Positions 1 to 64,000 of a stretch of DNA of 64,000 bases are shown in pieces. Source of the DNA: Clavibacter sp. VKM Ac-2872. Lineage in GTDB: Bacteria; Actinomycetota; Actinomycetes; Actinomycetales; Microbacteriaceae. The stretch spans positions 806,001 through 870,000 of the forward strand of contig NZ_JADKRR010000001.1 of the NCBI RefSeq assembly GCF_015351105.1. The letters are read 5' to 3'. The translations under genes and the position numbers were made by a program. The notes below the pieces were generated by a model, which did no database searches, was not told the DNA's origin, and was given only the letters and a program-made list of their open reading frames with translations. Numbering within the stretch: position 1 is the first letter of the stretch; each line of letters begins with the position of its first letter.

Positions 1-1689
1 GTCTCCCGCGGCGACGCGCGCGCGGGCTCGGGCTCCGCGGCCGTCGGATCCACCTCCTACGGCGTCCCCGCCGACGCGGTGTTCGTCGCGCCGACCGGTT
101 CGAACGCCGGGGCCGGGTCGAAGTCGGCCCCGTACGCCACCATCCAGAAGGCCGTCGACGCGGCCCCCGCCGGGCGCACCGTCGTCGTCCGCGCCGGCAC
201 GTACCACGAGTCGGTGGTGATGCCGCAGGGCAAGGCCCTCACGCTGCAGTCGTACCCGGGCGAGAAGGTGTGGCTCGACGGCAGCCGGCAGGTGTCCTCG
301 TGGACGGCATCCGGATCCGCCCGCTACGCGAGCGGCTGGACCGTCGCGTTCGACGCGAGCCCCACCTACACGCGCGGCAAGCCCGACGGCACCGCGACCG
401 GCTGGCAGTTCGTGAACCCGGCCTACCCGATGGCCGCGCACCCCGACCAGGTGTGGATCGGGCAGCAGGCCCAGAAGCAGGTCGCCTCGCGCGCCGAGCT
501 CGCCGCCGGCACGTTCTTCGTGGACACCGCGGCCGACCGCCTCTACCTCGGATCCGACCCGGGCAGCCAGCCGGTGCGCTCGAGCGACCTCGTGCAGGCG
601 CTCAGCGTCCGCGGCGACGGCAGCACGGTGCGCGGCATCGGCATCCGCCGGTACGCGCCCTCGGTGCCGGACCTCGGCGCGGTCGTCGTGCAGGCCAGGA
701 ACGTCACGGTCGAGAACCTCGTGATCACCGACAACGCCACCACGGGCATCTCGATCACGGCGACCGGCGCGAAGGCGACCGCGCTCACCGTCGCCCGCAA
801 CGGCATGCTCGGGATGCACGCGAACTACGCCGACGGGCTGCGCGCCTCGCGGCTGCTCGTCGCCGACAACAACACCGAGCGGTTCAACCGGGCGCCCGTG
901 TCCGGCGGGTTCAAGATCACCCGCAGCCGCGACGTGGACGTGACCGACAGCGCGATCCTCCGCAACGCCGGCAACGGCCTGTGGTTCGACGAGTCGGTGT
1001 ACGACGCGAACGTCACGGGGAACGACGTGATGGACAACACCGGATCGGGCGTCGCCTTCGAGCTGTCGGCGACCATCGCGATCGTGGACAACGTGGTGGC
1101 CCGCAACGGCGAGGAGGGCGTCTGGATCGACGACACCGGCCACGTGGACATCTGGAACAACACGTTCGTCGCCAACGACCGGAACATCGACATCTCGCAG
1201 GGCACGCGCCGCGCGTCGAACCTCGCGACGCCCGGCCACGACCCGCGCCAGAAGCTGCCGGACCCCACCGTGACGTGGGTGGTGACCGACATCGACATCG
1301 CGAACAACGTGATGCAGGGATCCACCGGCAACGCCGTGCTGGCCGTCGAGGACCACTCGCACCAGCGCTCGGCCGGGCAGATGGGCATCACGACCTCCGG
1401 CAACGTGTACCAGCGCGACGCCGGGAACCGCCCCGGCTGGGCTGTGATCTGGTCGCGCGGCGCCGGCGACCCGGCCGTCTACGGATCCGTGCAGGCGTTC
1501 AGCGCGGCGACCGGCAACGACCGCACCGCCCTCGCGATCGACGGGCGCCCGGTCGTGGGCTCGGGCTTCCGGCTCACCGACGAGGTGCGCCGCGTCGAGA
1601 CCCAGGTGGCCGTGCCGCTCATCGGCCAGGTGGCGGGCCTCATCGGCTGGCTGACCGGCGCGCGCGAGCTCGGGGCCGACGTGGGCTGA
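1..1689 (+). CDS. Secreted right-handed parallel beta-helix protein, N-terminus outside window
   Basis: The reading frame is open from base 1, so the gene starts upstream; the in-frame start at 79 is internal because the codons before it match the linker of the next gene. The visible part carries an opening segment of the type ASPTGSN..KSAPYATIQKAVDAA, usual for secreted DUF1565/pectate-lyase-like beta-helices, followed by many short NNxxxxN-rich turns typical of a beta-solenoid. It is closely similar along its full visible length to the protein at 1973-4567, so the pair is a tandem duplication. A role in binding or cleaving an extracellular polysaccharide is inferred from fold and from the EPS genes downstream; no catalytic residues could be assigned. 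Confidence 0.85.
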   Translation, partial: VSRGDARAGSGSAAVGSTSYGVPADAVFVAPTGSNAGAGSKSAPYATIQKAVDAAPAGRTVVVRAGTYHESVVMPQGKALTLQSYPGEKVWLDGSRQVSSWTASGSARYASGWTVAFDASPTYTRGKPDGTATGWQFVNPAYPMAAHPDQVWIGQQAQKQVASRAELAAGTFFVDTAADRLYLGSDPGSQPVRSSDLVQALSVRGDGSTVRGIGIRRYAPSVPDLGAVVVQARNVTVENLVITDNATTGISITATGAKATALTVARNGMLGMHANYADGLRASRLLVADNNTERFNRAPVSGGFKITRSRDVDVTDSAILRNAGNGLWFDESVYDANVTGNDVMDNTGSGVAFELSATIAIVDNVVARNGEEGVWIDDTGHVDIWNNTFVANDRNIDISQGTRRASNLATPGHDPRQKLPDPTVTWVVTDIDIANNVMQGSTGNAVLAVEDHSHQRSAGQMGITTSGNVYQRDAGNRPGWAVIWSRGAGDPAVYGSVQAFSAATGNDRTALAIDGRPVVGSGFRLTDEVRRVETQVAVPLIGQVAGLIGWLTGARELGADVG

Positions 1690-1706
1690 TCCCGCGCGCG
1701 TGACAG

Positions 1707-1738
1707 GACGGGCCGATCCCCTCAGGGGTCGGCCCGTC
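1707..1738 (+). terminator. Intrinsic terminator-like hairpin after first beta-helix gene
   Basis: Arms GACGGGCCGA and TCGGCCCGTC pair perfectly, with an inner CCCC/GGGG stem and a TCA loop, 18 bases after the stop codon. There is no T-run, as is common in high-GC actinobacteria. Confidence 0.7.
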
Positions 1739-1972
1739 CGTCGTGTGCGGGCGTCCCCGCGCGGGGGCGCCGGTGCTGCCGCCGGTAGGGGCGCCGGTAG
1801 GCCGGGAGGCGGCGTCAGGGCGGCGACCAGTGCGGCATCCGGCGGGATGAGTACGACTACTGGCCCCTGCGCCGCGACCGGCGAGCGGCCGCGACGGAAC
1901 CTGGGATGGCACCACGAGCCCGTCCCCGGACGGGCATCCACCGCCATCCGCCGCACACGCAAGGACCGTCCC

Positions 1973-4567
1973 ATGAACGGCACGTCCCGCTCCACCGTCC
2001 GCCCCCGGCACGCGATCGTGCTCGCGGTCGCCGCCGGGCTCGTCCTGCCCGCCGCGCTCGTCGCCGCCGGTCCCGCTGCCGCTGCGGGCGGCCAGGACCT
2101 GGTCGCGGGCGCCCCGGTCTTCTCCGACGCGTTCACGCGCAGCGCGACCGGCGGCTGGGGCACGGCCCCCGGATCCGCGGCGTACGCGTGCGACCTGCCG
2201 TCGGCCTTCCGGGTCAACGGGACGCAGGGTGTCGTCGACCTGCCGCGCTCCGGTGCCTCCGTCTCCGCCACGCTGCCCGCCGCGGTCTCCGCCGACGCCG
2301 AGGCGACGATGAAGGTGATGCTGCCGCGGATCCCGGCCGCGGGCGGCGGCGTCTACGCGGGCCTGCAGCAGCGGGTGACCGGCTCGTCGTACTACCAGAC
2401 GAGCGTCCGCGTCGACCCGGCGGGGGATGCCCGGCTGTCCGTCGTGCGGGTCAACGGATCCACGGCCGCGCAGACCACCGTGGTGGGCGACGTCGTGGTG
2501 GCGCGCGGCGTGCTGCCGGGGAAGGTGCTCACCGTGCAGTCGCGCGTCTCGGGCTCGTCCGCGGTCGCCGTGGACGCCCGGGTCTGGCCGCAGGGCGCCG
2601 CCGTGCCCGCGTGGCAGGCGACCGCGGTCGATGCGAGCGCCGCCCGTCTCGTCTCGGGATCCGCGACCCGCGTCTGGTCGTACCTCTCCTCGTCGTCGCC
2701 CACGCAGGCCGTCGCGTTCGACGACGTCACGGTCCGTCCGCTCACGAAGGCGGCATCGCCCACGCCCACGCCCACGCCGACGCCGACGCCCACGCCCACG
2801 CCCACGCCGACCCCGACGCCTACTCCGACTCCGACCGCCCCCGCGCCGACCTCGTCCGACCCGGAGCAGACCGTGCCCCGCGGCGACGCGCGCCCCGGGA
2901 CGGGATCCGGCGCCGCCGCGGTCGGTACCACGACCTACCCGGCGCCCGCCGACGGCGTCTACGCGTCGCCCACCGGCTCGAACGCCGCCGCGGGCACGAA
3001 GGCGTCCCCGTACGCGAGCATCCAGAAGGCCGTCGATGCCGCCCCGTCGGGACGCACGATCGTCGTCCGCGCCGGCACCTACCGCGAGACCGTCGTGATG
3101 CCCGCGGGCAAGGCGCTCACGCTGCAGTCGTACCCGGGTGAGGCCGTCTGGCTCGACGGGAGCCGCACGCTGACCTCGTGGACCGCATCCGGATCCACCC
3201 GCTACGCCGCCGGCTGGGACGTGACCTTCGACGCGAGCCCCACCTACACGCGCGGCGCGCCCGACGGCACGCGGGAGGGCTGGGCGTTCGTGGACCCGGC
3301 CCGTCCGATGGCCGCGCACCCCGACCAGGTCTGGATCGGCCAGGCCGCCCAGCGGCAGGTCGCGTCGCTCGCGCAGGTGACCGCGGGCACGTTCTTCGTC
3401 GACACGGCAGCCGACCGCCTCCACCTCGGCTCGGATCCGGCCGGCCAGACCGTGCGCGCCAGCGACCGCGTCAGCGCCCTCGCAGTCCGCGGCGACGGCA
3501 GCACCGTGCGGGGCATCGGCGTCCGCCGGTACGCGCCGTCCGTCCCCGACATGGGCGCGGTCGTCGTCACGGGCCGGAACGTGACCCTCGCGGACGTCGC
3601 GATCACCGACACCGCGACCACGGGCCTCTCGGTCCAGTCCACGGACGTGACCCTGCGGGCGGTGACCTCGGCGCGCAACGGCATGCTCGGGATCCACGCC
3701 AACTACGCCGACCGGCTCCGCGCCTCGCAGCTGCTCGTCGCGGACGACAACACCGAGGGCTTCAACCGGGCGCCGGTCTCGGGCGGGTTCAAGATCACCC
3801 GCAGCCGCGACGTGGACGTGGTCGACAGCGCGTTCCTCCGCAGCGCCGGCAACGGCCTCTGGTTCGACGAGTCGGTCTACGACGCGACGGTGGCGGGGAA
3901 CGACGTGCTCGCGAACACGGGCGGCGGCGTCGTGTTCGAGCTCTCCGCGCAGCTCGCGTTCGTGGACAACGTCGTCGCCGGGAACGGCGCCGCCGGCCTC
4001 TGGATCGACGACTCCGGCCACGCGCAGGTCTGGGCCAACACCTTCTCCGCCAACACGCGGGATGTCGACATCGCGCAGGGCACCCGGCGCGCGGCGAACC
4101 TGGGGGAGGCGGGCCACGACCCGCGGCAGCAGCTGCCGGATCCCACGGTCACCTGGATCGTCACCGACATCACCGTCGCCGACAACGTGATGCAGGGCAG
4201 CACCGGCAACGCGCTGCTCGCGGTGGAGGACCACTCGCACGAGCGCTCCGCCACGCAGATGGGGATCACGACCGCGGGCAACGTCTACCAGCGCGACGTC
4301 GCCTCGAGCCCGAGGTGGGCCATCGTGTGGGCCCGCGGTCCCGGCGACCCGGCCGTCCACGACACGGTCGGGGCGTTCACCGGGGCCACGGGGAACGACC
4401 GCACGAGCCTCGACGTCGTGGGCCGGAAGGTGCTCGGATCCGGCTGGCGGCTCACGACCGAGATCCAGGCGCAGCAGGGGGCGGTCGCCGTCGCGGTGCC
4501 CGCCGCGGTCGCGACGCTGCGCGGGGTGGCCACCGGCGCCCGCGTGCTGGGGGCGGCGGTCGGCTGA
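1973..4567 (+). CDS. Secreted beta-helix protein with N-terminal GWGTA/YYQT module and Thr-Pro linker
   Basis: 864 residues. The start at 1973 is chosen because AAGGA lies 12 bases upstream and a signal peptide follows (basic MNGTSRSTVRPRH, then an Ala/Val/Leu core ending in AAAAGG). Upstream in-frame codons back to 1700 are shadow sequence. Residues about 40-260 form a beta-rich module (DAFTRS..GWGTA.., YYQTSVRV, WPQGAAVPAWQ) that recurs twice at the end of the 1964-residue protein at 9793. Residues 263-288 are thirteen Pro-Thr pairs, and the beta-helix starts near residue 328. A cell-surface, polysaccharide-associated role is inferred from the signal peptide, fold and EPS context; whether it is an enzyme is unknown. 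Confidence 0.85.
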   Translation: MNGTSRSTVRPRHAIVLAVAAGLVLPAALVAAGPAAAAGGQDLVAGAPVFSDAFTRSATGGWGTAPGSAAYACDLPSAFRVNGTQGVVDLPRSGASVSATLPAAVSADAEATMKVMLPRIPAAGGGVYAGLQQRVTGSSYYQTSVRVDPAGDARLSVVRVNGSTAAQTTVVGDVVVARGVLPGKVLTVQSRVSGSSAVAVDARVWPQGAAVPAWQATAVDASAARLVSGSATRVWSYLSSSSPTQAVAFDDVTVRPLTKAASPTPTPTPTPTPTPTPTPTPTPTPTPTAPAPTSSDPEQTVPRGDARPGTGSGAAAVGTTTYPAPADGVYASPTGSNAAAGTKASPYASIQKAVDAAPSGRTIVVRAGTYRETVVMPAGKALTLQSYPGEAVWLDGSRTLTSWTASGSTRYAAGWDVTFDASPTYTRGAPDGTREGWAFVDPARPMAAHPDQVWIGQAAQRQVASLAQVTAGTFFVDTAADRLHLGSDPAGQTVRASDRVSALAVRGDGSTVRGIGVRRYAPSVPDMGAVVVTGRNVTLADVAITDTATTGLSVQSTDVTLRAVTSARNGMLGIHANYADRLRASQLLVADDNTEGFNRAPVSGGFKITRSRDVDVVDSAFLRSAGNGLWFDESVYDATVAGNDVLANTGGGVVFELSAQLAFVDNVVAGNGAAGLWIDDSGHAQVWANTFSANTRDVDIAQGTRRAANLGEAGHDPRQQLPDPTVTWIVTDITVADNVMQGSTGNALLAVEDHSHERSATQMGITTAGNVYQRDVASSPRWAIVWARGPGDPAVHDTVGAFTGATGNDRTSLDVVGRKVLGSGWRLTTEIQAQQGAVAVAVPAAVATLRGVATGARVLGAAVG
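2759..2836 (+). repeat. Hexanucleotide (Pro-Thr) coding repeat
   Basis: Thirteen consecutive CCN-ACN codon pairs encode a rigid Pro-Thr linker between the N-terminal module and the beta-helix. Most units are the same hexamer CCCACG or CCGACG, so the tract could change length by slippage. Confidence 0.9.
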
Positions 4568-4584
4568 GGACGGCCGGAGCGCGG

Positions 4585-4606
4585 TCGGGGGACATCCGTC
4601 CCCCGA
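4585..4606 (+). terminator. Terminator-like hairpin after second beta-helix gene
   Basis: TCGGGGGAC and GTCCCCCGA pair perfectly around an ATCC tetraloop, 18 bases after the stop codon. It separates the beta-helix genes from the EPS synthesis operon. Confidence 0.7.
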
Positions 4607-4914
4607 AGGGGGAGGGGCGACGGGGCACAGGCTGCGTTTAGCATTGCCACCGTCACCACCCGCTGTTCACCCGTCGTACCCGCGATGGACGCTCCCGGAC
4701 GAGGCCCACCCAGCCCGTCCGTCCCGGAGCCGTGGACCTGACGAGGTCTTCCCGGACCTCGACGCACCCCGCATCACCCACCTGTCACCCGAAACGCAGG
4801 CACACACCCGATGAACCCGTCATCGGCGCTGGACCGAGCCCGTCGGCCGCGCCTCCCCGCCCCCACCCGATCCCCCCGCACCCTCCGACCGCTCGACGCG
4901 CTGCCCGGCACGCG
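4607..4914 (+). other. Upstream region of the EPS synthesis operon
   Basis: About 300 bases without a convincing gene. A TAGCAT -10-like element sits at 4639-4644, but no good -35 was seen at the expected spacing. A hairpin (CGAGGTC/GACCTCG) lies near 4741-4760. The in-frame extension of the next gene back to 4732 is Pro/Arg/Ser-rich and looks non-coding. A long 5' leader for the EPS operon is therefore possible. Confidence 0.4.
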
Positions 4915-6459
4915 ATGAGCACCACGAGGAACCGTCCCGCGACCCGGGGCGAGCGCATCCGCCTGCGCACCGAGCGGCGCTCGGCGCACCGCCCGATCAT
5001 CGGATCCGGCGTCGCGCCCGCCGTCCCCGCCGTCCCCTCGGGCCGCCGCTGGGCACGCGACTACCGCACCCGCCTCATCGCGAGCGACTACGCGATCATC
5101 ATCGTCACCGTCCTCGTCGCCCAGCTCACGCGCTTCGGCACGGGCGACGCGGCGGTCGACGCCGGCTCGATGCAGCTCGACTACGGCGTCGTCTCGGTGA
5201 TCGTCGTGGCCGCGTGGATCGCCGTGCTCGGCGCGTTCCGCACCCGCGACGCCCGCATCGTGGGCGTCGGCGTCGCCGAGTACAAGCGGGTCGTCAACGC
5301 GTCGGCGATCACGTTCGGCGCGCTCGCGATCGGCTTCCTGCTCCTCAAGGTCGACATCGCCCGCGGCTACGTCGTGATGGCGTTCCCGCTCGGCGTCGTC
5401 GCGCTGCTCGTCGCCCGGTGGAGCTGGCGGCAGTGGCTCATCCGCCGCCGGATCCACGGCGCGCACCTCTCCCGCGTCGTGGTCGTGGGCGCCCGGGCCG
5501 ACGTCGAGGACGTGGCCGCGCAGATCCTGCTGCGCCCCGCCTCCGGCTACACGGTGGTGGGCGTCGCGATCGACGAGCACCTCGCCGGCCTCGAGGTCGC
5601 CGGGCGCACGATCCCCGTCGTCTCCGACCTCGGATCCGTCGCCGCGGCCGCCGCCCGCACCGCCGCGGACGCCGTCATCGTCGCCAGCCAGCCGCGCGCC
5701 GGCAGCAACGCCGTCCGCACGCTCGGCTGGGAGCTCGAGGGCTCGTCGATCGAGCTCGTGCTCGCGTCGCGCCTCACGGACGTCGCCGGCCCGCGGATCC
5801 ACTTCCGTCCTGTCGAGGGCCTCCCGCTCATCCACGTGGAGATCCCGCAGTTCGAGGGCGGGAAGCACGTGATGAAGCGCGCCCTCGACATCGCGGTGGC
5901 CGGCCTCGCGCTCGTCGTGCTCGCGCCGGCGATGCTCCTCATCGCGGGCATCGTCCGCATCGACAGCCCGGGCGGCGCCCTCTTCCGCCAGCAGCGCGTG
6001 GGGAAGTCCGGCCGGGAGTTCCTCATGCTCAAGTTCCGCTCGATGCGGGTGAGCGCCGAGGCGGAGCTCGCGGCGCTGGCGGAGGCGAACGAGGGATCCG
6101 GGCCGCTCTTCAAGATGCGGAGCGACCCGCGCGTGACCCGCGTCGGCGCCGTGCTCCGCCGCCACTCGCTCGACGAGCTGCCGCAGCTGTGGAACATCCT
6201 CGTCGGCGACATGAGCCTGGTGGGCCCGCGCCCGCCGCTGCGCACCGAGGTGCAGGGCTACGAGAGCCACGTGCACCGCCGTCTGTTCATCAAGCCCGGC
6301 CTCACGGGCATGTGGCAGGTGAACGGCCGGAGCGACCTGAGCTGGGACGAGAGCGTCCGGCTCGACCTGTACTACGTCGAGAACTGGTCCCTGACCGGCG
6401 ACGTGATGATCATGTGGCGCACCTTCCGGGTGCTCACCCGACCCGTAGGGGCGTACTGA
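4915..6459 (+). CDS. Polyprenyl glycosylphosphotransferase (EPS-initiating sugar-1-P transferase)
   Basis: 514 residues. The family transfers a sugar-1-phosphate to undecaprenyl phosphate, the first membrane step of EPS repeat-unit assembly. The N-terminal half has several membrane segments and a CoA-binding-like Rossmann part (VVVVGARADVEDVA). The C-terminal half is a full bacterial sugar transferase domain: MKRALDIAVAGLALVVLAP, then FRQQRVGKSGREFLMLKFRSM, SLDELPQLWNIL, GDMSLVGPRPP and KPGLTGMWQVNGRSD. ATG 4915 was preferred over 4732 because the extra residues are low-complexity. It starts the run of tightly packed EPS genes. The sugar transferred cannot be read from sequence. Confidence 0.92.
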   Translation: MSTTRNRPATRGERIRLRTERRSAHRPIIGSGVAPAVPAVPSGRRWARDYRTRLIASDYAIIIVTVLVAQLTRFGTGDAAVDAGSMQLDYGVVSVIVVAAWIAVLGAFRTRDARIVGVGVAEYKRVVNASAITFGALAIGFLLLKVDIARGYVVMAFPLGVVALLVARWSWRQWLIRRRIHGAHLSRVVVVGARADVEDVAAQILLRPASGYTVVGVAIDEHLAGLEVAGRTIPVVSDLGSVAAAAARTAADAVIVASQPRAGSNAVRTLGWELEGSSIELVLASRLTDVAGPRIHFRPVEGLPLIHVEIPQFEGGKHVMKRALDIAVAGLALVVLAPAMLLIAGIVRIDSPGGALFRQQRVGKSGREFLMLKFRSMRVSAEAELAALAEANEGSGPLFKMRSDPRVTRVGAVLRRHSLDELPQLWNILVGDMSLVGPRPPLRTEVQGYESHVHRRLFIKPGLTGMWQVNGRSDLSWDESVRLDLYYVENWSLTGDVMIMWRTFRVLTRPVGAY

Positions 6460-6460
6460 A

Positions 6461-7693
6461 ATGTCTGTGATCGAACCGCGTCGACTCCGCATCGCCATGG
6501 TCGGGACCCGCGGGGTCCCCGCCGCCTACGGCGGATTCGAGACCGCCATCGAGGAGATCGGGCAGCGCCTCGCCGCCCGCGGCCACGACGTCACCGTCTA
6601 CTGCCGCTCCACGAAGCGCGCGCGTCCCCGCACCCACCTCGGCATGACGCTCGTGCACCTGCCCGCGCTCAAGACCAAGTCGATCGAGACGCTCAGCCAC
6701 ACCGCGCTGTCCGCGATCCACCTGGCCCTCGGGAAGCGCCAGGACGCGGCCTTCGTGTTCAACGCCGCCAACGCGCCGTTCGTCCCCCTCATCCGCTCGC
6801 GCGGCACGGCCACGGCCGTGCACGTCGACGGCCTCGAGTGGAAGCGCGGCAAGTGGGGCCGCATGGGCAAGAAGTACTACCGCGTGGCCGAGCAGATGGC
6901 CGTGAAGAACGCGGACGCGCTCATCTCGGACGCGCAGGGCATCGCCGACTACTACGACCACGAGTTCGGGATCCCCACGGAGCTCCTCACCTACGGCGCC
7001 AACATCCTGCGCGACCCCGCCAGCGACCGCCTCGCCGAGCTCGGCCTCGAGCCCGGCCAGTACCACCTCGTCGTCGCGCGCTTCGAGCCGGAGAACCACG
7101 TCGACGTCATCGTCGACGGGTACACGGCCTCGAACGCGAAGCTGCCGCTCGTCGTCGTCGGATCCGCGCCGTACTCCGCCGCGTACACCGACCGCATCGA
7201 GCAGGTCGCCACCGCCGACCCGCGCATCCAGCGCCTCGGCGGGGTGTGGGACCAGGAGCAGCTCGACCAGCTCTACGCCCACGCGCTCACCTACGTCCAC
7301 GGCCACTCGGTCGGCGGCACCAACCCGTCGCTGCTGCGCGCCATGGGCGCCGCGACCGCGACGCTCGCCCACGACAACGTGTTCAACCGCGACGTGCTCG
7401 GCGAGGACGGCCGCTTCTGGTCGGACGCCGCCGGTGTCGCCGCGCTCGTCGAGGGCGCCGAGGCGAACGCGGACGAGGCCGTCGCGATCGGCCGCCGCCT
7501 GCAGGAGCGCGCCGAGGAGACCTACGACTGGGACGCCATCGCCGACGGCTACGAGGAGCTCGCGGCACGCATGACCCGCGGCTACTCGACGCACGGGATG
7601 AGCCGCGGGATCCGGTCGGCCACCCGCTGGGAGCCGGAGCTGCGCGCGAGCGACGCGAGCCGCACGTCCTTCCTCCTCGAGGAGAGCCGATGA
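6461..7693 (+). CDS. Glycosyltransferase with N-terminal DUF1972 (GT4-like)
   Basis: 410 residues. It begins with RIAMVGTRGVPAAYGGFETAIEEIG, the signature of the DUF1972 group of GT-B fold glycosyltransferases (rhamnosyl- and related transferases). The C-terminal donor half has GGVWDQEQLDQLYAHA and GGTNPSLLRAMG, where the GT4 E-x7-E type region normally sits. ATG begins 2 bases after the previous stop and its own stop overlaps the next ATG, so these genes are translationally coupled. Likely adds a sugar to the lipid-linked repeat at the cytoplasmic membrane face; donor unknown. Confidence 0.88.
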   Translation: MSVIEPRRLRIAMVGTRGVPAAYGGFETAIEEIGQRLAARGHDVTVYCRSTKRARPRTHLGMTLVHLPALKTKSIETLSHTALSAIHLALGKRQDAAFVFNAANAPFVPLIRSRGTATAVHVDGLEWKRGKWGRMGKKYYRVAEQMAVKNADALISDAQGIADYYDHEFGIPTELLTYGANILRDPASDRLAELGLEPGQYHLVVARFEPENHVDVIVDGYTASNAKLPLVVVGSAPYSAAYTDRIEQVATADPRIQRLGGVWDQEQLDQLYAHALTYVHGHSVGGTNPSLLRAMGAATATLAHDNVFNRDVLGEDGRFWSDAAGVAALVEGAEANADEAVAIGRRLQERAEETYDWDAIADGYEELAARMTRGYSTHGMSRGIRSATRWEPELRASDASRTSFLLEESR

Positions 7694-8508
7694 CCGCCGC
7701 CGCCGATCCGCGCGCCGAGTCCTACCTCGACGTCGTCCGCCGCCTGGCGAGCGCGCAGAAGAAGGCCGCCCGCGGCGCGCCCGCGTACTCGATCCGCGTC
7801 AACCGGCCGGCCGGGCGCCTGCTCGCCGCGTGGGCGTACCGCCAGGGGCTGACCCCGAACCAGGTGACCGCGATCAGCGCCGCCTTCACGTTCACGGGCA
7901 TCGCCCTGATCGCGCTCGTGCAGCCCGCCGCCTGGCTCGGCATCGCCGTGTGGCTGCTGCTCGCGGTGGGCTACGCGTTCGACTCGGCCGACGGCCAGGT
8001 CGCGCGCCTCCGCGGCGGCGGCTCGCTCTCGGGGGAGTGGCTCGACCACGTCGTGGACTGCATCAAGATCTCGTCGCTGCACCTCGCGGTGCTCGTGTCG
8101 ATGTTCCGCTGGCCCGCCACGGACTCCGACGCATGGCTGCTCGTGCCCGTCGTCTACGCGATCGTCGCGGCCGCGAGCTTCTTCGCGATGATCCTCAACG
8201 ACCAGCTCAAGCGCGTGCACCAGGTCACGGGCGCCACGGCCCCCGACGCCGGCCGCTCCACCCTGCTGCGCTCGCTGCTCGTGATCCCCACCGACTACGG
8301 CTTCCTCTGCATCGTGTTCGCGCTGCTCGGCGCCCCGGTCGTCTTCCTCGCGGTCTACGCGCTGATGATGCTGGCGAACGCCGGGCACCTCGCCCTCGCG
8401 TCGGTCAAGTGGTTCCGCGACATGGGCGCGCTCGACGCGCGCCGTGCCGAGCCCGCTGCGGCGGCGTCCGCGCCGTCCGCCGCCGGTGCCGCCCGGATGA
8501 CCGCGTGA
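7690..8508 (+). CDS. CDP-alcohol phosphatidyltransferase family membrane protein
   Basis: 272 residues with about five hydrophobic segments. The family signature D-x2-D-G-x2-A-R-xn-G-x3-D-x3-D is complete (FDSADGQVARLRGG, then SGEWLDHVVD). Enzymes of this family move a phospho-alcohol from a CDP donor to an acceptor hydroxyl, usually in phospholipid or inositol-phosphate synthesis. The start overlaps the preceding stop as ATGA and its stop overlaps the next GTG. Being locked between two glycosyltransferases, it may decorate the polysaccharide or its lipid carrier with a phosphate-linked group, but that is inference; it could equally be a phospholipid enzyme in an unusual place. Confidence 0.85.
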   Translation: MTAAADPRAESYLDVVRRLASAQKKAARGAPAYSIRVNRPAGRLLAAWAYRQGLTPNQVTAISAAFTFTGIALIALVQPAAWLGIAVWLLLAVGYAFDSADGQVARLRGGGSLSGEWLDHVVDCIKISSLHLAVLVSMFRWPATDSDAWLLVPVVYAIVAAASFFAMILNDQLKRVHQVTGATAPDAGRSTLLRSLLVIPTDYGFLCIVFALLGAPVVFLAVYALMMLANAGHLALASVKWFRDMGALDARRAEPAAAASAPSAAGAARMTA

Positions 8509-9746
8509 CCGCGTTCGCCGGCGCGGAGCACGCGCTCGCCGCGGCCGTCGAGGAGGGCGCCGACCTCCGCGGCCGCACGATCCTCGTCGCGCACCCGAGC
8601 GCCGAGCTCTACGGATCCGACCGCGTGCTGCTCGAGAGCGTCGCGGGCCTCGTCGCCGCGGGCGCCCGCACCGTCGTGACCCTGCCGTCCGACGGCCCGC
8701 TCGTCGCCGCGCTCACGGGCGTCGGCGCGGTCGTGCACCACGCGCCCACGCCCGTGCTGCGGAAGGCGATGCTGCGTCCGCGCGGCTTCGCGGCCCTCGT
8801 CGGCCAGTCCGTCCGCGGCCTGTCCGCGGGCCTCGGCCTCGTGCGCCGCACGCGCCCGGACGCCGTATATGTCAACACCGTCACCATCCCGCTCTGGATC
8901 CTCGTCGGCCGCCTCGCCGGCCGCCCGGTCCTCGCCCACGTGCACGAGGCGGAGGGATCCGCGTCGCGTGCCGTCGGCACCGCGCTCGCCCTGCCGCTCG
9001 CGCTCGCCACGCGCGTGGTCGCGAACAGCCGCTACAGCGTCGACGTGCTCGGCCGCGCCCTCCCGCGGGTCGCGCGCCGCGCCGAGGTCGTCCACAACGG
9101 CGTGCCCGGCCCCGCCGAGGTCACCCCGGCGCGCGCCGCGCTCGACGGGGGCCTCCGGGTCCTCTACGTCGGCCGGCTCTCCGACCGCAAGGGCGTGGAC
9201 GTCGCCGTCGAGGCGATCGTGGAGCTCCGCGACCGCGGCGTGCCGGCGACCCTCGACATCGTGGGCGCCGTCTTCCCCGGCTACGAGGCCTACGAGGAGC
9301 AGCTGCGCACGACCATCCGCGTGCTCGGCCTCGACGACCGGATCACGATGCACGGCTTCCACGCCGACGTCACCCCGTTCATGGCCGCCGCCGACGCGTG
9401 CGTCGTCCCCTCCCGGGTGGACGAGCCGTTCGGCAACACGGCCGTCGAGGCGCTGCTGGCCGCGCGGCCCGTCGTGGTCAGCGACACCTCCGGCCTCCGC
9501 GAGGCCGCGGGCGGATACGAGTCGGCGCAGCTGGTGCCGCCCTCGGATCCGGCCGCCCTCGCGGACGCCCTCCAGTCCATCGCGGCGGACTGGGACGCGT
9601 ACCGCGCCCGGGCCGCCCGCGATCGCTTCCGCGCCGAGCACCGGCACGGACCCGAGCTCTACCGGCAGCGCATCGCGCGGTCGGTGGGCACGATGCTCAC
9701 GCCCACGAGGCGCGTCGGCAGCCCCCGACCGGCCAGCACCCGCTGA
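8505..9746 (+). CDS. Glycosyltransferase family 4 protein
   Basis: 413 residues from GTG 8505, which overlaps the previous stop. GT-B fold: an N-terminal acceptor half (ILVAHPSAELYGSDRVLLESVAGL, then HVHEAEGSASRAV) and a C-terminal donor half (RVLYVGRLSDRKGVDVAVEAI, HGFHADVTPFMAAADACVVPS, EPFGNTAVEALLAARPVVVSDTSG). The EPFGNTAVEAL stretch is the usual retaining-GT4 E-x7-E region. Probably extends the EPS repeat unit in the cytoplasm; specificity unknown. Confidence 0.9.
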   Translation: MTAFAGAEHALAAAVEEGADLRGRTILVAHPSAELYGSDRVLLESVAGLVAAGARTVVTLPSDGPLVAALTGVGAVVHHAPTPVLRKAMLRPRGFAALVGQSVRGLSAGLGLVRRTRPDAVYVNTVTIPLWILVGRLAGRPVLAHVHEAEGSASRAVGTALALPLALATRVVANSRYSVDVLGRALPRVARRAEVVHNGVPGPAEVTPARAALDGGLRVLYVGRLSDRKGVDVAVEAIVELRDRGVPATLDIVGAVFPGYEAYEEQLRTTIRVLGLDDRITMHGFHADVTPFMAAADACVVPSRVDEPFGNTAVEALLAARPVVVSDTSGLREAAGGYESAQLVPPSDPAALADALQSIAADWDAYRARAARDRFRAEHRHGPELYRQRIARSVGTMLTPTRRVGSPRPASTR

Positions 9747-9792
9747 CCACCGGCACCCCTCACCCGCTCCACCCACCCGAAGCAAGGACGAA

Positions 9793-12700
9793 ATGAGCAT
9801 CCTCTCCTCCGCGGGGCGTCGCATGGCCGCGATGACCGCGGCCGCCGCGGTCATCCTGTCCGCGGTCGTGATCGCGCAGCCCGCCGTGGCGGACTCCGCG
9901 CCCGTCGACCCGACGGACCCGAAGACGCCCGTCACGGTCACCGCCGACCCGCTGCCCACGACCCAGATCGACGGCGTCGCCTGGTCGCAGGTCGTCGTCG
10001 GCAACACGGTCTACGTGGCCGGCAAGTTCCAGAACGCGCGCCCCGCGGGCGCCGCCGCCGGCACGAACCTCACGCCCCGCAGCAACCTGCTCGCGTACGA
10101 CATCCGCACGGGCGCGCTCATCACGTCCTTCGCGCCGAAGCTCAACGCGCAGGCGCTCTCGGTCACCGCGTCGCCCGACGGATCCCGGATCTACGTCGTC
10201 GGCGACTTCACCGACATCGACGGCCAGGGCTTCTACCGCGCCGCGGCGTTCAGCACCGCGACCGGCAGGATCATCCCCGCATTCCGCCCCATCATGGGCA
10301 GCCAGACCCGCACGGTGAGCGCCTCGAACGACACCGTGTACCTCGGCGGCACCTTCCAGAGCGTCAACGGCGCCGCTCGGAAGTACCTCGCCGCGGTGTC
10401 CGCGACGAACGGCCAGAACACGGCCTTCGTCGCGGATGCGGACACCGTCGTGGACGCGCTCACCCTCACGAAGGACGCGTCCAAGCTCATCGTCGGCGGC
10501 CGCTTCACGCAGCTCAGCGGCACGCCGACCTACGGGCTCGGCGCGGTGGATCCCGTGACGGGTGCCTCGCTCCCGTGGGCCGCGAACCAGCAGGTCAAGA
10601 ACGCCGGCGCGGAGTCGTCGATCACGAGCCTCTACGCGACCGACGACCGGGTCTACGGATCCGGCTACACGTTCGGCGCCGGCGGCAACCTCGAGGGCGC
10701 CTTCTCGGCCGACCCCAACACGGGCGTCGTGAGCTGGGTCGAGGACTGCCACGGCGACACCTACTCGGTCTTCGCCACCAGCAGGGTCGCGTACGTCGCC
10801 GGCCACCCGCACTACTGCGGCAACATCGGCGGCTTCCCGCAGACCGACCCGTGGACCTTCCAGCACAGCCTCGCGTTCTCGAAGACCGCGACCGGCACGG
10901 CCACGGCCGACCCGTACGGGTACCACAACTGGGCCGGCACGCCGTCGCCGTCGCTGCTCACCTGGTTCCCGAAGTACGTCACGGGATCCTTCACGGGCCA
11001 GGGCCAGGCGGCCTGGAGCGTCAACGGCAACGAGGACTACGTCGTCGTCGGCGGCGAGTTCCCGTTCGTGAACACCACCGCGCAGCAGGGCCTCGTCCGC
11101 TACGCGATGGCGAATGGCGCCACGAACAAGGTCGGCCCGAACGGCAACGACCAGCTCGTCCCCAAGGCGATCTCGTACACGAAGGGCGAGGCCCGCGTCT
11201 CCTGGCAGGCCACCTTCGACCGCGACAACGCGCGCCTCACCTACAGGGTGATCCGCGACGGCAAGACCGCGACGCCCGTCTACCAGGTGACGCAGGACTC
11301 GACCTTCTGGAACCGGCCGTCGATGGGCTTCATCGACACGGGTCTCGTGCCCGGCAGCTCGCACACCTACAAGGTCGTCGTGACCGACGCGGCCGGGAAC
11401 TCCACCGACCGCAACGGCGCCGCGCCCGTCACCATCACCGACCGGTCGGGCAGCGACGCCTACGCCACGAGCGTGAAGGACGACGGCGCGACCGCGTACT
11501 ACCCGCTCGACGAGAACGGCGGCACCGCCGGCCTCGACCACGTCGCGTTCCAGGACCTCCGGGTCGACAACGCGACGCGCGGCGCCGCCGGCCCGATCGA
11601 CGGATCCACCGCCACCACCTTCTCCGGCCAGGACGGGTCCTTCGCGGTCACGCCGCAGGCGGTGCAGGCGCCGAACACCTTCAGCGTGGAGTCGTGGGTC
11701 AGGACGACCTCGACCTCGGGCGGCAAGGTCGTCGGCTTCGGCGGCAGCAGCACGGGCACGTCGAACAACTACGACCGCATGGTGTACCTCGACAACGACG
11801 GCCGGATCCTCTTCGGCGTCTACACCGGCGCGACGCAGACGCTGAGCTCGGCCCCCGGGTTCAACGACGGGAAGTGGCACCAGATCGTCGCCACCATGAG
11901 CGGCGACGGCATGAAGCTGTTCGTCGACGGCAAGCTCGCCGGCCAGCGCGCGGACACCACGGCCGGCCAGGACTACACGGGCTACTGGCGCGTCGGCGGC
12001 GACAACCTCGGCGGCTGGCCCAACCAGCCCCGGAGCGCCTACCTCGCCGGCGACATCGCGCAGGTGTCGATCTACCCGACCGCCCTCACGCGCGCCGACG
12101 TCGTCGACCACCTGGTCGCGTCCGGCCGCACCTCGCCCATCCCGCCGGCGCCCGCGGACGCCTACGGCAAGGCCGTGTACGCGGCCGACCCGTCGTCCTA
12201 CTGGCGCCTCGACGACGCCGACGGCTCCACGACGCTGAAGGACGCCGGCCAGAACGACGTCGGCGCCAACGTCGGACGCAACGTGCGCTTCGGCCAGGCG
12301 GGCGCTCTCACCGGCCCCGTCGGCCAGGCGGCGGCGTTCTCCGACAGCATCGCGGTGAGCCAGCAGCGGGTCTCCAACCCGACGACCTACTCGCTCGAGA
12401 TGTGGTTCCAGACGACCACCACGCGCGGCGGCAAGCTGATCGGGTTCGGCGACAACGCGGATCCGTTCGCCTTCTCCGGCAGCTACGACCGCCACGTCTA
12501 CATGCAGGACGACGGACGCCTGCAGTTCGGCACGTGGACCGGCCAGACGAACCTGGCGGGATCGACCCGCGCCTACAACGACGGCCAGTGGCACCACATG
12601 GTCGCGTCGCAGGGATCCGACGGCCTGAAGCTCTACGTGGACGGCGACCTCGTCGGCCAGAACGGCCAGACGCAGGCGCAGGGCTACGACGGCTACTGGC

Positions 12701-15687
12701 GCATCGGCGGCGACAACACGTGGAACTCCTCCAGCGGCACCTTCGAGGGCCGCATGGACGAGGTCGCGGTGTACCCGACCGTCCTCACGCCCTCGACCGT
12801 CGCGACCCACTACTCGCTCGGGACGACCGGCCGCGTGCCCAACCAGGCCCCGAAGGCGCAGTTCGCGCAGACGGCGGACTTCCTCATGGCCGCGTTCGAC
12901 GCGGCCGGATCGACGGACGCCGACGGCACGATCACGGGCTACGCCTGGGACTTCGGCGACGGCGTCCAGGCGTCCGGCGCGCAGCAGTCGCACACGTTCG
13001 CGGCGGCCGGCACCTACCCGGTCTCGCTCATGGTGACGGACGACCGCGGCGCGACGAACCGCACGCAGCAGGACGTCACGGTGAAGGCGGCGCCCGTCAA
13101 CATCGCGCCGACGGCCGTGGTCACCGCGACCGCGACCGACCTCACGGCCAAGCTCGACGGATCCGCCTCCACGGACGCCGACGGCACCGTCGCCTCCTCC
13201 GCGTGGGACTTCGGCGACGGCAGCACGGGCACCGGCCCGACGCCCACGCACGTCTACGCCGCGGGCGGCACGTACACGGTGACGCTGACGGTCACGGACG
13301 ACAAGGGCCTCACGGGCACCGCGTCCACGCAGGTGACGGTGGTGGCGCCCCCGGTCAACCGGGAGCCCACCGCGGTCATCGCGTCGACCACCGCGGACCT
13401 CGTCGCGAACCTCGACGGACGCGCATCCAGCGACCCGGACGGCGCGATCGCGTCCTGGACGTGGGAGTTCGGCGACGGCACGACGGGCACCGGGGCGTCC
13501 ATCGCCCACCCGTACGCGAAGGCCGGCACGTACCAGGTCGCGCTGACGGTGACGGACGACACGGGCGCGACCGGTCGCACGATCGCGAGCGTCACGGTCA
13601 CCGCCCCGCCCGTGAACCAGGCGCCCGTCGCCCGGTTCACGAGCACCGCGGCGAACCTCGTCGCCTCGCTCGACGCCTCCACGTCGAGCGACCCCGACGG
13701 CACCGTGGCGTCCTTCGCCTGGGCCTTCGGGGACGGGACCACCGGCACGGGCCGCACCACGACCCACGCCTACGCCGCGGCCGGCACCTTCGCGGTGTCG
13801 CTCACGGTCACGGACGACACGGGCCTCGCCACGACGAGCACCTCGCCGGTGACCGTCCAGGCGCCCGCGTCGAACGTGCTCGCGCAGGACTCGTTCGGCC
13901 GCGCGGTCCAGGCGGGCTGGGGCACGGCCGACCTCGGCGGCGCCTGGCGCGTCACCGGCGGGACGAACATCGTCACGGTGCAGGACGGCAGGGGCCAGGT
14001 CGTCTCGCCGAAGGGCGAGACCCGCACGATGACCCTCGACGCGGTCTCCACGACGTCGTCGGACGTCAGCGCGACCTTCTCGCTCGACGCCGTCCCGACC
14101 GGCGGCGGCTCGTACACCCGGGTCAACTCCCGCCAGGTGGGGTCGGCGTTCTACCAGACGCAGGTCTGGATCAAGGCGACCGGGCAGATCCAGCTGGTGC
14201 AGTCGGAGGGGGCGACGACCGTCGGGTCGTACATCCTCCCCGGCACGACCTACCAGGCCGGCCAGCAGCTCCGCGTCCGCGTCCTGACGACCGGCACCTC
14301 GCCGACCACCGTCAAGGCCAAGGTGTGGGTCGCCGGCCAGGCCGAGCCCGCCGCCTGGCAGACGAGCGTGACCAGCTCGACCGCCGCGCTGCAGGCCGCC
14401 GGCTCCGTCGGGATCCAGACCTACCTCTCGGGGTCGGCGACGGCGCCCGTGACGACGCGGATCGACGACCTGGTCGTCAGCCGCGACGGCCAGGCGCCCG
14501 CGCCCGCTCCGGCGAACCAGGCCCCGACGGCGGCGTTCACGTCGACGGCCAAGGACCTGACGGCGTCGTTCGACGGATCCGGTTCCACCGACGCCGACGG
14601 CACGGTCGCCTCCTACGCCTGGGCGTTCGGGGACGGCACGACGGGCACCGGCAAGACCGCGACCCACGCCTACGCCGCGGCCGGCACCTACACGGTGTCG
14701 CTCACGGTGACCGACGACAAGGGCCTCGCCTCGGCGAAGAAGGACGGCACCGTCACGGTGACCGCGCCCGTCGTCGCTCCGGCGAACCAGGCCCCGACCG
14801 CGGCGTTCACGTCGACCGCAAAGGACCTGACGGCCTCGTTCGACGGATCCACCTCCGCCGACGCCGACGGCACGGTCGCCTCGTACGCCTGGGCGTTCGG
14901 GGACGGCACGACGGGCACCGGCAAGACCGCGACCCACGCCTACGCCGCGGCCGGCACCTACGCGGTGTCGCTCACGGTGACGGACGACACGGGCCTGGCG
15001 TCGGCGAAGAAGGACGGCACGGTCACGGTGACGGCGCCGGTCGTCACGCCGCCCGCCGCCGGGATCCTCGCGCAGGACACCTTCACCCGCACCGCCGCGA
15101 ACGGCTGGGGCACGGCGGAGACCGGGGGCGCCTGGCGCATCACCGGCAACGCGTCGATCCTCACGGTGGCGGACGGGAAGGCGCAGGTCACGAGCCCCGC
15201 CGGCGAGACCCGCACCGCGAGCCTCGACGCCGTGAGCACCACCGCATCGGACGCGCAGGTGAGCTTCGCGCTCGACAGGGTGCCCACGGGCGGCGGCGCG
15301 TACGTGCGGATCAACTCGCGCCAGGTCGGCACGTCGTACTACCAGACGCAGGTCTGGGTGCGGTCGACCGGCCAGGTCATGATCGTGCAGTCCGAGAACG
15401 GCACGAACCTGAAGTCGGTCGTCGTCCCGAACGTCACGTACACGGCCGGGCAGCAGCTGCGGGTCCGCGTGCAGGTCACGGGCACGTCGCCCACCACGAT
15501 GAACGCGAAGGTCTGGCCCGTCGGCCAGGCCGAGCCGACCGCGTGGCAGTCGACGACGACCGGGACCCTGGCCGCCCTGCAGACCGCGGGAACGTTCGGG
15601 ATCCAGACCTACCTGTCGAGCTCGGCCGCCGGGCCCGTCGCGTTCACGCTCGACGACCTCGTGGTCACGGACGGCACCGCCCGGTGA
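9793..15687 (+). CDS. Giant secreted multidomain protein: beta-propeller, Fn3-like, 2 LamG, 6 PKD, 2 shared C-terminal modules
   Basis: 1964 residues from ATG 9793 with AAGGACG just upstream and a signal peptide ending AQPAVADSA. Residues about 55-430 are repeated blades (VVVGNTVYVAGKF, RIYVVGDFTDIDG, TVYLGGTFQSVNG, KLIVGGRFTQLSG) of a delta-60-type propeller. A fibronectin-like segment follows, then LamG folds at about 552-780 and 786-1010. PKD domains begin near residues 1017, 1103, 1189 and 1275, and two more near 1575 and 1665. A 200-residue module (GWGTA..GGxYxRxNSRQVGxxxYQTQVW) occurs at 1361-1570 and 1757-1964. No sortase motif or membrane anchor was seen at the C-terminus. Likely an exported adhesin or matrix protein acting on the polysaccharide made by its neighbours; binding partner unknown. 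Confidence 0.9.
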   Translation: MSILSSAGRRMAAMTAAAAVILSAVVIAQPAVADSAPVDPTDPKTPVTVTADPLPTTQIDGVAWSQVVVGNTVYVAGKFQNARPAGAAAGTNLTPRSNLLAYDIRTGALITSFAPKLNAQALSVTASPDGSRIYVVGDFTDIDGQGFYRAAAFSTATGRIIPAFRPIMGSQTRTVSASNDTVYLGGTFQSVNGAARKYLAAVSATNGQNTAFVADADTVVDALTLTKDASKLIVGGRFTQLSGTPTYGLGAVDPVTGASLPWAANQQVKNAGAESSITSLYATDDRVYGSGYTFGAGGNLEGAFSADPNTGVVSWVEDCHGDTYSVFATSRVAYVAGHPHYCGNIGGFPQTDPWTFQHSLAFSKTATGTATADPYGYHNWAGTPSPSLLTWFPKYVTGSFTGQGQAAWSVNGNEDYVVVGGEFPFVNTTAQQGLVRYAMANGATNKVGPNGNDQLVPKAISYTKGEARVSWQATFDRDNARLTYRVIRDGKTATPVYQVTQDSTFWNRPSMGFIDTGLVPGSSHTYKVVVTDAAGNSTDRNGAAPVTITDRSGSDAYATSVKDDGATAYYPLDENGGTAGLDHVAFQDLRVDNATRGAAGPIDGSTATTFSGQDGSFAVTPQAVQAPNTFSVESWVRTTSTSGGKVVGFGGSSTGTSNNYDRMVYLDNDGRILFGVYTGATQTLSSAPGFNDGKWHQIVATMSGDGMKLFVDGKLAGQRADTTAGQDYTGYWRVGGDNLGGWPNQPRSAYLAGDIAQVSIYPTALTRADVVDHLVASGRTSPIPPAPADAYGKAVYAADPSSYWRLDDADGSTTLKDAGQNDVGANVGRNVRFGQAGALTGPVGQAAAFSDSIAVSQQRVSNPTTYSLEMWFQTTTTRGGKLIGFGDNADPFAFSGSYDRHVYMQDDGRLQFGTWTGQTNLAGSTRAYNDGQWHHMVASQGSDGLKLYVDGDLVGQNGQTQAQGYDGYWRIGGDNTWNSSSGTFEGRMDEVAVYPTVLTPSTVATHYSLGTTGRVPNQAPKAQFAQTADFLMAAFDAAGSTDADGTITGYAWDFGDGVQASGAQQSHTFAAAGTYPVSLMVTDDRGATNRTQQDVTVKAAPVNIAPTAVVTATATDLTAKLDGSASTDADGTVASSAWDFGDGSTGTGPTPTHVYAAGGTYTVTLTVTDDKGLTGTASTQVTVVAPPVNREPTAVIASTTADLVANLDGRASSDPDGAIASWTWEFGDGTTGTGASIAHPYAKAGTYQVALTVTDDTGATGRTIASVTVTAPPVNQAPVARFTSTAANLVASLDASTSSDPDGTVASFAWAFGDGTTGTGRTTTHAYAAAGTFAVSLTVTDDTGLATTSTSPVTVQAPASNVLAQDSFGRAVQAGWGTADLGGAWRVTGGTNIVTVQDGRGQVVSPKGETRTMTLDAVSTTSSDVSATFSLDAVPTGGGSYTRVNSRQVGSAFYQTQVWIKATGQIQLVQSEGATTVGSYILPGTTYQAGQQLRVRVLTTGTSPTTVKAKVWVAGQAEPAAWQTSVTSSTAALQAAGSVGIQTYLSGSATAPVTTRIDDLVVSRDGQAPAPAPANQAPTAAFTSTAKDLTASFDGSGSTDADGTVASYAWAFGDGTTGTGKTATHAYAAAGTYTVSLTVTDDKGLASAKKDGTVTVTAPVVAPANQAPTAAFTSTAKDLTASFDGSTSADADGTVASYAWAFGDGTTGTGKTATHAYAAAGTYAVSLTVTDDTGLASAKKDGTVTVTAPVVTPPAAGILAQDTFTRTAANGWGTAETGGAWRITGNASILTVADGKAQVTSPAGETRTASLDAVSTTASDAQVSFALDRVPTGGGAYVRINSRQVGTSYYQTQVWVRSTGQVMIVQSENGTNLKSVVVPNVTYTAGQQLRVRVQVTGTSPTTMNAKVWPVGQAEPTAWQSTTTGTLAALQTAGTFGIQTYLSSSAAGPVAFTLDDLVVTDGTAR
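14515..15054 (+). repeat. Near-identical tandem duplication of a PKD-domain coding unit
   Basis: Two 270-base in-frame units, starting at 14515 and 14785, differ at only a few positions by eye and encode PKD domains 5 and 6. The other four PKD domains are much more diverged, so this duplication is recent and could expand or collapse by recombination. Confidence 0.9.
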
Positions 15688-15703
15688 CCTGAGGCGCGAC
15701 GAC

Positions 15704-15748
15704 GACGCCCTGGTGGGCGGGTCCCGAGGACCCGCCCACCGGGGCGTC
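15704..15748 (+). terminator. Strong terminator hairpin after the giant gene
   Basis: A 21-bp stem with one T-G wobble: GACGCCC/GGGCGTC outside and GGTGGGCGGGTCC/GGACCCGCCCACC inside, with a three-base loop. It probably separates the secreted-protein gene from the polymerase-kinase pair. Confidence 0.8.
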
Positions 15749-15803
15749 GCACTGAGATGATCGACAGGGCCGTTCGGCGGCCGGGGGAATGAGAGGGGGA
15801 GCC

Positions 15804-15857
15804 ATGCGTCGTCCACGTCCACGTCCGAGCGCGCTCCCCGGGGCGGCCGCGCGATGA
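15804..15857 (+). CDS. Possible 17-residue leader peptide upstream of the polymerase gene
   Basis: ATG 15804 follows a strong ribosome-binding sequence (GAGGGGGAG at about 15792-15800). The frame encodes MRRPRPRPSALPGAAAR and stops at TGA 15855-15857, overlapping ATG 15854 of the next gene as ATGA. The downstream gene has no visible Shine-Dalgarno sequence of its own, so this short frame may serve to couple ribosomes onto it. No function for the peptide itself is claimed. Confidence 0.5.
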   Translation: MRRPRPRPSALPGAAAR

Positions 15858-17224
15858 GCGGGCTGCTCGCCGGATCCGGCCTCCAGACCCTGCTCCTCCT
15901 CGGCATCGTGCTCGCGGGCGGCGCCCTCCTGCTGCTCGTCCTGCGGCGCCTGCCGCGCACGGCCGTCGCCCTCTGGCTCGTCGTGCTCTCGTTCGTCCCC
16001 GTCTGGTCGGGGGTTCCGCTCGGCGGCTACTACCTGCCGCCGTCGACGGTGGTCGCCGTCCTCGTGATCCTCGCGATCGTGCCCGTGCCCGGCTTCCGGG
16101 TCTCGCCGCTCGACGTGCTGGTAGTGCTGATGACCGCGGCCGGGTTCGCCGGCGTGGTCGTGGGCGGCGGAGCGGGCATCGGCATGTCCACGCTCGTGAC
16201 GTTCCTCACCTACGCGCTGCCGGGGTACCTGCTCGGGCGGCTCGCGGCGCACCGGATCGGCATGGCGTCGCTCCACGCGATGACCGCCGTCGTCTTCACG
16301 GTCGTCGCCGCGCTCGCGATCGTGGAGTTCATCACGGGATGGAACCCGTTCGTGCTCCTGCCCGGCAACGCGGGGCTCCGCGAGACGTGGGCGACGCTGC
16401 AGGGGCGCGGCGGGATCCTCCGGGCGGAGGGCGCGTACGGCCACTCGATCGCGCTCGGCTCGGCGCTCGCGATCGCGATCCCGCTCACGCTCGCGTCCCG
16501 CTTCGGCCTCGTGGCGCGCCTCGGCATGACGGCCCTGATGATGCTCGCCGCGGTCCTCACCTTCAGCCGCGTCGGCATGCTGGGGGCGGTGCTCGGCCTC
16601 GCGCTCTCGATCGTGTTCCTCCGCGACGCGATCTCGCTCCGCGTGCGCGCGACCGTCACCGCGGGCGTGGTCATCGTCGCGGCCGCGGTCGCCCCCTTCG
16701 TGCAGTCCGTGTTCGACGACGCCGGCACGGAGGCGAGCGCCAGCTCCGACTACCGCGGCGACCTCTACAGCCTCGTGCCCGGCATGGGGATCCTCGGCAC
16801 GACCCCCGAGGCCCACCGCGGCAGCGACGGCCGCGTCTTCTACGGGCCGTTCCGCTCCATCGACAGCCAGCTCGTGCTCACGGGCCTCACCTTCGGCCTG
16901 CTGGTCGCGGGCGCCGTGCTCGTCGCCCTCTCGGTCGGGGTCTGGCTCGTGCTGCGCGGGCATGCGACCGCGGCGACCATCGCGCTCGTGGCGCAGATCC
17001 CGGCGCTCGCGTCGGTGGCGCTCATCACGCAGTTCGCGACGCTCGTGTGGTTCCTCGCGGGGGTCGCGGCGACGAGCCAGATCCTCCGCCGCGAAGGCGT
17101 GCCCCTGTCCGAGCCGCCGCCCGACCCCGTCGACGCACCGGCCGACGCCGATGCCGCCGGCCACCCCGATCCCGCCCGCAGCACCGTCCCGCCGCTCCTA
17201 CCCGGAAGAACCCCCTCACGATGA
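15854..17224 (+). CDS. O-antigen ligase/Wzy polymerase-like multispan membrane protein
   Basis: 456 residues with roughly ten to twelve hydrophobic segments and one larger hydrophilic loop (about residues 285-340, around SASSDYRGDLYSLVPGMG) before the last spans, the topology of Wzy polymerases and O-antigen ligases. Such enzymes polymerise or transfer lipid-linked repeats on the outer membrane face. Its stop overlaps the ATG of the Wzz-BY-kinase gene, the normal polymerase/chain-length partner. The start has no good ribosome site and overlaps the short frame at 15804. Confidence 0.75.
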   Translation: MSGLLAGSGLQTLLLLGIVLAGGALLLLVLRRLPRTAVALWLVVLSFVPVWSGVPLGGYYLPPSTVVAVLVILAIVPVPGFRVSPLDVLVVLMTAAGFAGVVVGGGAGIGMSTLVTFLTYALPGYLLGRLAAHRIGMASLHAMTAVVFTVVAALAIVEFITGWNPFVLLPGNAGLRETWATLQGRGGILRAEGAYGHSIALGSALAIAIPLTLASRFGLVARLGMTALMMLAAVLTFSRVGMLGAVLGLALSIVFLRDAISLRVRATVTAGVVIVAAAVAPFVQSVFDDAGTEASASSDYRGDLYSLVPGMGILGTTPEAHRGSDGRVFYGPFRSIDSQLVLTGLTFGLLVAGAVLVALSVGVWLVLRGHATAATIALVAQIPALASVALITQFATLVWFLAGVAATSQILRREGVPLSEPPPDPVDAPADADAAGHPDPARSTVPPLLPGRTPSR

Positions 17225-18609
17225 CGCTCCACGAGTTCACCGCCCTGCTCCGCCGACTCTGGTACGTCGTGGTCGCCGCCACGCTCGCGGGCGGCGCGGT
17301 CGCGTTCGGCCTGTCCCAGCTCGCGACGCCCGTCTACACCGCGCAGTCGCGCCTCTACTTCTCGCTGAGCAGCGGATCCAGCGCGAGCGACCTCAACCAG
17401 GGCGCCACCTACACGCAGAGCCAGATGCTGTCGTTCGGCGAGCTCGCGGAGTCGCCCGCGGTGCTCGAGCCCGTGATCGCCCGCGTCGGCCTCGACCAGA
17501 CGCCGCAGGAGCTCGCGCGGGCCGTGACCGTCACGACGCCGCAGAACACCGTGATCATGGAGATCAGCGTCACCGAGCCGTCGCCGTCGGAGGCCGCGGA
17601 GATCGCCAACGCGGTGGCGACCAGCCTCCGCGACACCGCCGAGGCGTACGCGCCGACGGGCGCCGAGGGCTCGCCCACGGTGTCTGTCCGCGTGATCCAG
17701 GAGGCCCCCGAGCCCGAGAACCAGTCCGCGCCGAACGGCCGCACGAACACGCTCGCGGGCCTGCTGCTCGGCCTCCTCGCGGGCCTCCTCGGCCTCGCGC
17801 TCGTGCGCCTGCTCGACACGCGCGTCCGCTCCGCCGAGGCCGTCGCCCACCTCACGACCGCGCCCCTGCTCGGGTCGCTCGAGCGCGAGCGCGGCGTCAC
17901 GGGCCTCGCGATGGCGGTCCGGCCGCTGTCGACCGCGGCCGAGGGCTTCCGCCAGCTCAAGGCGAACCTGCGCTTCGTGCTCCTCGGCGACCGGTCGTCG
18001 AGCATCGTCGTCACGTCGTCGATCCCCGGCGAGGGCAAGTCCACGGTCGCCGCGAACCTCGCCATGTCGCTCAGCGAGGGCGGGCGCCGCGTGCTGCTCA
18101 TCGACGCCGACCTCCGCCGGCCCGTCGTCGCGCAGTACCTCGGGCTCGAGGGCGACGCGGGCCTCACGACCGTGCTCGTCGGCCAGGCGCTCCTCGAGGA
18201 CGTCGTGCAGCCGTGGGGAGACGGCACGCTCCACGTGCTGACCAGCGGCGAGATCCCGCCGAACCCGAGCGAGCTGCTCGCGTCGTCCCGCATGGAGGAC
18301 CTGGTCGGCCTGGCCAAGGCGTCCTACGACGTCATCGTGATCGACACCGCGCCGCTCATCGCGGTCGCCGACGCCGCGTTCGTGGCGCGCATGACCGACG
18401 GCGCGATCGTCGTCGCCGACCAGACGCGCGTGCACCGCGGCCAGCTCTCCGAGGCGCTCGACGCGGTCGAGAAGTCGGGCGGATCCGTCCTCGGTGTCGT
18501 GCTCAACAAGGTGCGCCCCACGAAGGACAAGCGCGCGTACTACCGCGCGGAGGCCGAGCAGACGGGGCGGGCGGGGCGTGGGGCGGGGAAGGCGCACGTC
18601 GCGGGGTGA
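17221..18609 (+). CDS. Wzz-BY-kinase fusion, polysaccharide co-polymerase and tyrosine autokinase
   Basis: 462 residues. The N-terminal half is a Wzz-type co-polymerase with a membrane segment near residues 15-35, an extracytoplasmic region and a second membrane segment near residues 178-200. The C-terminal half is a bacterial tyrosine kinase: Walker A SSIPGEGKST (about 266), Walker A' LLIDADLRRP (about 292) and Walker B VIVIDTAP (about 372). The usual tyrosine cluster at the C-terminus is reduced to one adjacent pair (RAYYRAE, near 440), followed by a Gly/Arg-rich tail. It controls chain length and export with the polymerase upstream. No cognate phosphatase is seen in the window. Confidence 0.92.
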   Translation: MTLHEFTALLRRLWYVVVAATLAGGAVAFGLSQLATPVYTAQSRLYFSLSSGSSASDLNQGATYTQSQMLSFGELAESPAVLEPVIARVGLDQTPQELARAVTVTTPQNTVIMEISVTEPSPSEAAEIANAVATSLRDTAEAYAPTGAEGSPTVSVRVIQEAPEPENQSAPNGRTNTLAGLLLGLLAGLLGLALVRLLDTRVRSAEAVAHLTTAPLLGSLERERGVTGLAMAVRPLSTAAEGFRQLKANLRFVLLGDRSSSIVVTSSIPGEGKSTVAANLAMSLSEGGRRVLLIDADLRRPVVAQYLGLEGDAGLTTVLVGQALLEDVVQPWGDGTLHVLTSGEIPPNPSELLASSRMEDLVGLAKASYDVIVIDTAPLIAVADAAFVARMTDGAIVVADQTRVHRGQLSEALDAVEKSGGSVLGVVLNKVRPTKDKRAYYRAEAEQTGRAGRGAGKAHVAG

Positions 18610-18785
18610 CGAGCGGAGGCGGCGACGAGGGGCGCCGCCGGAGCGGCTCCGATGCGCATGACCTGGCCCATGTGCGCAGGCATCGAAGGAGACGGCAGCA
18701 GGCCGGGATCATCGCCGTCGGTGACGATGATGCCGTCGACGGAGACAGAGGCTCCCGGATGCAGTACCAGGGGAGTCGCGTCCAC
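18540..18785 (-). other. Short antisense ORF, possible gene fragment
   Basis: A GTG-initiated frame of 81 residues. The first 45 residues look protein-like (HPGASVSVDGIIVTDGDDPG, then MPAHMGQVMRIG), while the rest is antisense to the 3' end of the kinase gene and is low-complexity. It may be the remnant of a gene truncated where the islet joins the EPS locus. I recognise no family. Confidence 0.2.
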
Positions 18786-18788
18786 GCG

Positions 18789-18944
18789 TCAGCGGCGGGC
18801 GAGGCGTGCGTCGCCGAGCATCAATGTGAGCGCCTCATCCGGCGCGGCGACGCGGAGGTCGTCGTGTCCGACCATCAGCATCCAGATCTTCTTGGCCGGG
18901 CACTGGATCTCTGCGTGAGGCGGCTGTGACGTGTGGGGTCTCAC
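18789..18944 (-). CDS. Possible small protein of 51 residues, unknown
   Basis: A GTG-initiated frame ending just before the ORF at 18785. It contains a cysteine and a hydrophobic stretch (CPAKKIWMLMVGHDDL, then DEALTLMLGDARL) with composition more like protein than noise. There is no clear ribosome-binding site. The hairpin immediately before its start (GCGCCGGC/GCCGGCG) could be an unrelated terminator. It may be a real small gene or the tail of a decayed one. Confidence 0.25.
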   Translation of the reverse strand: MRPHTSQPPHAEIQCPAKKIWMLMVGHDDLRVAAPDEALTLMLGDARLARR

Positions 18945-19188
18945 GCCGGCGAGCCGGCGCTGTCAGCCTCTCGCCTGATGGCCGGTGAGAGGGAAAGAGG
19001 GCGTGCAGTCGACCAGGTGACTGCACGTCCTCTTCCCGGGCTGTCCCGCTGCGTCGAAGATCGACGCGTTCGGCGTCACGCCGGCTGAAGCCGCCGATCC
19101 GACGCGAACTCCTCGATGTCACGCAATCGAGCGACGAGCGAATACGAGTCTCGTCATTCGATGAGCTGGGATGATCGGGAGCGGCTTG
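18945..19188. other. Intergenic sequence in the islet
   Basis: No gene is supported. On the - strand, 19085-19160 reads as a short protein-like tail (LVARLRDIEEFASDRRLQPA then stop) directly after an in-frame stop, possibly a relic. The sequence looks less GC-rich than the EPS genes on its left. Confidence 0.35.
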
Positions 19189-19656
19189 TCATCCCGGGAT
19201 CCCATATGTCTGCCACATGATGTTGTGGTCGTGCACGCCGGCCGGCAAGTTGTAGCAGGCCCCGTACGACTGCTCCTCCCAGTCTGGGTAGCCCGTTTCG
19301 GTGATGATGCGAACCCGGGCGTTGCTGAGGTAGATCGATTGGGCGTTGTCGCGGATCTTCTGGCCGTTGCCTGCGGAGCCCCACGTCGTCTTGTTGAAGG
19401 TGTCGTTGACCCACCCCTCGCGGGCGTTCTCGCCTGTGTAGACGCGTGAGGCGCTTCCGCCGGAACTGCAATTGACTCCATAGAATATCTCGAACGCGGG
19501 TGTCGGTTGTGCGGCCTGGGCGGCGGTGGCTCCCGTCAACGTGGACAGTGCCACGCCCGCTGCTACCGACACTGCGGCGATTGTGCGTGATCGCCTCCGA
19601 TCGCGCCGGCCGGAGATGCTCGCGGTTGTGGTGCGCGGCTGGGGTGATTGATCCAT
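19189..19656 (-). CDS. Small secreted protein, possible beta/gamma-crystallin-like fold (copy 1)
   Basis: 155 residues. Start ATG 19656 is preferred over 19683 because AGGAGAAGG lies 6-8 bases before it and because the paralog at 20503 starts at the matching residue. A signal peptide (basic RRDRRRSR, then an Ala/Val core ending AAQAAQ) precedes a mature domain of about 105 residues with two cysteines and the phrases ASRVYTGEN, GWVNDTFNKT, IRDNAQSIYLSNARVRI and EEQSYGACYNLPAGV. The IYLSN/CYNLP pattern recalls small secreted Greek-key proteins such as the I36 peptidase-inhibitor group, but this is only a resemblance. Exported; possibly host- or competitor-facing. Confidence 0.75.
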   Translation of the reverse strand: MDQSPQPRTTTASISGRRDRRRSRTIAAVSVAAGVALSTLTGATAAQAAQPTPAFEIFYGVNCSSGGSASRVYTGENAREGWVNDTFNKTTWGSAGNGQKIRDNAQSIYLSNARVRIITETGYPDWEEQSYGACYNLPAGVHDHNIMWQTYGIPG

Positions 19657-19782
19657 GGTGTGTCCTTCTCCTCGTATCTTCATATGACCGGGCCCGTGCG
19701 GCCCGATGTGCGGCGGTGCCGGTGCACTCGACTTCGAGCACTGGCGGGCGCTGCCTCAGCCGCGGCTGCGTGGTGAGCCGGT

Positions 19783-19990
19783 GCAACTGAACGTCGACCA
19801 TCCCGTGTCGTCATGGGGGACGGCGTGCGGCACGTTGGAGCTGGCGCCCCGTGATCGCTGTTCCCGTCTGGGGCCATGGGGGATCGCCATCCGCGTGGAT
19901 CCGCTTGAGGGCGTTGCCGACGTCGATCGATTCGGCGTTGTCGCGGACCTCTTGACCGTCGCCCTGGTTGCCCCGGGTGGTCGTGTCGGC
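19783..19990 (-). pseudogene. Decayed third copy of the small secreted protein
   Basis: One - strand frame gives GNQGDGQEVRDNAESIDVGNALKRI-type sequence, matching NGQKIRDNAQSIYLSNARVRI of the intact copies. At about 19863 the match jumps to another frame: EQRSRGASSNVPHAVPHDDTGW against EEQSRGQCYNLPDGVSNHNTQW. The signal peptide and the first half are absent. This is a frameshifted, N-terminally deleted paralog lying between the two intact genes. Confidence 0.8.
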
Positions 19991-20032
19991 CGCATGCGGT
20001 CTTGCGCCGCATGGGGCCGGGAAGGAGCGGAC

Positions 20033-20503
20033 TCAGACCGGCAAGGAATAGTTGTAGGTCGCCCACTGCGTATTGTGGTTGCTGACTCCGTCCGGCAGGT
20101 TGTAGCACTGCCCGCGTGACTGCTCTTCCCAGGCGAGGCTGCGGTCGCCGTTGATGTAGATCCTCACGTGAGCGTTGCTCAGGTAGATGGATTCGGCGTT
20201 GTTGCGGACTCTCTGGTTGACGCCCCAGGAGCCCCATTGGGTTTTATTGAAGGTGTCGTTGACCCATCCCTCTCCCAGGTTCTCACCCGTGTAGACGCGC
20301 GATGCGGAACCGCCACCGCTGCAGTCCTTCCCGAAGAATATCTCGAACGCCGGGTCCGCTGCCTGTGCCGCGGTGGTTCCCGTGACGGTCGAGAGAACCA
20401 GACCTGCGGTGACGGAAATAGCGGCAATCGCTCGTGAACGCTTCGGCGTTCGCTTCCTGGCGTTTCTCGTGGGTGTGATCGTCCTTTGCGCTGATCGATC
20501 CAT
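20033..20503 (-). CDS. Small secreted protein, possible beta/gamma-crystallin-like fold (copy 2)
   Basis: 156 residues. ATG 20503 is chosen over 20536 since GAGGGG precedes it and the N-terminus aligns with copy 1 (MDRSAQ against MDQSPQ). A basic KRTPKRSR stretch and a hydrophobic core ending AAQAADP form the signal peptide. The mature part matches copy 1 over its whole length, including both cysteines (GKDCSGGG, RGQCYNLP) and GWVNDTFNKTQWGS. The two genes plus the broken copy point to local duplication. Function unknown; secretion is well supported. Confidence 0.75.
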   Translation of the reverse strand: MDRSAQRTITPTRNARKRTPKRSRAIAAISVTAGLVLSTVTGTTAAQAADPAFEIFFGKDCSGGGSASRVYTGENLGEGWVNDTFNKTQWGSWGVNQRVRNNAESIYLSNAHVRIYINGDRSLAWEEQSRGQCYNLPDGVSNHNTQWATYNYSLPV

Positions 20504-21254
20504 GGCGTTAGTGTCCCCTCGCGTCTTCGCACCCACTCGTTGCAGGCTCGTGATACCTGCGAAGCGGCATGATTGGTCTACCTAGAACTCGGACGATAGC
20601 AGGAGCGTTGAGGTTCTCTGTCCTTTGTTTGAGGTGTAGACAACATGAGAAGGTCCGTGTTACACATACTTCGTATGCCCGCCAGCGATCGGGGCTGGCA
20701 GGCTGCAACGCGCGGCGCTGTAGCGAGCCTTCGCGTCGAATGGAGAGCCCCTCGGCTCAGAAAGAGCGACGCACGAGCCTTCCTGGAACATGATCATCGT
20801 CATCAGTGCAGCGGACAGGACCTGACCAGCAGCCGTCCGTCACCGATCCTGCGCGCGCCTCTGGGCATGGAAGAACGACATCTGACCGTGCGTCACGTGT
20901 CTGCGTGGGAGTCTCCGCTCTGGAACTATTGCCGGACCATCTGCTCGAGACGCACCGCTGCGGCCTGATGTCGTGGTGGTCCGGATTCGGAGCAGCGAGA
21001 AGGGCAGCCGCAGGTCGAGGCTCCCCGGCATCCAGCTGCCCCCGTGTGAGCGGAGCCGCTAGCGGCGGTCGCCTACGCGATCATCCGCCGCGAGCGGGAG
21101 TCGGGCCAGACCACGACGTTCGTCTGGGAAGACCTCGTCGAGTGACGGGTGAGGTCGAACGCCGGTCAAGCTGATCGAGCAGAGTTCTGGTGGTCGGCGA
21201 CGGATCGGTCGTCGAGCCATCGAGAACCAGACGAGATCCGACAGCCGAAGCGCA
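20504..21254. other. Long region without a supported gene
   Basis: About 750 bases. It must hold the promoter of the - strand gene at 20503; no convincing hexamers were found. Short frames here lack ribosome sites and protein-like composition, except for the tail at 21059-21145. The sequence is less GC-rich than flanking genes and fits a degraded or acquired segment. Confidence 0.4.
21059..21145 (+). pseudogene. Possible C-terminal gene remnant
   Basis: A frame beginning just after an in-frame stop encodes a 28-residue protein-like tail (AVAYAIIRRERESGQ, then FVWEDLVE) and then TGA. It has no start codon or ribosome site and reads like the end of a truncated gene. Family not recognised. Confidence 0.2.
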
Positions 21255-21734
21255 CTATGGGAGCTGTGGGGGCGCGATCAGCTCGAGGAATCCACCGAGG
21301 GCACCTTCGAGGTAGATGATGCGTGTGCCGGCTCGGGCGCCACCGGTCATCCGGTGAGGTGTCCCGACCGGTCTCCAGCCGTGTCCAGCGCAGAGCTCGA
21401 GCACACGATCGAGGTCGGAGACCGTGAGCGCGATGTGCACCACTCCGACCTGTGCGGGCGAGCCGGCGGACTCAGGCAGCCGGGGCGGGTCGTACTGCAG
21501 CAGCTCCACCCGGTGGGGGCCGAGCGTCACCGTCGCTGCGCGGATCACGGCTCCACGGACGCCGGTGGTCGCCGCCGTGACCTCCACGTCGAGCGTGAAG
21601 GTGCGCTCGAGCACGAACCCCAGACCGGAGCACCACAGCGCCAACGCGTCGTCGAGGTCGGCCACGGTGAGACCGGAGTGGGCGATGTCGGAGACGAGCG
21701 GTGATGCCATGGCATCAGTATCGAGCTCCGACAC
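21255..21734 (-). CDS. VOC (glyoxalase/dioxygenase superfamily) protein
   Basis: 159 residues; ATG 21710 with an upstream GGAG is an equally plausible start. Two beta-alpha-beta-beta-beta halves are visible: SDIAHSGLTVADLDDALALWCSGLGF..RTFTLD, and VVHIALTVSDLDRVLELCAGHGW..GTRIIYLEGALGGFLELIAPP. Metal-ligand candidates are the His in IAHSG, the His in VVHIA and the Glu in FLELI. The family covers lactoylglutathione lyases, epimerases and ring-cleaving dioxygenases; the substrate is not deducible. It marks the return to ordinary high-GC sequence. Confidence 0.8.
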   Translation of the reverse strand: MSELDTDAMASPLVSDIAHSGLTVADLDDALALWCSGLGFVLERTFTLDVEVTAATTGVRGAVIRAATVTLGPHRVELLQYDPPRLPESAGSPAQVGVVHIALTVSDLDRVLELCAGHGWRPVGTPHRMTGGARAGTRIIYLEGALGGFLELIAPPQLP

Positions 21735-21750
21735 GCCGCAGCGTCGCGCT

Positions 21751-22398
21751 CTACTGGAACACGACCACCGGCGACCCCGCGTCGCGCGCCACGACCACGC
21801 TGATCGCGTCGGCCGACGCGGCGGGCACGCTGAACACGTAGTCCCCGGTCGCGGACGCGCCGGGCTCGAGCGAGCCGCGGATCACGGTGTCGGAGTCGGC
21901 GGGCGTCGCGGGCGTGCGGTCGGCGCCGTAGAAGACGTTGACGGCCACGGAGTCGACCGCGACGACCGCGTCCGTGACGTTCACGAGCTCGAGCCGCACG
22001 TCGACCGCGTCGCCGCTCAGCTCGCCCACGCGTCCGCCGTCGGTGCTGGTCGGCGTGACGGAGACGATGCGGGCCTGGATCGAGCCGGGGAACGTCGCGG
22101 TCTCGTCGAGGCCGACCGTGGTCGCGACCTCCTGGCCGAGCGCGCGGGTGTCGCCGTCGGGGAGCGGGGCCGGGGCCTCGGTGGCGCCCGCGGTGGGGGC
22201 GACCTCCGACCAGTCCTTCGTGTCGGCGGCGGCCGCGGGGGCGTCGGATCCGGATCCGTTCACCACGACGGTGCCGACCACGGCGGCGACCGCGAGGACG
22301 GAGGCGGCGCCTATCACGACGACGGTGGTGCGCCGGCTGCGGGCGCGACGCTCGCGCCGTGGACGCAGGTCGGACGGGGTGCTCTCGGGTGCGGGCAT
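21751..22398 (-). CDS. Membrane-anchored DUF4352-like hypothetical protein
   Basis: 215 residues: an Arg-rich cytoplasmic start (RRERRARSRR), one membrane segment (about 25-47), an Ala/Pro-rich linker, and an extracellular domain of about 120 residues. The domain has alternating strands (VDVRLELVNVTDAVVAVDSVAVNVFYGAD..GSLEPGASATGDYVFSVP) that resemble the immunoglobulin-like DUF4352 group. Function unknown; the exposed domain could bind small ligands or sit in the cell wall. Confidence 0.7.
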   Translation of the reverse strand: MPAPESTPSDLRPRRERRARSRRTTVVVIGAASVLAVAAVVGTVVVNGSGSDAPAAAADTKDWSEVAPTAGATEAPAPLPDGDTRALGQEVATTVGLDETATFPGSIQARIVSVTPTSTDGGRVGELSGDAVDVRLELVNVTDAVVAVDSVAVNVFYGADRTPATPADSDTVIRGSLEPGASATGDYVFSVPAASADAISVVVARDAGSPVVVFQ

Positions 22399-22597
22399 GG
22401 CCTTCTTCGCTCGTCGGGTACGGCGGAAGACGGGCCCGACGACCAGGGCGGGTCGGCGGCGCGGGGCGGGCGGGCGATGGGTGGTCGACCGACGCAGGAT
22501 TCCGGGTCTTCTGCCCTCGGATCCTACGTCGGCGGGCGCCCGCCGACGAGACCCCCGTCCAGGGGAGGTCGCCGGAGGCCGGGCCGCGCGGCTCCGC

Positions 22598-24547
22598 TCA
22601 GTCGCGCCGCGCGTACTCCTGGTACGACCAGCCGAACGCGCCCGCCACCATGCCGGCGCCGCGCGCGAGCGTGCGGGTGCCCTTCGCGCGGTGCGCGACG
22701 CTGCCCGTGACGGCGCCCACCGCGATCCGCCCGGTGCCGCCGAGCGCGCGCACGAGTCCGCGCGCGGTGGCCGCGGCGCGGATCCGCGTGCGCGCGACCG
22801 GGGACGCCGGCGCGAGCGCGACCGAGGTGAGGCTCCAGGAGTTCCCGCTGCTGAAGGCGCGGAGCACCACCCACCGGCGCGTGGTGCGGGCGCGCGGCAC
22901 GACGTCGACGACGCCCGCCTCGGCGCACCAGGTGAGGAGCCCGCCGGAGGCGACGAGCTGTCGGGTGAAGAGCGTGTCCTCGCCGCCCTGCGTGCCGAGG
23001 TCCACGTCGAAGCGCAGGCCCGCCGCGCGCACGGCGCGGAGGTCGAGCAGCAGGTTGTTGGTCGCGGCGACCTCGAGGCGCGTGCCCGTCGCGGGGCGAC
23101 GGCGCACGAAGAAGCCGCCGGCGCGCACCCACGCGTCGGGCTCGACCTCGTACTCGCTGCGCACGGGACCGGCGACGCCCGCGCTGCCGGTGGCCTGCCG
23201 GGCGCGGACGAGGGCGGCGAGCCAGCCGGGATCCGGCCGTTCGTCGTCGTCGAGGAACACGAGCAGGTCGTCGTCGGCCGCGGCGTCGAGCGCGCGGTTG
23301 CGGGCGGCGGAGATGCCGGGCGTCGGCTCGTGCACGTAGGCGATCGGCATGGGGGAGGCGGAGGCGGCGTCCTCGACCGCGGCGCCGGCGCCGCCCGCGG
23401 GGTCGTTGTCGACCACGACGATCCGCACGGCGCGGGGGAGCGCGGGATCGACCTCGGCGGCCTCCCGGAGCTCGGCGGCCTGCGCGGCGACGAGGGGGAG
23501 CACGGCGCGGATGTCGTCGGGGCGCCGGTAGGTGAGGATCGCGACGACGAGCGAGGAGACGGGCGCGACCGGGCGGGCGGGCACCCCGGCCGCTGCGGTC
23601 GTCGGCGCGGGCGACGGCACCGCGCGCCAGCCGCCGGAGAGCCGGAAGCCGTCGCGGATCCCGCGCACGGCCGCCGTCACGGGCGCCACCGGATGCGCGA
23701 ACTGCCGCCGCCCGCCCTGCAGCAGCACCTCGTACGCGATCACCGGCGTGAGCAGCCGCCACCGCCGGAGCGCCGCCGCGTCGAGGTGGCGCGCCCCGTA
23801 GAGGAGCCGGTTCCGGATGTTGTGGTAGTAGTACGTGCCCGACTTCGCCTGGCCCGCGCTCGCGTGGCCGGCGCTCTGCGTGCCGCCCTCCGCGTGCACG
23901 GCCACGGCCTCCTCCACGACGCGCAAGCGTCCGCCCGCCGCCACGACCTTGCGCGACAGGTCCACGTCCTCCCAGTACAGGAAGTAGTCGTCGGAGAAGC
24001 CGCCGACCCGGGTCCACAGCTCGTCGGTCACGAGCAGGCACGCGCCCGTGAGCCACGGCTCGGTCGCCTGGCCGGGGTGCTGCGCGCGGCGGGCGGCGGA
24101 GCGGATCCGTCCGTCGGCGAGGTAGAGGTCGGATCCGCGGAACCACGTGCTGCCGTCCGGTCGGAGGATGGTCGGGGCCGCGAGCGTGAGCGGATCTGCC
24201 GCCACGACGCCCCGCAGCACCGCGAGCTGGTCGGGCGCGATGGTCGCGTCCGGGTTGAGCAGCAGGAACTCGCGCGCGCCGAGCGAGCGGGCCGCGTCCA
24301 CGCCGATGTTCATGCCCGTGCCGAAGCCCGTGTTGCCGTCCGGGTAGACGCCGTGCACGCGCGTCGACGGGTGCGCGGCGAGCTCCCGCACGCGCTCGCG
24401 CTCCGCGTCGGTCGTGCGGTTGTCGACGACCACGAGCAGCGCGTCATCGAGGCGCTCGATCAGCGGCAGCACGTTCTCGCGCACGAGGTCGGCGGATCCG
24501 TAGTTGACGACCACGACGGCGAGGAGGGCGGGGCGGGGCATGGGCAT
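22598..24547 (-). CDS. Bimodular GT2-GT2 glycosyltransferase
   Basis: 649 residues from ATG 24547; an upstream ATG at 24652 would add 35 Arg/Thr-rich residues that are probably not coding. Two complete GT-A domains lie in one chain. The first resembles rhamnosyltransferases (VVVVNYGSADLV, NTGFGTGMNIGVDAA, LNPDATI, GGFSDDYFLYWEDVDLSRKV). The second starts near residue 330 (VVAILTYRRPDDI, PGISAARNRALDAA, FLDDDERPDPGW, GGEDTLFTRQL). Both have DxD-type acidic motifs. It could add two sugars in succession during polysaccharide assembly. It runs divergently from the glycosyltransferase at 24725. Confidence 0.85.
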   Translation of the reverse strand: MPMPRPALLAVVVVNYGSADLVRENVLPLIERLDDALLVVVDNRTTDAERERVRELAAHPSTRVHGVYPDGNTGFGTGMNIGVDAARSLGAREFLLLNPDATIAPDQLAVLRGVVAADPLTLAAPTILRPDGSTWFRGSDLYLADGRIRSAARRAQHPGQATEPWLTGACLLVTDELWTRVGGFSDDYFLYWEDVDLSRKVVAAGGRLRVVEEAVAVHAEGGTQSAGHASAGQAKSGTYYYHNIRNRLLYGARHLDAAALRRWRLLTPVIAYEVLLQGGRRQFAHPVAPVTAAVRGIRDGFRLSGGWRAVPSPAPTTAAAGVPARPVAPVSSLVVAILTYRRPDDIRAVLPLVAAQAAELREAAEVDPALPRAVRIVVVDNDPAGGAGAAVEDAASASPMPIAYVHEPTPGISAARNRALDAAADDDLLVFLDDDERPDPGWLAALVRARQATGSAGVAGPVRSEYEVEPDAWVRAGGFFVRRRPATGTRLEVAATNNLLLDLRAVRAAGLRFDVDLGTQGGEDTLFTRQLVASGGLLTWCAEAGVVDVVPRARTTRRWVVLRAFSSGNSWSLTSVALAPASPVARTRIRAAATARGLVRALGGTGRIAVGAVTGSVAHRAKGTRTLARGAGMVAGAFGWSYQEYARRD

Positions 24548-24561
24548 CCGATCGATCGGGC

Positions 24562-24593
24562 GGGTGCGGCGGGTGCGGCGGGTGCGGCGGGTG
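24562..24593. repeat. 9-base tandem repeat upstream of the GT2-GT2 gene
   Basis: Three perfect copies of GGGTGCGGC plus a partial fourth. In the - strand frame they encode Arg-Arg-Thr repeats ahead of the chosen start. They may lie in the 5' leader or, if the longer start is used, in a basic N-terminal tail. Confidence 0.8.
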
Positions 24594-24724
24594 TCGCCGG
24601 GCAGGGGTCGCGCCGGCGGGGCCCGCCCTCGGGTGCGGGCGGGTGGTGGCATAGTCTATTTCCTCGACCGATGAGCCCGTGGCCGTGCCCGACGACCCGC
24701 CCGGTCATCCCGCTCAGGAGCGCC

Positions 24725-25774
24725 ATGACCGTCCCCTCCCGTCCGCCCGGCCGCGACCTCGTCGTCCTCCAGTCGTCGCCGGCGCCGCGCCCGACGACGA
24801 ACCCGTACATCGTGATGCTCGGCCGCGCGCTCGCCCAGGCCCCCGGCGTCCGCCCGTTGCACTTCAGCTGGCGCACCGCGCTCCTCGGCCGCTACGACGT
24901 GTTCCACGTGCACTGGCCCGAGATCCTCGTCGACGGGCACAGCCCGCTGAAGAAGGCGGTCCGCCAGGCGTTCACGGTCGCGCTCCTCGCGAGGCTGACG
25001 CTCCGGCGGATCCCCATCGTCCGCACCGTGCACAACCTCGAGCGGCCGCAGGGAATCGGCCGCCGCGAGTCGCTGCTGCTCGTGCTCATGGAGCGGATGA
25101 CGACGCTGCGGGTGCGCGTGAACCCCGTCACGGAGATCCCCGCCGAGCAGCCGGTCGCCACGATCCTGCACGGCCACTACCGCGACTGGTTCCGCGACGA
25201 GCCGGTCGCCGACGCGGTGCCCGGCCGCCTCGGCTATGTCGGCCTGGTGCGCCGGTACAAGGGCGTCGAGCAGCTCGTCGCGGCGTTCCGCGGCGCGGGC
25301 GACGCGGGCGCCGACCTGTCGCTGCGCATCGGCGGGAACCCGTCCTCCGAGGAGCTCGCCGGCATGATCCGCGCGCTCGCCGCGGGCGACGACCGCATCC
25401 GCCTCGACCTCCGCTTCCAGACCGACGCCGAGCTCGTGGACATCGTCACCTCCTCCGAGCTCGTCGTGCTGCCGTACCGGTTCATGCACAACTCCGGCGG
25501 CGCGCTCGCGGCTCTGTCGCTCGAACGGCCGGTGCTCGTGCCCGACAACGCCGTGAACCGCGCGCTCGCCGAGGAGGTCGGCCCGGGCTGGATCCACCTG
25601 TTCGACGGCGACCTGACCCCCGAGGAGCTGCTGCGCGCGACCGAGGCCGTGCGCACCGGCGCGCGCGCGGCGTCCCCCGACCTCGCCGCGCGCGACTGGG
25701 ACCGGGCGGGCACCGCGCACGCGTCGGCGTACCGGCGCGCGCTCCGGATCCGCCGCGGCGTCGAGCGGGGCTGA
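24725..25774 (+). CDS. Glycosyltransferase (GT4/GT-B type)
   Basis: 349 residues with AGGAG directly before ATG 24725. The N-terminal half contains the acceptor-side phrases NPYIVMLGRAL, DVFHVHWPEIL and RTVHNLERPQG. The donor half has LGYVGLVRRYKGVEQLVAAF, RIGGNPSSEE and LPYRFMHNSGGALAALSLERPVLVPDN. This pattern is common in EPS glycosyltransferases of the amylovoran (AmsK/GumH-like) kind. It is likely part of the same polysaccharide pathway as region 1; the sugar is unknown. Confidence 0.85.
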   Translation: MTVPSRPPGRDLVVLQSSPAPRPTTNPYIVMLGRALAQAPGVRPLHFSWRTALLGRYDVFHVHWPEILVDGHSPLKKAVRQAFTVALLARLTLRRIPIVRTVHNLERPQGIGRRESLLLVLMERMTTLRVRVNPVTEIPAEQPVATILHGHYRDWFRDEPVADAVPGRLGYVGLVRRYKGVEQLVAAFRGAGDAGADLSLRIGGNPSSEELAGMIRALAAGDDRIRLDLRFQTDAELVDIVTSSELVVLPYRFMHNSGGALAALSLERPVLVPDNAVNRALAEEVGPGWIHLFDGDLTPEELLRATEAVRTGARAASPDLAARDWDRAGTAHASAYRRALRIRRGVERG

Positions 25775-25939
25775 CGCGCGGCACCCGTTCGGGGGCTGGA
25801 TCCCCGCGCCCCCGCGGCTAGCATCGGACAGGGCCCGCATACCCGTGCGGTCCTCCTGACACCCGAGCTCGCGGTGATCCGGCTGTCACCCGCAGCCGAC
25901 CCGGTCGCCACCCCCTCCTCGACCCGACGATGGAGCCCC

Positions 25940-27553
25940 ATGCCCTCCGCCCTGCCCGGCGACCCCTCCGCCGCGCCTGCGACCGCGGCGCCGCCCGCCG
26001 CCACGCAGGGACTCGGCGCCCGCGCGGCCCGCGGCGCGATCGTCACGATCGGCGCGCAGCTCGTCCGGATCCTCATCCAGGTCGCGTCCGTCGTCGTCCT
26101 CGCCCGGCTGCTCACGCCCACCGACTACGGCCTGCTCGCGATGGTGCTCGCGATCATCGGCGTCGGCGAGATCTTCCGCGACTTCGGCCTCTCCAACGCG
26201 GCCATCCAGGCGCGCGACCTCAGCCGCGGCCAGCGCGACAACCTCTGGTGGATCAACGCGGGCATCGGCCTCGTCCTCGCCGCCCTGGTCTTCTGCGCGG
26301 CCTGGCCGCTCGCGGCGGTCTTCGGCCACGACGAGCTGATCCCCATCGCGCACGCCCTCAGCCTCACCTTCGTCTTCAACGGCCTCGCGACCCAGTACCG
26401 CGCGAGCCTCACCCGCAGCCTCCGGTTCCGTGCGCTCGCGACGGCGGACGTCACGGCGCCCGCGGTCGCGCTCCTCGTCGCGATCGGCGGCGCGCTCCTC
26501 GGCTGGGGCTACTGGGCGCTCGTCGCGCAGCAGCTCACCCAGACGCTCGTGCTGCTGGCGCTCGCGGTCGGCTTCGCCCGGTGGATCCCGCGCCTCCCGC
26601 GCCGCGGTGAGCCGATGGGCCCGCTGCTGCGCTTCGGCTGGAACATGGTCTCCAGCCAGATGGTCGGCTACGTCAGCAACAACATCGACACGTTCCTCGT
26701 GGGCCTCCGCTTCGGCGCCGGGTCGCTCGGCATCTACAACCGCGCGTTCCAGCTGCTGATGACGCCGCTCGCGCAGATCCGCAGCCCCCTCACCACGGTC
26801 GCCATCCCCGTGCTCTCCCGCCTCGCCGACGAGCAGCGCCGGTTCGCCGACTACGTCGCGCGCGGGCAGCTCGCCCTCGGCTACACGCTCGGCGCGGGCC
26901 TCGGCCTCGTCGCCGCGACGGCCGTGCCGATCACCGCGGTCTTCCTCGGGCCGCAGTGGGACAGCGTCGCGCCGATCCTCCGCCTCCTCGCCATCGCGGG
27001 CATCTTCGACACCCTCGCCTTCGTCGGCTACTGGGTCTACGTGTCGCGCGGCCTGACGGGCGACCTGTTCCGCTTCTCGCTCCTGAGCGCGGTGATCAAG
27101 GTCAGCTGCATCCTCATCGGATCGACCGGCGGCATCGTCGGCATCGCGGCCGGGTACGCCGCCGCGCCCGCCATCTGCTGGCCGATCTCGCTGTGGTGGC
27201 TGTCGCGCACGGCCCCGATCCCCACGCGCCGGCTCTACCTGGGCGCCCTGCGGATCATCGGCGTCGTGGGCTCGGTGAGCGTCGCGACGGGTGCGCTCCT
27301 CGCCCTGGTCGACACCGGATCCGACGTGCTGCAGCTCCTCGCGGGCGTCGGCACGACCGCCGTGCTCTACGCGCTCTCGGTCGCGATCGTCCCGGCCGTG
27401 CGCCGCGACGTGCGCGGGGTGCTCGACCTGGCGCGCGTGCTGCCGCGCGCCCGCCGGGTGGCCGCGCCCGCCGCGGGGCCCGACGCCGATCCGGGACCCG
27501 ATCCGGAGGCGACGCCCGCCGACGTGCCCGCGGCCGCACGCGTCCCGTCCTAG
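25940..27553 (+). CDS. Wzx-type polysaccharide flippase (MOP superfamily)
   Basis: 537 residues from ATG 25940 (GGAG upstream); GTG 25874 is a weaker alternative. There are about twelve to fourteen membrane segments with the hallmarks of the WzxC/Polysacc_synt_3 group: GARAARGAIVTIGAQLVRILIQV, ARLLTPTDYGLLAMVLAI, DFGLSNAAIQARDLS and YNRAFQLLMTPLAQI. It would move the lipid-linked repeat across the membrane for the polymerase at 15854. The C-terminal tail is Pro/Ala/Asp-rich. It supplies the flippase missing from region 1, which argues that both halves are one locus. Confidence 0.9.
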   Translation: MPSALPGDPSAAPATAAPPAATQGLGARAARGAIVTIGAQLVRILIQVASVVVLARLLTPTDYGLLAMVLAIIGVGEIFRDFGLSNAAIQARDLSRGQRDNLWWINAGIGLVLAALVFCAAWPLAAVFGHDELIPIAHALSLTFVFNGLATQYRASLTRSLRFRALATADVTAPAVALLVAIGGALLGWGYWALVAQQLTQTLVLLALAVGFARWIPRLPRRGEPMGPLLRFGWNMVSSQMVGYVSNNIDTFLVGLRFGAGSLGIYNRAFQLLMTPLAQIRSPLTTVAIPVLSRLADEQRRFADYVARGQLALGYTLGAGLGLVAATAVPITAVFLGPQWDSVAPILRLLAIAGIFDTLAFVGYWVYVSRGLTGDLFRFSLLSAVIKVSCILIGSTGGIVGIAAGYAAAPAICWPISLWWLSRTAPIPTRRLYLGALRIIGVVGSVSVATGALLALVDTGSDVLQLLAGVGTTAVLYALSVAIVPAVRRDVRGVLDLARVLPRARRVAAPAAGPDADPGPDPEATPADVPAAARVPS

Positions 27554-27600
27554 CCCCGCGCGTCGGGCGGCCCCGCGCCGCGCACCTTCCGCAACCTTTC

Positions 27601-27620
27601 CCCCGCCGACCCGGGCGGGG
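27601..27620 (+). terminator. Terminator-like hairpin after the flippase gene
   Basis: CCCCGCC and GGCGGGG pair around a short loop 48 bases after the stop. No T-run follows. Confidence 0.5.
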
Positions 27621-27680
27621 AGGGGCCGGCGCGGGCGTAGCGTGCACGCAGGGCGCGGATCCACCGGCGCCCCCGCTTCG

Positions 27681-28739
27681 ATGACGAGGACCCCTGTGAC
27701 CCACGACGCCGCCCGCCTGTCCGTGCTCTACCTCGGCGGGACGGGCACGATCAGCGCCGCGTGCGTCCGGGCCTCCGTCGCCGCCGGGATGGACGTCACG
27801 GTCGTGAACCGCGGCGCCGACGCCCAGGGCCGCGGCACGCCCGAGGGCGTGACGAGTCGCGTCGCCGACGTCACGGATCCGGCCGCGCTCCTCGCCGCGA
27901 TCGGCGATCGCACCTTCGACGCGGTCGTCGACTTCCTGTCCTTCGACGCCGCGGGCGCCGACGGCCGCGTGGAGCTCTTCGCCGGCCGCACCCGGCAGTT
28001 CGTGGCCATCAGCTCGGCGTCGATCTACCGCAAGCCCGCGCTCCAGACGCCCATCACCGAGTCGACGCTCCGCGCCAACCCGTTCCTCTGCTATGCGCGC
28101 GACAAGATCGCCATGGAGGACGCCTTCCTCCGCCACCACGCCGCGAGCGGCTTCCCCGTCGTGATCGTCCGCCCCTCGCACACCTACGACGAGGCGAGCC
28201 CGCCGCTCGCGGGCGGCTGGACGGTCGTCGACCGCATCGCGCGCGGCGACGAGGTCGTGGTCCCCGGCGACGGCACCTCGCTCTGGACCCTCACGCACGC
28301 GGACGACTTCGCGGTCGGCCTCGTCGGGATCCTCGGCGACGAGCGCGCCGTGGGCGAGGCGCTGCACATCACGAGCGACGACGTCTCCACGTGGGTTCGG
28401 ATCCACCACCTCGTCGCCGACGCGCTCGGCGTCGAGGCGCGGCTGGTGCACGTGCCCGCCGAGCAGTTCCCGGTGGTGGAGCCGGACTGGGGCTGGTCGG
28501 AGCTGGTGGTGGGCGACCTCTCGCACAGCGCCGTGTTCGACACGACCCGGATCCGCCGCCTCGTGCCCGCGTTCCAGCCGCGGATCCCGTTCCACATCGC
28601 GGTGCGCGGCATCGTCGCGTGGCGGGCCGAGCACCCGGAGCTCACCCGGCCGGATGCGGACACCGACCGCCGGATCCAGCGCCTCGTCGACGCGAAGCAC
28701 GCGGCCGACGCCGCCTACCGGGCGGCCGCGGAGGGCTGA
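27681..28739 (+). CDS. NAD-dependent epimerase/dehydratase (extended SDR)
   Basis: 352 residues from ATG 27681; GTG 27696 is possible. It opens with the Rossmann motif VLYLGGTGTISAACVRASV and has a conserved acidic turn (ADVTDPAAL). The SDR Ser-Tyr-Lys region appears as ISSASIYRK and CYARDKIAME, the latter giving the YxxxK pair. It resembles the isoflavone-reductase/mRNA-binding-like branch of atypical SDRs. The substrate may be a nucleotide sugar given the nearby polysaccharide genes, but this is not shown. Confidence 0.8.
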   Translation: MTRTPVTHDAARLSVLYLGGTGTISAACVRASVAAGMDVTVVNRGADAQGRGTPEGVTSRVADVTDPAALLAAIGDRTFDAVVDFLSFDAAGADGRVELFAGRTRQFVAISSASIYRKPALQTPITESTLRANPFLCYARDKIAMEDAFLRHHAASGFPVVIVRPSHTYDEASPPLAGGWTVVDRIARGDEVVVPGDGTSLWTLTHADDFAVGLVGILGDERAVGEALHITSDDVSTWVRIHHLVADALGVEARLVHVPAEQFPVVEPDWGWSELVVGDLSHSAVFDTTRIRRLVPAFQPRIPFHIAVRGIVAWRAEHPELTRPDADTDRRIQRLVDAKHAADAAYRAAAEG

Positions 28740-28763
28740 GCCGCGGCGGTCTGACGCGCGGCG

Positions 28764-29585
28764 CTAGCGGGCGGCGGCGACCGCGGGACGCGCGGTGACC
28801 CGCCCGGTCCACCCGGCGCGGACGCGCGCGACGAGCGTCACGACGACGACCGCGCCGGCCGCCACGAGCGCCGCCACCGCGGCCGGCGTCGAGAGCAGCT
28901 CGCCCGTGAGGCGTCCGACGGCGACCCACGCGAGGCCCCACGCGATCGCCGCGGAGGGCGCCAGCCGCCCGCCGTCGCGGAGCGCGAGCAGGACGCCGAC
29001 GAGGCCGGCGACCGCCAGCAGCACGACGGCCCAGGCGTCGCGCCCGGTGGTGCCCGGCTGGAAGCCCGACGCCGTGAGGATCGAGGCGATGTTCGCGATC
29101 GACGCGACGCTCACCCAGCCGAGGTAGAGGCCCATGGTGCCGTCGAGCACGACGCCCTCGACCGCGTTCCGCGGCCGCGTCGCCATGAGCGCGTGGAAGA
29201 CCCACATGAGCGTCACGAGCAGCGCCACGATCACGACGCCGCTGAGCGCGAGGAACCCGGCCTGCGCGGTGAGGATCCACACGGCGTTGAGCACGAGCGT
29301 CACGGTGACGGGGTAGCCGACCCGGCGCTGCCGCTCGTCGGCGCGCTGCGCGGGGAGCGCCTGCCAGATCGTGTACGCGACGAGCCCGAGGTAGATCACG
29401 CTCCAGATCGAGAACGCGGGGCCGGCCGGCGCGACGGGCGTGTAGCTCGCGCTCAAGGCACCGCTCGACGCGTTCTGGATGCTCCGGTCGCTGAACGCGC
29501 CCGAGCCGAACGCGGAGCCGATGACGGCGAACGCCATGCTCGAGATGACGACGATCTGCCGGACGATGTCCTTCACGGTGCCCAT
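28764..29585 (-). CDS. TspO/MBR-family tryptophan-rich sensory protein
   Basis: 273 residues, AGAGGAG upstream of ATG 29585. There are about seven hydrophobic segments. The TspO-like core is AGPAFSIWSVIYLGLVAYTIWQALP, LNAVWILTAQ and LYLGWVSVASIANI. It is longer than canonical TspO (about 160 residues), with two or three extra C-terminal spans, as seen in many actinobacterial members. TspO proteins bind tetrapyrroles and affect stress signalling, but the role of this long form is not established. It is divergent from the MarR gene across a shared palindrome. Confidence 0.8.
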   Translation of the reverse strand: MGTVKDIVRQIVVISSMAFAVIGSAFGSGAFSDRSIQNASSGALSASYTPVAPAGPAFSIWSVIYLGLVAYTIWQALPAQRADERQRRVGYPVTVTLVLNAVWILTAQAGFLALSGVVIVALLVTLMWVFHALMATRPRNAVEGVVLDGTMGLYLGWVSVASIANIASILTASGFQPGTTGRDAWAVVLLAVAGLVGVLLALRDGGRLAPSAAIAWGLAWVAVGRLTGELLSTPAAVAALVAAGAVVVVTLVARVRAGWTGRVTARPAVAAAR

Positions 29586-29612
29586 GCGGTCCGCTCCTCT
29601 ACGATGGGAATG

Positions 29613-29639
29613 TCAGCAGGCGGATAGTAAGCCTGCTGA
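29613..29639. promoter_or_regulatory. MarR-type operator in divergent promoter
   Basis: A perfect inverted repeat: TCAGCAGGC (29613-29621), 9-base spacer GGATAGTAA, GCCTGCTGA (29631-29639). The AT-rich spacer reads as a -10-like element on both strands (TAGTAA on +, TACTAT on -). A dimeric MarR protein bound here would block both the tspO-like gene and its own gene. Confidence 0.75.
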
Positions 29640-29664
29640 TGATCACTGTAGCAGGAGGAGTGCC

Positions 29665-30147
29665 GTGCAGGACGACGAGCTCGCCAGCTGGCCCACGGGG
29701 CGGCTGCTGTCCACGGCCGCGCGCGCGGTCGAGCACGCCTGGTCGGAGGCGCTCACGACGCTCGGCGTCACGCACGCGGGCCTCATCGCGCTGCACCTGC
29801 TCCGTGACGGGCCGCTCAGCCAGATCCAGCTCGCCCGCTCCGCGCACGTCGAGACCCAGACCATGTCGCGCACGCTCGAGCGGCTGGAGCGGGAGGGGCT
29901 CGTGTCCCGCGCGCCGGATCCCGCCGACCGCCGCCGCCACGTCGTCGCCCGCACCGCGGCCGGCGCCGACGCCTGGGAGCGCGCGCAGGCGCTCGAGCAG
30001 GACGTCGTCCCCGAGCTCGCCCGCTCGGAGGAGATGCGCCGCGGCCTCATCGACGTGATCCGCGCGGCCGGCCGCCCGGCGCCCGCGGCATCCGCCGCCG
30101 ACGGCGCGTCCGCGTCGTCCGCCGCCGCCCCGGGGCGCGCTCGATGA
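29665..30147 (+). CDS. MarR-family transcriptional regulator
   Basis: 160 residues from GTG 29665, with an excellent AGGAGGAG ribosome site. Winged-helix core: LTTLGVTHAGLIALHLLRDGPLSQIQLARSAHVETQTMSRTLERLEREGLVSRAPDPADRRRHVV; the DxRRR wing and the SRTLERLE recognition helix are classical MarR. An Ala-rich tail follows. Its stop overlaps the start of the DUF2071 gene as ATGA. It likely represses its own gene and the divergent tspO-like gene through 29613-29639; the ligand is unknown. Confidence 0.9.
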   Translation: MQDDELASWPTGRLLSTAARAVEHAWSEALTTLGVTHAGLIALHLLRDGPLSQIQLARSAHVETQTMSRTLERLEREGLVSRAPDPADRRRHVVARTAAGADAWERAQALEQDVVPELARSEEMRRGLIDVIRAAGRPAPAASAADGASASSAAAPGRAR

Positions 30148-30884
30148 CCCGCCCCGCGGATCCGATCTCCGCCGCCGCGCCCGACCTCCCCGGCCGCGCG
30201 GTCATCCGCCAGGTCTGGAGCGACCTGGCGTTCGTGCACTGGCGGGTGGATCCCGCGCTCGTCGCCCCGCTCCTCCCGCCGGGCACGCGTCCCGACGTCC
30301 ACGGCGGATCCAGCTGGGTCGGCCTCATCCCGTTCGTCCTGTCCCGCAGCGCCTTCCCGCCCCTGCCCGCCGTGCCGTGGGCCGGCACCTTCGCCGAGCT
30401 CAACGTGCGCCTCTACAGCGTGGGCGACGACGGTCGCCGCGGCGTGGTCTTCCGCTCGCTCGAGGCCGCGAAGCTCCTGCCGACGCTCGGCGCGCGCGTG
30501 GGCCTCGGCCTGCCCTACATGTGGGCGTCGATGACGCACGAGGAGCACGACGGCGTCGTCACCTACACGTCCCGCCGGCACACGGGCGCCCGCCCGTCGT
30601 CGCGCATCTCGGTGCGACCGCTCGGCGAGGAGGTCGAGGGGGATCCGCTCGCCGACTTCCTCACCGCGCGCTGGGGCATGCACGTGGCCCGCGGCGGCGT
30701 CACGCGGTACTGGCCGAACACGCACGACGCGTGGACCCTCCAGCGTGCTGAGCTCGTCGGCCTCGACGACGAGCTGGTCGCGGCCGCCGGTCTCCCGGGG
30801 ATCGTCGACCGCGCGCCCGACTCGGTGCTGTTCTCCCGCGGCGTCCGCACGGAGTTCGCCGGCCCTCTCCGCCCGCGCGCCTAG
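30144..30884 (+). CDS. DUF2071 (YqjF-like) protein
   Basis: 246 residues. Diagnostic phrases are VIRQVWSDLAFVHWRVDPALVAPLLPPGTRPDV near the start, then SWVGLIPFVLS, AELNVRLY and FRSLEAAKLLPTLGARVGLGLPYMWASM, the pattern of the DUF2071/YqjF family related to acetoacetate decarboxylase-like folds. The biochemical role of the family is not settled. Co-transcription with MarR is indicated by the 4-base overlap, so it is probably controlled by the same signal. Confidence 0.85.
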   Translation: MTRPADPISAAAPDLPGRAVIRQVWSDLAFVHWRVDPALVAPLLPPGTRPDVHGGSSWVGLIPFVLSRSAFPPLPAVPWAGTFAELNVRLYSVGDDGRRGVVFRSLEAAKLLPTLGARVGLGLPYMWASMTHEEHDGVVTYTSRRHTGARPSSRISVRPLGEEVEGDPLADFLTARWGMHVARGGVTRYWPNTHDAWTLQRAELVGLDDELVAAAGLPGIVDRAPDSVLFSRGVRTEFAGPLRPRA

Positions 30885-30913
30885 TCGGTCGCGCCCCGGG
30901 CCGCCGAGCCCCG

Positions 30914-32749
30914 CTACCGCTTGGAGCGCGGCGTCCGCGTCGAGCGCGGCTTCCCGCCCGACAGCTCGTCGATCGTGAGCGCGGCGCTCACGAGCGCGAG
31001 GTGGCTGAGCCCCTGCGGCAGGTTGCCGAGGAACGCGTGGTCGTCGGCGTCGATCATCTCGGAGTACAGCCCCACGTCGTTGCCGAGGTCGACCAGCTCG
31101 TCCATGAGCTCGCGCGCCTCGTCCATCCGGCCGACGCACGCGTAGGCGCCCGCGAGCCAGAACGCGCACGCCGTGAACGTGCCCTCCTCCTCGGGCATGC
31201 CGGAGTAGCGGTACAGCAGCGGCCCGCGGCCGAGCTCCGAGCGCAGCGCGTCGAGCGTCCGGGACATGCGCTCGCCGCGGTCGAAGCCGGAGATCGAGTG
31301 CAGCAGGATGCTCGCGTCGAGCCGCTGGCTGCCCGGGTGCATGACGTAGGCGCCCCGACCCTCGTCCCAGCACTCCTCCTCGACCCACGTGCGGATCCGG
31401 TCGCGCTCGGCCCGCCAGCGGTCCGGCACGCCGGGGATCTGGCCCAGCTCCGCGAGCTCGACGGCGCAGTCGAGGGCCTGCCAGCAGCCGAGCTTCGAGG
31501 TCGTGTAGTGCTGCTCGTCCTCGAGCTCCCACATGCCGGCGTCGCGCTTCTGCCACATGTCGCAGGTGCGGTCGGCGAAGGTCGCGAGGAGCCGGCCGGT
31601 GTCGGCGTCGAGCACGTTGCCGTCGCGGACGTAGGTGCGCACCACGTCGAACAGGTCGCCGAACACGCCCAGCTGCAGCTGCGCCTGCGCGTCGTTGCCG
31701 TCGACGACGGGCCCGACGCCGCGCCATCCCGGCACCTCCGGGTTCGAGCTGCCCTCGGGCACGCCGCCCTCGAGCGAGTAGAAGACGTGGAGGTCGGGGC
31801 CGTTGTCGCGGATCGTGCGGAGCATCCAGGAGACCGCCGCGTGCGTCTCCTCGCGGAGCCCGAACTTCACGAGGGCGTTCACCGTGTAGGCGAGGTCGCG
31901 CACCCAGGCGAAGCGGTAGTCCCAGTTCTTGCCGCCGCCCATCCGCTCGGGCAGCGAGGTCGTCGCGGCCGCGGCGATGGATCCGGTCGGCGCGTGCACG
32001 AGCAGCTTGAGCGCGAGGGCGCTGCGCTGCACGGCCTCGGCCCACTCGCCCTCGTAGCGGAACTCGGCGCTCCAGCCCTGCCAGTTGCGGATGGTGCGGT
32101 CGATGCCCTCGTCCACGATCTCCGGGTTCGGGATCCGCACGGGCTCCCGCTCGGTCCCCACCATCGTGAGGACGTGGCGCGACCCCTCCTGCGTGGTGAA
32201 CGCGCCGGACAGCGACTGCGTCCCGGGCTCGGCGGGGCCGTGGTCGAGGCCGACGACCGCGAGCGTCACGCCGTCCACGCGGATGACCGGGCCGTTGTGC
32301 GTCGCCTGCACCCAGGGGGACGACGTGCCGAGCGCGGTCCCGGGCGCGATGAGCCAGCTCATCGCCACCTCGCCCGTCAGCCCCTCGATGCGCCGGCCGA
32401 GCTCGGACCACGGCAGCCGCCCGGCGACGCCCGTGACGAGCGCGTCGGTCACGCGCACGCTTCCGGACGCCGTGGTGAAGGTGGTGGTGAGCACGTTGGT
32501 GCCGGGCACGTAGGCGCGCGTCACCTCGAAGTCCTCGTCGGGACGCAGCGTGATCCGGCCGCCGTGCGGGGCGTCGAGGATCGCGGCGAACGCGGGCGGC
32601 GTGTGCAGGTTCGGGAGCGGGAGCCAGTCGATGTCGCCGTCCTCCGCGATGAGCGCGACGGTGCGCCCGTCCCCGATGGCGGCGTAGCTGCGGAGAGCGA
32701 CGTACCCGTCGGTGCGCTCGGGTGCGGGGCGGGACGTGGGCTGGGACAT
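30914..32749 (-). CDS. Glycoside hydrolase family 15 (glucoamylase/trehalase-like)
   Basis: 611 residues; CAGGAG precedes ATG 32749. The N-terminal beta-sandwich (RSYAAIGDGRTVALIAEDGDIDWLPLPN) leads to an alpha/alpha-barrel catalytic domain: ERMGGGKNWDYRFAWVRDLAYTV, WQALDCAVELAELG and PEEEGTFTACAFWLAGAY. The Glu in EEGTF and the acidic residues of the KNWDYRFAWVRD segment are where GH15 acid/base residues are expected. Actinobacterial GH15 includes trehalases and glucoamylases; the choice cannot be made by eye. No signal peptide was seen, so it probably acts on intracellular sugars. Confidence 0.88.
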   Translation of the reverse strand: MSQPTSRPAPERTDGYVALRSYAAIGDGRTVALIAEDGDIDWLPLPNLHTPPAFAAILDAPHGGRITLRPDEDFEVTRAYVPGTNVLTTTFTTASGSVRVTDALVTGVAGRLPWSELGRRIEGLTGEVAMSWLIAPGTALGTSSPWVQATHNGPVIRVDGVTLAVVGLDHGPAEPGTQSLSGAFTTQEGSRHVLTMVGTEREPVRIPNPEIVDEGIDRTIRNWQGWSAEFRYEGEWAEAVQRSALALKLLVHAPTGSIAAAATTSLPERMGGGKNWDYRFAWVRDLAYTVNALVKFGLREETHAAVSWMLRTIRDNGPDLHVFYSLEGGVPEGSSNPEVPGWRGVGPVVDGNDAQAQLQLGVFGDLFDVVRTYVRDGNVLDADTGRLLATFADRTCDMWQKRDAGMWELEDEQHYTTSKLGCWQALDCAVELAELGQIPGVPDRWRAERDRIRTWVEEECWDEGRGAYVMHPGSQRLDASILLHSISGFDRGERMSRTLDALRSELGRGPLLYRYSGMPEEEGTFTACAFWLAGAYACVGRMDEARELMDELVDLGNDVGLYSEMIDADDHAFLGNLPQGLSHLALVSAALTIDELSGGKPRSTRTPRSKR

Positions 32750-32987
32750 GGGACTCCTGTCGACGCCGGCAGGAGGGCACCGACCCCTCCAGTATCCCCG
32801 GGTCGCCCCCTGGCGACCGGGCCGTCATCCGGCCGGAGACGCGGCGGCCGTCCCAACCGTTCTTCCCCGGGCTCCGAATACTGCCGATGTGCCCGGAGCC
32901 CACCCGAACGGTTCCGGTCGCGGCCCGTCGGACAGCGTCGTCCGCGCGGGTCTCCCTCCCCGCGTCGACCCGGGCCAGGCTGGATCC

Positions 32988-33521
32988 ATGACGCTCATCG
33001 AGGCCGTGCGCGGCGACATCACCCTGCAGGACGTCGACGCGATCGTCGATGCCGCGAACTCGTCGCTCCTCGGCGGCGGGGGAATGGACGGCGCGATCCA
33101 CCGCGCGGCCGGTCCCGAGCTGATCGCCGCCTGCCGCCGCATCCGCGCCGACGAGCTGCCCGACGGCCTGCCGGCGGGCGACGCGATCGCGACGCCCGGC
33201 TTCCGCCTGCCCGCGCGCCACGTGATCCACACGGTCGGCCCCGTCTGGTCCGCATCCGACGACCGCACCGCGGTCCTCGCGAGCGCGTACCGCCGGTCGA
33301 TCGAGGTGGCGGCCGGCCTCGGGATCCGCAGCGTCGCCTTCCCGGCGGTCTCGGCCGGCGTCTACGGTTGGCCGCTCGACGACGCGGCGCGCGTCGCGGT
33401 CGCCTCCGTGCGCGGCGCGCTTGCGGACGGCGCGGGCGACGGCATCGAGCTGGTGCGCTTCGTGCTGTTCTCGGACCAGGCGCTCGCGGCCTTCGAGGCG
33501 GCGCTCGCATCCGACGCGTGA
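32988..33521 (+). CDS. Macro-domain protein (O-acetyl-ADP-ribose deacetylase-like)
   Basis: 177 residues, a stand-alone macro domain. ADP-ribose-binding features: GDITLQDVDAIVDAANSSLLGGGGMDGAIHRAAG, PAGDAIATPGFRLPARHVIHTVGP, and FPAVSAGVYGWPLDDAARV. The AN-S and GGGGMDGAIH segments are the usual active-site and phosphate-binding loops of the MacroD/YmdB group, which remove ADP-ribose or acetyl from ADP-ribose. The start at 32988 was chosen to begin at the domain edge; upstream codons are low-complexity. It sits alone between GH15 and tRNA genes. Confidence 0.9.
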   Translation: MTLIEAVRGDITLQDVDAIVDAANSSLLGGGGMDGAIHRAAGPELIAACRRIRADELPDGLPAGDAIATPGFRLPARHVIHTVGPVWSASDDRTAVLASAYRRSIEVAAGLGIRSVAFPAVSAGVYGWPLDDAARVAVASVRGALADGAGDGIELVRFVLFSDQALAAFEAALASDA

Positions 33522-33590
33522 GCCGCGATGTCCGACGCGGGCCGAGGAAGAGGAACGCCGGCCCTGCCGTCTGGGACGGGGACCGGCGGA

Positions 33591-33666
33591 TGGTGCCTGG
33601 ACGCGGCGTCGATCCGCGGACCTTTCGATTTTCAGTCGAACGCTCTACCAACTGAGCTACCCAGGC
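33591..33666 (-). tRNA. tRNA-Phe (GAA)
   Basis: Cloverleaf read on the - strand: acceptor GCCTGGG pairs with TCCAGGC, anticodon stem TTCGA/TCGAA encloses CTGAAAA, anticodon GAA. T-arm CGCGGATCGACGCCGCG. CCA is encoded (33591-33593). 76 bases. Last of three tRNAs in order Glu-Asp-Phe. Confidence 0.97.
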
Positions 33667-33705
33667 GAGCGGGCGGCTTGCGAGAAGACGCCCACATCGG
33701 ACAGA

Positions 33706-33727
33706 AGCCCTCTCGTGAGAGAGGGCT
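33706..33727 (-). terminator. Hairpin between tRNA-Asp and tRNA-Phe
   Basis: AGCCCTCTC and GAGAGGGCT form a perfect 9-bp stem with a four-base loop. On the tRNA strand it may be a terminator or an RNA-processing stem separating the two tRNAs. Confidence 0.5.
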
Positions 33728-33735
33728 CATATCCG

Positions 33736-33812
33736 TGGCGACCCTGACGGGACTTGAACCCGCGACCTCCGCCGTGACAGGGCGGCACGCTAACCAGCTG
33801 CGCTACAGGGCC
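33736..33812 (-). tRNA. tRNA-Asp (GTC)
   Basis: - strand: acceptor GGCCCTG pairs with CAGGGTC, anticodon stem CCGCC/GGCGG around CTGTCAC, anticodon GTC, T-arm CGGGTTCAAGTCCCG, encoded CCA at 33736-33738. 77 bases. Confidence 0.97.
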
Positions 33813-33833
33813 TTGCATGTCGATCACATTGCC

Positions 33834-33909
33834 TGGTGACCCCAACGGGATTCGAACCCGTGTTAACGCCGTGAAAGGGCGCCGTCCTAGGCCACTAAAC
33901 GATGGGGCC
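33834..33909 (-). tRNA. tRNA-Glu (TTC)
   Basis: - strand: acceptor GGCCCCA pairs with TGGGGTC, anticodon stem GCGCC/GGCGT around CTTTCAC, anticodon TTC, T-arm CGGGTTCGAATCCCG, encoded CCA at 33834-33836. 76 bases. First tRNA of the cluster. Confidence 0.97.
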
Positions 33910-33950
33910 GCTCGCCCTGGCGGACCAGGTCTCGCAGCAACCGACACGTC

Positions 33951-33980
33951 AGCATAACCGCACTCCGGCCGAGGACTCAA
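33951..33980 (-). promoter_or_regulatory. Promoter of the tRNA cluster
   Basis: On the - strand, TTGAGT (33975-33980) and TATGCT (33951-33956) are separated by 18 bases. The expected start of transcription is about 35 bases before the mature 5' end of tRNA-Glu. Confidence 0.65.
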
Positions 33981-34321
33981 ATCGGCCGTCCCCGCGTGGG
34001 CCCCGCGCCCGAGGGCATGCGGATCGGGCGGCGTGTCGCCTGCTCGCGGCGGGGCCGGCGGGAGTCGGCGGGCAGGGCCTTCGTGGCCTCCTGTCAGGTT
34101 CGCGACACGGCCAGCGCGCTGCCCCGGCGGCACCCTGCCGCCGGGTTAGCCTTCGCTCGACCCTCCTCGGGGAGGGGATCCTCAGCGTGGATCCCCGCAT
34201 CGGCGCGCTGTGCGCCGCGCATCCCCGTTGCTACTGTGAGAGCCGGTGAAGGTGTGACGGATGTGATCCGCGCTCCCCGCCGGCCCTGCAGGGAGGCACA
34301 GCCGGCCAGCCGGGCGACACG
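33981..34321. other. Upstream region of the M23 gene with overlapping hairpins
   Basis: No gene seen. At 34161-34176 CCCTCC pairs with GGAGGG; at 34174-34196 GGGGATCC pairs with GGATCCCC. The two stems share bases 34174-34176, so they could be mutually exclusive. A TACTGT -10-like element lies near 34231. I looked for a ydaO-type (c-di-AMP) riboswitch, often found before such hydrolases, and did not see one. Confidence 0.4.
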
Positions 34322-35632
34322 ATGATCGGGACCACCATGCACCACGACCTCCTCCGGAGACCGCGCACCACGGGCGCCACACGATCGCGCCCGCGAGGCC
34401 GCCGCAGCCTCCAGGCCATCGTCGCCATCGTCGCCGTGCTCCTCACGGGGTCGATCGCCGCTCCCGCCCACGCCGACACCTTCGCCTCGTGGGACGACGT
34501 GCAGAAGGCGCGCGGCGACGAGCAGGCGCAGCAGGCGCTCGTGCAGCGGATCAACGACGAGATCGCGTCCCTCCAGCAGCGCGTCACCGACGCGCAGGCC
34601 CTCGTGGTCCAGCGCGGCGACGAGCACGACAAGGCGCAGCAGGCGGCGGACGACAAGCACGCCGAGACCGACCTGCTCCAGCAGAAGGTCGACGCGGCCG
34701 CCGCGAAGGCCACCAAGTCCCAGGAGCAGGCGGCCGGCCTCGCCAAGCAGCTGATGCGGTCCGGCGGGCAGAACCTCTCCGGCACCCTCCTCCTCAGCGA
34801 GGGCGACGGCAGCGACGACCTCCTCGACAAGCTCGGCACCATGAGCAAGGTCGCCGAGAAGAGCGACCAGATCTACGCGATCGCCCTGCAGGACCGCAAC
34901 GCCGCCACGGCCCTCGCGGACCAGGCGAAGGTGGCGCTCGCGGAGCTCGACGCGCTGAACGCGAAGGCCGAGCAGCTCCTCGAGGAGGCCGCCCAGGCGC
35001 AGGTCGACCTCGAGCAGGCGCTCGAGGACCAGAGCGCGCAGAAGGCCGACGCCGACGCGAAGCTCTCCGTCATCACCGAGAACCGCGAGGCCACCGAGGA
35101 CGACTACCAGGCCGGCGTCCGCAAGCGCCAAGCCGACGCGGACGCGCTCGCCGCGAGCCAGGGCAGCGCGGGTGGCGACGTCTCGCCCGGCGCCATCAGC
35201 TCATCCGGGTGGACCGCGCCGCTGCCGGGAGCCAGCACGAGCAGCCCCTTCGGGTACCGGATCCACCCGATCTACCACACCAAGATCATGCACGCGGGCG
35301 AGGACCTCGTCCGCGGATACAGCTGCGGCGAGATCCAGTACGCCGCCCACTCGGGCACCGTCAGCTTCGCCGGTCGGAACGGCGGCTACGGCAACTACAT
35401 CCGCATCGACCACGGCGGCGGCGTCTCCTCGGCGTACGGGCACATCGTGGACGGCGGCACGCTCGTGCGCACCGGCCAGCAGGTCGTCGCGGGCCAGCCC
35501 ATCGCCCACACGGGCACCACGGGCGGCTCCACCGGCTGCCACCTCCACTTCGAGATCCGCATCAACGGGAACGCCGTCGACCCGGTGGCGTTCATGCACG
35601 GCCAGGGCGTCTCCATCAGCAGCACGCATTGA
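34322..35632 (+). CDS. Secreted M23 (LytM) peptidase with coiled-coil domain
   Basis: 436 residues. After a signal peptide (RRSLQAIVAIVAVLLTGSIAAPAHA) comes a long Gln/Ala/Glu/Lys-rich coiled coil (about 55-280) and a C-terminal M23 domain. Zinc ligands are visible: His in HAGED (324) with Asp 328, and HLH at 407-409 (GCHLHFEIR). The family cleaves peptidoglycan cross-bridges or activates other hydrolases. The mature N-terminus has a SWDDVQKA motif repeated in the next gene (SWADVQAA), so the pair shares an ancestral coiled-coil region. It probably works in daughter-cell separation or wall turnover. Confidence 0.92.
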   Translation: MIGTTMHHDLLRRPRTTGATRSRPRGRRSLQAIVAIVAVLLTGSIAAPAHADTFASWDDVQKARGDEQAQQALVQRINDEIASLQQRVTDAQALVVQRGDEHDKAQQAADDKHAETDLLQQKVDAAAAKATKSQEQAAGLAKQLMRSGGQNLSGTLLLSEGDGSDDLLDKLGTMSKVAEKSDQIYAIALQDRNAATALADQAKVALAELDALNAKAEQLLEEAAQAQVDLEQALEDQSAQKADADAKLSVITENREATEDDYQAGVRKRQADADALAASQGSAGGDVSPGAISSSGWTAPLPGASTSSPFGYRIHPIYHTKIMHAGEDLVRGYSCGEIQYAAHSGTVSFAGRNGGYGNYIRIDHGGGVSSAYGHIVDGGTLVRTGQQVVAGQPIAHTGTTGGSTGCHLHFEIRINGNAVDPVAFMHGQGVSISSTH

Positions 35633-35645
35633 CATGAGGAACGAC

Positions 35646-37001
35646 ATGAACCACCTTCGCCCGACCACGGTCGTCATCTCCACGATCGCCGTGGGGGTGA
35701 TCGCGGTGTCCAGCGGCGTCGCCGCCCAGACCGCGTTCGCCGCGACCGACTACCCCTCGTGGGCCGACGTCCAGGCGGCGAAGGCGAACCAGGCCGACAC
35801 CCAGGCGGCCATCGACCGCGTGACCGAGCTGGCGACGGGGCTGCAGGAGTCCGCGGACCAGTCGAACAAGGCCGCGATGATCGCCGGCGAGAAGTACGCC
35901 GAGGCGCAGGCCGCGCGCGACGCGAAGGCCGACGAGCTCGCGCGCCTGCAGAAGAAGTCCGACGAGGCCCAGGCGACGGCCCTCACCAGCCGGATGCGCG
36001 CCGGGCTCCTCGCGAGCCACCTCGCGCGGGCCGGCGGCCAGGACATCACGGCGAGCCTGTTCGCGTCGGACGGCGACGACGCGGAGGGGCTGCTGCGCTC
36101 GCTCGGCACCATGACGAAGCTCTCCGAGAGCACGCAGTCCGTGTACCAGCAGGCGCTCGCGGACCGCAACAGCGCCGCGTCGCTGAGCGACCAGGCGCAG
36201 GTCGCGAAGGACGAGCTCGCCCGGCTCGCGGACGAGGCCCAGAAGGCGCTCGACGACGCGAACTCCGCCGCCGCGACCGCGCAGGCCGCGGTCGCCGAGC
36301 AGACGCGCAACAGCGACCAGCTCATCGCGCAGCTGGCGCTGCTCAAGGACTCCACCTCGGAGATCGAGGCGCAGTACATCCAGGGCATCACGCAGCCGCC
36401 GATCCCCGCCCCCGTGGCCGCACCGGCGCCCTCGTCGGGCGGCTCGGGCGGCGGCGGATCCTCGTCCGGCGGCGGCGGCGGCGGTTCGTCGTCCGGCGGC
36501 GGATCCTCGTCCGGTGGTGGATCGGGCGCGCCCGCCCCCGCACCCCAGCAGCCGGCCCCGCAGCAGCCCTCGCGTCCCGCGCCCGGCCCGGCTCCCGCTC
36601 CCGCGCCGGCCCCCGCCCCGTCCGGCAACGCCGCGCAGGTCGCCCTCGGGTTCGCGAAGGCCCAGCTCGGCGAGGCCTACGTCCTCGGCGGCGCGGGCCC
36701 CAACGTGTGGGACTGCTCGGGACTCGTGATGATGGCGTACCGCGCGGCGGGCATCGACGTCGGCAGCCACTCGGTGAGCAGCCAGTACAACACCATGCAG
36801 GCGCGGGGCCGCCTCGTGCCGTTCTCGCAGCGTCAGCCGGGGGACATCATCTTCTGGAACGACGGCAGCGGGTTCTACCACGACGCCCTCTCGATGGGCG
36901 GGAACACCATCATCGCGGCGCCGAAGCCCGGCGACGTGGTGAAGATCCAGCAGCTCTGGGGCTTCGGCGACATCATGCCCTACGTCGGCCGACCCGGCTG
37001 A
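35646..37001 (+). CDS. Secreted NlpC/P60 cell-wall hydrolase with coiled-coil domain
   Basis: 451 residues. ATG 35646 is preferred over 35634 because GAGGAA lies 4-9 bases upstream. Order: signal peptide (to TAFAA), coiled coil (about 40-245), a Gly/Ser then Pro/Ala-rich linker (about 255-330), NlpC/P60 domain. The catalytic Cys is 357 (WDCSGLV) and His is 412 (FYHDALSMGG). The usual third polar residue, twelve positions after the His, is Ala 424 here (IIAAPKPGD instead of an IHAP-type sequence). The domain otherwise looks intact. It follows the M23 gene by 13 bases and is likely co-expressed. Confidence 0.9.
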   Translation: MNHLRPTTVVISTIAVGVIAVSSGVAAQTAFAATDYPSWADVQAAKANQADTQAAIDRVTELATGLQESADQSNKAAMIAGEKYAEAQAARDAKADELARLQKKSDEAQATALTSRMRAGLLASHLARAGGQDITASLFASDGDDAEGLLRSLGTMTKLSESTQSVYQQALADRNSAASLSDQAQVAKDELARLADEAQKALDDANSAAATAQAAVAEQTRNSDQLIAQLALLKDSTSEIEAQYIQGITQPPIPAPVAAPAPSSGGSGGGGSSSGGGGGGSSSGGGSSSGGGSGAPAPAPQQPAPQQPSRPAPGPAPAPAPAPAPSGNAAQVALGFAKAQLGEAYVLGGAGPNVWDCSGLVMMAYRAAGIDVGSHSVSSQYNTMQARGRLVPFSQRQPGDIIFWNDGSGFYHDALSMGGNTIIAAPKPGDVVKIQQLWGFGDIMPYVGRPG

Positions 37002-37024
37002 TCCCCTCCGATCGGCCCTGCCCG

Positions 37025-37079
37025 GACACGACGACGCCCGCCTCACCGCAGCTGCTGCGGAGGCGGGCGTCGTCGTGTC
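37025..37079. terminator. Bidirectional terminator between nlpC/p60 and ppa
   Basis: A perfect 20-bp stem, arms 37025-37044 and 37060-37079 (GACACGACGACGCCCGCCTC and its complement), with a 15-base loop. It lies between convergent genes and can serve both. Confidence 0.9.
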
Positions 37080-37108
37080 AGCCGCGCGGGCTCACCGGGT
37101 GACGCGGA

Positions 37109-37630
37109 TCAGGCGTCCTCCTCCGGCTCGCCGCCGTGCCCGTGGCCCTCGGCCTGGAGCTTCTCGAAGCCGGCCTGGACGATGCGCTCGGCCTCGGCCG
37201 CGTCGCCCCACCCTTCCGTCTTGACCCACTTGCCGGGCTCGAGGTCCTTGTAGTGCTCGAAGAAGTGCTCGATCTCGTTGCGCGTCTGCTGCGGCACGTC
37301 GTCGATGTCCTGGACGTGGGCCCAGCGCGGGTCCTTCGCGGGGACGGCGATGACCTTGGAGTCGATGCCGGCCTCGTCGCTCATGTTGAAGACGCCCACC
37401 GGGCGGACGGCGACGCCGACGCCGGGGAAGACCGGGTACTCGAGCAGCACGAGCACGTCGACGGGGTCGCCGTCGAGGCCGAGGGTGTTCTCGAAGTAGC
37501 CGTAGTCGGTGGGGTAGACGAACGACGTGAAGAGCACGCGGTCGAGGTACACGCGGCCCGTCTCGTGGTCGACCTCGTACTTGTTGCGGGACCCCTTGGG
37601 GATTTCGACGACGACGTCGTAGCTGGCCAT
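37109..37630 (-). CDS. ppa: Inorganic pyrophosphatase
   Basis: 173 residues, a family I soluble pyrophosphatase that hydrolyses pyrophosphate to drive biosynthesis. Signatures: [40 protein letters not shown] (the metal-binding D-[SGDN]-D-[PE]-[LIVMF]-D-[LIVMGAC] pattern as DGDPVDV) and KWVKTEGW. A His/Glu/Gly-rich tail ([11 protein letters not shown]) is unusual and may bind metal, but that is speculation. GAGGAG precedes ATG 37630. It is divergent from tilS. Confidence 0.97.
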
Positions 37631-37684
37631 GCGCGTGCTCCTCGTGGTTCGGACGTGGGCGGGATGCTGCCATAACGTTAGTGG

Positions 37685-38710
37685 ATGCCCTCCGAGCGCC
37701 CCCGTCTCACGCCCGCCGTCGCGGACCTCAGGCGGGCGGTCCGCGCGGCGATCGCGGCGCTGCCCGCGGAGCCGGCCGGTCCCGTCCTCGTCGCGCTCTC
37801 GGGCGGCGCCGACTCGCTCGCGCTGGCCGCGGCCGCCGCGTTCGAGTGCCCCCGCGCGGGCGTCGCCGCGGGCGCGGTCGTCGTCGACCACGGCATGCAG
37901 GAGGGATCCGCCGCGGTCGCCGCGCGGGCCGCCGACGCCGCGCGCGCCCTCGGCCTCGCACCGGTCCTCGTGTCGCGCGTGCGGGTGGATCCCGGCGCGT
38001 CCGGCCCCGAGGCCGCCGCGCGCGTCGCCCGGTACGCGGCGTTCGACGACGCGCTGCGGGAGACCGGATCCCGCGCGCTGCTCCTCGCCCATACCCTCGA
38101 CGACCAGGCGGAGACCGTGCTGCTCGGGCTGGCGCGGGGGTCGGGCGCCACGAGCCTCCACGGCATGGCCGCGTCCATGCCCGCGCGCGCGGCCGACGCC
38201 GTGTACCTCCGGCCGCTGCTCGGGATCCGCGCGGCCGTCACCCGTGCCGCGTGCGTCGACCAGGGCCTCACCCCGTGGCAGGACCCGCACAACGCCGATC
38301 CCCTCTACGCCCGCGTGCGCGTCCGCCACGACGTGCTGCCCGTGCTCGAGCGCGAGCTCGGCCCCGGCGTCGCGGAGGCCCTGGCCCGCACGGCCGACCA
38401 GCTGCGCGAGGACGACGACGCGCTCGAGCACTTCGCCGCCGAGATGATCGAGGAGATCGCCGACCACGCCGAGGCGGGCATCTCCCTCGAGGTCGCCTCG
38501 CTCCTCGCCGCGCCGCCCGCGCTGCGGCACCGGCTGATCCGCCTCGCCGCGCGCGAGGAGTTCGCGTCCCACCTCTCGCGGACGCACGTCCTGGAGGTCG
38601 CGCGCCTCGTCACCGACTGGCACGGGCAGGGGCCGGTCGACCTGCCGGGCGTTAGGGTCGTACGCAAGGACGGGCTCATCGTCCTCAGCGCCAGGACGAC
38701 GGAAGAGTGA
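37685..38710 (+). CDS. tilS: tRNA(Ile)-lysidine synthetase
   Basis: 341 residues. It makes lysidine at position 34 of tRNA-Ile(CAU). PP-loop SGGADS at about residue 39, DHGMQEGS, and the TilS-type [20 protein letters not shown] are all present, then [10 protein letters not shown] and the DP.N.DP.YAR.R.R segment ([16 protein letters not shown]). The length fits the short actinobacterial form. A TAACGT -10-like element at 37673-37678 is so close to ATG 37685 that a leaderless transcript is possible. The hpt start follows 1 base after its stop. Confidence 0.95.
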
Positions 38711-38711
38711 C

Positions 38712-39263
38712 ATGAGATCCACCGACATCGCCGACGACCTGACCGAGGTCCTCCACACCGAGGAGGAGATCCACGGCCGCATCGCCGAGATGTGCCGCGA
38801 GATCGAGCGCGACAACCCGGGGGAGGAGCTGCTCCTCGTGGGCGTGCTCAAGGGCGCGGTCATGGTCATGGCCGACCTCGCCCGCGAGCTCGCGCTGCCG
38901 ATCCACATGGACTGGATGGCGGTCAGCTCCTACGGCTCCGGCACCAAGTCGAGCGGCGTCGTCCGCATCCTCAAGGACCTCGACGCCGACCTCACCGGCC
39001 GGCGCGTGCTCATCGTCGAGGACATCATCGACTCCGGCCTCACGCTGTCCTGGCTGCTGGCGAACCTCCGTTCGCGCGGGGCCGAGAGCGTCGAGGTGTG
39101 CGCGCTGCTGCGCAAGCCCGAGGCCGCGAAGATCGCGGTCGACGTCAAGTACGTGGGCTTCGAGATCCCCGACGACTTCGTGGTCGGCTACGGGCTCGAC
39201 TACGCCGAGCGGTACCGCAACCTCCGCGACGTGGCGATCCTCGCGCCGCACGTCTACAGCTGA
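38712..39263 (+). CDS. hpt: Hypoxanthine phosphoribosyltransferase
   Basis: 183 residues. It salvages hypoxanthine/guanine with PRPP. The PRPP loop is [17 protein letters not shown] (about 98-114), the flexible-loop segment is [18 protein letters not shown], and the pyrophosphate loop is GVLKGAVM. The tilS-hpt-ftsH order is conserved in actinobacteria. It probably shares a transcript with tilS. Confidence 0.97.
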
Positions 39264-39420
39264 GTCGCCCCGCCCCTCTTACCCGCCTCCATGCCGGCGC
39301 ACGTTCGGCTGGCGGCGAACACCGCGGCCACGCTCAGACGGCCGCTTGTATCCTCGAGACATCTCGTCGCCGTACGGCGCGGCACGGGCAGAAAGGTGTC
39401 GGGCCCGCGCCCCTACGCTC

Positions 39421-41421
<2,001 letters not shown>

Positions 41422-41425
41422 TCCG

Positions 41426-42016
41426 GTGGGCGTCGACCGGGCGCGCATCGAGGCGGCCGTGGCCGAGCTGATCCTCGCGATCGGCGAGGACCCGGGCCGG
41501 GAGGGCCTCGCGACCACCCCGGCGCGGGTGGCCGAGGCCTACGGCGAGTTCTTCGCGGGCGTGGGCGCGGATCCGCTCCGGCACCTGCGCGAGACGTTCC
41601 CCCTCCCCGAGACGGACGCGGCGCCGCAGCCCGTGATCGTGACCGGCATCGCCTTCCGCTCCATCTGCGAGCACCACCTGCTGCCGTTCACGGGCGTCGC
41701 GCACCTGGCCTACGTGCCGGGGGAGCGGATCGTGGGGCTCGGCCGGCTGCCGCGCGTGGTCGACGACCTCGCGTCGCGGCCGCAGATGCAGGAGCGGCTG
41801 GGGGAGCAGATCGCGGAGGCGCTCGAACGGGGCCTCGGCGCCCGCGGCGTGGCCGTGATCCTCGACGCGACGCACGGCTGCGTCACCGCGCGCGGCACGC
41901 GGCAGGCGGGCAGCACGACCATCACCATAGCGGCGCGCGGGTCGCTCGCCGAGCCCGCGGCGCGCGCCGAGGTGCTGGCGCTCCTGCCCGCCGCTGCCGC
42001 TCGGGACCGGCCGTGA
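41426..42016 (+). CDS. folE: GTP cyclohydrolase I
   Basis: 196 residues from GTG. It converts GTP to dihydroneopterin triphosphate, the first folate step. Zinc ligands appear as SICEHHLLPF and HGCVTARG; other signatures are GEDPGREGLATTPARVAEAY, YVPGERIVGLGRLPRVVD and the terminal RQAGSTTIT. The stop overlaps the folP GTG start, giving an ftsH-folE-folP-folBK operon. Confidence 0.97.
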   Translation: MGVDRARIEAAVAELILAIGEDPGREGLATTPARVAEAYGEFFAGVGADPLRHLRETFPLPETDAAPQPVIVTGIAFRSICEHHLLPFTGVAHLAYVPGERIVGLGRLPRVVDDLASRPQMQERLGEQIAEALERGLGARGVAVILDATHGCVTARGTRQAGSTTITIAARGSLAEPAARAEVLALLPAAAARDRP

Positions 42017-42894
42017 CCTGCCCGTCGTCGCCCGTCGCGCGCACGCTCGTGATGGGGATCCTCAACGCCACCCCCGACTCCTTCAGCGACGGCGGCCGCC
42101 ACCTCGCCCTCGACGACGCGCTCGCGCACGCCAGGCGGATGGTCGCCGCGGGTGCCGACCTCGTGGACGTCGGCGGGGAGTCCACCCGCCCGGGCGCCCT
42201 CCGGGTGGACGCCGACGAGGAGCTCCGGCGCGTGCTCCCCGTCGTGCGGGAGCTCGCCGCGGAGGGCATCGCCGTGAGCGTCGACACCATGCGCGCCGCG
42301 ACCGCGGAGGCCTGCATCGGCGCGGGGGCGCGCGTCGTCAACGACGTGTCCGGGGGGCTCGCGGATCCGCGCATGGCCGCCGTCGTCGCCGGAGCCGACG
42401 TCGACTACGTGGCGATGCACTGGCGCGGGCACAGCGACACCATGGCGGCGCGGGCGACCTACGCCGACACGGTCGGCGAGGTGCGCGACGAGCTCGACGC
42501 CCGCGTCGCCGCGCTGGTCGCCGCGGGGCTCGATCCCGCCCGCATCGTCCTCGACCCGGGCCTCGGCTTCGCGAAGGAGGCCGCGCACGACTGGCAGCTG
42601 CTCGGATCCCTCGACCGCTTCACGGGCCTCGGCCACCGCGTGCTCGTGGGCGCCTCCCGCAAGCGCTTCCTCGGGCGGCTGCTGCCCGAGGGCGCGGGCG
42701 TCGCGGACCGGGACGTGCCGACCGCCGTCGTCAGCGCCCTGTCCGCGCGCTCCGGGGCGTGGGCCGTGCGCGTGCACGACGTCGCGTCCACGCGCGCGGC
42801 GCTCGCGGTCGAGGGGGCGTGGGCGCGCGGGCGCGCCGAGGCCGCCGCCGCCGCATCCGCCGGGCCGTCGGCCGCCGCCGGTCTGTCAGAGTAG
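42013..42894 (+). CDS. folP: Dihydropteroate synthase
   Basis: 293 residues from GTG 42013. It joins p-aminobenzoate to dihydropterin pyrophosphate and is the sulfonamide target. TIM-barrel signatures: MGILNATPDSFSDGG, GADLVDVGGESTRPGA, SVDTMRAATAEACI, VNDVSGG, LDPGLGFAK and LVGASRKRFLG. The C-terminal tail is Ala-rich. It overlaps folE by 4 bases. Confidence 0.97.
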   Translation: MTCPSSPVARTLVMGILNATPDSFSDGGRHLALDDALAHARRMVAAGADLVDVGGESTRPGALRVDADEELRRVLPVVRELAAEGIAVSVDTMRAATAEACIGAGARVVNDVSGGLADPRMAAVVAGADVDYVAMHWRGHSDTMAARATYADTVGEVRDELDARVAALVAAGLDPARIVLDPGLGFAKEAAHDWQLLGSLDRFTGLGHRVLVGASRKRFLGRLLPEGAGVADRDVPTAVVSALSARSGAWAVRVHDVASTRAALAVEGAWARGRAEAAAAASAGPSAAAGLSE

Positions 42895-42898
42895 GAGC

Positions 42899-43609
42899 AT
42901 GAGCGCCGTGAGCCAGGACCGTGTCGTCGTCTCCCCGCAGGCGGTGCTCGTGCGCATCGCGGTCGCCGCGCTCATCGCGTCCGTGATCCTCGGCGCCGGG
43001 CTGACCTTCCCCACCGACCTGGCCGCCGGTGCGGGGACGGGCGTCGTGGTCGCGAAGGTCGTCGCCGTCGTGCTCGGGCTCCTCGGATCGCTCGGCAGCG
43101 CCTACGCCTCCGTCGTGCTGCTCTCGCCCGTCCTCACCACGATCGGCGCCGCTCTCTGGCCGGTCGCCGTCGCGCTGCTCGGCACCGCCCTGGGGATCGT
43201 CGGCGCGCTGCCGTTCTCCTCGGCGGCGAGCGAGGGCGACGCGTCTCACGCCGCCATCGGGCTCGTCGCCGCGGTGCTCGCCGTGCTCGGGATCGCCGCC
43301 GCCATCGGGTGGGCCGTCGTCCAGCGTCGCGTCGCGCGCCTCGCCGCCACGGCCCGCCGGGTCACCGAGACGGGCCGCCGCACCTCCGCGATCGTGACCG
43401 CGGTCCAGCGCCTCGACGGATCCGGCGACGCCGTCCGCGCGCGCCTCACGGTCGCCTTCACCGACGCCGACGGCCGCGACCACCACGTCACCCGCACCGT
43501 CACCACGGCCGACCGCCTGCTCCCCGCCGTCGGCGGCAAGCTCCCGCTCTGGTACGACCCGGCCGACCCGGGCGACCTCCCGTCCATCGTCGTGGGCCGC
43601 TCATGGTGA
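42899..43609 (+). CDS. Membrane protein with C-terminal DUF3592-like domain
   Basis: 236 residues with four hydrophobic segments in the first 140 residues, then a soluble domain (TSAIVTAVQRLDGSGDAVRARLTVAFTDADGRDHHVTRTV..PAVGGKLPLWYDPADPGD) of the DUF3592 kind. It sits inside the folate operon, starting 4 bases after folP and overlapping folBK by 7 bases. Function unknown; the position may be incidental. Confidence 0.75.
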   Translation: MSAVSQDRVVVSPQAVLVRIAVAALIASVILGAGLTFPTDLAAGAGTGVVVAKVVAVVLGLLGSLGSAYASVVLLSPVLTTIGAALWPVAVALLGTALGIVGALPFSSAASEGDASHAAIGLVAAVLAVLGIAAAIGWAVVQRRVARLAATARRVTETGRRTSAIVTAVQRLDGSGDAVRARLTVAFTDADGRDHHVTRTVTTADRLLPAVGGKLPLWYDPADPGDLPSIVVGRSW

Positions 43610-44493
43610 CGACCCTGCCGGCCGACCGCATCCTCCTCACCGGCCTCCGCGTGCACGCCCACCACGGCGTCTTCGCCGAGGAGCGCCGTGACGGCCAGCC
43701 GTTCGTGGTCGACCTCGAGGTCGCGCTCGACCTCGCCCCCGCGGGCGGCAGCGACGAGCTGGCCCGCACGCTGCACTACGGCGAGCTGGCCGAGGAGGTC
43801 GCCGCGGCGGTCGGGCGCGATCCGGTCGACCTCATCGAGACGGTCGCCGAGCGCGTCGCGGGCGTCGTGCTCGCGCATCCCGTCGCCCGGTGGGTGCGCG
43901 TCACCGTGCACAAGCCGGACGCGCCGATCGCGGTGCCGTTCGACGACGTGGCCGTGGTGATCGAGCGCGCGTCCGCGCTGCCCGCGCCGGGGGAGGCCGC
44001 GCGCGCGGTCGTGGCCGTGGGATCCAACCTCGGCGACCGGCGCGCGACCATCGAGCGCGCGCTGGCCCTGGTCGACGAGGTGCCGGGTCTCCGGGTCGTG
44101 CGCTCCTCGGAGCTCGTGGAGTCCGTCGCCGTGACCGCCGACGGGGAGGATCCGACGAAGCCCGGCTACCTCAACGGCGTCGCGCTGGTGGACGCGCGCC
44201 TCGGCCCGCACGAGCTGCTGGACGCGCTGGCCGCGATCGAGCGCGACCTCGGCCGCGTCCGCGCCGAGCGCTGGGGCGACCGCACGATCGATCTCGACGT
44301 CGTCGCGTACGGCGACGCGCGGATCCACGACGACCGGCTCACGCTCCCGCACCCGCGCGCCGCCGAGCGCGCCTTCGTGCTGGGGCCGTGGCTGCAGGCG
44401 GATCCCGACGCGGTGCTGCCCGGCCGCGGCCGCGTCGACGCGCTGCTCGCGGCCCTCGAGCCCGCCGTCGACCCCGCGGAGGCCACCCCATGA
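43603..44493 (+). CDS. folBK: Bifunctional dihydroneopterin aldolase / HPPK (FolB-FolK fusion)
   Basis: 296 residues. Residues 1-120 are FolB (RILLTGLRVHAHHGVFAEERRDGQPFVVDLEVAL, LHYGELAEEV, IETVAERVA, VHKPDAPI). From about 136 the chain is FolK (AVVAVGSNLGDRRATIERAL, GYLNGVALVD, LGRVRAERWGDRTIDLDVVAYGD, LPHPRAAERAFVLGPW). The aldolase and pyrophosphokinase catalyse consecutive steps, so fusion could favour channelling. A linker of about 15 residues joins them. ATGA overlap with the next gene. Confidence 0.95.
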   Translation: MVTTLPADRILLTGLRVHAHHGVFAEERRDGQPFVVDLEVALDLAPAGGSDELARTLHYGELAEEVAAAVGRDPVDLIETVAERVAGVVLAHPVARWVRVTVHKPDAPIAVPFDDVAVVIERASALPAPGEAARAVVAVGSNLGDRRATIERALALVDEVPGLRVVRSSELVESVAVTADGEDPTKPGYLNGVALVDARLGPHELLDALAAIERDLGRVRAERWGDRTIDLDVVAYGDARIHDDRLTLPHPRAAERAFVLGPWLQADPDAVLPGRGRVDALLAALEPAVDPAEATP

Positions 44494-44972
44494 CGCGCAC
44501 GCGCTCCACCACCCTCATCGCCCTCCTCATCGCGGGCGCGGCCGTCGGCTGGTTCGCCGAGAACGCGCTCGTGATGACCGGCCGCGCGCTCCTCATCCCG
44601 CCGCTCACGCTCGGCGCGACGCTCCTCATCGTCGGGATCGTGCTGCTCGCGCTCGCCCGCCCCATCCGCCGCTCGACGCTCGGACGCACCCCGGGACGCG
44701 TCGACCCCTTCCGTGCCACGCGCGTGGTGCTCCTCGCCAAGGCGTCGGCTCTCGCCGGGGCGCTGCTCACCGGGATCACCGGGGGAGTGCTGGCCTTCGT
44801 GCTGGCGCGTCCCGTGCTGCCCGGCGCGTCCTCGGTCGGGCTGGCGGTGGCCGGTACGGTGGGAGCCGTCGTCCTCCTCGTCGCCGGGCTGGTCGCCGAG
44901 CACTGGTGCACGGTCCCGCCCGACGATGGAGACGACCCGCGCGCCGGGGATCCGGCGCGCGAGCTCTCGTAG
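44490..44972 (+). CDS. DUF3180 membrane protein
   Basis: 160 residues, four predicted spans: TLIALLIAGAAVGWFAENAL, LLIPPLTLGATLLIVGIVLL, ASALAGALLTGITGGVLAFVL and SVGLAVAGTVGAVVLLVAGLVAEHW. This layout at the end of the folate operon is typical of the actinobacterial DUF3180 family. Function unknown. Confidence 0.85.
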   Translation: MTRTRSTTLIALLIAGAAVGWFAENALVMTGRALLIPPLTLGATLLIVGIVLLALARPIRRSTLGRTPGRVDPFRATRVVLLAKASALAGALLTGITGGVLAFVLARPVLPGASSVGLAVAGTVGAVVLLVAGLVAEHWCTVPPDDGDDPRAGDPARELS

Positions 44973-45034
44973 GACCCTCAGCACGACCCCCGCACCGCCG
45001 CCGGCAGGCCCCATCGCACCAACCGAGGAGCACC

Positions 45035-45523
45035 GTGACCCCGAACGTCGACCCGCACGGCGTCTCCTGGCGCCGCGTCTCCCCGCGCCTCGTCGGCGTC
45101 GAGCTGGTGGGCGGCGTGATCACCGCCCTCGTGCTCGGCGGCATCGCGGCGTTCCTCTTCGCGGTCGAGGCGCCGCGCTGGCTGCCCATCGTGCTCGGCG
45201 CCGCCGCGGCGATCGAGCTGGTGGTGACGCTCGTCATCGTCCCGCGCCGCGTGCGGGCGATGGGCTACCAGCTCCGCGAGGACGACCTCGTCTTCCGCCG
45301 CGGCATCATGTGGACGCGCGTCGTCGCCGTGCCGTACGGGCGGATGCAGCTCGTCGACATCACGCGCGGCCCCGTCGGCCGCGTGCTCGGCCTGGCGGAC
45401 CTCAAGCTCGTGACCGCGGCCGCCGCGGCGGCCATCCAGATCCCCGGCCTCACGAACGCGGACGCCGAGGAGCTGCGCGACCGGCTCGTCGCCCTCGCCG
45501 AGACGCGCCGGGCCGGGCTGTGA
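45035..45523 (+). CDS. Bacterial PH-domain membrane protein (YdbS-like)
   Basis: 162 residues from GTG 45035 with GAGGAG upstream. Two membrane spans (ELVGGVITALVLGGIAAFLFAV and VLGAAAAIELVVTLVIV) precede a bacterial PH domain (RAMGYQLREDDLVFRRGIMWTRVVAVPYGRMQLVDITRGPVGRVLGLADLKLVTAA). It overlaps the larger PH protein next door; the two form the common YdbS-YdbT pair of unknown membrane role. Confidence 0.88.
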   Translation: MTPNVDPHGVSWRRVSPRLVGVELVGGVITALVLGGIAAFLFAVEAPRWLPIVLGAAAAIELVVTLVIVPRRVRAMGYQLREDDLVFRRGIMWTRVVAVPYGRMQLVDITRGPVGRVLGLADLKLVTAAAAAAIQIPGLTNADAEELRDRLVALAETRRAGL

Positions 45524-47319
45524 GCGACCCGACGCCCGAGGATCCGGCGGCGCGCCCGTCCCGCGCCGCGCCCGGCGACGCCTCGTCCGCCTCGGCGTCC
45601 GCGGAGGGAGCCGGCCCCGCCGCGGAGGCGCGGATCGCGGAGGAGCTCACCGACGGCGACTGGCACCGCCTGCACCCCGCCACCCCCGTGCTCCGCGGCG
45701 GGGTCCTCTTCATCGTCGCGATCGGCTTCCTCGTCTCGTCGCTGCGCGAGCAGCTCGTGGAGCAGTTCGTGCCCGGCCAGCGTCGGGACGGCGAGCAGGA
45801 CCTCATCCCGATGCTCGTGGAGTCCGGCAGCCTCATCTGGGTGATCCTCGCGCTCCTGGCGTTCACCCTCCTCGCGGTCGGCATCTCCTACCTCTCCTGG
45901 CGGATGCACACGTTCCGCGTCACCGAGGAGACCGTCGAGGTGCGCAGCGGAATCCTGTCGCGCACGAACCGGCGGGCCCGGCTCGACCGGATCCAGGGCG
46001 TCAACATCGTCCGCCCCCTCATCGCGCGGCTCATCGGCGCGGCCAAGCTCGAGATCCAGGTCGCGGGCAACGACGCCAACCTGCCGCTGCAGTACCTCCG
46101 CTCGCGCGACGCCGACGCGTTCCGCCTGCGCGTGCTGCGGCTCGCGTCCGGCGCGCGGGCGGAGGCGGCCGGATCCGCTCCCGCCGCCCCCGGCGCTCCC
46201 GCCCGCGGCTTCGTCGGCTCCCGCGTGGACGACTTCCTCGCGCCGGAGCTCGATCCCGATGCGGCGCCGCCGCAGTCCATCGTGCGCATCCCCATCCCGC
46301 GCCTCGTCGGCGCCGTCCTCCTCTCGGCGCCGACGGTCGTGCTCGTGCTGTTCGTGGTGGTGGGGATCCCGCTCATCGTGCGCTTCGAGGCCTGGTACCT
46401 GCTCGTGCCGCTGCTGCCCACGCTGCTGGGATCCGCCGGCTTCTTCGTGCGCCGCATCACGCGCTCGCTCCGCTACAGCGTCGCCGGCACGCCCGACGGC
46501 GTCCGCGTGGGCTTCGGGCTCCTGTCGACGAGCAACGACACCATCCCGCCCGGCCGGATCCACGCGGTCGAGGTCGTGCAGCCGCTCCTCTGGCGCGCGT
46601 CCGGCTGGTGGGAGATCCGCATCACGCGCGCCTCGTACTCCTCGGCGCCGGGCGCGGCCGGCCAGCAGAACACGTCGATCCTCCCGGTGGGCGACCGCCG
46701 CGACGTCGACCGCGTGCTCGGCCTCGTGCTGCCCGACCTCGTGGGCGACCGGACGCTGGCGCTCGTCGCCGCGGGCATGACCGGCCGCGGGGGAGTCGAT
46801 GACGGCTTCACGACGTCGCCGCGTCGGGCCTGGATCCTCAAGCCCTTCTCCTGGCGCCGCACCGGCTTCGCGGTCGACGCGTCGGCGTTCCTCGTCCGCC
46901 GCGGCATGATCTGGCGTCGCCTCGTCATCGTGCCGCACGCCCGGACGCAGGGCGTCGACCTCACGCAGGGCCCGATCGACCGCCGCCTCGACCTCGTGTC
47001 GGTGCGCGCCGCCACCGTCGCGGGACCCGTGGACACTCGGCTCGGCGCCATCGACCGCGCCACCGGGATGGAGCTGTCGACCCGGCTGGTCCAGGCCGCC
47101 GTGGCGTCCGCCCGCTCGGACACGTCCGCGCACTGGGGCGCCGAGGCCGCGAGCTGGCCGGCGCCGGGATCCGCGACCGCGACCGCGCCGGCCGCCCCGC
47201 CGGCCCCCGCCCGCGACTCCGACGAGGAGCCCGCTCCCGCTCGCGATCCCGCGTCCCCCTGGCCGCCGCCCGCCGCCGACGCCCCGCGCCACCGCTCCGC
47301 GCCCGAGGACCCCGCGTGA
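45520..47319 (+). CDS. Large PH-domain membrane protein (YdbT-like)
   Basis: 599 residues from GTG 45520, overlapping the YdbS-like gene. An acidic/Ala-rich start is followed by repeated two-span-plus-PH units: GGVLFIVAIGFLVSSL..FRVTEETVEVRSGILSRTNRRARLDRIQGVNIVRPLIARLIGAAKLEIQVAG, and further units near 300-400 and 450-520 (FAVDASAFLVRRGMIWRRLVIVPHARTQGVDLTQGP). A Pro/Ala tail closes it. The family is linked to membrane stress in other bacteria, but function here is unknown. Confidence 0.88.
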   Translation: MSDPTPEDPAARPSRAAPGDASSASASAEGAGPAAEARIAEELTDGDWHRLHPATPVLRGGVLFIVAIGFLVSSLREQLVEQFVPGQRRDGEQDLIPMLVESGSLIWVILALLAFTLLAVGISYLSWRMHTFRVTEETVEVRSGILSRTNRRARLDRIQGVNIVRPLIARLIGAAKLEIQVAGNDANLPLQYLRSRDADAFRLRVLRLASGARAEAAGSAPAAPGAPARGFVGSRVDDFLAPELDPDAAPPQSIVRIPIPRLVGAVLLSAPTVVLVLFVVVGIPLIVRFEAWYLLVPLLPTLLGSAGFFVRRITRSLRYSVAGTPDGVRVGFGLLSTSNDTIPPGRIHAVEVVQPLLWRASGWWEIRITRASYSSAPGAAGQQNTSILPVGDRRDVDRVLGLVLPDLVGDRTLALVAAGMTGRGGVDDGFTTSPRRAWILKPFSWRRTGFAVDASAFLVRRGMIWRRLVIVPHARTQGVDLTQGPIDRRLDLVSVRAATVAGPVDTRLGAIDRATGMELSTRLVQAAVASARSDTSAHWGAEAASWPAPGSATATAPAAPPAPARDSDEEPAPARDPASPWPPPAADAPRHRSAPEDPA

Positions 47320-48077
47320 CCTCCCCGTCCCAGCGCTCCGGCCGGCTCGGCGTCGGCATCGTCGGCGCGGGCCGGGTCGGCCCCGTCCTCGGCGCGGCGC
47401 TCGCGGGCGCCGGTCACGCGATCACCGGCATCTCGGCCGTCTCCGCCGCCAGCCGCGAGCGCGCGGAGGCCATGCTGCCGGGGGTCCCGGTCCTCGAGAT
47501 CCCCGATCTCGTCGAGCGGAGCGAGCTCGTGCTCCTCGCCGTCCCCGACGCCGAGCTCCCCGGCCTCGTCGCGGGTCTCGCCGCCACGGGCGCGTGGCAG
47601 GCGGGTCAGCTCGTCGTGCACACCTCGGCGGCGCACGGGATCCAGGTGCTGGCCCCGGCGTTCGCGTCCGGCATCATCCCGCTCGCCATCCACCCGGCGA
47701 TGTCGTTCACCGGCACGAGCATGGACCTCAGCCGCATGGCGGACAGCTGGTTCGCCGTGACCGCGCCCGCGCCCGTCCTCCCCATCGCGCAGGTGCTCGT
47801 CGTGGAGATGGGCGGCGAGCCCGTCGTCGTGGAGGAGCGTGACCGCACGGCGTACGCCGAGGCCATCTCCACCGCGACCACGTTCTCCACCGCCATCGTC
47901 GACCAGGCCGCCGGCCTCCTCGCGGGCATCGGCGTGGAGGAGCCCGGCCGCGTGCTCGGCCCGCTGATCCGCTCGGCCGTCGACGACGCGCTCCGCCGCT
48001 CCTCCCCGGCGGGCGGCGCGCGCCTCACGTCCGGCGACATCCCGCTGCCGACGGACGAGGGTCCCGACGCGCACTAA
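47316..48077 (+). CDS. Rossmann/DUF2520 oxidoreductase, possible alternative ketopantoate reductase
   Basis: 253 residues. N-terminal NAD(P) fold (GVGIVGAGRVGPVLGAALAGAG, then LVLLAVPDAELPGLV) and a helical DUF2520 domain with HPAMSFTG and AEAISTATTFSTAIVDQAAGLL. It lies 42 bases before panC and overlaps the PH-protein stop. The fold and the pantothenate neighbour suggest it reduces ketopantoate to pantoate in place of PanE; that is inference. No panB or panD is present nearby. Confidence 0.8.
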   Translation: MTSPSQRSGRLGVGIVGAGRVGPVLGAALAGAGHAITGISAVSAASRERAEAMLPGVPVLEIPDLVERSELVLLAVPDAELPGLVAGLAATGAWQAGQLVVHTSAAHGIQVLAPAFASGIIPLAIHPAMSFTGTSMDLSRMADSWFAVTAPAPVLPIAQVLVVEMGGEPVVVEERDRTAYAEAISTATTFSTAIVDQAAGLLAGIGVEEPGRVLGPLIRSAVDDALRRSSPAGGARLTSGDIPLPTDEGPDAH

Positions 48078-48119
48078 CCTTGTGCGTCCGCGTCCCGAGC
48101 ACCCGAGGAGCACCACGGC

Positions 48120-48998
48120 ATGACGATCCCCGCGCCCACCGTCGTCACCGGCATCGCCGAGCTGCGCGCCCGCGTCCGCGACCACCGGGCCGCGCGCACC
48201 GCGGCGGGGGAGGCGCCCGCCGTCGTCCTCGTGCCCACCATGGGCGCGCTGCACGATGGCCACCTGGCGCACGCCCGCCGCGCCCGCGAGCTCGGGTCCC
48301 TCGTGGTCGTGTCGATCTTCGTCAACCCCCTGCAGTTCGGCGCGGGCGAGGACCTCGACGCCTACCCGCGCACGCTCGACGCCGACGTGGCCGCGCTCGC
48401 GGAGACGGGCGTCGACCTGGTCTTCGCGCCGTCCGCGGCCGAGATGTACCCGGATGGGCCCGCCCGCGTCCGCGTCACCGGCGGATCCGTCGCCCTCACG
48501 CTCGAGGGCCGCTCCCGCCCCGGCCACTTCGACGGCATGCTCACCGTCGTGGCGAAGCTCCTCCACGTCGTCGCGCCCGACATCGCCACCTTCGGCCGCA
48601 AGGACGCCCAGCAGCTGCACCTCGTCCGCCGCATGGTGCGCGACCTCGACCTGCCCGTCCGCATCGAGGAGCTGCCGACGGTGCGCGAGCCCGACGGCCT
48701 CGCCCTCTCGAGCCGCAACCGCTACCTCGACGACCGCGAGCGACGTGCCGCGCGCGTCATCCCGGCCGCGCTCGAGGCCGCCCAGAGCGCCGGGGACCGC
48801 GGCATCGACGCCGTCATGGCGGCCGCCCAGTCCGTCGTGATGGGCGAGCCCGCCGTGGCCCTCGACTACTTCCAGGTCGTGGATCCCGCCACCTTCGAGT
48901 CCGTGGACGACGGCTTCACGGGCGTCGCGCTCGCCGTCATCGCGGCCCGCGTCGGCAGCACGCGCCTCCTCGACAACGAGACCGTCGTCATCGCCTGA
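48120..48998 (+). CDS. panC: Pantothenate synthetase
   Basis: 292 residues. It ligates pantoate and beta-alanine using ATP. Signatures: VPTMGALHDGHLAHARRA (HxGH-type site), VSIFVNPLQFGAGEDLDAYPRTLDAD, GRSRPGHFDGMLTVVAKLLHVV, FGRKDAQQLHLVRRMV and LSSRNRYLDD. The length is normal for the family. Confidence 0.97.
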   Translation: MTIPAPTVVTGIAELRARVRDHRAARTAAGEAPAVVLVPTMGALHDGHLAHARRARELGSLVVVSIFVNPLQFGAGEDLDAYPRTLDADVAALAETGVDLVFAPSAAEMYPDGPARVRVTGGSVALTLEGRSRPGHFDGMLTVVAKLLHVVAPDIATFGRKDAQQLHLVRRMVRDLDLPVRIEELPTVREPDGLALSSRNRYLDDRERRAARVIPAALEAAQSAGDRGIDAVMAAAQSVVMGEPAVALDYFQVVDPATFESVDDGFTGVALAVIAARVGSTRLLDNETVVIA

Positions 48999-49091
48999 CC
49001 GGGCCGCGCCCGGGCCGCGCCCGCACCTGCGAGAATCGACGGGAGGCCGCTCGGCCGCACGCCCCTTCGACCCGCGAGGATCCGCCCGCAC

Positions 49092-50633
49092 ATGACCGAC
49101 AGCCCCGGAACGCCCGCGACGCCCGAGACAGCCCCCGCTCCCGCCGTGGAGGGATCCGCGGAGGACGTCGCCGAGCAGAAGGCCGTGCGCCTCGCCAAGC
49201 GCGCGCGCCTCAACGCCGAGGGCGGCCCCGGCGAGGGCGCGTACCCGGTGCAGGTCCCGGTCACCACGACCATCCCCGCGGTCCGCGCGGCGTTCGGCCA
49301 CCTCGAGCCCGGCGAGGAGACCGACCACGTGGTCGGCATCGCGGGCCGCGTCGTCCACTTCCGCAACACCGGCAAGCTCTGCTTCGCGACGCTCCAGGCG
49401 GGCGACGGCACCCGCATCCAGGCCATGATCTCGCTGGCCGAGGTCGGCGACGCCGCGCTCGCCGCGTGGAAGGAGCTCGTCGACCTGGGCGACCACGTCT
49501 TCGTCGCGGGCCGCGTCATCGCGAGCCGCAAGGGCGAGCTGTCGATCATGGCCAACGAGTGGCGCATCGCCTCGAAGGCCCTGCTGCCCCTGCCGAACCT
49601 GCACTCCGAGCTCTCCGACGAGACGCGCGTCCGCAGCCGCTACCTCGACCTGATCGTGCGCGACCAGGCGCGCAAGAACGTCCTCGACCGCGCGAAGGTC
49701 AACGCCTCCATGCGCGAGACGTTCCGCCTGCGCGGCTACGTCGAGGTCGAGACGCCCATGCTGCAGGTGATGCACGGCGGCGCGTCCGCCCGCCCGTTCG
49801 TCACGCACTCCAACGCCTTCGACACCGAGATGTACCTCCGCATCGCGCCCGAGCTGTACCTCAAGCGCGCGGTCGTCGGCGGCATCGACCGCGTCTTCGA
49901 GATCAACCGCAACTTCCGCAACGAGGGCGCCGACTCGACCCACAGCCCCGAGTTCGCGATGCTCGAGGCGTACGAGGCCTACGGCGACTACACCTCCATC
50001 GCCGAGCTCACGCAGACGCTCGTGCAGGACGCGGCGATGGCGGTGGCCGGCAGCCACGTCGTCACGTGGGCCGACGGCACCCGGTACGACCTCGGCGGCG
50101 AGTGGGACCGGATCTCCATGTACGGCTCGCTGAGCGCGGCCGCGGGCGTGGAGATCACTCCCGGCACGACCGTCGACGAGCTCCAGGCGATCGCCGACCG
50201 CGAGGGCGTCGTGGTGCCGCTGAGCACGCACGGCAAGCTCGTCGAGGAGCTCTGGGAGCACTTCGTGAAGGGCGGCCTCGAGCGCCCCACGTTCGTGCTC
50301 GACTTCCCGGTGGAGACCTCGCCGCTCACGCGCGCGCACCGCTCGATCGAGGGCGTCGTCGAGAAGTGGGACCTCTACATCCGCGGCTTCGAGCTGGCCA
50401 CCGGCTACTCCGAGCTCGTGGATCCCGTCGTCCAGCGCGAGCGCTTCGTCGACCAGGCGCGCCAGTCGGCGCGCGGCGACGACGAGGCCATGCCGCTCGA
50501 CGAGGAGTTCCTCCGTGCCCTCGAGCACGGCATGCCGCCCTCGGGCGGCATGGGCATGGGGGTCGACCGGCTCCTCATGGCCATCACGGGTCTCGGCATC
50601 CGCGAGACCATCCTGTTCCCCCTAGTGAAGTAG
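49092..50633 (+). CDS. lysS: Lysyl-tRNA synthetase, class II
   Basis: 513 residues. OB-fold anticodon domain first ([33 protein letters not shown]), then the class II core: motif 1 region [41 protein letters not shown], motif 2 [24 protein letters not shown] (about 270), motif 3 [15 protein letters not shown]. The N-terminal 45 residues are a Pro/Ala/Glu-rich extension. It charges tRNA-Lys. Confidence 0.97.
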
Positions 50634-50639
50634 GCGACC

Positions 50640-50765
50640 ATGCCCCTCGGCCCCGACGGCTCGAACCCCAAGAAGCCCACCACCGCGCGCTACGCCCTCT
50701 GGATCATCGTGGGCGGCATCGCCGTCGTCATGATCGGCCAGGGCGTCTACGGCATCCTCACCTAG
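50640..50765 (+). CDS. Tiny single-span membrane protein (41 residues)
   Basis: ATG 50640 is 6 bases after the lysS stop. The frame gives 41 residues: a polar MPLGPDGSNPKKPTTARY head, a hydrophobic span (LWIIVGGIAVVMIGQGVYGIL) and TAG. Its position directly after lysS, codon use like its neighbours and the clean span suggest a real gene. It has no recognisable domain. Confidence 0.65.
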   Translation: MPLGPDGSNPKKPTTARYALWIIVGGIAVVMIGQGVYGILT

Positions 50766-50786
50766 AGCGCGGCGTATCCTTCTCGC

Positions 50787-50969
50787 ATGGATGCTTTCTG
50801 GGCGAGCGCGATCTGGTCGATCCTCCCCACCCTCGGCGTGGGGCTGATCTTCTGGTTCATCATGCGAGCGGTCATCCAGGCGGACAAGCAGGAGCGCAAG
50901 GCCTACGCCGCCATCGAGGCGAAGGAGCGCGCCCGCATGGGCGTGCCCGCGGCCGACGCCGACCGCTAG
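50787..50969 (+). CDS. Small membrane protein (60 residues)
   Basis: MDAFWASAIWSILPTLGVGLIF-type hydrophobic start through IMRAV, then a charged helix (QADKQERKAYAAIEAKERAR). It resembles the small actinobacterial membrane proteins often found near lysS. It lies 21 bases after the 41-residue gene; function unknown. Confidence 0.75.
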   Translation: MDAFWASAIWSILPTLGVGLIFWFIMRAVIQADKQERKAYAAIEAKERARMGVPAADADR

Positions 50970-51023
50970 CGCACGGCGCCGTCGCGGGCCCCTCCGGCCC
51001 GGATCCTCCGCCCGACGCATCGC

Positions 51024-51041
51024 GTCACGCCCACGGCGAAC
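51024..51041. promoter_or_regulatory. ClgR-type box upstream of clpC
   Basis: The sequence CGCCCACGGCGAAC at 51028-51041 fits the core of the published actinobacterial ClgR consensus (CGC-Y-N-A-N-R-GCG-W-W-S), with one mismatch in the flanking four bases (GTCA). It ends about 36 bases before a TACATA -10-like element at 51077-51082, the position expected of an activator. A well-matched -35 was not seen. Confidence 0.6.
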
Positions 51042-51122
51042 AGGGGCATGCACTCCTCGGACCCGTCGTTACTCTCTACATATCGGCGCCGGCCCCCTGC
51101 CCCGGTGCCCAGGGAGATACAG

Positions 51123-53633
<2,511 letters not shown>

Positions 53634-53652
53634 CGCGCAGCCGGCACCACAC

Positions 53653-53689
53653 GACGGCCCGTCGTCCCCGAGAGGGGCGGCGGGCCGTC
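53653..53689 (+). terminator. Terminator after clpC
   Basis: GACGGCCCG pairs with CGGGCCGTC, continued inside by TCCCC/GGGG, 19 bases after the clpC stop. No T-run. Confidence 0.75.
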
Positions 53690-53794
53690 GCCGTGCCAGC
53701 GGGCTGCGGGTGTCCTCCATGCGGCTGTCGCCTCCCCGGGCCGCGGGCCAGGATGGACTCCGGGCGGAACCGCCCACGAAGGAGATGCTCGCTG

Positions 53795-54678
53795 ATGAGA
53801 ATTGCCGTCACCGGAGGCTCGGGGAAGCTGGGCCGCCACGTCGTGGCCGACCTGCGCGCCCACGGACACGAAGTCACCAACATCGACCAGGTGGGGGAGC
53901 GCGGATCCGGCTACGTCCGCGTCGAAACCACCGACTACGGCCAGGTGGTCGACGCCCTCTTCGGCGTCCAGGACCTGCACGAGGGATTCGACGCCGTCGT
54001 CCACCTCGCCGCGATCCCGGCCCCCGCGATCCTGAGCGACGTGGCCACGTTCCACAACAACATGCTCACGAGCTTCAACGTCTTCCAGGCCGCGCGCCGG
54101 GCGGGCATCCGCAAGATCGTCTACGCGTCCAGCGAGACCGTGCTCGGCCTGCCGTTCGACGTGCCGCCGCCCTACATCCCCGTCGACGAGGAGTACCCGG
54201 CGCAGCCGAACAGCACCTACTCGCTCGTCAAGCACCTCGAGGAGCAGATGGCCATCGAGCTGTGCCGCTGGGATCCCGAGCTGCAGGTCACCGCGCTCCG
54301 CTTCTCGAACGTCATGGACGTCGACGACTACGACGCGTTCCCGGGCTTCGACGACGACGCGCTCGCGCGCAAGTGGAACCTGTGGGGCTACATCGACGGC
54401 CGCGACGGCGCGCAGGCCGTCCGCAAGGCGCTCGAGCACGACGGGACCGGCTTCGACCGCTTCATCGTCGCGAACGCCGACACCGTGATGAGCCGCTCCA
54501 GCGCCGAGCTCGCGGCCGAGGTCTTCCCCGGCGTCGAGGTCACGAAGGAGCTGGGGGAGCACGAGACGCTGCTCTCCATCGACAAGGCCCGCCGGATCCT
54601 CGGCTACGAGCCCGAGCACACCTGGCGCGACCACGCGCCGGCCACCACGGGCGACGACCCGGTCGCGGGGCACCCCTC

Positions 54679-54682
<4 letters not shown>
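53795..54682 (+). CDS. NAD(P)-dependent epimerase/dehydratase
   Basis: 295 residues, extended SDR. MRIAVTGGSGKLGRHVVADLRAHGHEVTNIDQ is the Rossmann start; VVHLAAIPAP, VYASSETVLGL and the catalytic YSLVKHLEEQ (YxxxK) follow. It is like UDP-sugar epimerases and lactate/uronate dehydrogenase-type SDRs. GGAG lies before the start (about 53781-53784). It overlaps the aldo/keto reductase gene as ATGA, so a coupled sugar-conversion step is likely; the substrate is unknown. Confidence 0.88.
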
Positions 54683-55656
<974 letters not shown>

Positions 55657-55685
55657 CCGCGCCGGGGACCGCCCGCGCCCTCGAC

Positions 55686-55715
55686 TTGCGCGGGCGGCCC
55701 TCCGTCGCCTACTCT
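55686..55715 (+). promoter_or_regulatory. Promoter of rplJL
   Basis: TTGCGC (55686-55691) and TACTCT (55710-55715) are 18 bases apart. Transcription would start near 55722 and give a leader of about 240 bases. Confidence 0.7.
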
Positions 55716-55721
55716 GAGCGG

Positions 55722-55958
55722 AGCCACAGACCGCTGGTCGTCGGCGTGCCTCCGCGAGGGGATGCGCCGGACGAAGGTTCACTTCATGTGAAGGCCCGCG
55801 CAGGTGATCGAAGCACGATGCAGCGCATGCCCTGAGGGCCTGCGCGACACTCCCGCTCCGGCCTCCTGTGCCGGAGCGTTTCTCATGTGTGCAGCCGGGG
55901 GCTGCCAGCACCTCGCACCGCTTCCGCGGTGTCGGGGAACCACGTGATAAGGAGTGCC
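55722..55958 (+). promoter_or_regulatory. rplJ leader with internal terminator hairpin
   Basis: The untranslated leader has many short pairings and, at 55855-55877, GCTCCGGC paired with GCCGGAGC around CTCCTGT followed by GTTTCT, an intrinsic-terminator shape. L10-(L7/L12) leaders in many bacteria bind L10 for feedback control; terminator-antiterminator regulation here is inference. Confidence 0.65.
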
Positions 55959-56474
55959 ATGGCGAACAAGGAAGCCTCGGTCGCCGAGCTCGCGGAGAAG
56001 TTCCGCAGCTCGAACGCCGTACTGCTCACCGAGTACCGCGGTCTCACCGTTGCCCAGCTCAAGCAGCTGCGGAAGAGCATCAGTGCAGACGCGACCTACG
56101 CCGTGGTGAAGAACACGCTGACCAAGATCGCGGCGAACCAGGCGGGGATCTCGTCGTTCGACGACGAGCTCGTCGGCCCGTCCGCGATCGCGTTCGTGCA
56201 CGGCGACACCGTCGCCGTCGCGAAGGCGCTGCGCACCTTCACCAAGGCCAACCCTCTTCTCGTCGTGAAGGGCGGTTACTTCGACGGCAACCCCCTGACG
56301 GCGGACGAGGTGAACAAGCTCGCCGACCTCGAGTCGCGGGAGGTGCTGCTGGGCAAGCTCGCCGGCGCCTTCAAGGCCTCGCTCTTCGGCGCGGCGTACC
56401 TGTTCAACGCACCGCTCTCGCAGGCCGTACGCACCGTCGAGGCGCTGCGCGAGAAGCAGGAATCGGCTCAGTAG
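55959..56474 (+). CDS. rplJ: Ribosomal protein L10
   Basis: 171 residues; ATG 55959 after [46 protein letters not shown] is typical L10, with [17 protein letters not shown] in the middle. It forms the base of the L7/L12 stalk and can repress its own operon by leader binding. Confidence 0.98.
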
Positions 56475-56549
56475 CACCCCTCGGGTCCCATCCCCGGGGC
56501 GCGATGCACTGATCCAACGAGACACCACACCAACCCAAGGAGATACATC

Positions 56550-56933
56550 ATGGCAAAGCTCTCGAACGACGAGCTCATCGAGGCCTTCAAGGAGCTCACG
56601 CTCATCGAGCTCAGCGACTTCGTCAAGAAGTTCGAGGAGGTCTTCGAGGTCACCGCCGCGGCGCCCGTCGCCGCTGCCGCCGCCCCCGGCTCGGCCGCCC
56701 CCGCGGAGGAGGTCGAGGAGAAGACGTCCTTCGACGTCATCCTCGAGGCCGCCGGCGACAAGAAGATCCAGGTCATCAAGGAGGTGCGCGCCCTCACGAG
56801 CCTCGGTCTCGGCGAGGCGAAGGCGCTCGTCGACGGAGCCCCCAAGGCCGTCCTGGAGGGCGCCAACAAGGAGGCCGCCGACAAGGCGAAGGCCCAGCTC
56901 GAGGCCGCGGGCGCGACGGTCACCGTCAAGTAG
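56550..56933 (+). CDS. rplL: Ribosomal protein L7/L12
   Basis: 127 residues; AAGGAG before ATG. N-terminal dimerisation domain ([27 protein letters not shown]), Ala-rich hinge, C-terminal domain [44 protein letters not shown]. It recruits translation GTPases. No GGATCC occurs in this or the L10 gene, unlike most neighbours. Confidence 0.98.
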
Positions 56934-56954
56934 CTCGCACCACCGCACAGCGCA

Positions 56955-56988
56955 CAGGGCGCCGATCCCCTCGGGGGTCGGCGCCCTG
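56955..56988 (+). terminator. Terminator after rplL
   Basis: CAGGGCGCCGA pairs with TCGGCGCCCTG, with CCCC/GGGG inside; 21 bases after the stop. Of the same style as 1707-1738. Confidence 0.85.
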
Positions 56989-57018
56989 CGTCGTTCCCGG
57001 GCGGGTGGCGCGGCGTCC

Positions 57019-57594
57019 TCAGACCAGGTGCCCGCCGCCCGGTCGGTCCAGGGTGCCGGGGATGCCGTCGTGGAAGAACGTGAGGTCGTCCTCGGGGCCG
57101 TTCGACACGCGCCCGAAGACCTTGTCGTAGGCGTGGTAGATCACGCCGCGCTCCGGCGGGCCGATGACCAGGATGGAACCCGGCTCCTCGTCGATGACGA
57201 AGTACCCGCCGCCGAACTCCTTGCGGGCGACCTCCGAGACGTAGTAGCCGGTGAGGCGGCCGAACGGCGTCGGGAGCTTCGTGCGGGAGTCGTGGAAGCG
57301 GCCGAGGATCTCATCCACGCGCGCGAGCGAGGCGCGGGAGAAGTCGAGCGGCGTCTCGTAGTCGTCGCGGTAGATCTGCGCCGCGATGCGCGCGTTCTGC
57401 GCGATGGCCGCCTCGTTGCTGCCGGGGGCGGCCGCGGCCGGTCCGTCGGCCTCGCCCGGGAGGGGCACGCCCGCGCCGTCCGGCGCCGTGTCGCTGCGGG
57501 TGGGCGACGTGGGCCAGGGCGAGGGGCGCCGGGCCTTCCCCGGGCGCTCCGCCCGGTCGTCCCGCGGTCCCTTGAACAGTCCGAACAGTCCCAT
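57019..57594 (-). CDS. Conserved-looking hypothetical protein
   Basis: 191 residues. A basic head (MGLFGLFKGPRDDRAERPGKARR), a Pro/Ala linker, then a compact domain rich in aromatic residues (IAAQIYRDDYETPLDFSRASLARVDEILGRFHD, GYYVSEVARKEFGGGYFVIDEEPGSILVIGPP). I do not recognise a family. It is convergent with rplL and divergent from the MarR gene. Confidence 0.7.
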   Translation of the reverse strand: MGLFGLFKGPRDDRAERPGKARRPSPWPTSPTRSDTAPDGAGVPLPGEADGPAAAAPGSNEAAIAQNARIAAQIYRDDYETPLDFSRASLARVDEILGRFHDSRTKLPTPFGRLTGYYVSEVARKEFGGGYFVIDEEPGSILVIGPPERGVIYHAYDKVFGRVSNGPEDDLTFFHDGIPGTLDRPGGGHLV

Positions 57595-57705
57595 GGCTGC
57601 CTCCCTCGTGCGTCGCGACGGTGTGATGGCGCCCCATCCTGCACGATCCGCCGACCACGCGAGCGGGCACTCCCGACCGGTCCGTCCCCTCGGCTCGACA
57701 TTCGC

Positions 57706-57718
57706 ATAGCTCGGCTAT
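57706..57718. promoter_or_regulatory. Candidate operator for the MarR gene
   Basis: ATAGC-TCG-GCTAT inverted repeat 11 bases before GTG 57730, overlapping a TATAT -10-like run. The arms are short, so autoregulation is only suggested. Confidence 0.4.
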
Positions 57719-57729
57719 ATGGTTGATGC

Positions 57730-58176
57730 GTGACCACGACCGAGCCCGACCTGCGCGCCGTCCTCGGCGACCTCGTCACCGCCGGCCACCGCCTCACGCG
57801 CCTGGCCGCGCACGAGGTCGGCGGCGCCAGCTCGCCCGCCGTCTGGCGCACGCTCTCCGTGCTCGTCAGCTGGCCCGGCGGGATGCGCCTCGGCGTGCTC
57901 GCCGAGCGGAGCCGCGTCGCGCAGCCCACGACGACCAAGATCGTGCGCGCGCTCGTGGCCCGGGGGTGGATCGCGCAGGTGACGGACCCGTCCGACGCCC
58001 GCGCGACGCTCCTCGAGATCACGACCGCGGGGGAGGCCGCCCTCGCCGACTGGCGGGATCGCCTCGCCACCGCCCTCGTGCCGCGCTTCGCCGACCTGCC
58101 GGCCGACGACGTGGCCGCGCTCGCCCGAGCGGTCGAGCTCATCATGGCGCGCGTCGACGCGCCGGCCGGCGACTGA
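57730..58176 (+). CDS. MarR-family transcriptional regulator
   Basis: 148 residues from GTG. Winged-helix core LGVLAERSRVAQPTTTKIVRALVARGWIAQVTDPSDARATLLEIT; the DxRA wing and TTTKIVRALVARG recognition helix are MarR-like. It stands about 100 bases before the MFS gene and probably represses it. A 7-base repeat lies between them. Confidence 0.9.
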   Translation: MTTTEPDLRAVLGDLVTAGHRLTRLAAHEVGGASSPAVWRTLSVLVSWPGGMRLGVLAERSRVAQPTTTKIVRALVARGWIAQVTDPSDARATLLEITTAGEAALADWRDRLATALVPRFADLPADDVAALARAVELIMARVDAPAGD

Positions 58177-58218
58177 CCGGCCACCGGCCACCGGCCACCT
58201 GCCACCGGCCACCTGCCG
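58177..58218. repeat. 7-base tandem repeat between marR and MFS genes
   Basis: Units CCGGCCA x3, CCTGCCA, CCGGCCA and a partial CCTGCCG. It is in the intergenic leader of the transporter and could vary in copy number. Confidence 0.85.
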
Positions 58219-58273
58219 CGGCCCGCCCGCGCATCCCCCATCCGCACCGATCCCAGGAGGCGACACCGCACCC

Positions 58274-59506
58274 GTGTCCACCCAGCAGCACGCGTCGTTC
58301 CGCGACATCTTCCGCCAGCCCCGCTCCGTCTTCGCCGTCGCCTTCGCCTGCGTCATCGCGTTCATGGGCATCGGGCTCGTCGACCCGATCCTCCCTGCCA
58401 TCGCCTCGAGCCTCGACGCGACCGCCACCGAGACCGAGCTCCTGTTCACGAGCTACCTGCTCGTCACCGGGCTCGCCATGCTCATCACCAGCTGGATCTC
58501 CAGCCGCATCGGCGCCAAGCGCACCCTGCTCATCGGCCTCGCGATCATCGTGGTCTTCGCGGCCGCGGCCGGCCTCTCCCAGGACGTGGAGCAGGTCATC
58601 GGCTTCCGCGCCGGCTGGGGCCTCGGCAACGCGCTCTTCATCTCGACCGCGCTCGCCACCATCGTCGGATCCGCGTCCGGCGGCACCGCGTCCGCGATCA
58701 TGCTCTACGAGGCGGCGCTCGGCCTCGGCATCGCGGTCGGTCCGCTCCTCGGCGGCCTCCTCGGCACCTGGAGCTGGCGCGGCCCGTTCTTCGGCACCGC
58801 GACCCTGATGGCGGTCGGCTTCGTCGCGATCCTCGCCCTCCTCGGGAAGGACACCGCGCCGCGCGCGCCCATGCGCCTGTCCGCGCCGCTGCGCGCGCTC
58901 CGCACCCCGGCCCTCGCGGTGCTCGCCGCCGCCGCGCTGTTCTACAACATCGGCTTCTTCGTGCTGCTCGCCTACACGCCGTTCCCGCTGGGCTTCGACG
59001 CCATCGGCCTCGGCCTCACCTTCTTCGGCTGGGGAGTGGGGCTCGCGATCACCTCGGTGCTCGTGGCGCCGCTCCTCACGAGGCGCATGGCGCGCACGTC
59101 GGTGCTCCGGCTCGTGCTCCCGCTCCTCGCGGTGGACCTCGCGGCCGCCGGCCTCGTGGTCCGCTCCCCGGTCGGGCTGGTGGTGTGCGTGATCGTCGGC
59201 GGGCTCCTGCTCGGGGTCCTCAACACGGTCCTCACCGAGTGCGTGATGGAGGCGACGGACCACCCGCGCAGCGTCGCCTCGTCCGCGTACTCGTCGGTCC
59301 GGTTCCTCGGCGGCGCCATCGCGCCGCCCGCGGCGACCGAGCTCGCGGACCTCTTCTCCGCCGCGACGCCCTACTACGCCGCGGCCGGATCGGTGCTCGT
59401 CGCCCTCGTGATCGTGGTGGCCGGCCACCGCTGGCTGCGTCGCGTCGACGCCGAGCCGGTCGACGCCCTCGAGGAGGCGCAGGCGGTCACCGCGGGCGAC
59501 GCCTGA
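58274..59506 (+). CDS. MFS transporter (probable drug/small-molecule efflux)
   Basis: 410 residues from GTG 58274 with twelve predicted spans. VAFACVIAFMGIGLVDPILPAIASSL and LLVTGLAMLITSWISSRIGAKRTLLIGL carry the G-x3-D/R-x-G-x-R/K motif A. The TM5 region (MLYEAALGLGIAVGPLLGGLLGTWSWRGPFF) matches motif C of the DHA drug-efflux group. Linked to a MarR repressor; substrate unknown. Confidence 0.9.
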   Translation: MSTQQHASFRDIFRQPRSVFAVAFACVIAFMGIGLVDPILPAIASSLDATATETELLFTSYLLVTGLAMLITSWISSRIGAKRTLLIGLAIIVVFAAAAGLSQDVEQVIGFRAGWGLGNALFISTALATIVGSASGGTASAIMLYEAALGLGIAVGPLLGGLLGTWSWRGPFFGTATLMAVGFVAILALLGKDTAPRAPMRLSAPLRALRTPALAVLAAAALFYNIGFFVLLAYTPFPLGFDAIGLGLTFFGWGVGLAITSVLVAPLLTRRMARTSVLRLVLPLLAVDLAAAGLVVRSPVGLVVCVIVGGLLLGVLNTVLTECVMEATDHPRSVASSAYSSVRFLGGAIAPPAATELADLFSAATPYYAAAGSVLVALVIVVAGHRWLRRVDAEPVDALEEAQAVTAGDA

Positions 59507-59548
59507 CGCCCGCCGAGCGCCTCCCGTCCGCCCCGTTCCCGCCCGCCC

Positions 59549-60568
59549 TCACGGCGCAGGCGGGGCCGGGGGCGCGGTGGTGCTCGCGCGCGCCGCGAAG
59601 TCGACGGGGAACGTCACGGTGCGCTCCGCCGCGCCCGCAGGTGCGAGCCCCTCGAGCACCATGCCCACGGCGGCCCGCCCCTGCACCCGCGGATGCTGCT
59701 CCACCGTCGTGAGCCCGAACAGCGGCGCGAGCGCATGCCCGTCGATCCCGGCGACCGAGAGCTCGGCGGGCACGGCGATGCCCAGCTGCCGGGCCGCGAG
59801 GATCGTCCCGATGGCGATCTCGTCGGAGGCCGCGAAGACCGCCGTCGGCCGGGTCCGGGGATCGGCGAGCAGCGCCATGCCGGAGCGGAACCCGCCGTCG
59901 ATGGTGAACTCCGCCGTGGCGAACCGCGCCTCGAGCCCGCGCGGATCCGCGTCCATCGCCGCCCGGTAGCCCGCGAGCCGCTTCGCGTGCACGAAGAACG
60001 CCATCTGCGCGTGCAGGTCGCCGCCCAGGTGCACGACGCGCGCGTGCCCGAGGCTCAGGAGGTGCTCGGTGGCCAGGCGCGCCGCGGCCTCGTCGTCGAT
60101 GCTCAGGGTGCTCATGCCCTCGACCGGCCCGCCGATCCCGACGAGCGGCTTGTCGAGCGCGCGCAGTCGCACGACCTCCGCGGGCGTGAGCGCGACGCTC
60201 ACCGCGATGACCGCGTCCACGCGCTTGCGCACGAGGAAGTACTCGAAGACCTTCCGGCGCTGCTCGGGATCCGCGGTGAGGCGGTAGAGCGTGAGGTCGT
60301 AGTCCGCCTCGATGAGCGCCTCCTCGATCCCCTCGAGCAGCTCCGCGAAGAACCAGCGGTTGAGGAAGGGCATGACGACGCCCACGTTCTTCGACTGGCC
60401 GGTCACGAGGCTCGACGCGTTCGAGGAGACGACGTACCCGATCTCGGCTGCGGCCTCGGACACCCGGGTGCGCGTGGCGGGGGAGACGTAGCCGCGGCCG
60501 CTGAGCGCGCGCGACGCGGTGGCCTTGGAGACCCCGGCCAGCCGGGCGACGTCGGCGATGGCGCTCAT
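59549..60568 (-). CDS. LacI-family transcriptional repressor of the sugar ABC importer
   Basis: 339 residues from ATG 60568 (GGAGGGAG upstream). The N-terminal HTH is IADVARLAGVSKATASRALSGRGYVSPATRTRVSEAAAEIGYV. The periplasmic-binding-like domain runs from NVGVVMPFLNRWFFAELLEGIEEAL to VEQHPRVQGRAAVGMVLEGL. It faces away from the importer genes. Two matching palindromes at 60622 and 60767 are likely its sites; a sugar such as an alpha-glucoside would be the inducer. Confidence 0.92.
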   Translation of the reverse strand: MSAIADVARLAGVSKATASRALSGRGYVSPATRTRVSEAAAEIGYVVSSNASSLVTGQSKNVGVVMPFLNRWFFAELLEGIEEALIEADYDLTLYRLTADPEQRRKVFEYFLVRKRVDAVIAVSVALTPAEVVRLRALDKPLVGIGGPVEGMSTLSIDDEAAARLATEHLLSLGHARVVHLGGDLHAQMAFFVHAKRLAGYRAAMDADPRGLEARFATAEFTIDGGFRSGMALLADPRTRPTAVFAASDEIAIGTILAARQLGIAVPAELSVAGIDGHALAPLFGLTTVEQHPRVQGRAAVGMVLEGLAPAGAAERTVTFPVDFAARASTTAPPAPPAP

Positions 60569-60621
60569 CGCGCTCCCTCCATCGGGACCCGCGGCGCCTC
60601 GTCGCGCCGGTCGCGCGCGGA

Positions 60622-60637
60622 CTGGAAGCGGTTCCAG
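60622..60637. promoter_or_regulatory. LacI operator 1
   Basis: CTGGAA-GCGG-TTCCAG, a 16-base palindrome with an imperfect centre, 54 bases before the lacI start. It shares GGAA-SCGG-TTCC with operator 2. Confidence 0.7.
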
Positions 60638-60730
60638 GTCGTGCGGGGGCCGAGTCCGATGATGGACCATCCGCGGCGGGCCCGCACCTGCCGGCGCCGA
60701 GAAGTAGACCGTTTCGTTATCGGATCCACC

Positions 60731-60759
60731 TTGCCGTGACCTGCGAGCTCCCCTACGTT
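60731..60759 (+). promoter_or_regulatory. Promoter of the sugar ABC importer operon
   Basis: TTGCCG (60731-60736) and TACGTT (60754-60759) with a 17-base spacer. The predicted start, near 60766, falls at the operator 2 boundary. Confidence 0.75.
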
Positions 60760-60766
60760 GACCTGT

Positions 60767-60778
60767 GGAACCGGTTCC
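60767..60778. promoter_or_regulatory. LacI operator 2
   Basis: GGAACCGGTTCC is a perfect 12-base palindrome immediately after the -10 box, so a bound repressor would block initiation. Confidence 0.75.
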
Positions 60779-60878
60779 CGACGCGGGAGAAGGTTTTCGG
60801 CGACGGCGCCTCACCAACCGTCGCGCGCACCACGGGACGGCGGGTCACCCCGCATCCCTCGATGAAGAGGAGACGCAC

Positions 60879-62243
60879 ATGGGCCACGCCCTATTCCGAC
60901 GTCGCTTCGCGGCACCCCTCGCAGCGGTCGGCATCGCCGGCCTCGCGCTCACGGGCTGCACGGGCGACATCGCGGCCGAGGACGCCGCGGACACCGACTG
61001 CTCGCCGTACTCGTCGTACGGGACGTTCGAGGGGAGCCCCGAGGTCAGCATCGGCGGCACCATCCAGGACGACGAGGCCGATCGGCTCGTCGAGTCCTGG
61101 AAGGACTTCGAGAGCTGCACGGGCATCACCGTGAACTACCAGGGCACCAAGGAGTTCGAGGCGCAGATCGCGGTCCTCGCGGAGGGCCAGTCGGCCCCCG
61201 ACATCGGCATCATCCCGCAGCCGGGCCTGTTCAACGTGCTCGCCACGAAGGGCTACCTGCAGCCGGCGCCCGCCGCCGTCGAGGAGAACGTCGACAAGAA
61301 CTGGTCCACCGACTGGAAGGGCTACGGCACGGTCGACGGCACCTTCTACGGCGCGCCCCTCATGGCGAGCGTCAAGGGCTACGTCTGGTACTCGCCGGCG
61401 GAGTTCAAGGCCAAGGGATACGAGATCCCGAAGTCCACCGCGCAGCTCATGGACCTCACCCAGAAGATCGCGGCCGAGGGCGACCACAAGCCCTGGTGCG
61501 TCGGCATCGGCTCCGGCGACGCCACCGGCTGGCCGGGCACCGACTGGGTCGAGAGCTTCGTGATCCGCCAGTCCGGCGCCGAGACCTACGACAAGTGGGT
61601 CACCCACCAGATCCCCTTCAACGACCCCGCCATCGTGAAGGCGTTCGACGGCGTCGGCGACATCATCAAGAACCCCGACTACGTCAACGGCGGCCTCGGC
61701 GACGTCTCGTCGATCATCTCCACGGAGTTCGGCGACGCCGGCCTCCCGATCCTCGACGGCAAGTGCTCGCTGCACCACCAGGCCTCGTTCTACGAGGGCT
61801 TCTGGAAGAAGGCCGACGGCACCGACGCCAAGGTCTCGCCGGACGGCGACGTCTACGCGTTCCTCCTGCCGCCCACCAACGAGGGCGACGCGACGACCGT
61901 CACCGGCGGCGGCGAGCTCGTCGGCGCCTTCAAGTCGAGCGACGAGATCACCGCGGTGCTCTCCTACCTCTCGAGCGACACCTGGGCGAACAACCGCGTG
62001 AAGCTGGGCGGCGTCATCAGCGCGAACAAGGGGCTCGACCCCGCGAACGCCTCGAGCGACATCCTCAAGCAGAGCATCCGGATCCTCCAGGACCCGAACG
62101 CGACGTTCCGCTTCGACGGATCGGACCTCATGCCCGGCGCGGTCGGCACCGACTCCTTCTGGAAGGGGATCGTCGGCTGGCTGAGCGGCGACTCGACCCA
62201 GAAGACGGTCGACGCCATCGAGTCGAGCTGGCCCGCGTCCTGA
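60879..62243 (+). CDS. Sugar ABC transporter, lipoprotein substrate-binding protein
   Basis: 454 residues from ATG 60879 (GAGGAG upstream). Lipobox LALTGC with Cys 27. The bilobed binding fold is of the family 1 type (DRLVESWKDFESCTGITVNYQGTKEFEAQIAVLAEGQSAPDIGIIPQPG), with WYSPAEFKAKGYEIPKSTAQL and PTDW/GTDW loops. It resembles AglE/ThuE-like alpha-glucoside binders, but the sugar is unproven. It leads the AglEFG-type operon. Confidence 0.92.
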   Translation: MGHALFRRRFAAPLAAVGIAGLALTGCTGDIAAEDAADTDCSPYSSYGTFEGSPEVSIGGTIQDDEADRLVESWKDFESCTGITVNYQGTKEFEAQIAVLAEGQSAPDIGIIPQPGLFNVLATKGYLQPAPAAVEENVDKNWSTDWKGYGTVDGTFYGAPLMASVKGYVWYSPAEFKAKGYEIPKSTAQLMDLTQKIAAEGDHKPWCVGIGSGDATGWPGTDWVESFVIRQSGAETYDKWVTHQIPFNDPAIVKAFDGVGDIIKNPDYVNGGLGDVSSIISTEFGDAGLPILDGKCSLHHQASFYEGFWKKADGTDAKVSPDGDVYAFLLPPTNEGDATTVTGGGELVGAFKSSDEITAVLSYLSSDTWANNRVKLGGVISANKGLDPANASSDILKQSIRILQDPNATFRFDGSDLMPGAVGTDSFWKGIVGWLSGDSTQKTVDAIESSWPAS

Positions 62244-62263
62244 TCGACGCAGGCTGATCCACC

Positions 62264-62284
62264 GCCGGCCCTGACCGGGCCGGC
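62264..62284 (+). terminator. Hairpin after the substrate-binding gene
   Basis: GCCGGCCC pairs with GGGCCGGC around TGACC, 20 bases after the stop. It may reduce read-through or stabilise the binding-protein message. Confidence 0.55.
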
Positions 62285-62311
62285 ACCGTCCCCCGCACGC
62301 ACGCGGGATCC

Positions 62312-62345
62312 GGCGGGGCCGTCGCGCACGCGCGGCGGCCCCGCC
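62312..62345 (+). terminator. Second hairpin between binding protein and permease
   Basis: GGCGGGGCCG pairs with CGGCCCCGCC, loop of 14 bases. With 62264 it forms a double stem in the middle of the operon. Confidence 0.5.
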
Positions 62346-62382
62346 TCCCTCCCTCCATCCCGACCCGAAGGGCGACACGTCC

Positions 62383-63354
62383 ATGACGACCGCTGATCTG
62401 ATCGGCAAGATCCTCCAGGTGGTGGTGGCGCTCGCCGTCTTCGCCGTGGTGATCGGGCTGATCCTCTTCCTCATCGACAAGGCGCCGAAGCGCGGCAAGG
62501 ACTGGGTGCAGCTCGGCGCGTTCGTCCTCCCCGCGCTGATCCTGCTGGCCGTCGGCCTCATCTACCCGGCGTTCCGCACCACGCTGCTCGCCTTCCGCGA
62601 CAACTCGGGGGAGTGGGCCGGGTTCGACAACTTCGTCTGGATGTTCACCCAGCCGTCCGCGCTCCGCACGCTGCTCAACACGGTCATCTGGGTGATCTTC
62701 GTGCCGCTGCTGTCGACGGCCATCGGCCTCGCCTACGCCGTCTTCATCGACAAGTCGCGCGGCGAGAAGTACTTCAAGGCCCTCGTCTTCATGCCGATGG
62801 CCATCTCGTTCGTCGGCGCCGGCATCATCTGGCGCTTCGTCTACGACTACAAGTCGGGCGACAGCGCCCAGATCGGCCTGCTCAACCAGATCCTCGTCTG
62901 GCTGGGCCAGCAGCCCGTGCAGTGGCTGCAGACGTCGCCCATCAGCACGGCGCTGCTCATCATCGTGATGATCTGGATCCAGACCGGCTTCGCCATGGTC
63001 GTCCTGTCCGCGAGCATCAAGGGCGTGCCGACCGAGCAGATCGAGGCCGCGCAGCTCGACGGGACGAACGCGTGGGAGCGGTTCCTCAACGTGACCCTCC
63101 CTGGGATCCGCGGCTCGCTCGTCGTGGTGGTCACGACCATCTCCATCGCGACCCTCAAGGTGTTCGACATCGTCCGCACCATGACCGCGGGCAACTTCGA
63201 CACCAGCGTCATCGCCAACGAGATGTACACGCAGGCGTTCCGCGCCGGCGAGCAGGGCCGCGGCTCGGCGCTCGCGATCGTGCTGTTCCTCATGGTGCTG
63301 CCGATCGTCATCTACAACGTCCGCGTCATGAGCAAGCAGAGGGAGATCCGATGA
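62383..63354 (+). CDS. Sugar ABC transporter permease 1 (AglF/MalF-like)
   Basis: 323 residues, about seven spans, with an N-terminal extra helix (IGKILQVVVALAVFAVVIGLILFLI). The EAA loop EQIEAAQLDGTNAWERFLNVTLPGIRGSL contacts the ATPase. Its last codons overlap the next permease. It partners the following AglG/MalG-like gene; the ATPase is not in the window and may be a shared MsiK-type protein (inference). Confidence 0.93.
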   Translation: MTTADLIGKILQVVVALAVFAVVIGLILFLIDKAPKRGKDWVQLGAFVLPALILLAVGLIYPAFRTTLLAFRDNSGEWAGFDNFVWMFTQPSALRTLLNTVIWVIFVPLLSTAIGLAYAVFIDKSRGEKYFKALVFMPMAISFVGAGIIWRFVYDYKSGDSAQIGLLNQILVWLGQQPVQWLQTSPISTALLIIVMIWIQTGFAMVVLSASIKGVPTEQIEAAQLDGTNAWERFLNVTLPGIRGSLVVVVTTISIATLKVFDIVRTMTAGNFDTSVIANEMYTQAFRAGEQGRGSALAIVLFLMVLPIVIYNVRVMSKQREIR

Positions 63355-64000
63355 GCGTCGCACCCGCCGACCTGCCCGTCGCCGACCGCGGGACCCGTCG
63401 CGGCACCATCGAGCAGGCCGCCACCGTCGGGGCGAAGAGCCGCCGCGTCAAGAACCGGCTCACGTCGCGTCGCGCCACGGCGGCCGCCCTGATCATCGCG
63501 GTGCTCTGGACGCTGCCGACCTTCGGCCTGTTCGTCTCGTCGTTCCGCCCGGCCGGCCTCATCCAGACCACGGGCTGGTGGACGATCTTCCAGAACCCGG
63601 GCTTCACGCTCGACAACTACCAGGACGTGCTGCTCTCCACCTCGCAGTCGTCGCCGCAGCTGGGCTCGTACTTCGTGAACTCGCTCGCCATCGCGATCCC
63701 GGCGACGCTGTTCCCGCTCGTCATCGCGTCGATGGCGGCGTACGCGTTCGCGTGGATCAAGTTCAAGGGCTCGAACTTCCTGTTCGTGCTGATCTTCGCG
63801 CTGCAGATCGTGCCGCTGCAGATGGCCCTCATCCCGCTGCTGCAGATGTTCACGCGGACGCTCCGTCCGCTGCAGGAGGCCGTGCACGGCGTGATCCCGC
63901 TCATCCCCGAGCAGGGATACCTGCCGGTGTGGGTGGCGCACACGATCTTCGCGCTGCCGCTCGCGATCTTCCTGCTGCACAACTTCATCTCGGAGATCCC
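63351..64000 (+). CDS. Sugar ABC transporter permease 2 (AglG/MalG-like), C-terminus outside window
   Basis: 216 residues visible from ATG 63351, ATGA overlap with permease 1. A long cytoplasmic head is followed by spans IIAVLWTLPTFGLFVSSFRP, YFVNSLAIAIPATLFPLVIASMAAYAFAWIKFKG and FVLIFALQIVPLQMALIPL. The EAA motif should lie just beyond the visible end. Partial only because of the window. Confidence 0.93.
   Translation, partial: MSVAPADLPVADRGTRRGTIEQAATVGAKSRRVKNRLTSRRATAAALIIAVLWTLPTFGLFVSSFRPAGLIQTTGWWTIFQNPGFTLDNYQDVLLSTSQSSPQLGSYFVNSLAIAIPATLFPLVIASMAAYAFAWIKFKGSNFLFVLIFALQIVPLQMALIPLLQMFTRTLRPLQEAVHGVIPLIPEQGYLPVWVAHTIFALPLAIFLLHNFISEI

What the first reader, a model, noticed from the sequence alone, without database searches (positions are those of the whole stretch)
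19189..20503. Cluster of small secreted Cys-containing proteins with a decaying middle copy
Two intact paralogs with signal peptides flank a frameshifted relic. The segment seems lower in GC than the EPS genes around it. Rapid gain and loss of small exported proteins is typical of effectors, inhibitors or toxins in contact with a host or competitors. The crystallin/I36-like pattern hints at a protease-inhibitor or binding role.
Basis: partly seen in the sequence, partly recalled or inferred. Interest (0 to 1): 0.7.

Follow-up and report, generated by a model that had tools for sequence, protein, structure and literature searches.

The report
Mobile secreted crystallin-fold proteins in Clavibacter
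A plant-associated bacterium carries several copies, two of them broken, of a small protein that looks exported and is predicted to fold like eye-lens crystallins, sitting in stretches of inserted DNA; it seems to be a patchily spread family of secreted binding proteins whose target is unknown.

Summary
Two intact genes (A 20033-20503, B 19189-19656, minus strand; 63% identical) with export-type leaders flank a relic (about 19777-19987) that lacks its 5' part and is frameshifted. They lie in a ~2.55 kb low-GC insert; 15 of 15 comparable Clavibacter relatives lack it there (10 by junction, 5 by genome-wide search). The genome holds five intact and two broken copies at three sites, all insert-like; one insert is bounded by a 23-bp repeat of a tRNA-Leu 3' end. 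B+relic is a diverged duplicate of a block elsewhere. Mature dN/dS is below 1 in 28 of 28 pairs. Six of 18 Clavibacter genomes have the family.

The mature domain is predicted (pLDDT 90.7) as a microbial betagamma-crystallin. It is distantly related to Streptomyces proteins, 3 of 9 scanned passing Pfam's 'Peptidase inhibitor I36' cut-off. Membership fails: 0 of 12 proteins match PF03995, and 14 of 14 share a two-cysteine pattern absent in 12 Streptomyces rows.

An effector or inhibitor role is possible but unshown; trypsin-type protease counts and neighbours give it no support.

The parts
20033..20503 (-). Copy A: intact gene, 156 aa, export-type leader (AxA ends at 48) plus ~108 aa betagamma-crystallin-like domain with Cys61 and Cys133
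19189..19656 (-). Copy B: intact gene, 155 aa, same layout; nearest relative found is copy C on contig C6 (78% aa identity)
19777..19987 (-). Relic copy: pieces of the second half of the domain in two frames; the part coding the leader and first half was not found
18904..19988 (.). Block B + relic + 3' flank, 74.5% identical over 1102 columns to an inverted block on contig C6 (77049-75969), which also holds a broken copy beside an intact one
18992..19037 (-). Hairpin ~150 nt 3' of copy B (19-nt arms, 89% complementary, -32.4 kcal/mol, z -5.4), without a T run: possible transcription terminator of the minus-strand genes; the matching stretch of the C6 duplicate shows no unusual folding (z 0.15)
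18654..21201 (.). Lineage-specific insert of about 2.55 kb (GC 0.642); its ends are set by relative G005, where the flanks lie 45 bp apart. In nine other relatives the missing stretch also takes in the glyoxalase gene (to ~21740)

Best explanation
A and B are intact members of an accessory family of small exported proteins. Borne out by computation: each gene codes an export-type leader and one domain predicted as a betagamma-crystallin of two Greek-key halves; in Clavibacter the family sits in short stretches best read as insertions at different chromosomal places, duplicates and decays, while intact copies keep dN/dS below 1. Inferred: the leader is cut after AxA, a Cys61-Cys133 disulfide forms outside the cell, and the domain offers loops that bind an extracellular macromolecule of a plant host or a competitor. 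The most likely action, in my judgement, is blocking such a target, with an extracellular protease first, as its distant Streptomyces relatives are labelled. Several diverged copies per genome would then cover several targets. I put the fold, leader and mobile-accessory part at about 0.9 and the protease-blocking step at about 0.35.
For: Fold: mature-domain model with 26 aligned sequences, mean pLDDT 90.7, pTM 0.84; 18 of the first 22 Foldseek rows in PDB are betagamma-crystallins, the best of them with probability 0.90-1.00 and TM 0.50-0.66. Kinship: profile-profile with 11 Streptomycetaceae proteins, probability 97.9, P 3.6e-13; 40 of 40 column shuffles and the reversed profile give 1.7 or less; 3 of 9 Streptomyces proteins scanned pass Pfam's I36 cut-off. 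Insertion: window site without the family in 15 of 15 comparable relatives (10 by junction; 5 by genome search); C6a site empty in 17 of 17; C6b insert bounded by a 23-bp copy of a tRNA-Leu 3' end. Constraint: mature dN/dS 0.10-0.66 in 28 of 28 pairs of 8 sequences. Leaders in 12 of 12 examined.
Against: No Pfam, PADLOC or PDB sequence match of note to A or B; one NCBIfam match to B far below its cut-off (16.4 against 170 bits). No Foldseek row has E below 0.001; the best is 0.07. The solved I36 inhibitor SMPI (recalled) is not among the 50 rows shown. The I36 proteins with the best Pfam scores do not align with ours (hhalign 0.1), and four other I36 groupings gave 0.5-3.6. No recurring neighbour was seen between different sites. 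The three genomes with most trypsin-type matches (10 each) have 0, 1 and 1 copies. Many dS values exceed 1, so those dN/dS ratios are rough. No expression or secretion data.
Confidence: 0.5

Rival explanations
1. Antagonistic protein: the exported crystallin-fold domain harms fungi or bacteria on the plant surface by binding cell-wall polymers, as recalled for small crystallin-fold antifungal and killer-toxin-like proteins of Streptomyces.
For: Same general fold. In Streptomycetaceae relatives the homologous domain is joined to a CHAP domain (Pfam-verified for L097; five more of the 20 loci translated show the same second part; L096 was cut off in the print). Patchy, multi-copy, insert-borne distribution fits competition.
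Against: No recurring partner gene was seen (neighbours not scanned systematically). The family's Cys pattern is its own. No activity data. The named antifungal proteins were not compared by any search.
Confidence: 0.25
2. Calcium-dependent structural or stress protein of the cell surface, in the manner of Myxococcus protein S (described in passages of PMC10574481).
For: First calcium-type motif partly kept: N/D-N/D-A-x-S in 9 of 14 family rows, against the motif N/D-N/D-#-I-S/T-S (passages of PMC6504099).
Against: Position 4 is never Ile and position 6 never Ser in 14 of 14; in the second motif position 5 is Ser in 12 of 12 Streptomyces rows but in 0 of 14 family rows. Patchy distribution and decay are unusual for a structural protein.
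Confidence: 0.12
3. Accessory part of exopolysaccharide production, since a Wzz/ATPase gene lies beside the window copies.
For: Adjacency in the window only.
Against: That site lacks the family in 15 of 15 relatives and holds other ORFs in some; the copies on C6 and in other species sit among other genes (by eye).
Confidence: 0.04
4. Selfish or neutral passenger genes of small inserts, on their way to decay with no benefit to this host.
For: Two of seven copies are broken; low GC and GC3 0.71-0.80 in the five intact own copies; insert-borne.
Against: dN/dS below 1 in 28 of 28 pairs, including own pairs B-C (0.53) and D-E (0.45) in the mature part (no significance test run); five intact copies.
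Confidence: 0.15

Closest known systems
Pfam PF03995 Inhibitor_I36 (Streptomyces branch represented by L057, L097, L099)
   Same: Small leader-bearing proteins or domains; aligned stretch around GxGQxIRNNAAS..VxIY and a terminal RNxN; profile-profile probability 97.9
   Different: 0 of 12 family proteins match PF03995 at E up to 1; the N-terminal C-x5-C pair seen in 9 of 12 Streptomyces rows is absent in 14 of 14; own Cys61/Cys133 pair; no Ser at position 5 of the second motif
Microbial betagamma-crystallins (nitrollin 3enu, clostrillin-type 3i9h, 1hdf (spherulin, name recalled), protein S 1nps)
   Same: Predicted two-Greek-key fold, Foldseek probability 0.90-1.00 for these rows
   Different: 9-15% identity; calcium motif incomplete in the first half and lost in the second
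SMPI, Streptomyces metalloproteinase inhibitor (type member of I36; recalled)
   Same: Small exported crystallin-fold protein, recalled
   Different: Not found by sequence from our profiles nor in the 50 structural rows shown; its inhibitory loop could not be compared
Small crystallin-fold antifungal or killer-toxin-like proteins of Streptomyces (AFP1, SKLP; recalled)
   Same: Fold class and size, recalled
   Different: Not compared by any search here

Membership tests
Peptidase inhibitor family I36 (PF03995) | Score above Pfam's gathering cut-off of 21.1 bits | tested here: not met
   0 of 12 members of A2 match PF03995 even at E 1 (L088 and L089 also without a match at E 0.1); 0 matches in the own genome
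Peptidase inhibitor family I36 (PF03995) | Homology to proteins that pass the cut-off | tested here: met
   hhalign A6 vs A7 probability 97.9, P 3.6e-13; shuffles 1.7 or less. A7 includes L057, L097, L099, above cut-off. Against other I36 groups no relation is seen
Peptidase inhibitor family I36 (PF03995) | N-terminal C-x5-C pair (my reading of the rows, not a curated criterion) | tested here: not met
   Present in 9 of 12 Streptomyces rows, absent in 14 of 14 family rows
Peptidase inhibitor family I36 (PF03995) | Inhibits a protease | not testable with these tools
   Needs an enzyme assay
betagamma-crystallin superfamily | Two Greek-key motifs packed as one domain | tested here: met
   Confident model and Foldseek ranking, 18 of the first 22 rows; a prediction, with E-values of 0.07 and up
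betagamma-crystallin superfamily | Calcium motif N/D-N/D-#-I-S/T-S in both halves (calcium-binding members) | tested here: not met
   First half partial in 9 of 14, second half without the Ser in 14 of 14 (motif from passages of PMC6504099)
tRNA-integrated genomic island (C6b copies D and E) | Insert bounded by a direct repeat of a tRNA 3' end, absent at that tRNA in relatives | tested here: met
   23-bp repeat at C6:313463-313485 and 317382-317404; tRNA-Leu at 317381-317458. Of 17 relatives, in 7 the flanks meet with a 22-24 bp overlap, in 6 a flank from further out meets the tRNA, in 4 no left flank was reached
tRNA-integrated genomic island (C6b copies D and E) | Carries its own integrase | tested here: inconclusive
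   The one other long ORF scanned (L085:9253-10146) has no Pfam match; the other ORFs listed were not scanned

The most novel reading that the evidence does not exclude
An undescribed family of apoplastic or surface-acting secreted proteins in Clavibacter, built on a crystallin fold with a private disulfide, that spreads as small islands (one at a tRNA gene), multiplies into diverged paralogs, and acts as a set of inhibitors or antagonists with different targets.
Probability: 0.25. Interest if true: 0.62.

Novelty: new variant of a known kind. Interest (0 to 1): 0.43.

Why it matters
Known Clavibacter secreted virulence factors are, as I recall, mostly enzymes; the listing (titles and starts of abstracts) shows Pat-1, a putative serine protease, and the effector gene chpG. 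A non-enzymatic, multi-copy, insert-borne family with no fitting Pfam or NCBIfam model would be a new class of candidates for contact with host or competitor. It also extends the bacterial betagamma-crystallin/I36-like group and gives a sequence bridge that can be tested at the bench.

Tried and rejected
Single-protein searches of plasmids and phages found nothing; a single-protein scan of genome contigs found nothing and the alignment scan gave two named relatives. PDB by sequence gave no crystallin or inhibitor, only rows I take as chance (one search gave no row at all). The G014 match in the genus search (E 3.2e-4, residues 6-63) covers the leader of an unrelated longer protein, so 7 of 18 became 6 of 18. 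In the family search 9 of 398 genomes matched; I keep G000, G012, G016, G239 and G315; G255 is an unrelated long protein; G098, G402 and G157 are weak and were not read. That search scored at most 9 candidates per genome in the rows shown, so members may be missed. In the class search 5 of 394 matched; besides the own genome only G505 was read, not G456, G662 or G685. Of 39 of 249 Streptomycetaceae genomes with a match, 20 loci were translated, 8 of those scanned with Pfam (2 above the I36 cut-off, 2 below it, 4 without an I36 match) and 10 used in A7 together with L057. Of 30 I36 loci, 17 were used: the pair L056/L057 gave 92.6, the four other groupings 0.5-3.6. Protease-partner idea: trypsin-type matches (own 5, genus range 3-10; matches, not genes) do not follow copy number. 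Direct repeats at the window insert: none of 10 bp or more between the stretches compared. The first structure model, with leaders, was poor (mean pLDDT 59.6). In one search the GC3 printed for the kinase gene was in a wrong frame and is not used; dN/dS used 8 of 12 sequences. Paper searches: nothing on this family among the titles and abstract starts listed (10 of 140, 15 of 45; searches found no paper). Passages were seen in PMC6504099, PMC10574481 and PMC5217389; the rest as listings only.

Full report
What is there. On the minus strand of window 19189-20503 lie two intact genes, A (20033-20503) and B (19189-19656), 63% identical at protein level, with a relic between them. The relic is recognised by the family profile at 19880-19987 (E 2.5e-5) and by two tblastn pieces in different frames; its 5' part was not found. 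Purine-rich runs precede both start codons (read). A strong hairpin without a T run lies about 150 nt beyond B and may end transcription.

Genome and relatives. The window is G000:C1:806001-870000 of a 3.51 Mb genome. One search gives seven matches in the own genome: A, B, C (C6:76299-76766), D and E (C6:314114-315709), and two pieces of one broken copy (C6:75716-76179). One search adds the window relic. That makes five intact and two broken copies. In the genus, 6 of 18 genomes have matches I accept, the other five with one each (after removing one). In genus g55 of the same family 4 of 28 have one. In 398 genomes of the family I accept 5 of 9 reported.

Insertion. At the window site, 16 of 18 genomes have the close Wzz/ATPase gene. 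In 10 of 15 relatives the right flank is found within the fetched stretch, 35 to 530 bp after the left flank; in G005, which also has the glyoxalase gene, the gap is 45 bp. In the other five (G003, G011, G012, G013, G015) the right flank is not reached and the tails show other ORFs; G003 and G011 have no family match at all, and the single matches of G012, G013 and G015 lie elsewhere. At C6a the flanks are 9 to 89 bp apart in 17 of 17 relatives, so about 2.15 kb is inserted. At C6b the tRNA-side flank is found in 17 of 17. In 7 of these the left flank meets it with a 22-24 bp overlap; in 6 a flank from further out meets it; in 4 no left flank was reached. The own genome carries a 23-bp sequence at both ends of the insert, one inside a tRNA-Leu gene. 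That is the mark of a tRNA-integrated islet of about 3.9 kb. Loss in every relative instead of gain in one is less economical but not excluded.

Duplication and decay. Window 18904-19988 (B, relic, 3' flank) aligns over 1102 columns at 74.5% with C6 77049-75969, which has the same order of broken and intact copy. The frame breaks seen in the two broken copies lie at different places, so at least part of the decay is independent. The tree joins B with C (99/94) and D with E (93/81), leaves A unresolved, and leaves 7 of 14 inner branches open.

Selection and composition. Mature-part dN/dS is 0.10-0.66 in 28 of 28 pairs of eight of the twelve sequences; many dS values exceed 1 and no test of significance was run. 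The five own intact copies have GC 0.60-0.64 and GC3 0.71-0.80; two flanking genes have GC3 0.96 and the glyoxalase gene 0.82. The insert is among the lowest-GC stretches of the window (7 of 1230 overlapping windows). The family genes of two g55 genomes also have GC 0.62, while those of G013 and G016 have 0.70, so low GC is partly a trait of the family.

Export. In 12 of 12 proteins examined a charged start, a hydrophobic stretch and an AxA site precede the conserved domain. This is a feature count, not a trained predictor.

Fold and kin. The leader-containing model was poor, but its first 11 Foldseek rows were betagamma-crystallins. The mature-only model with 26 rows has pLDDT 90.7 and pTM 0.84; 18 of its first 22 rows are betagamma-crystallins, and three of the other four are GH29 fucosidases. 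E-values are weak, 0.07 and up, so the statement rests on the ranking, the probability column and TM-scores of 0.50-0.66 for the best rows. By sequence, the family profile found one I36 protein in the class search (Pfam 30.4 bits) and matches in 39 of 249 Streptomycetaceae genomes. Profile-profile comparison of 14 family rows with 11 of those proteins gives probability 97.9; 40 shuffles and a reversal give at most 1.7. The A7 rows were chosen from search hits, so some selection is built in. Against the I36 group with the best Pfam scores the result is 0.1, and that group itself aligns only partly with A7 (51.8).

What sets the family apart. 14 of 14 Microbacteriaceae rows have exactly two Cys, at the same alignment columns; none of 12 Streptomyces rows has that pair. 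The first calcium-type motif is partly kept in 9 of 14. In the second, the Ser of the Streptomyces rows (12 of 12) is absent in 14 of 14, most reading NxNxxW (12 of 14). Pfam and NCBIfam have no model that fits.

Function. No step of function is shown. The inhibitor reading rests on distant kinship to a family named for an inhibitor; the antagonist reading rests on fold and on CHAP fusions in Streptomycetaceae relatives (L097 verified; five more visible). Protease counts give no support to a partner role. Apart from G013 and G016, whose copies sit at the same place, no neighbour recurs between the loci looked at; neighbours were judged by eye from predicted ORFs, not scanned.

Noticed in passing
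window 18610-21750: The site downstream of the Wzz/ATPase gene holds different content in different Clavibacter species (almost nothing, glyoxalase-like or other ORFs by eye): an insertion-prone spot.
   Followed up: partly
L085:6464-10405 (own contig C6:313463-317404): About 3.9 kb islet at a tRNA-Leu(TAA) gene with a 23-bp direct repeat, carrying copies D and E and a 297-aa ORF (L085:9253-10146) without Pfam, PADLOC or PHROGs match.
   Followed up: partly
L097 (also L098, L100, L104, L106, L109): Streptomycetaceae proteins join the related I36-like domain to a CHAP domain (Pfam-verified for L097 only); the domain there may aim a cell-wall enzyme and not inhibit a protease.
   Followed up: partly
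window 21255-21734: Glyoxalase-superfamily gene at the edge of the insert, within the stretch shared with G005 but missing at this site in the nine other relatives whose right flank was reached.
   Followed up: no
window 18992-19037: Very stable hairpin 3' of copy B, not conserved in the duplicated block on C6.
   Followed up: no
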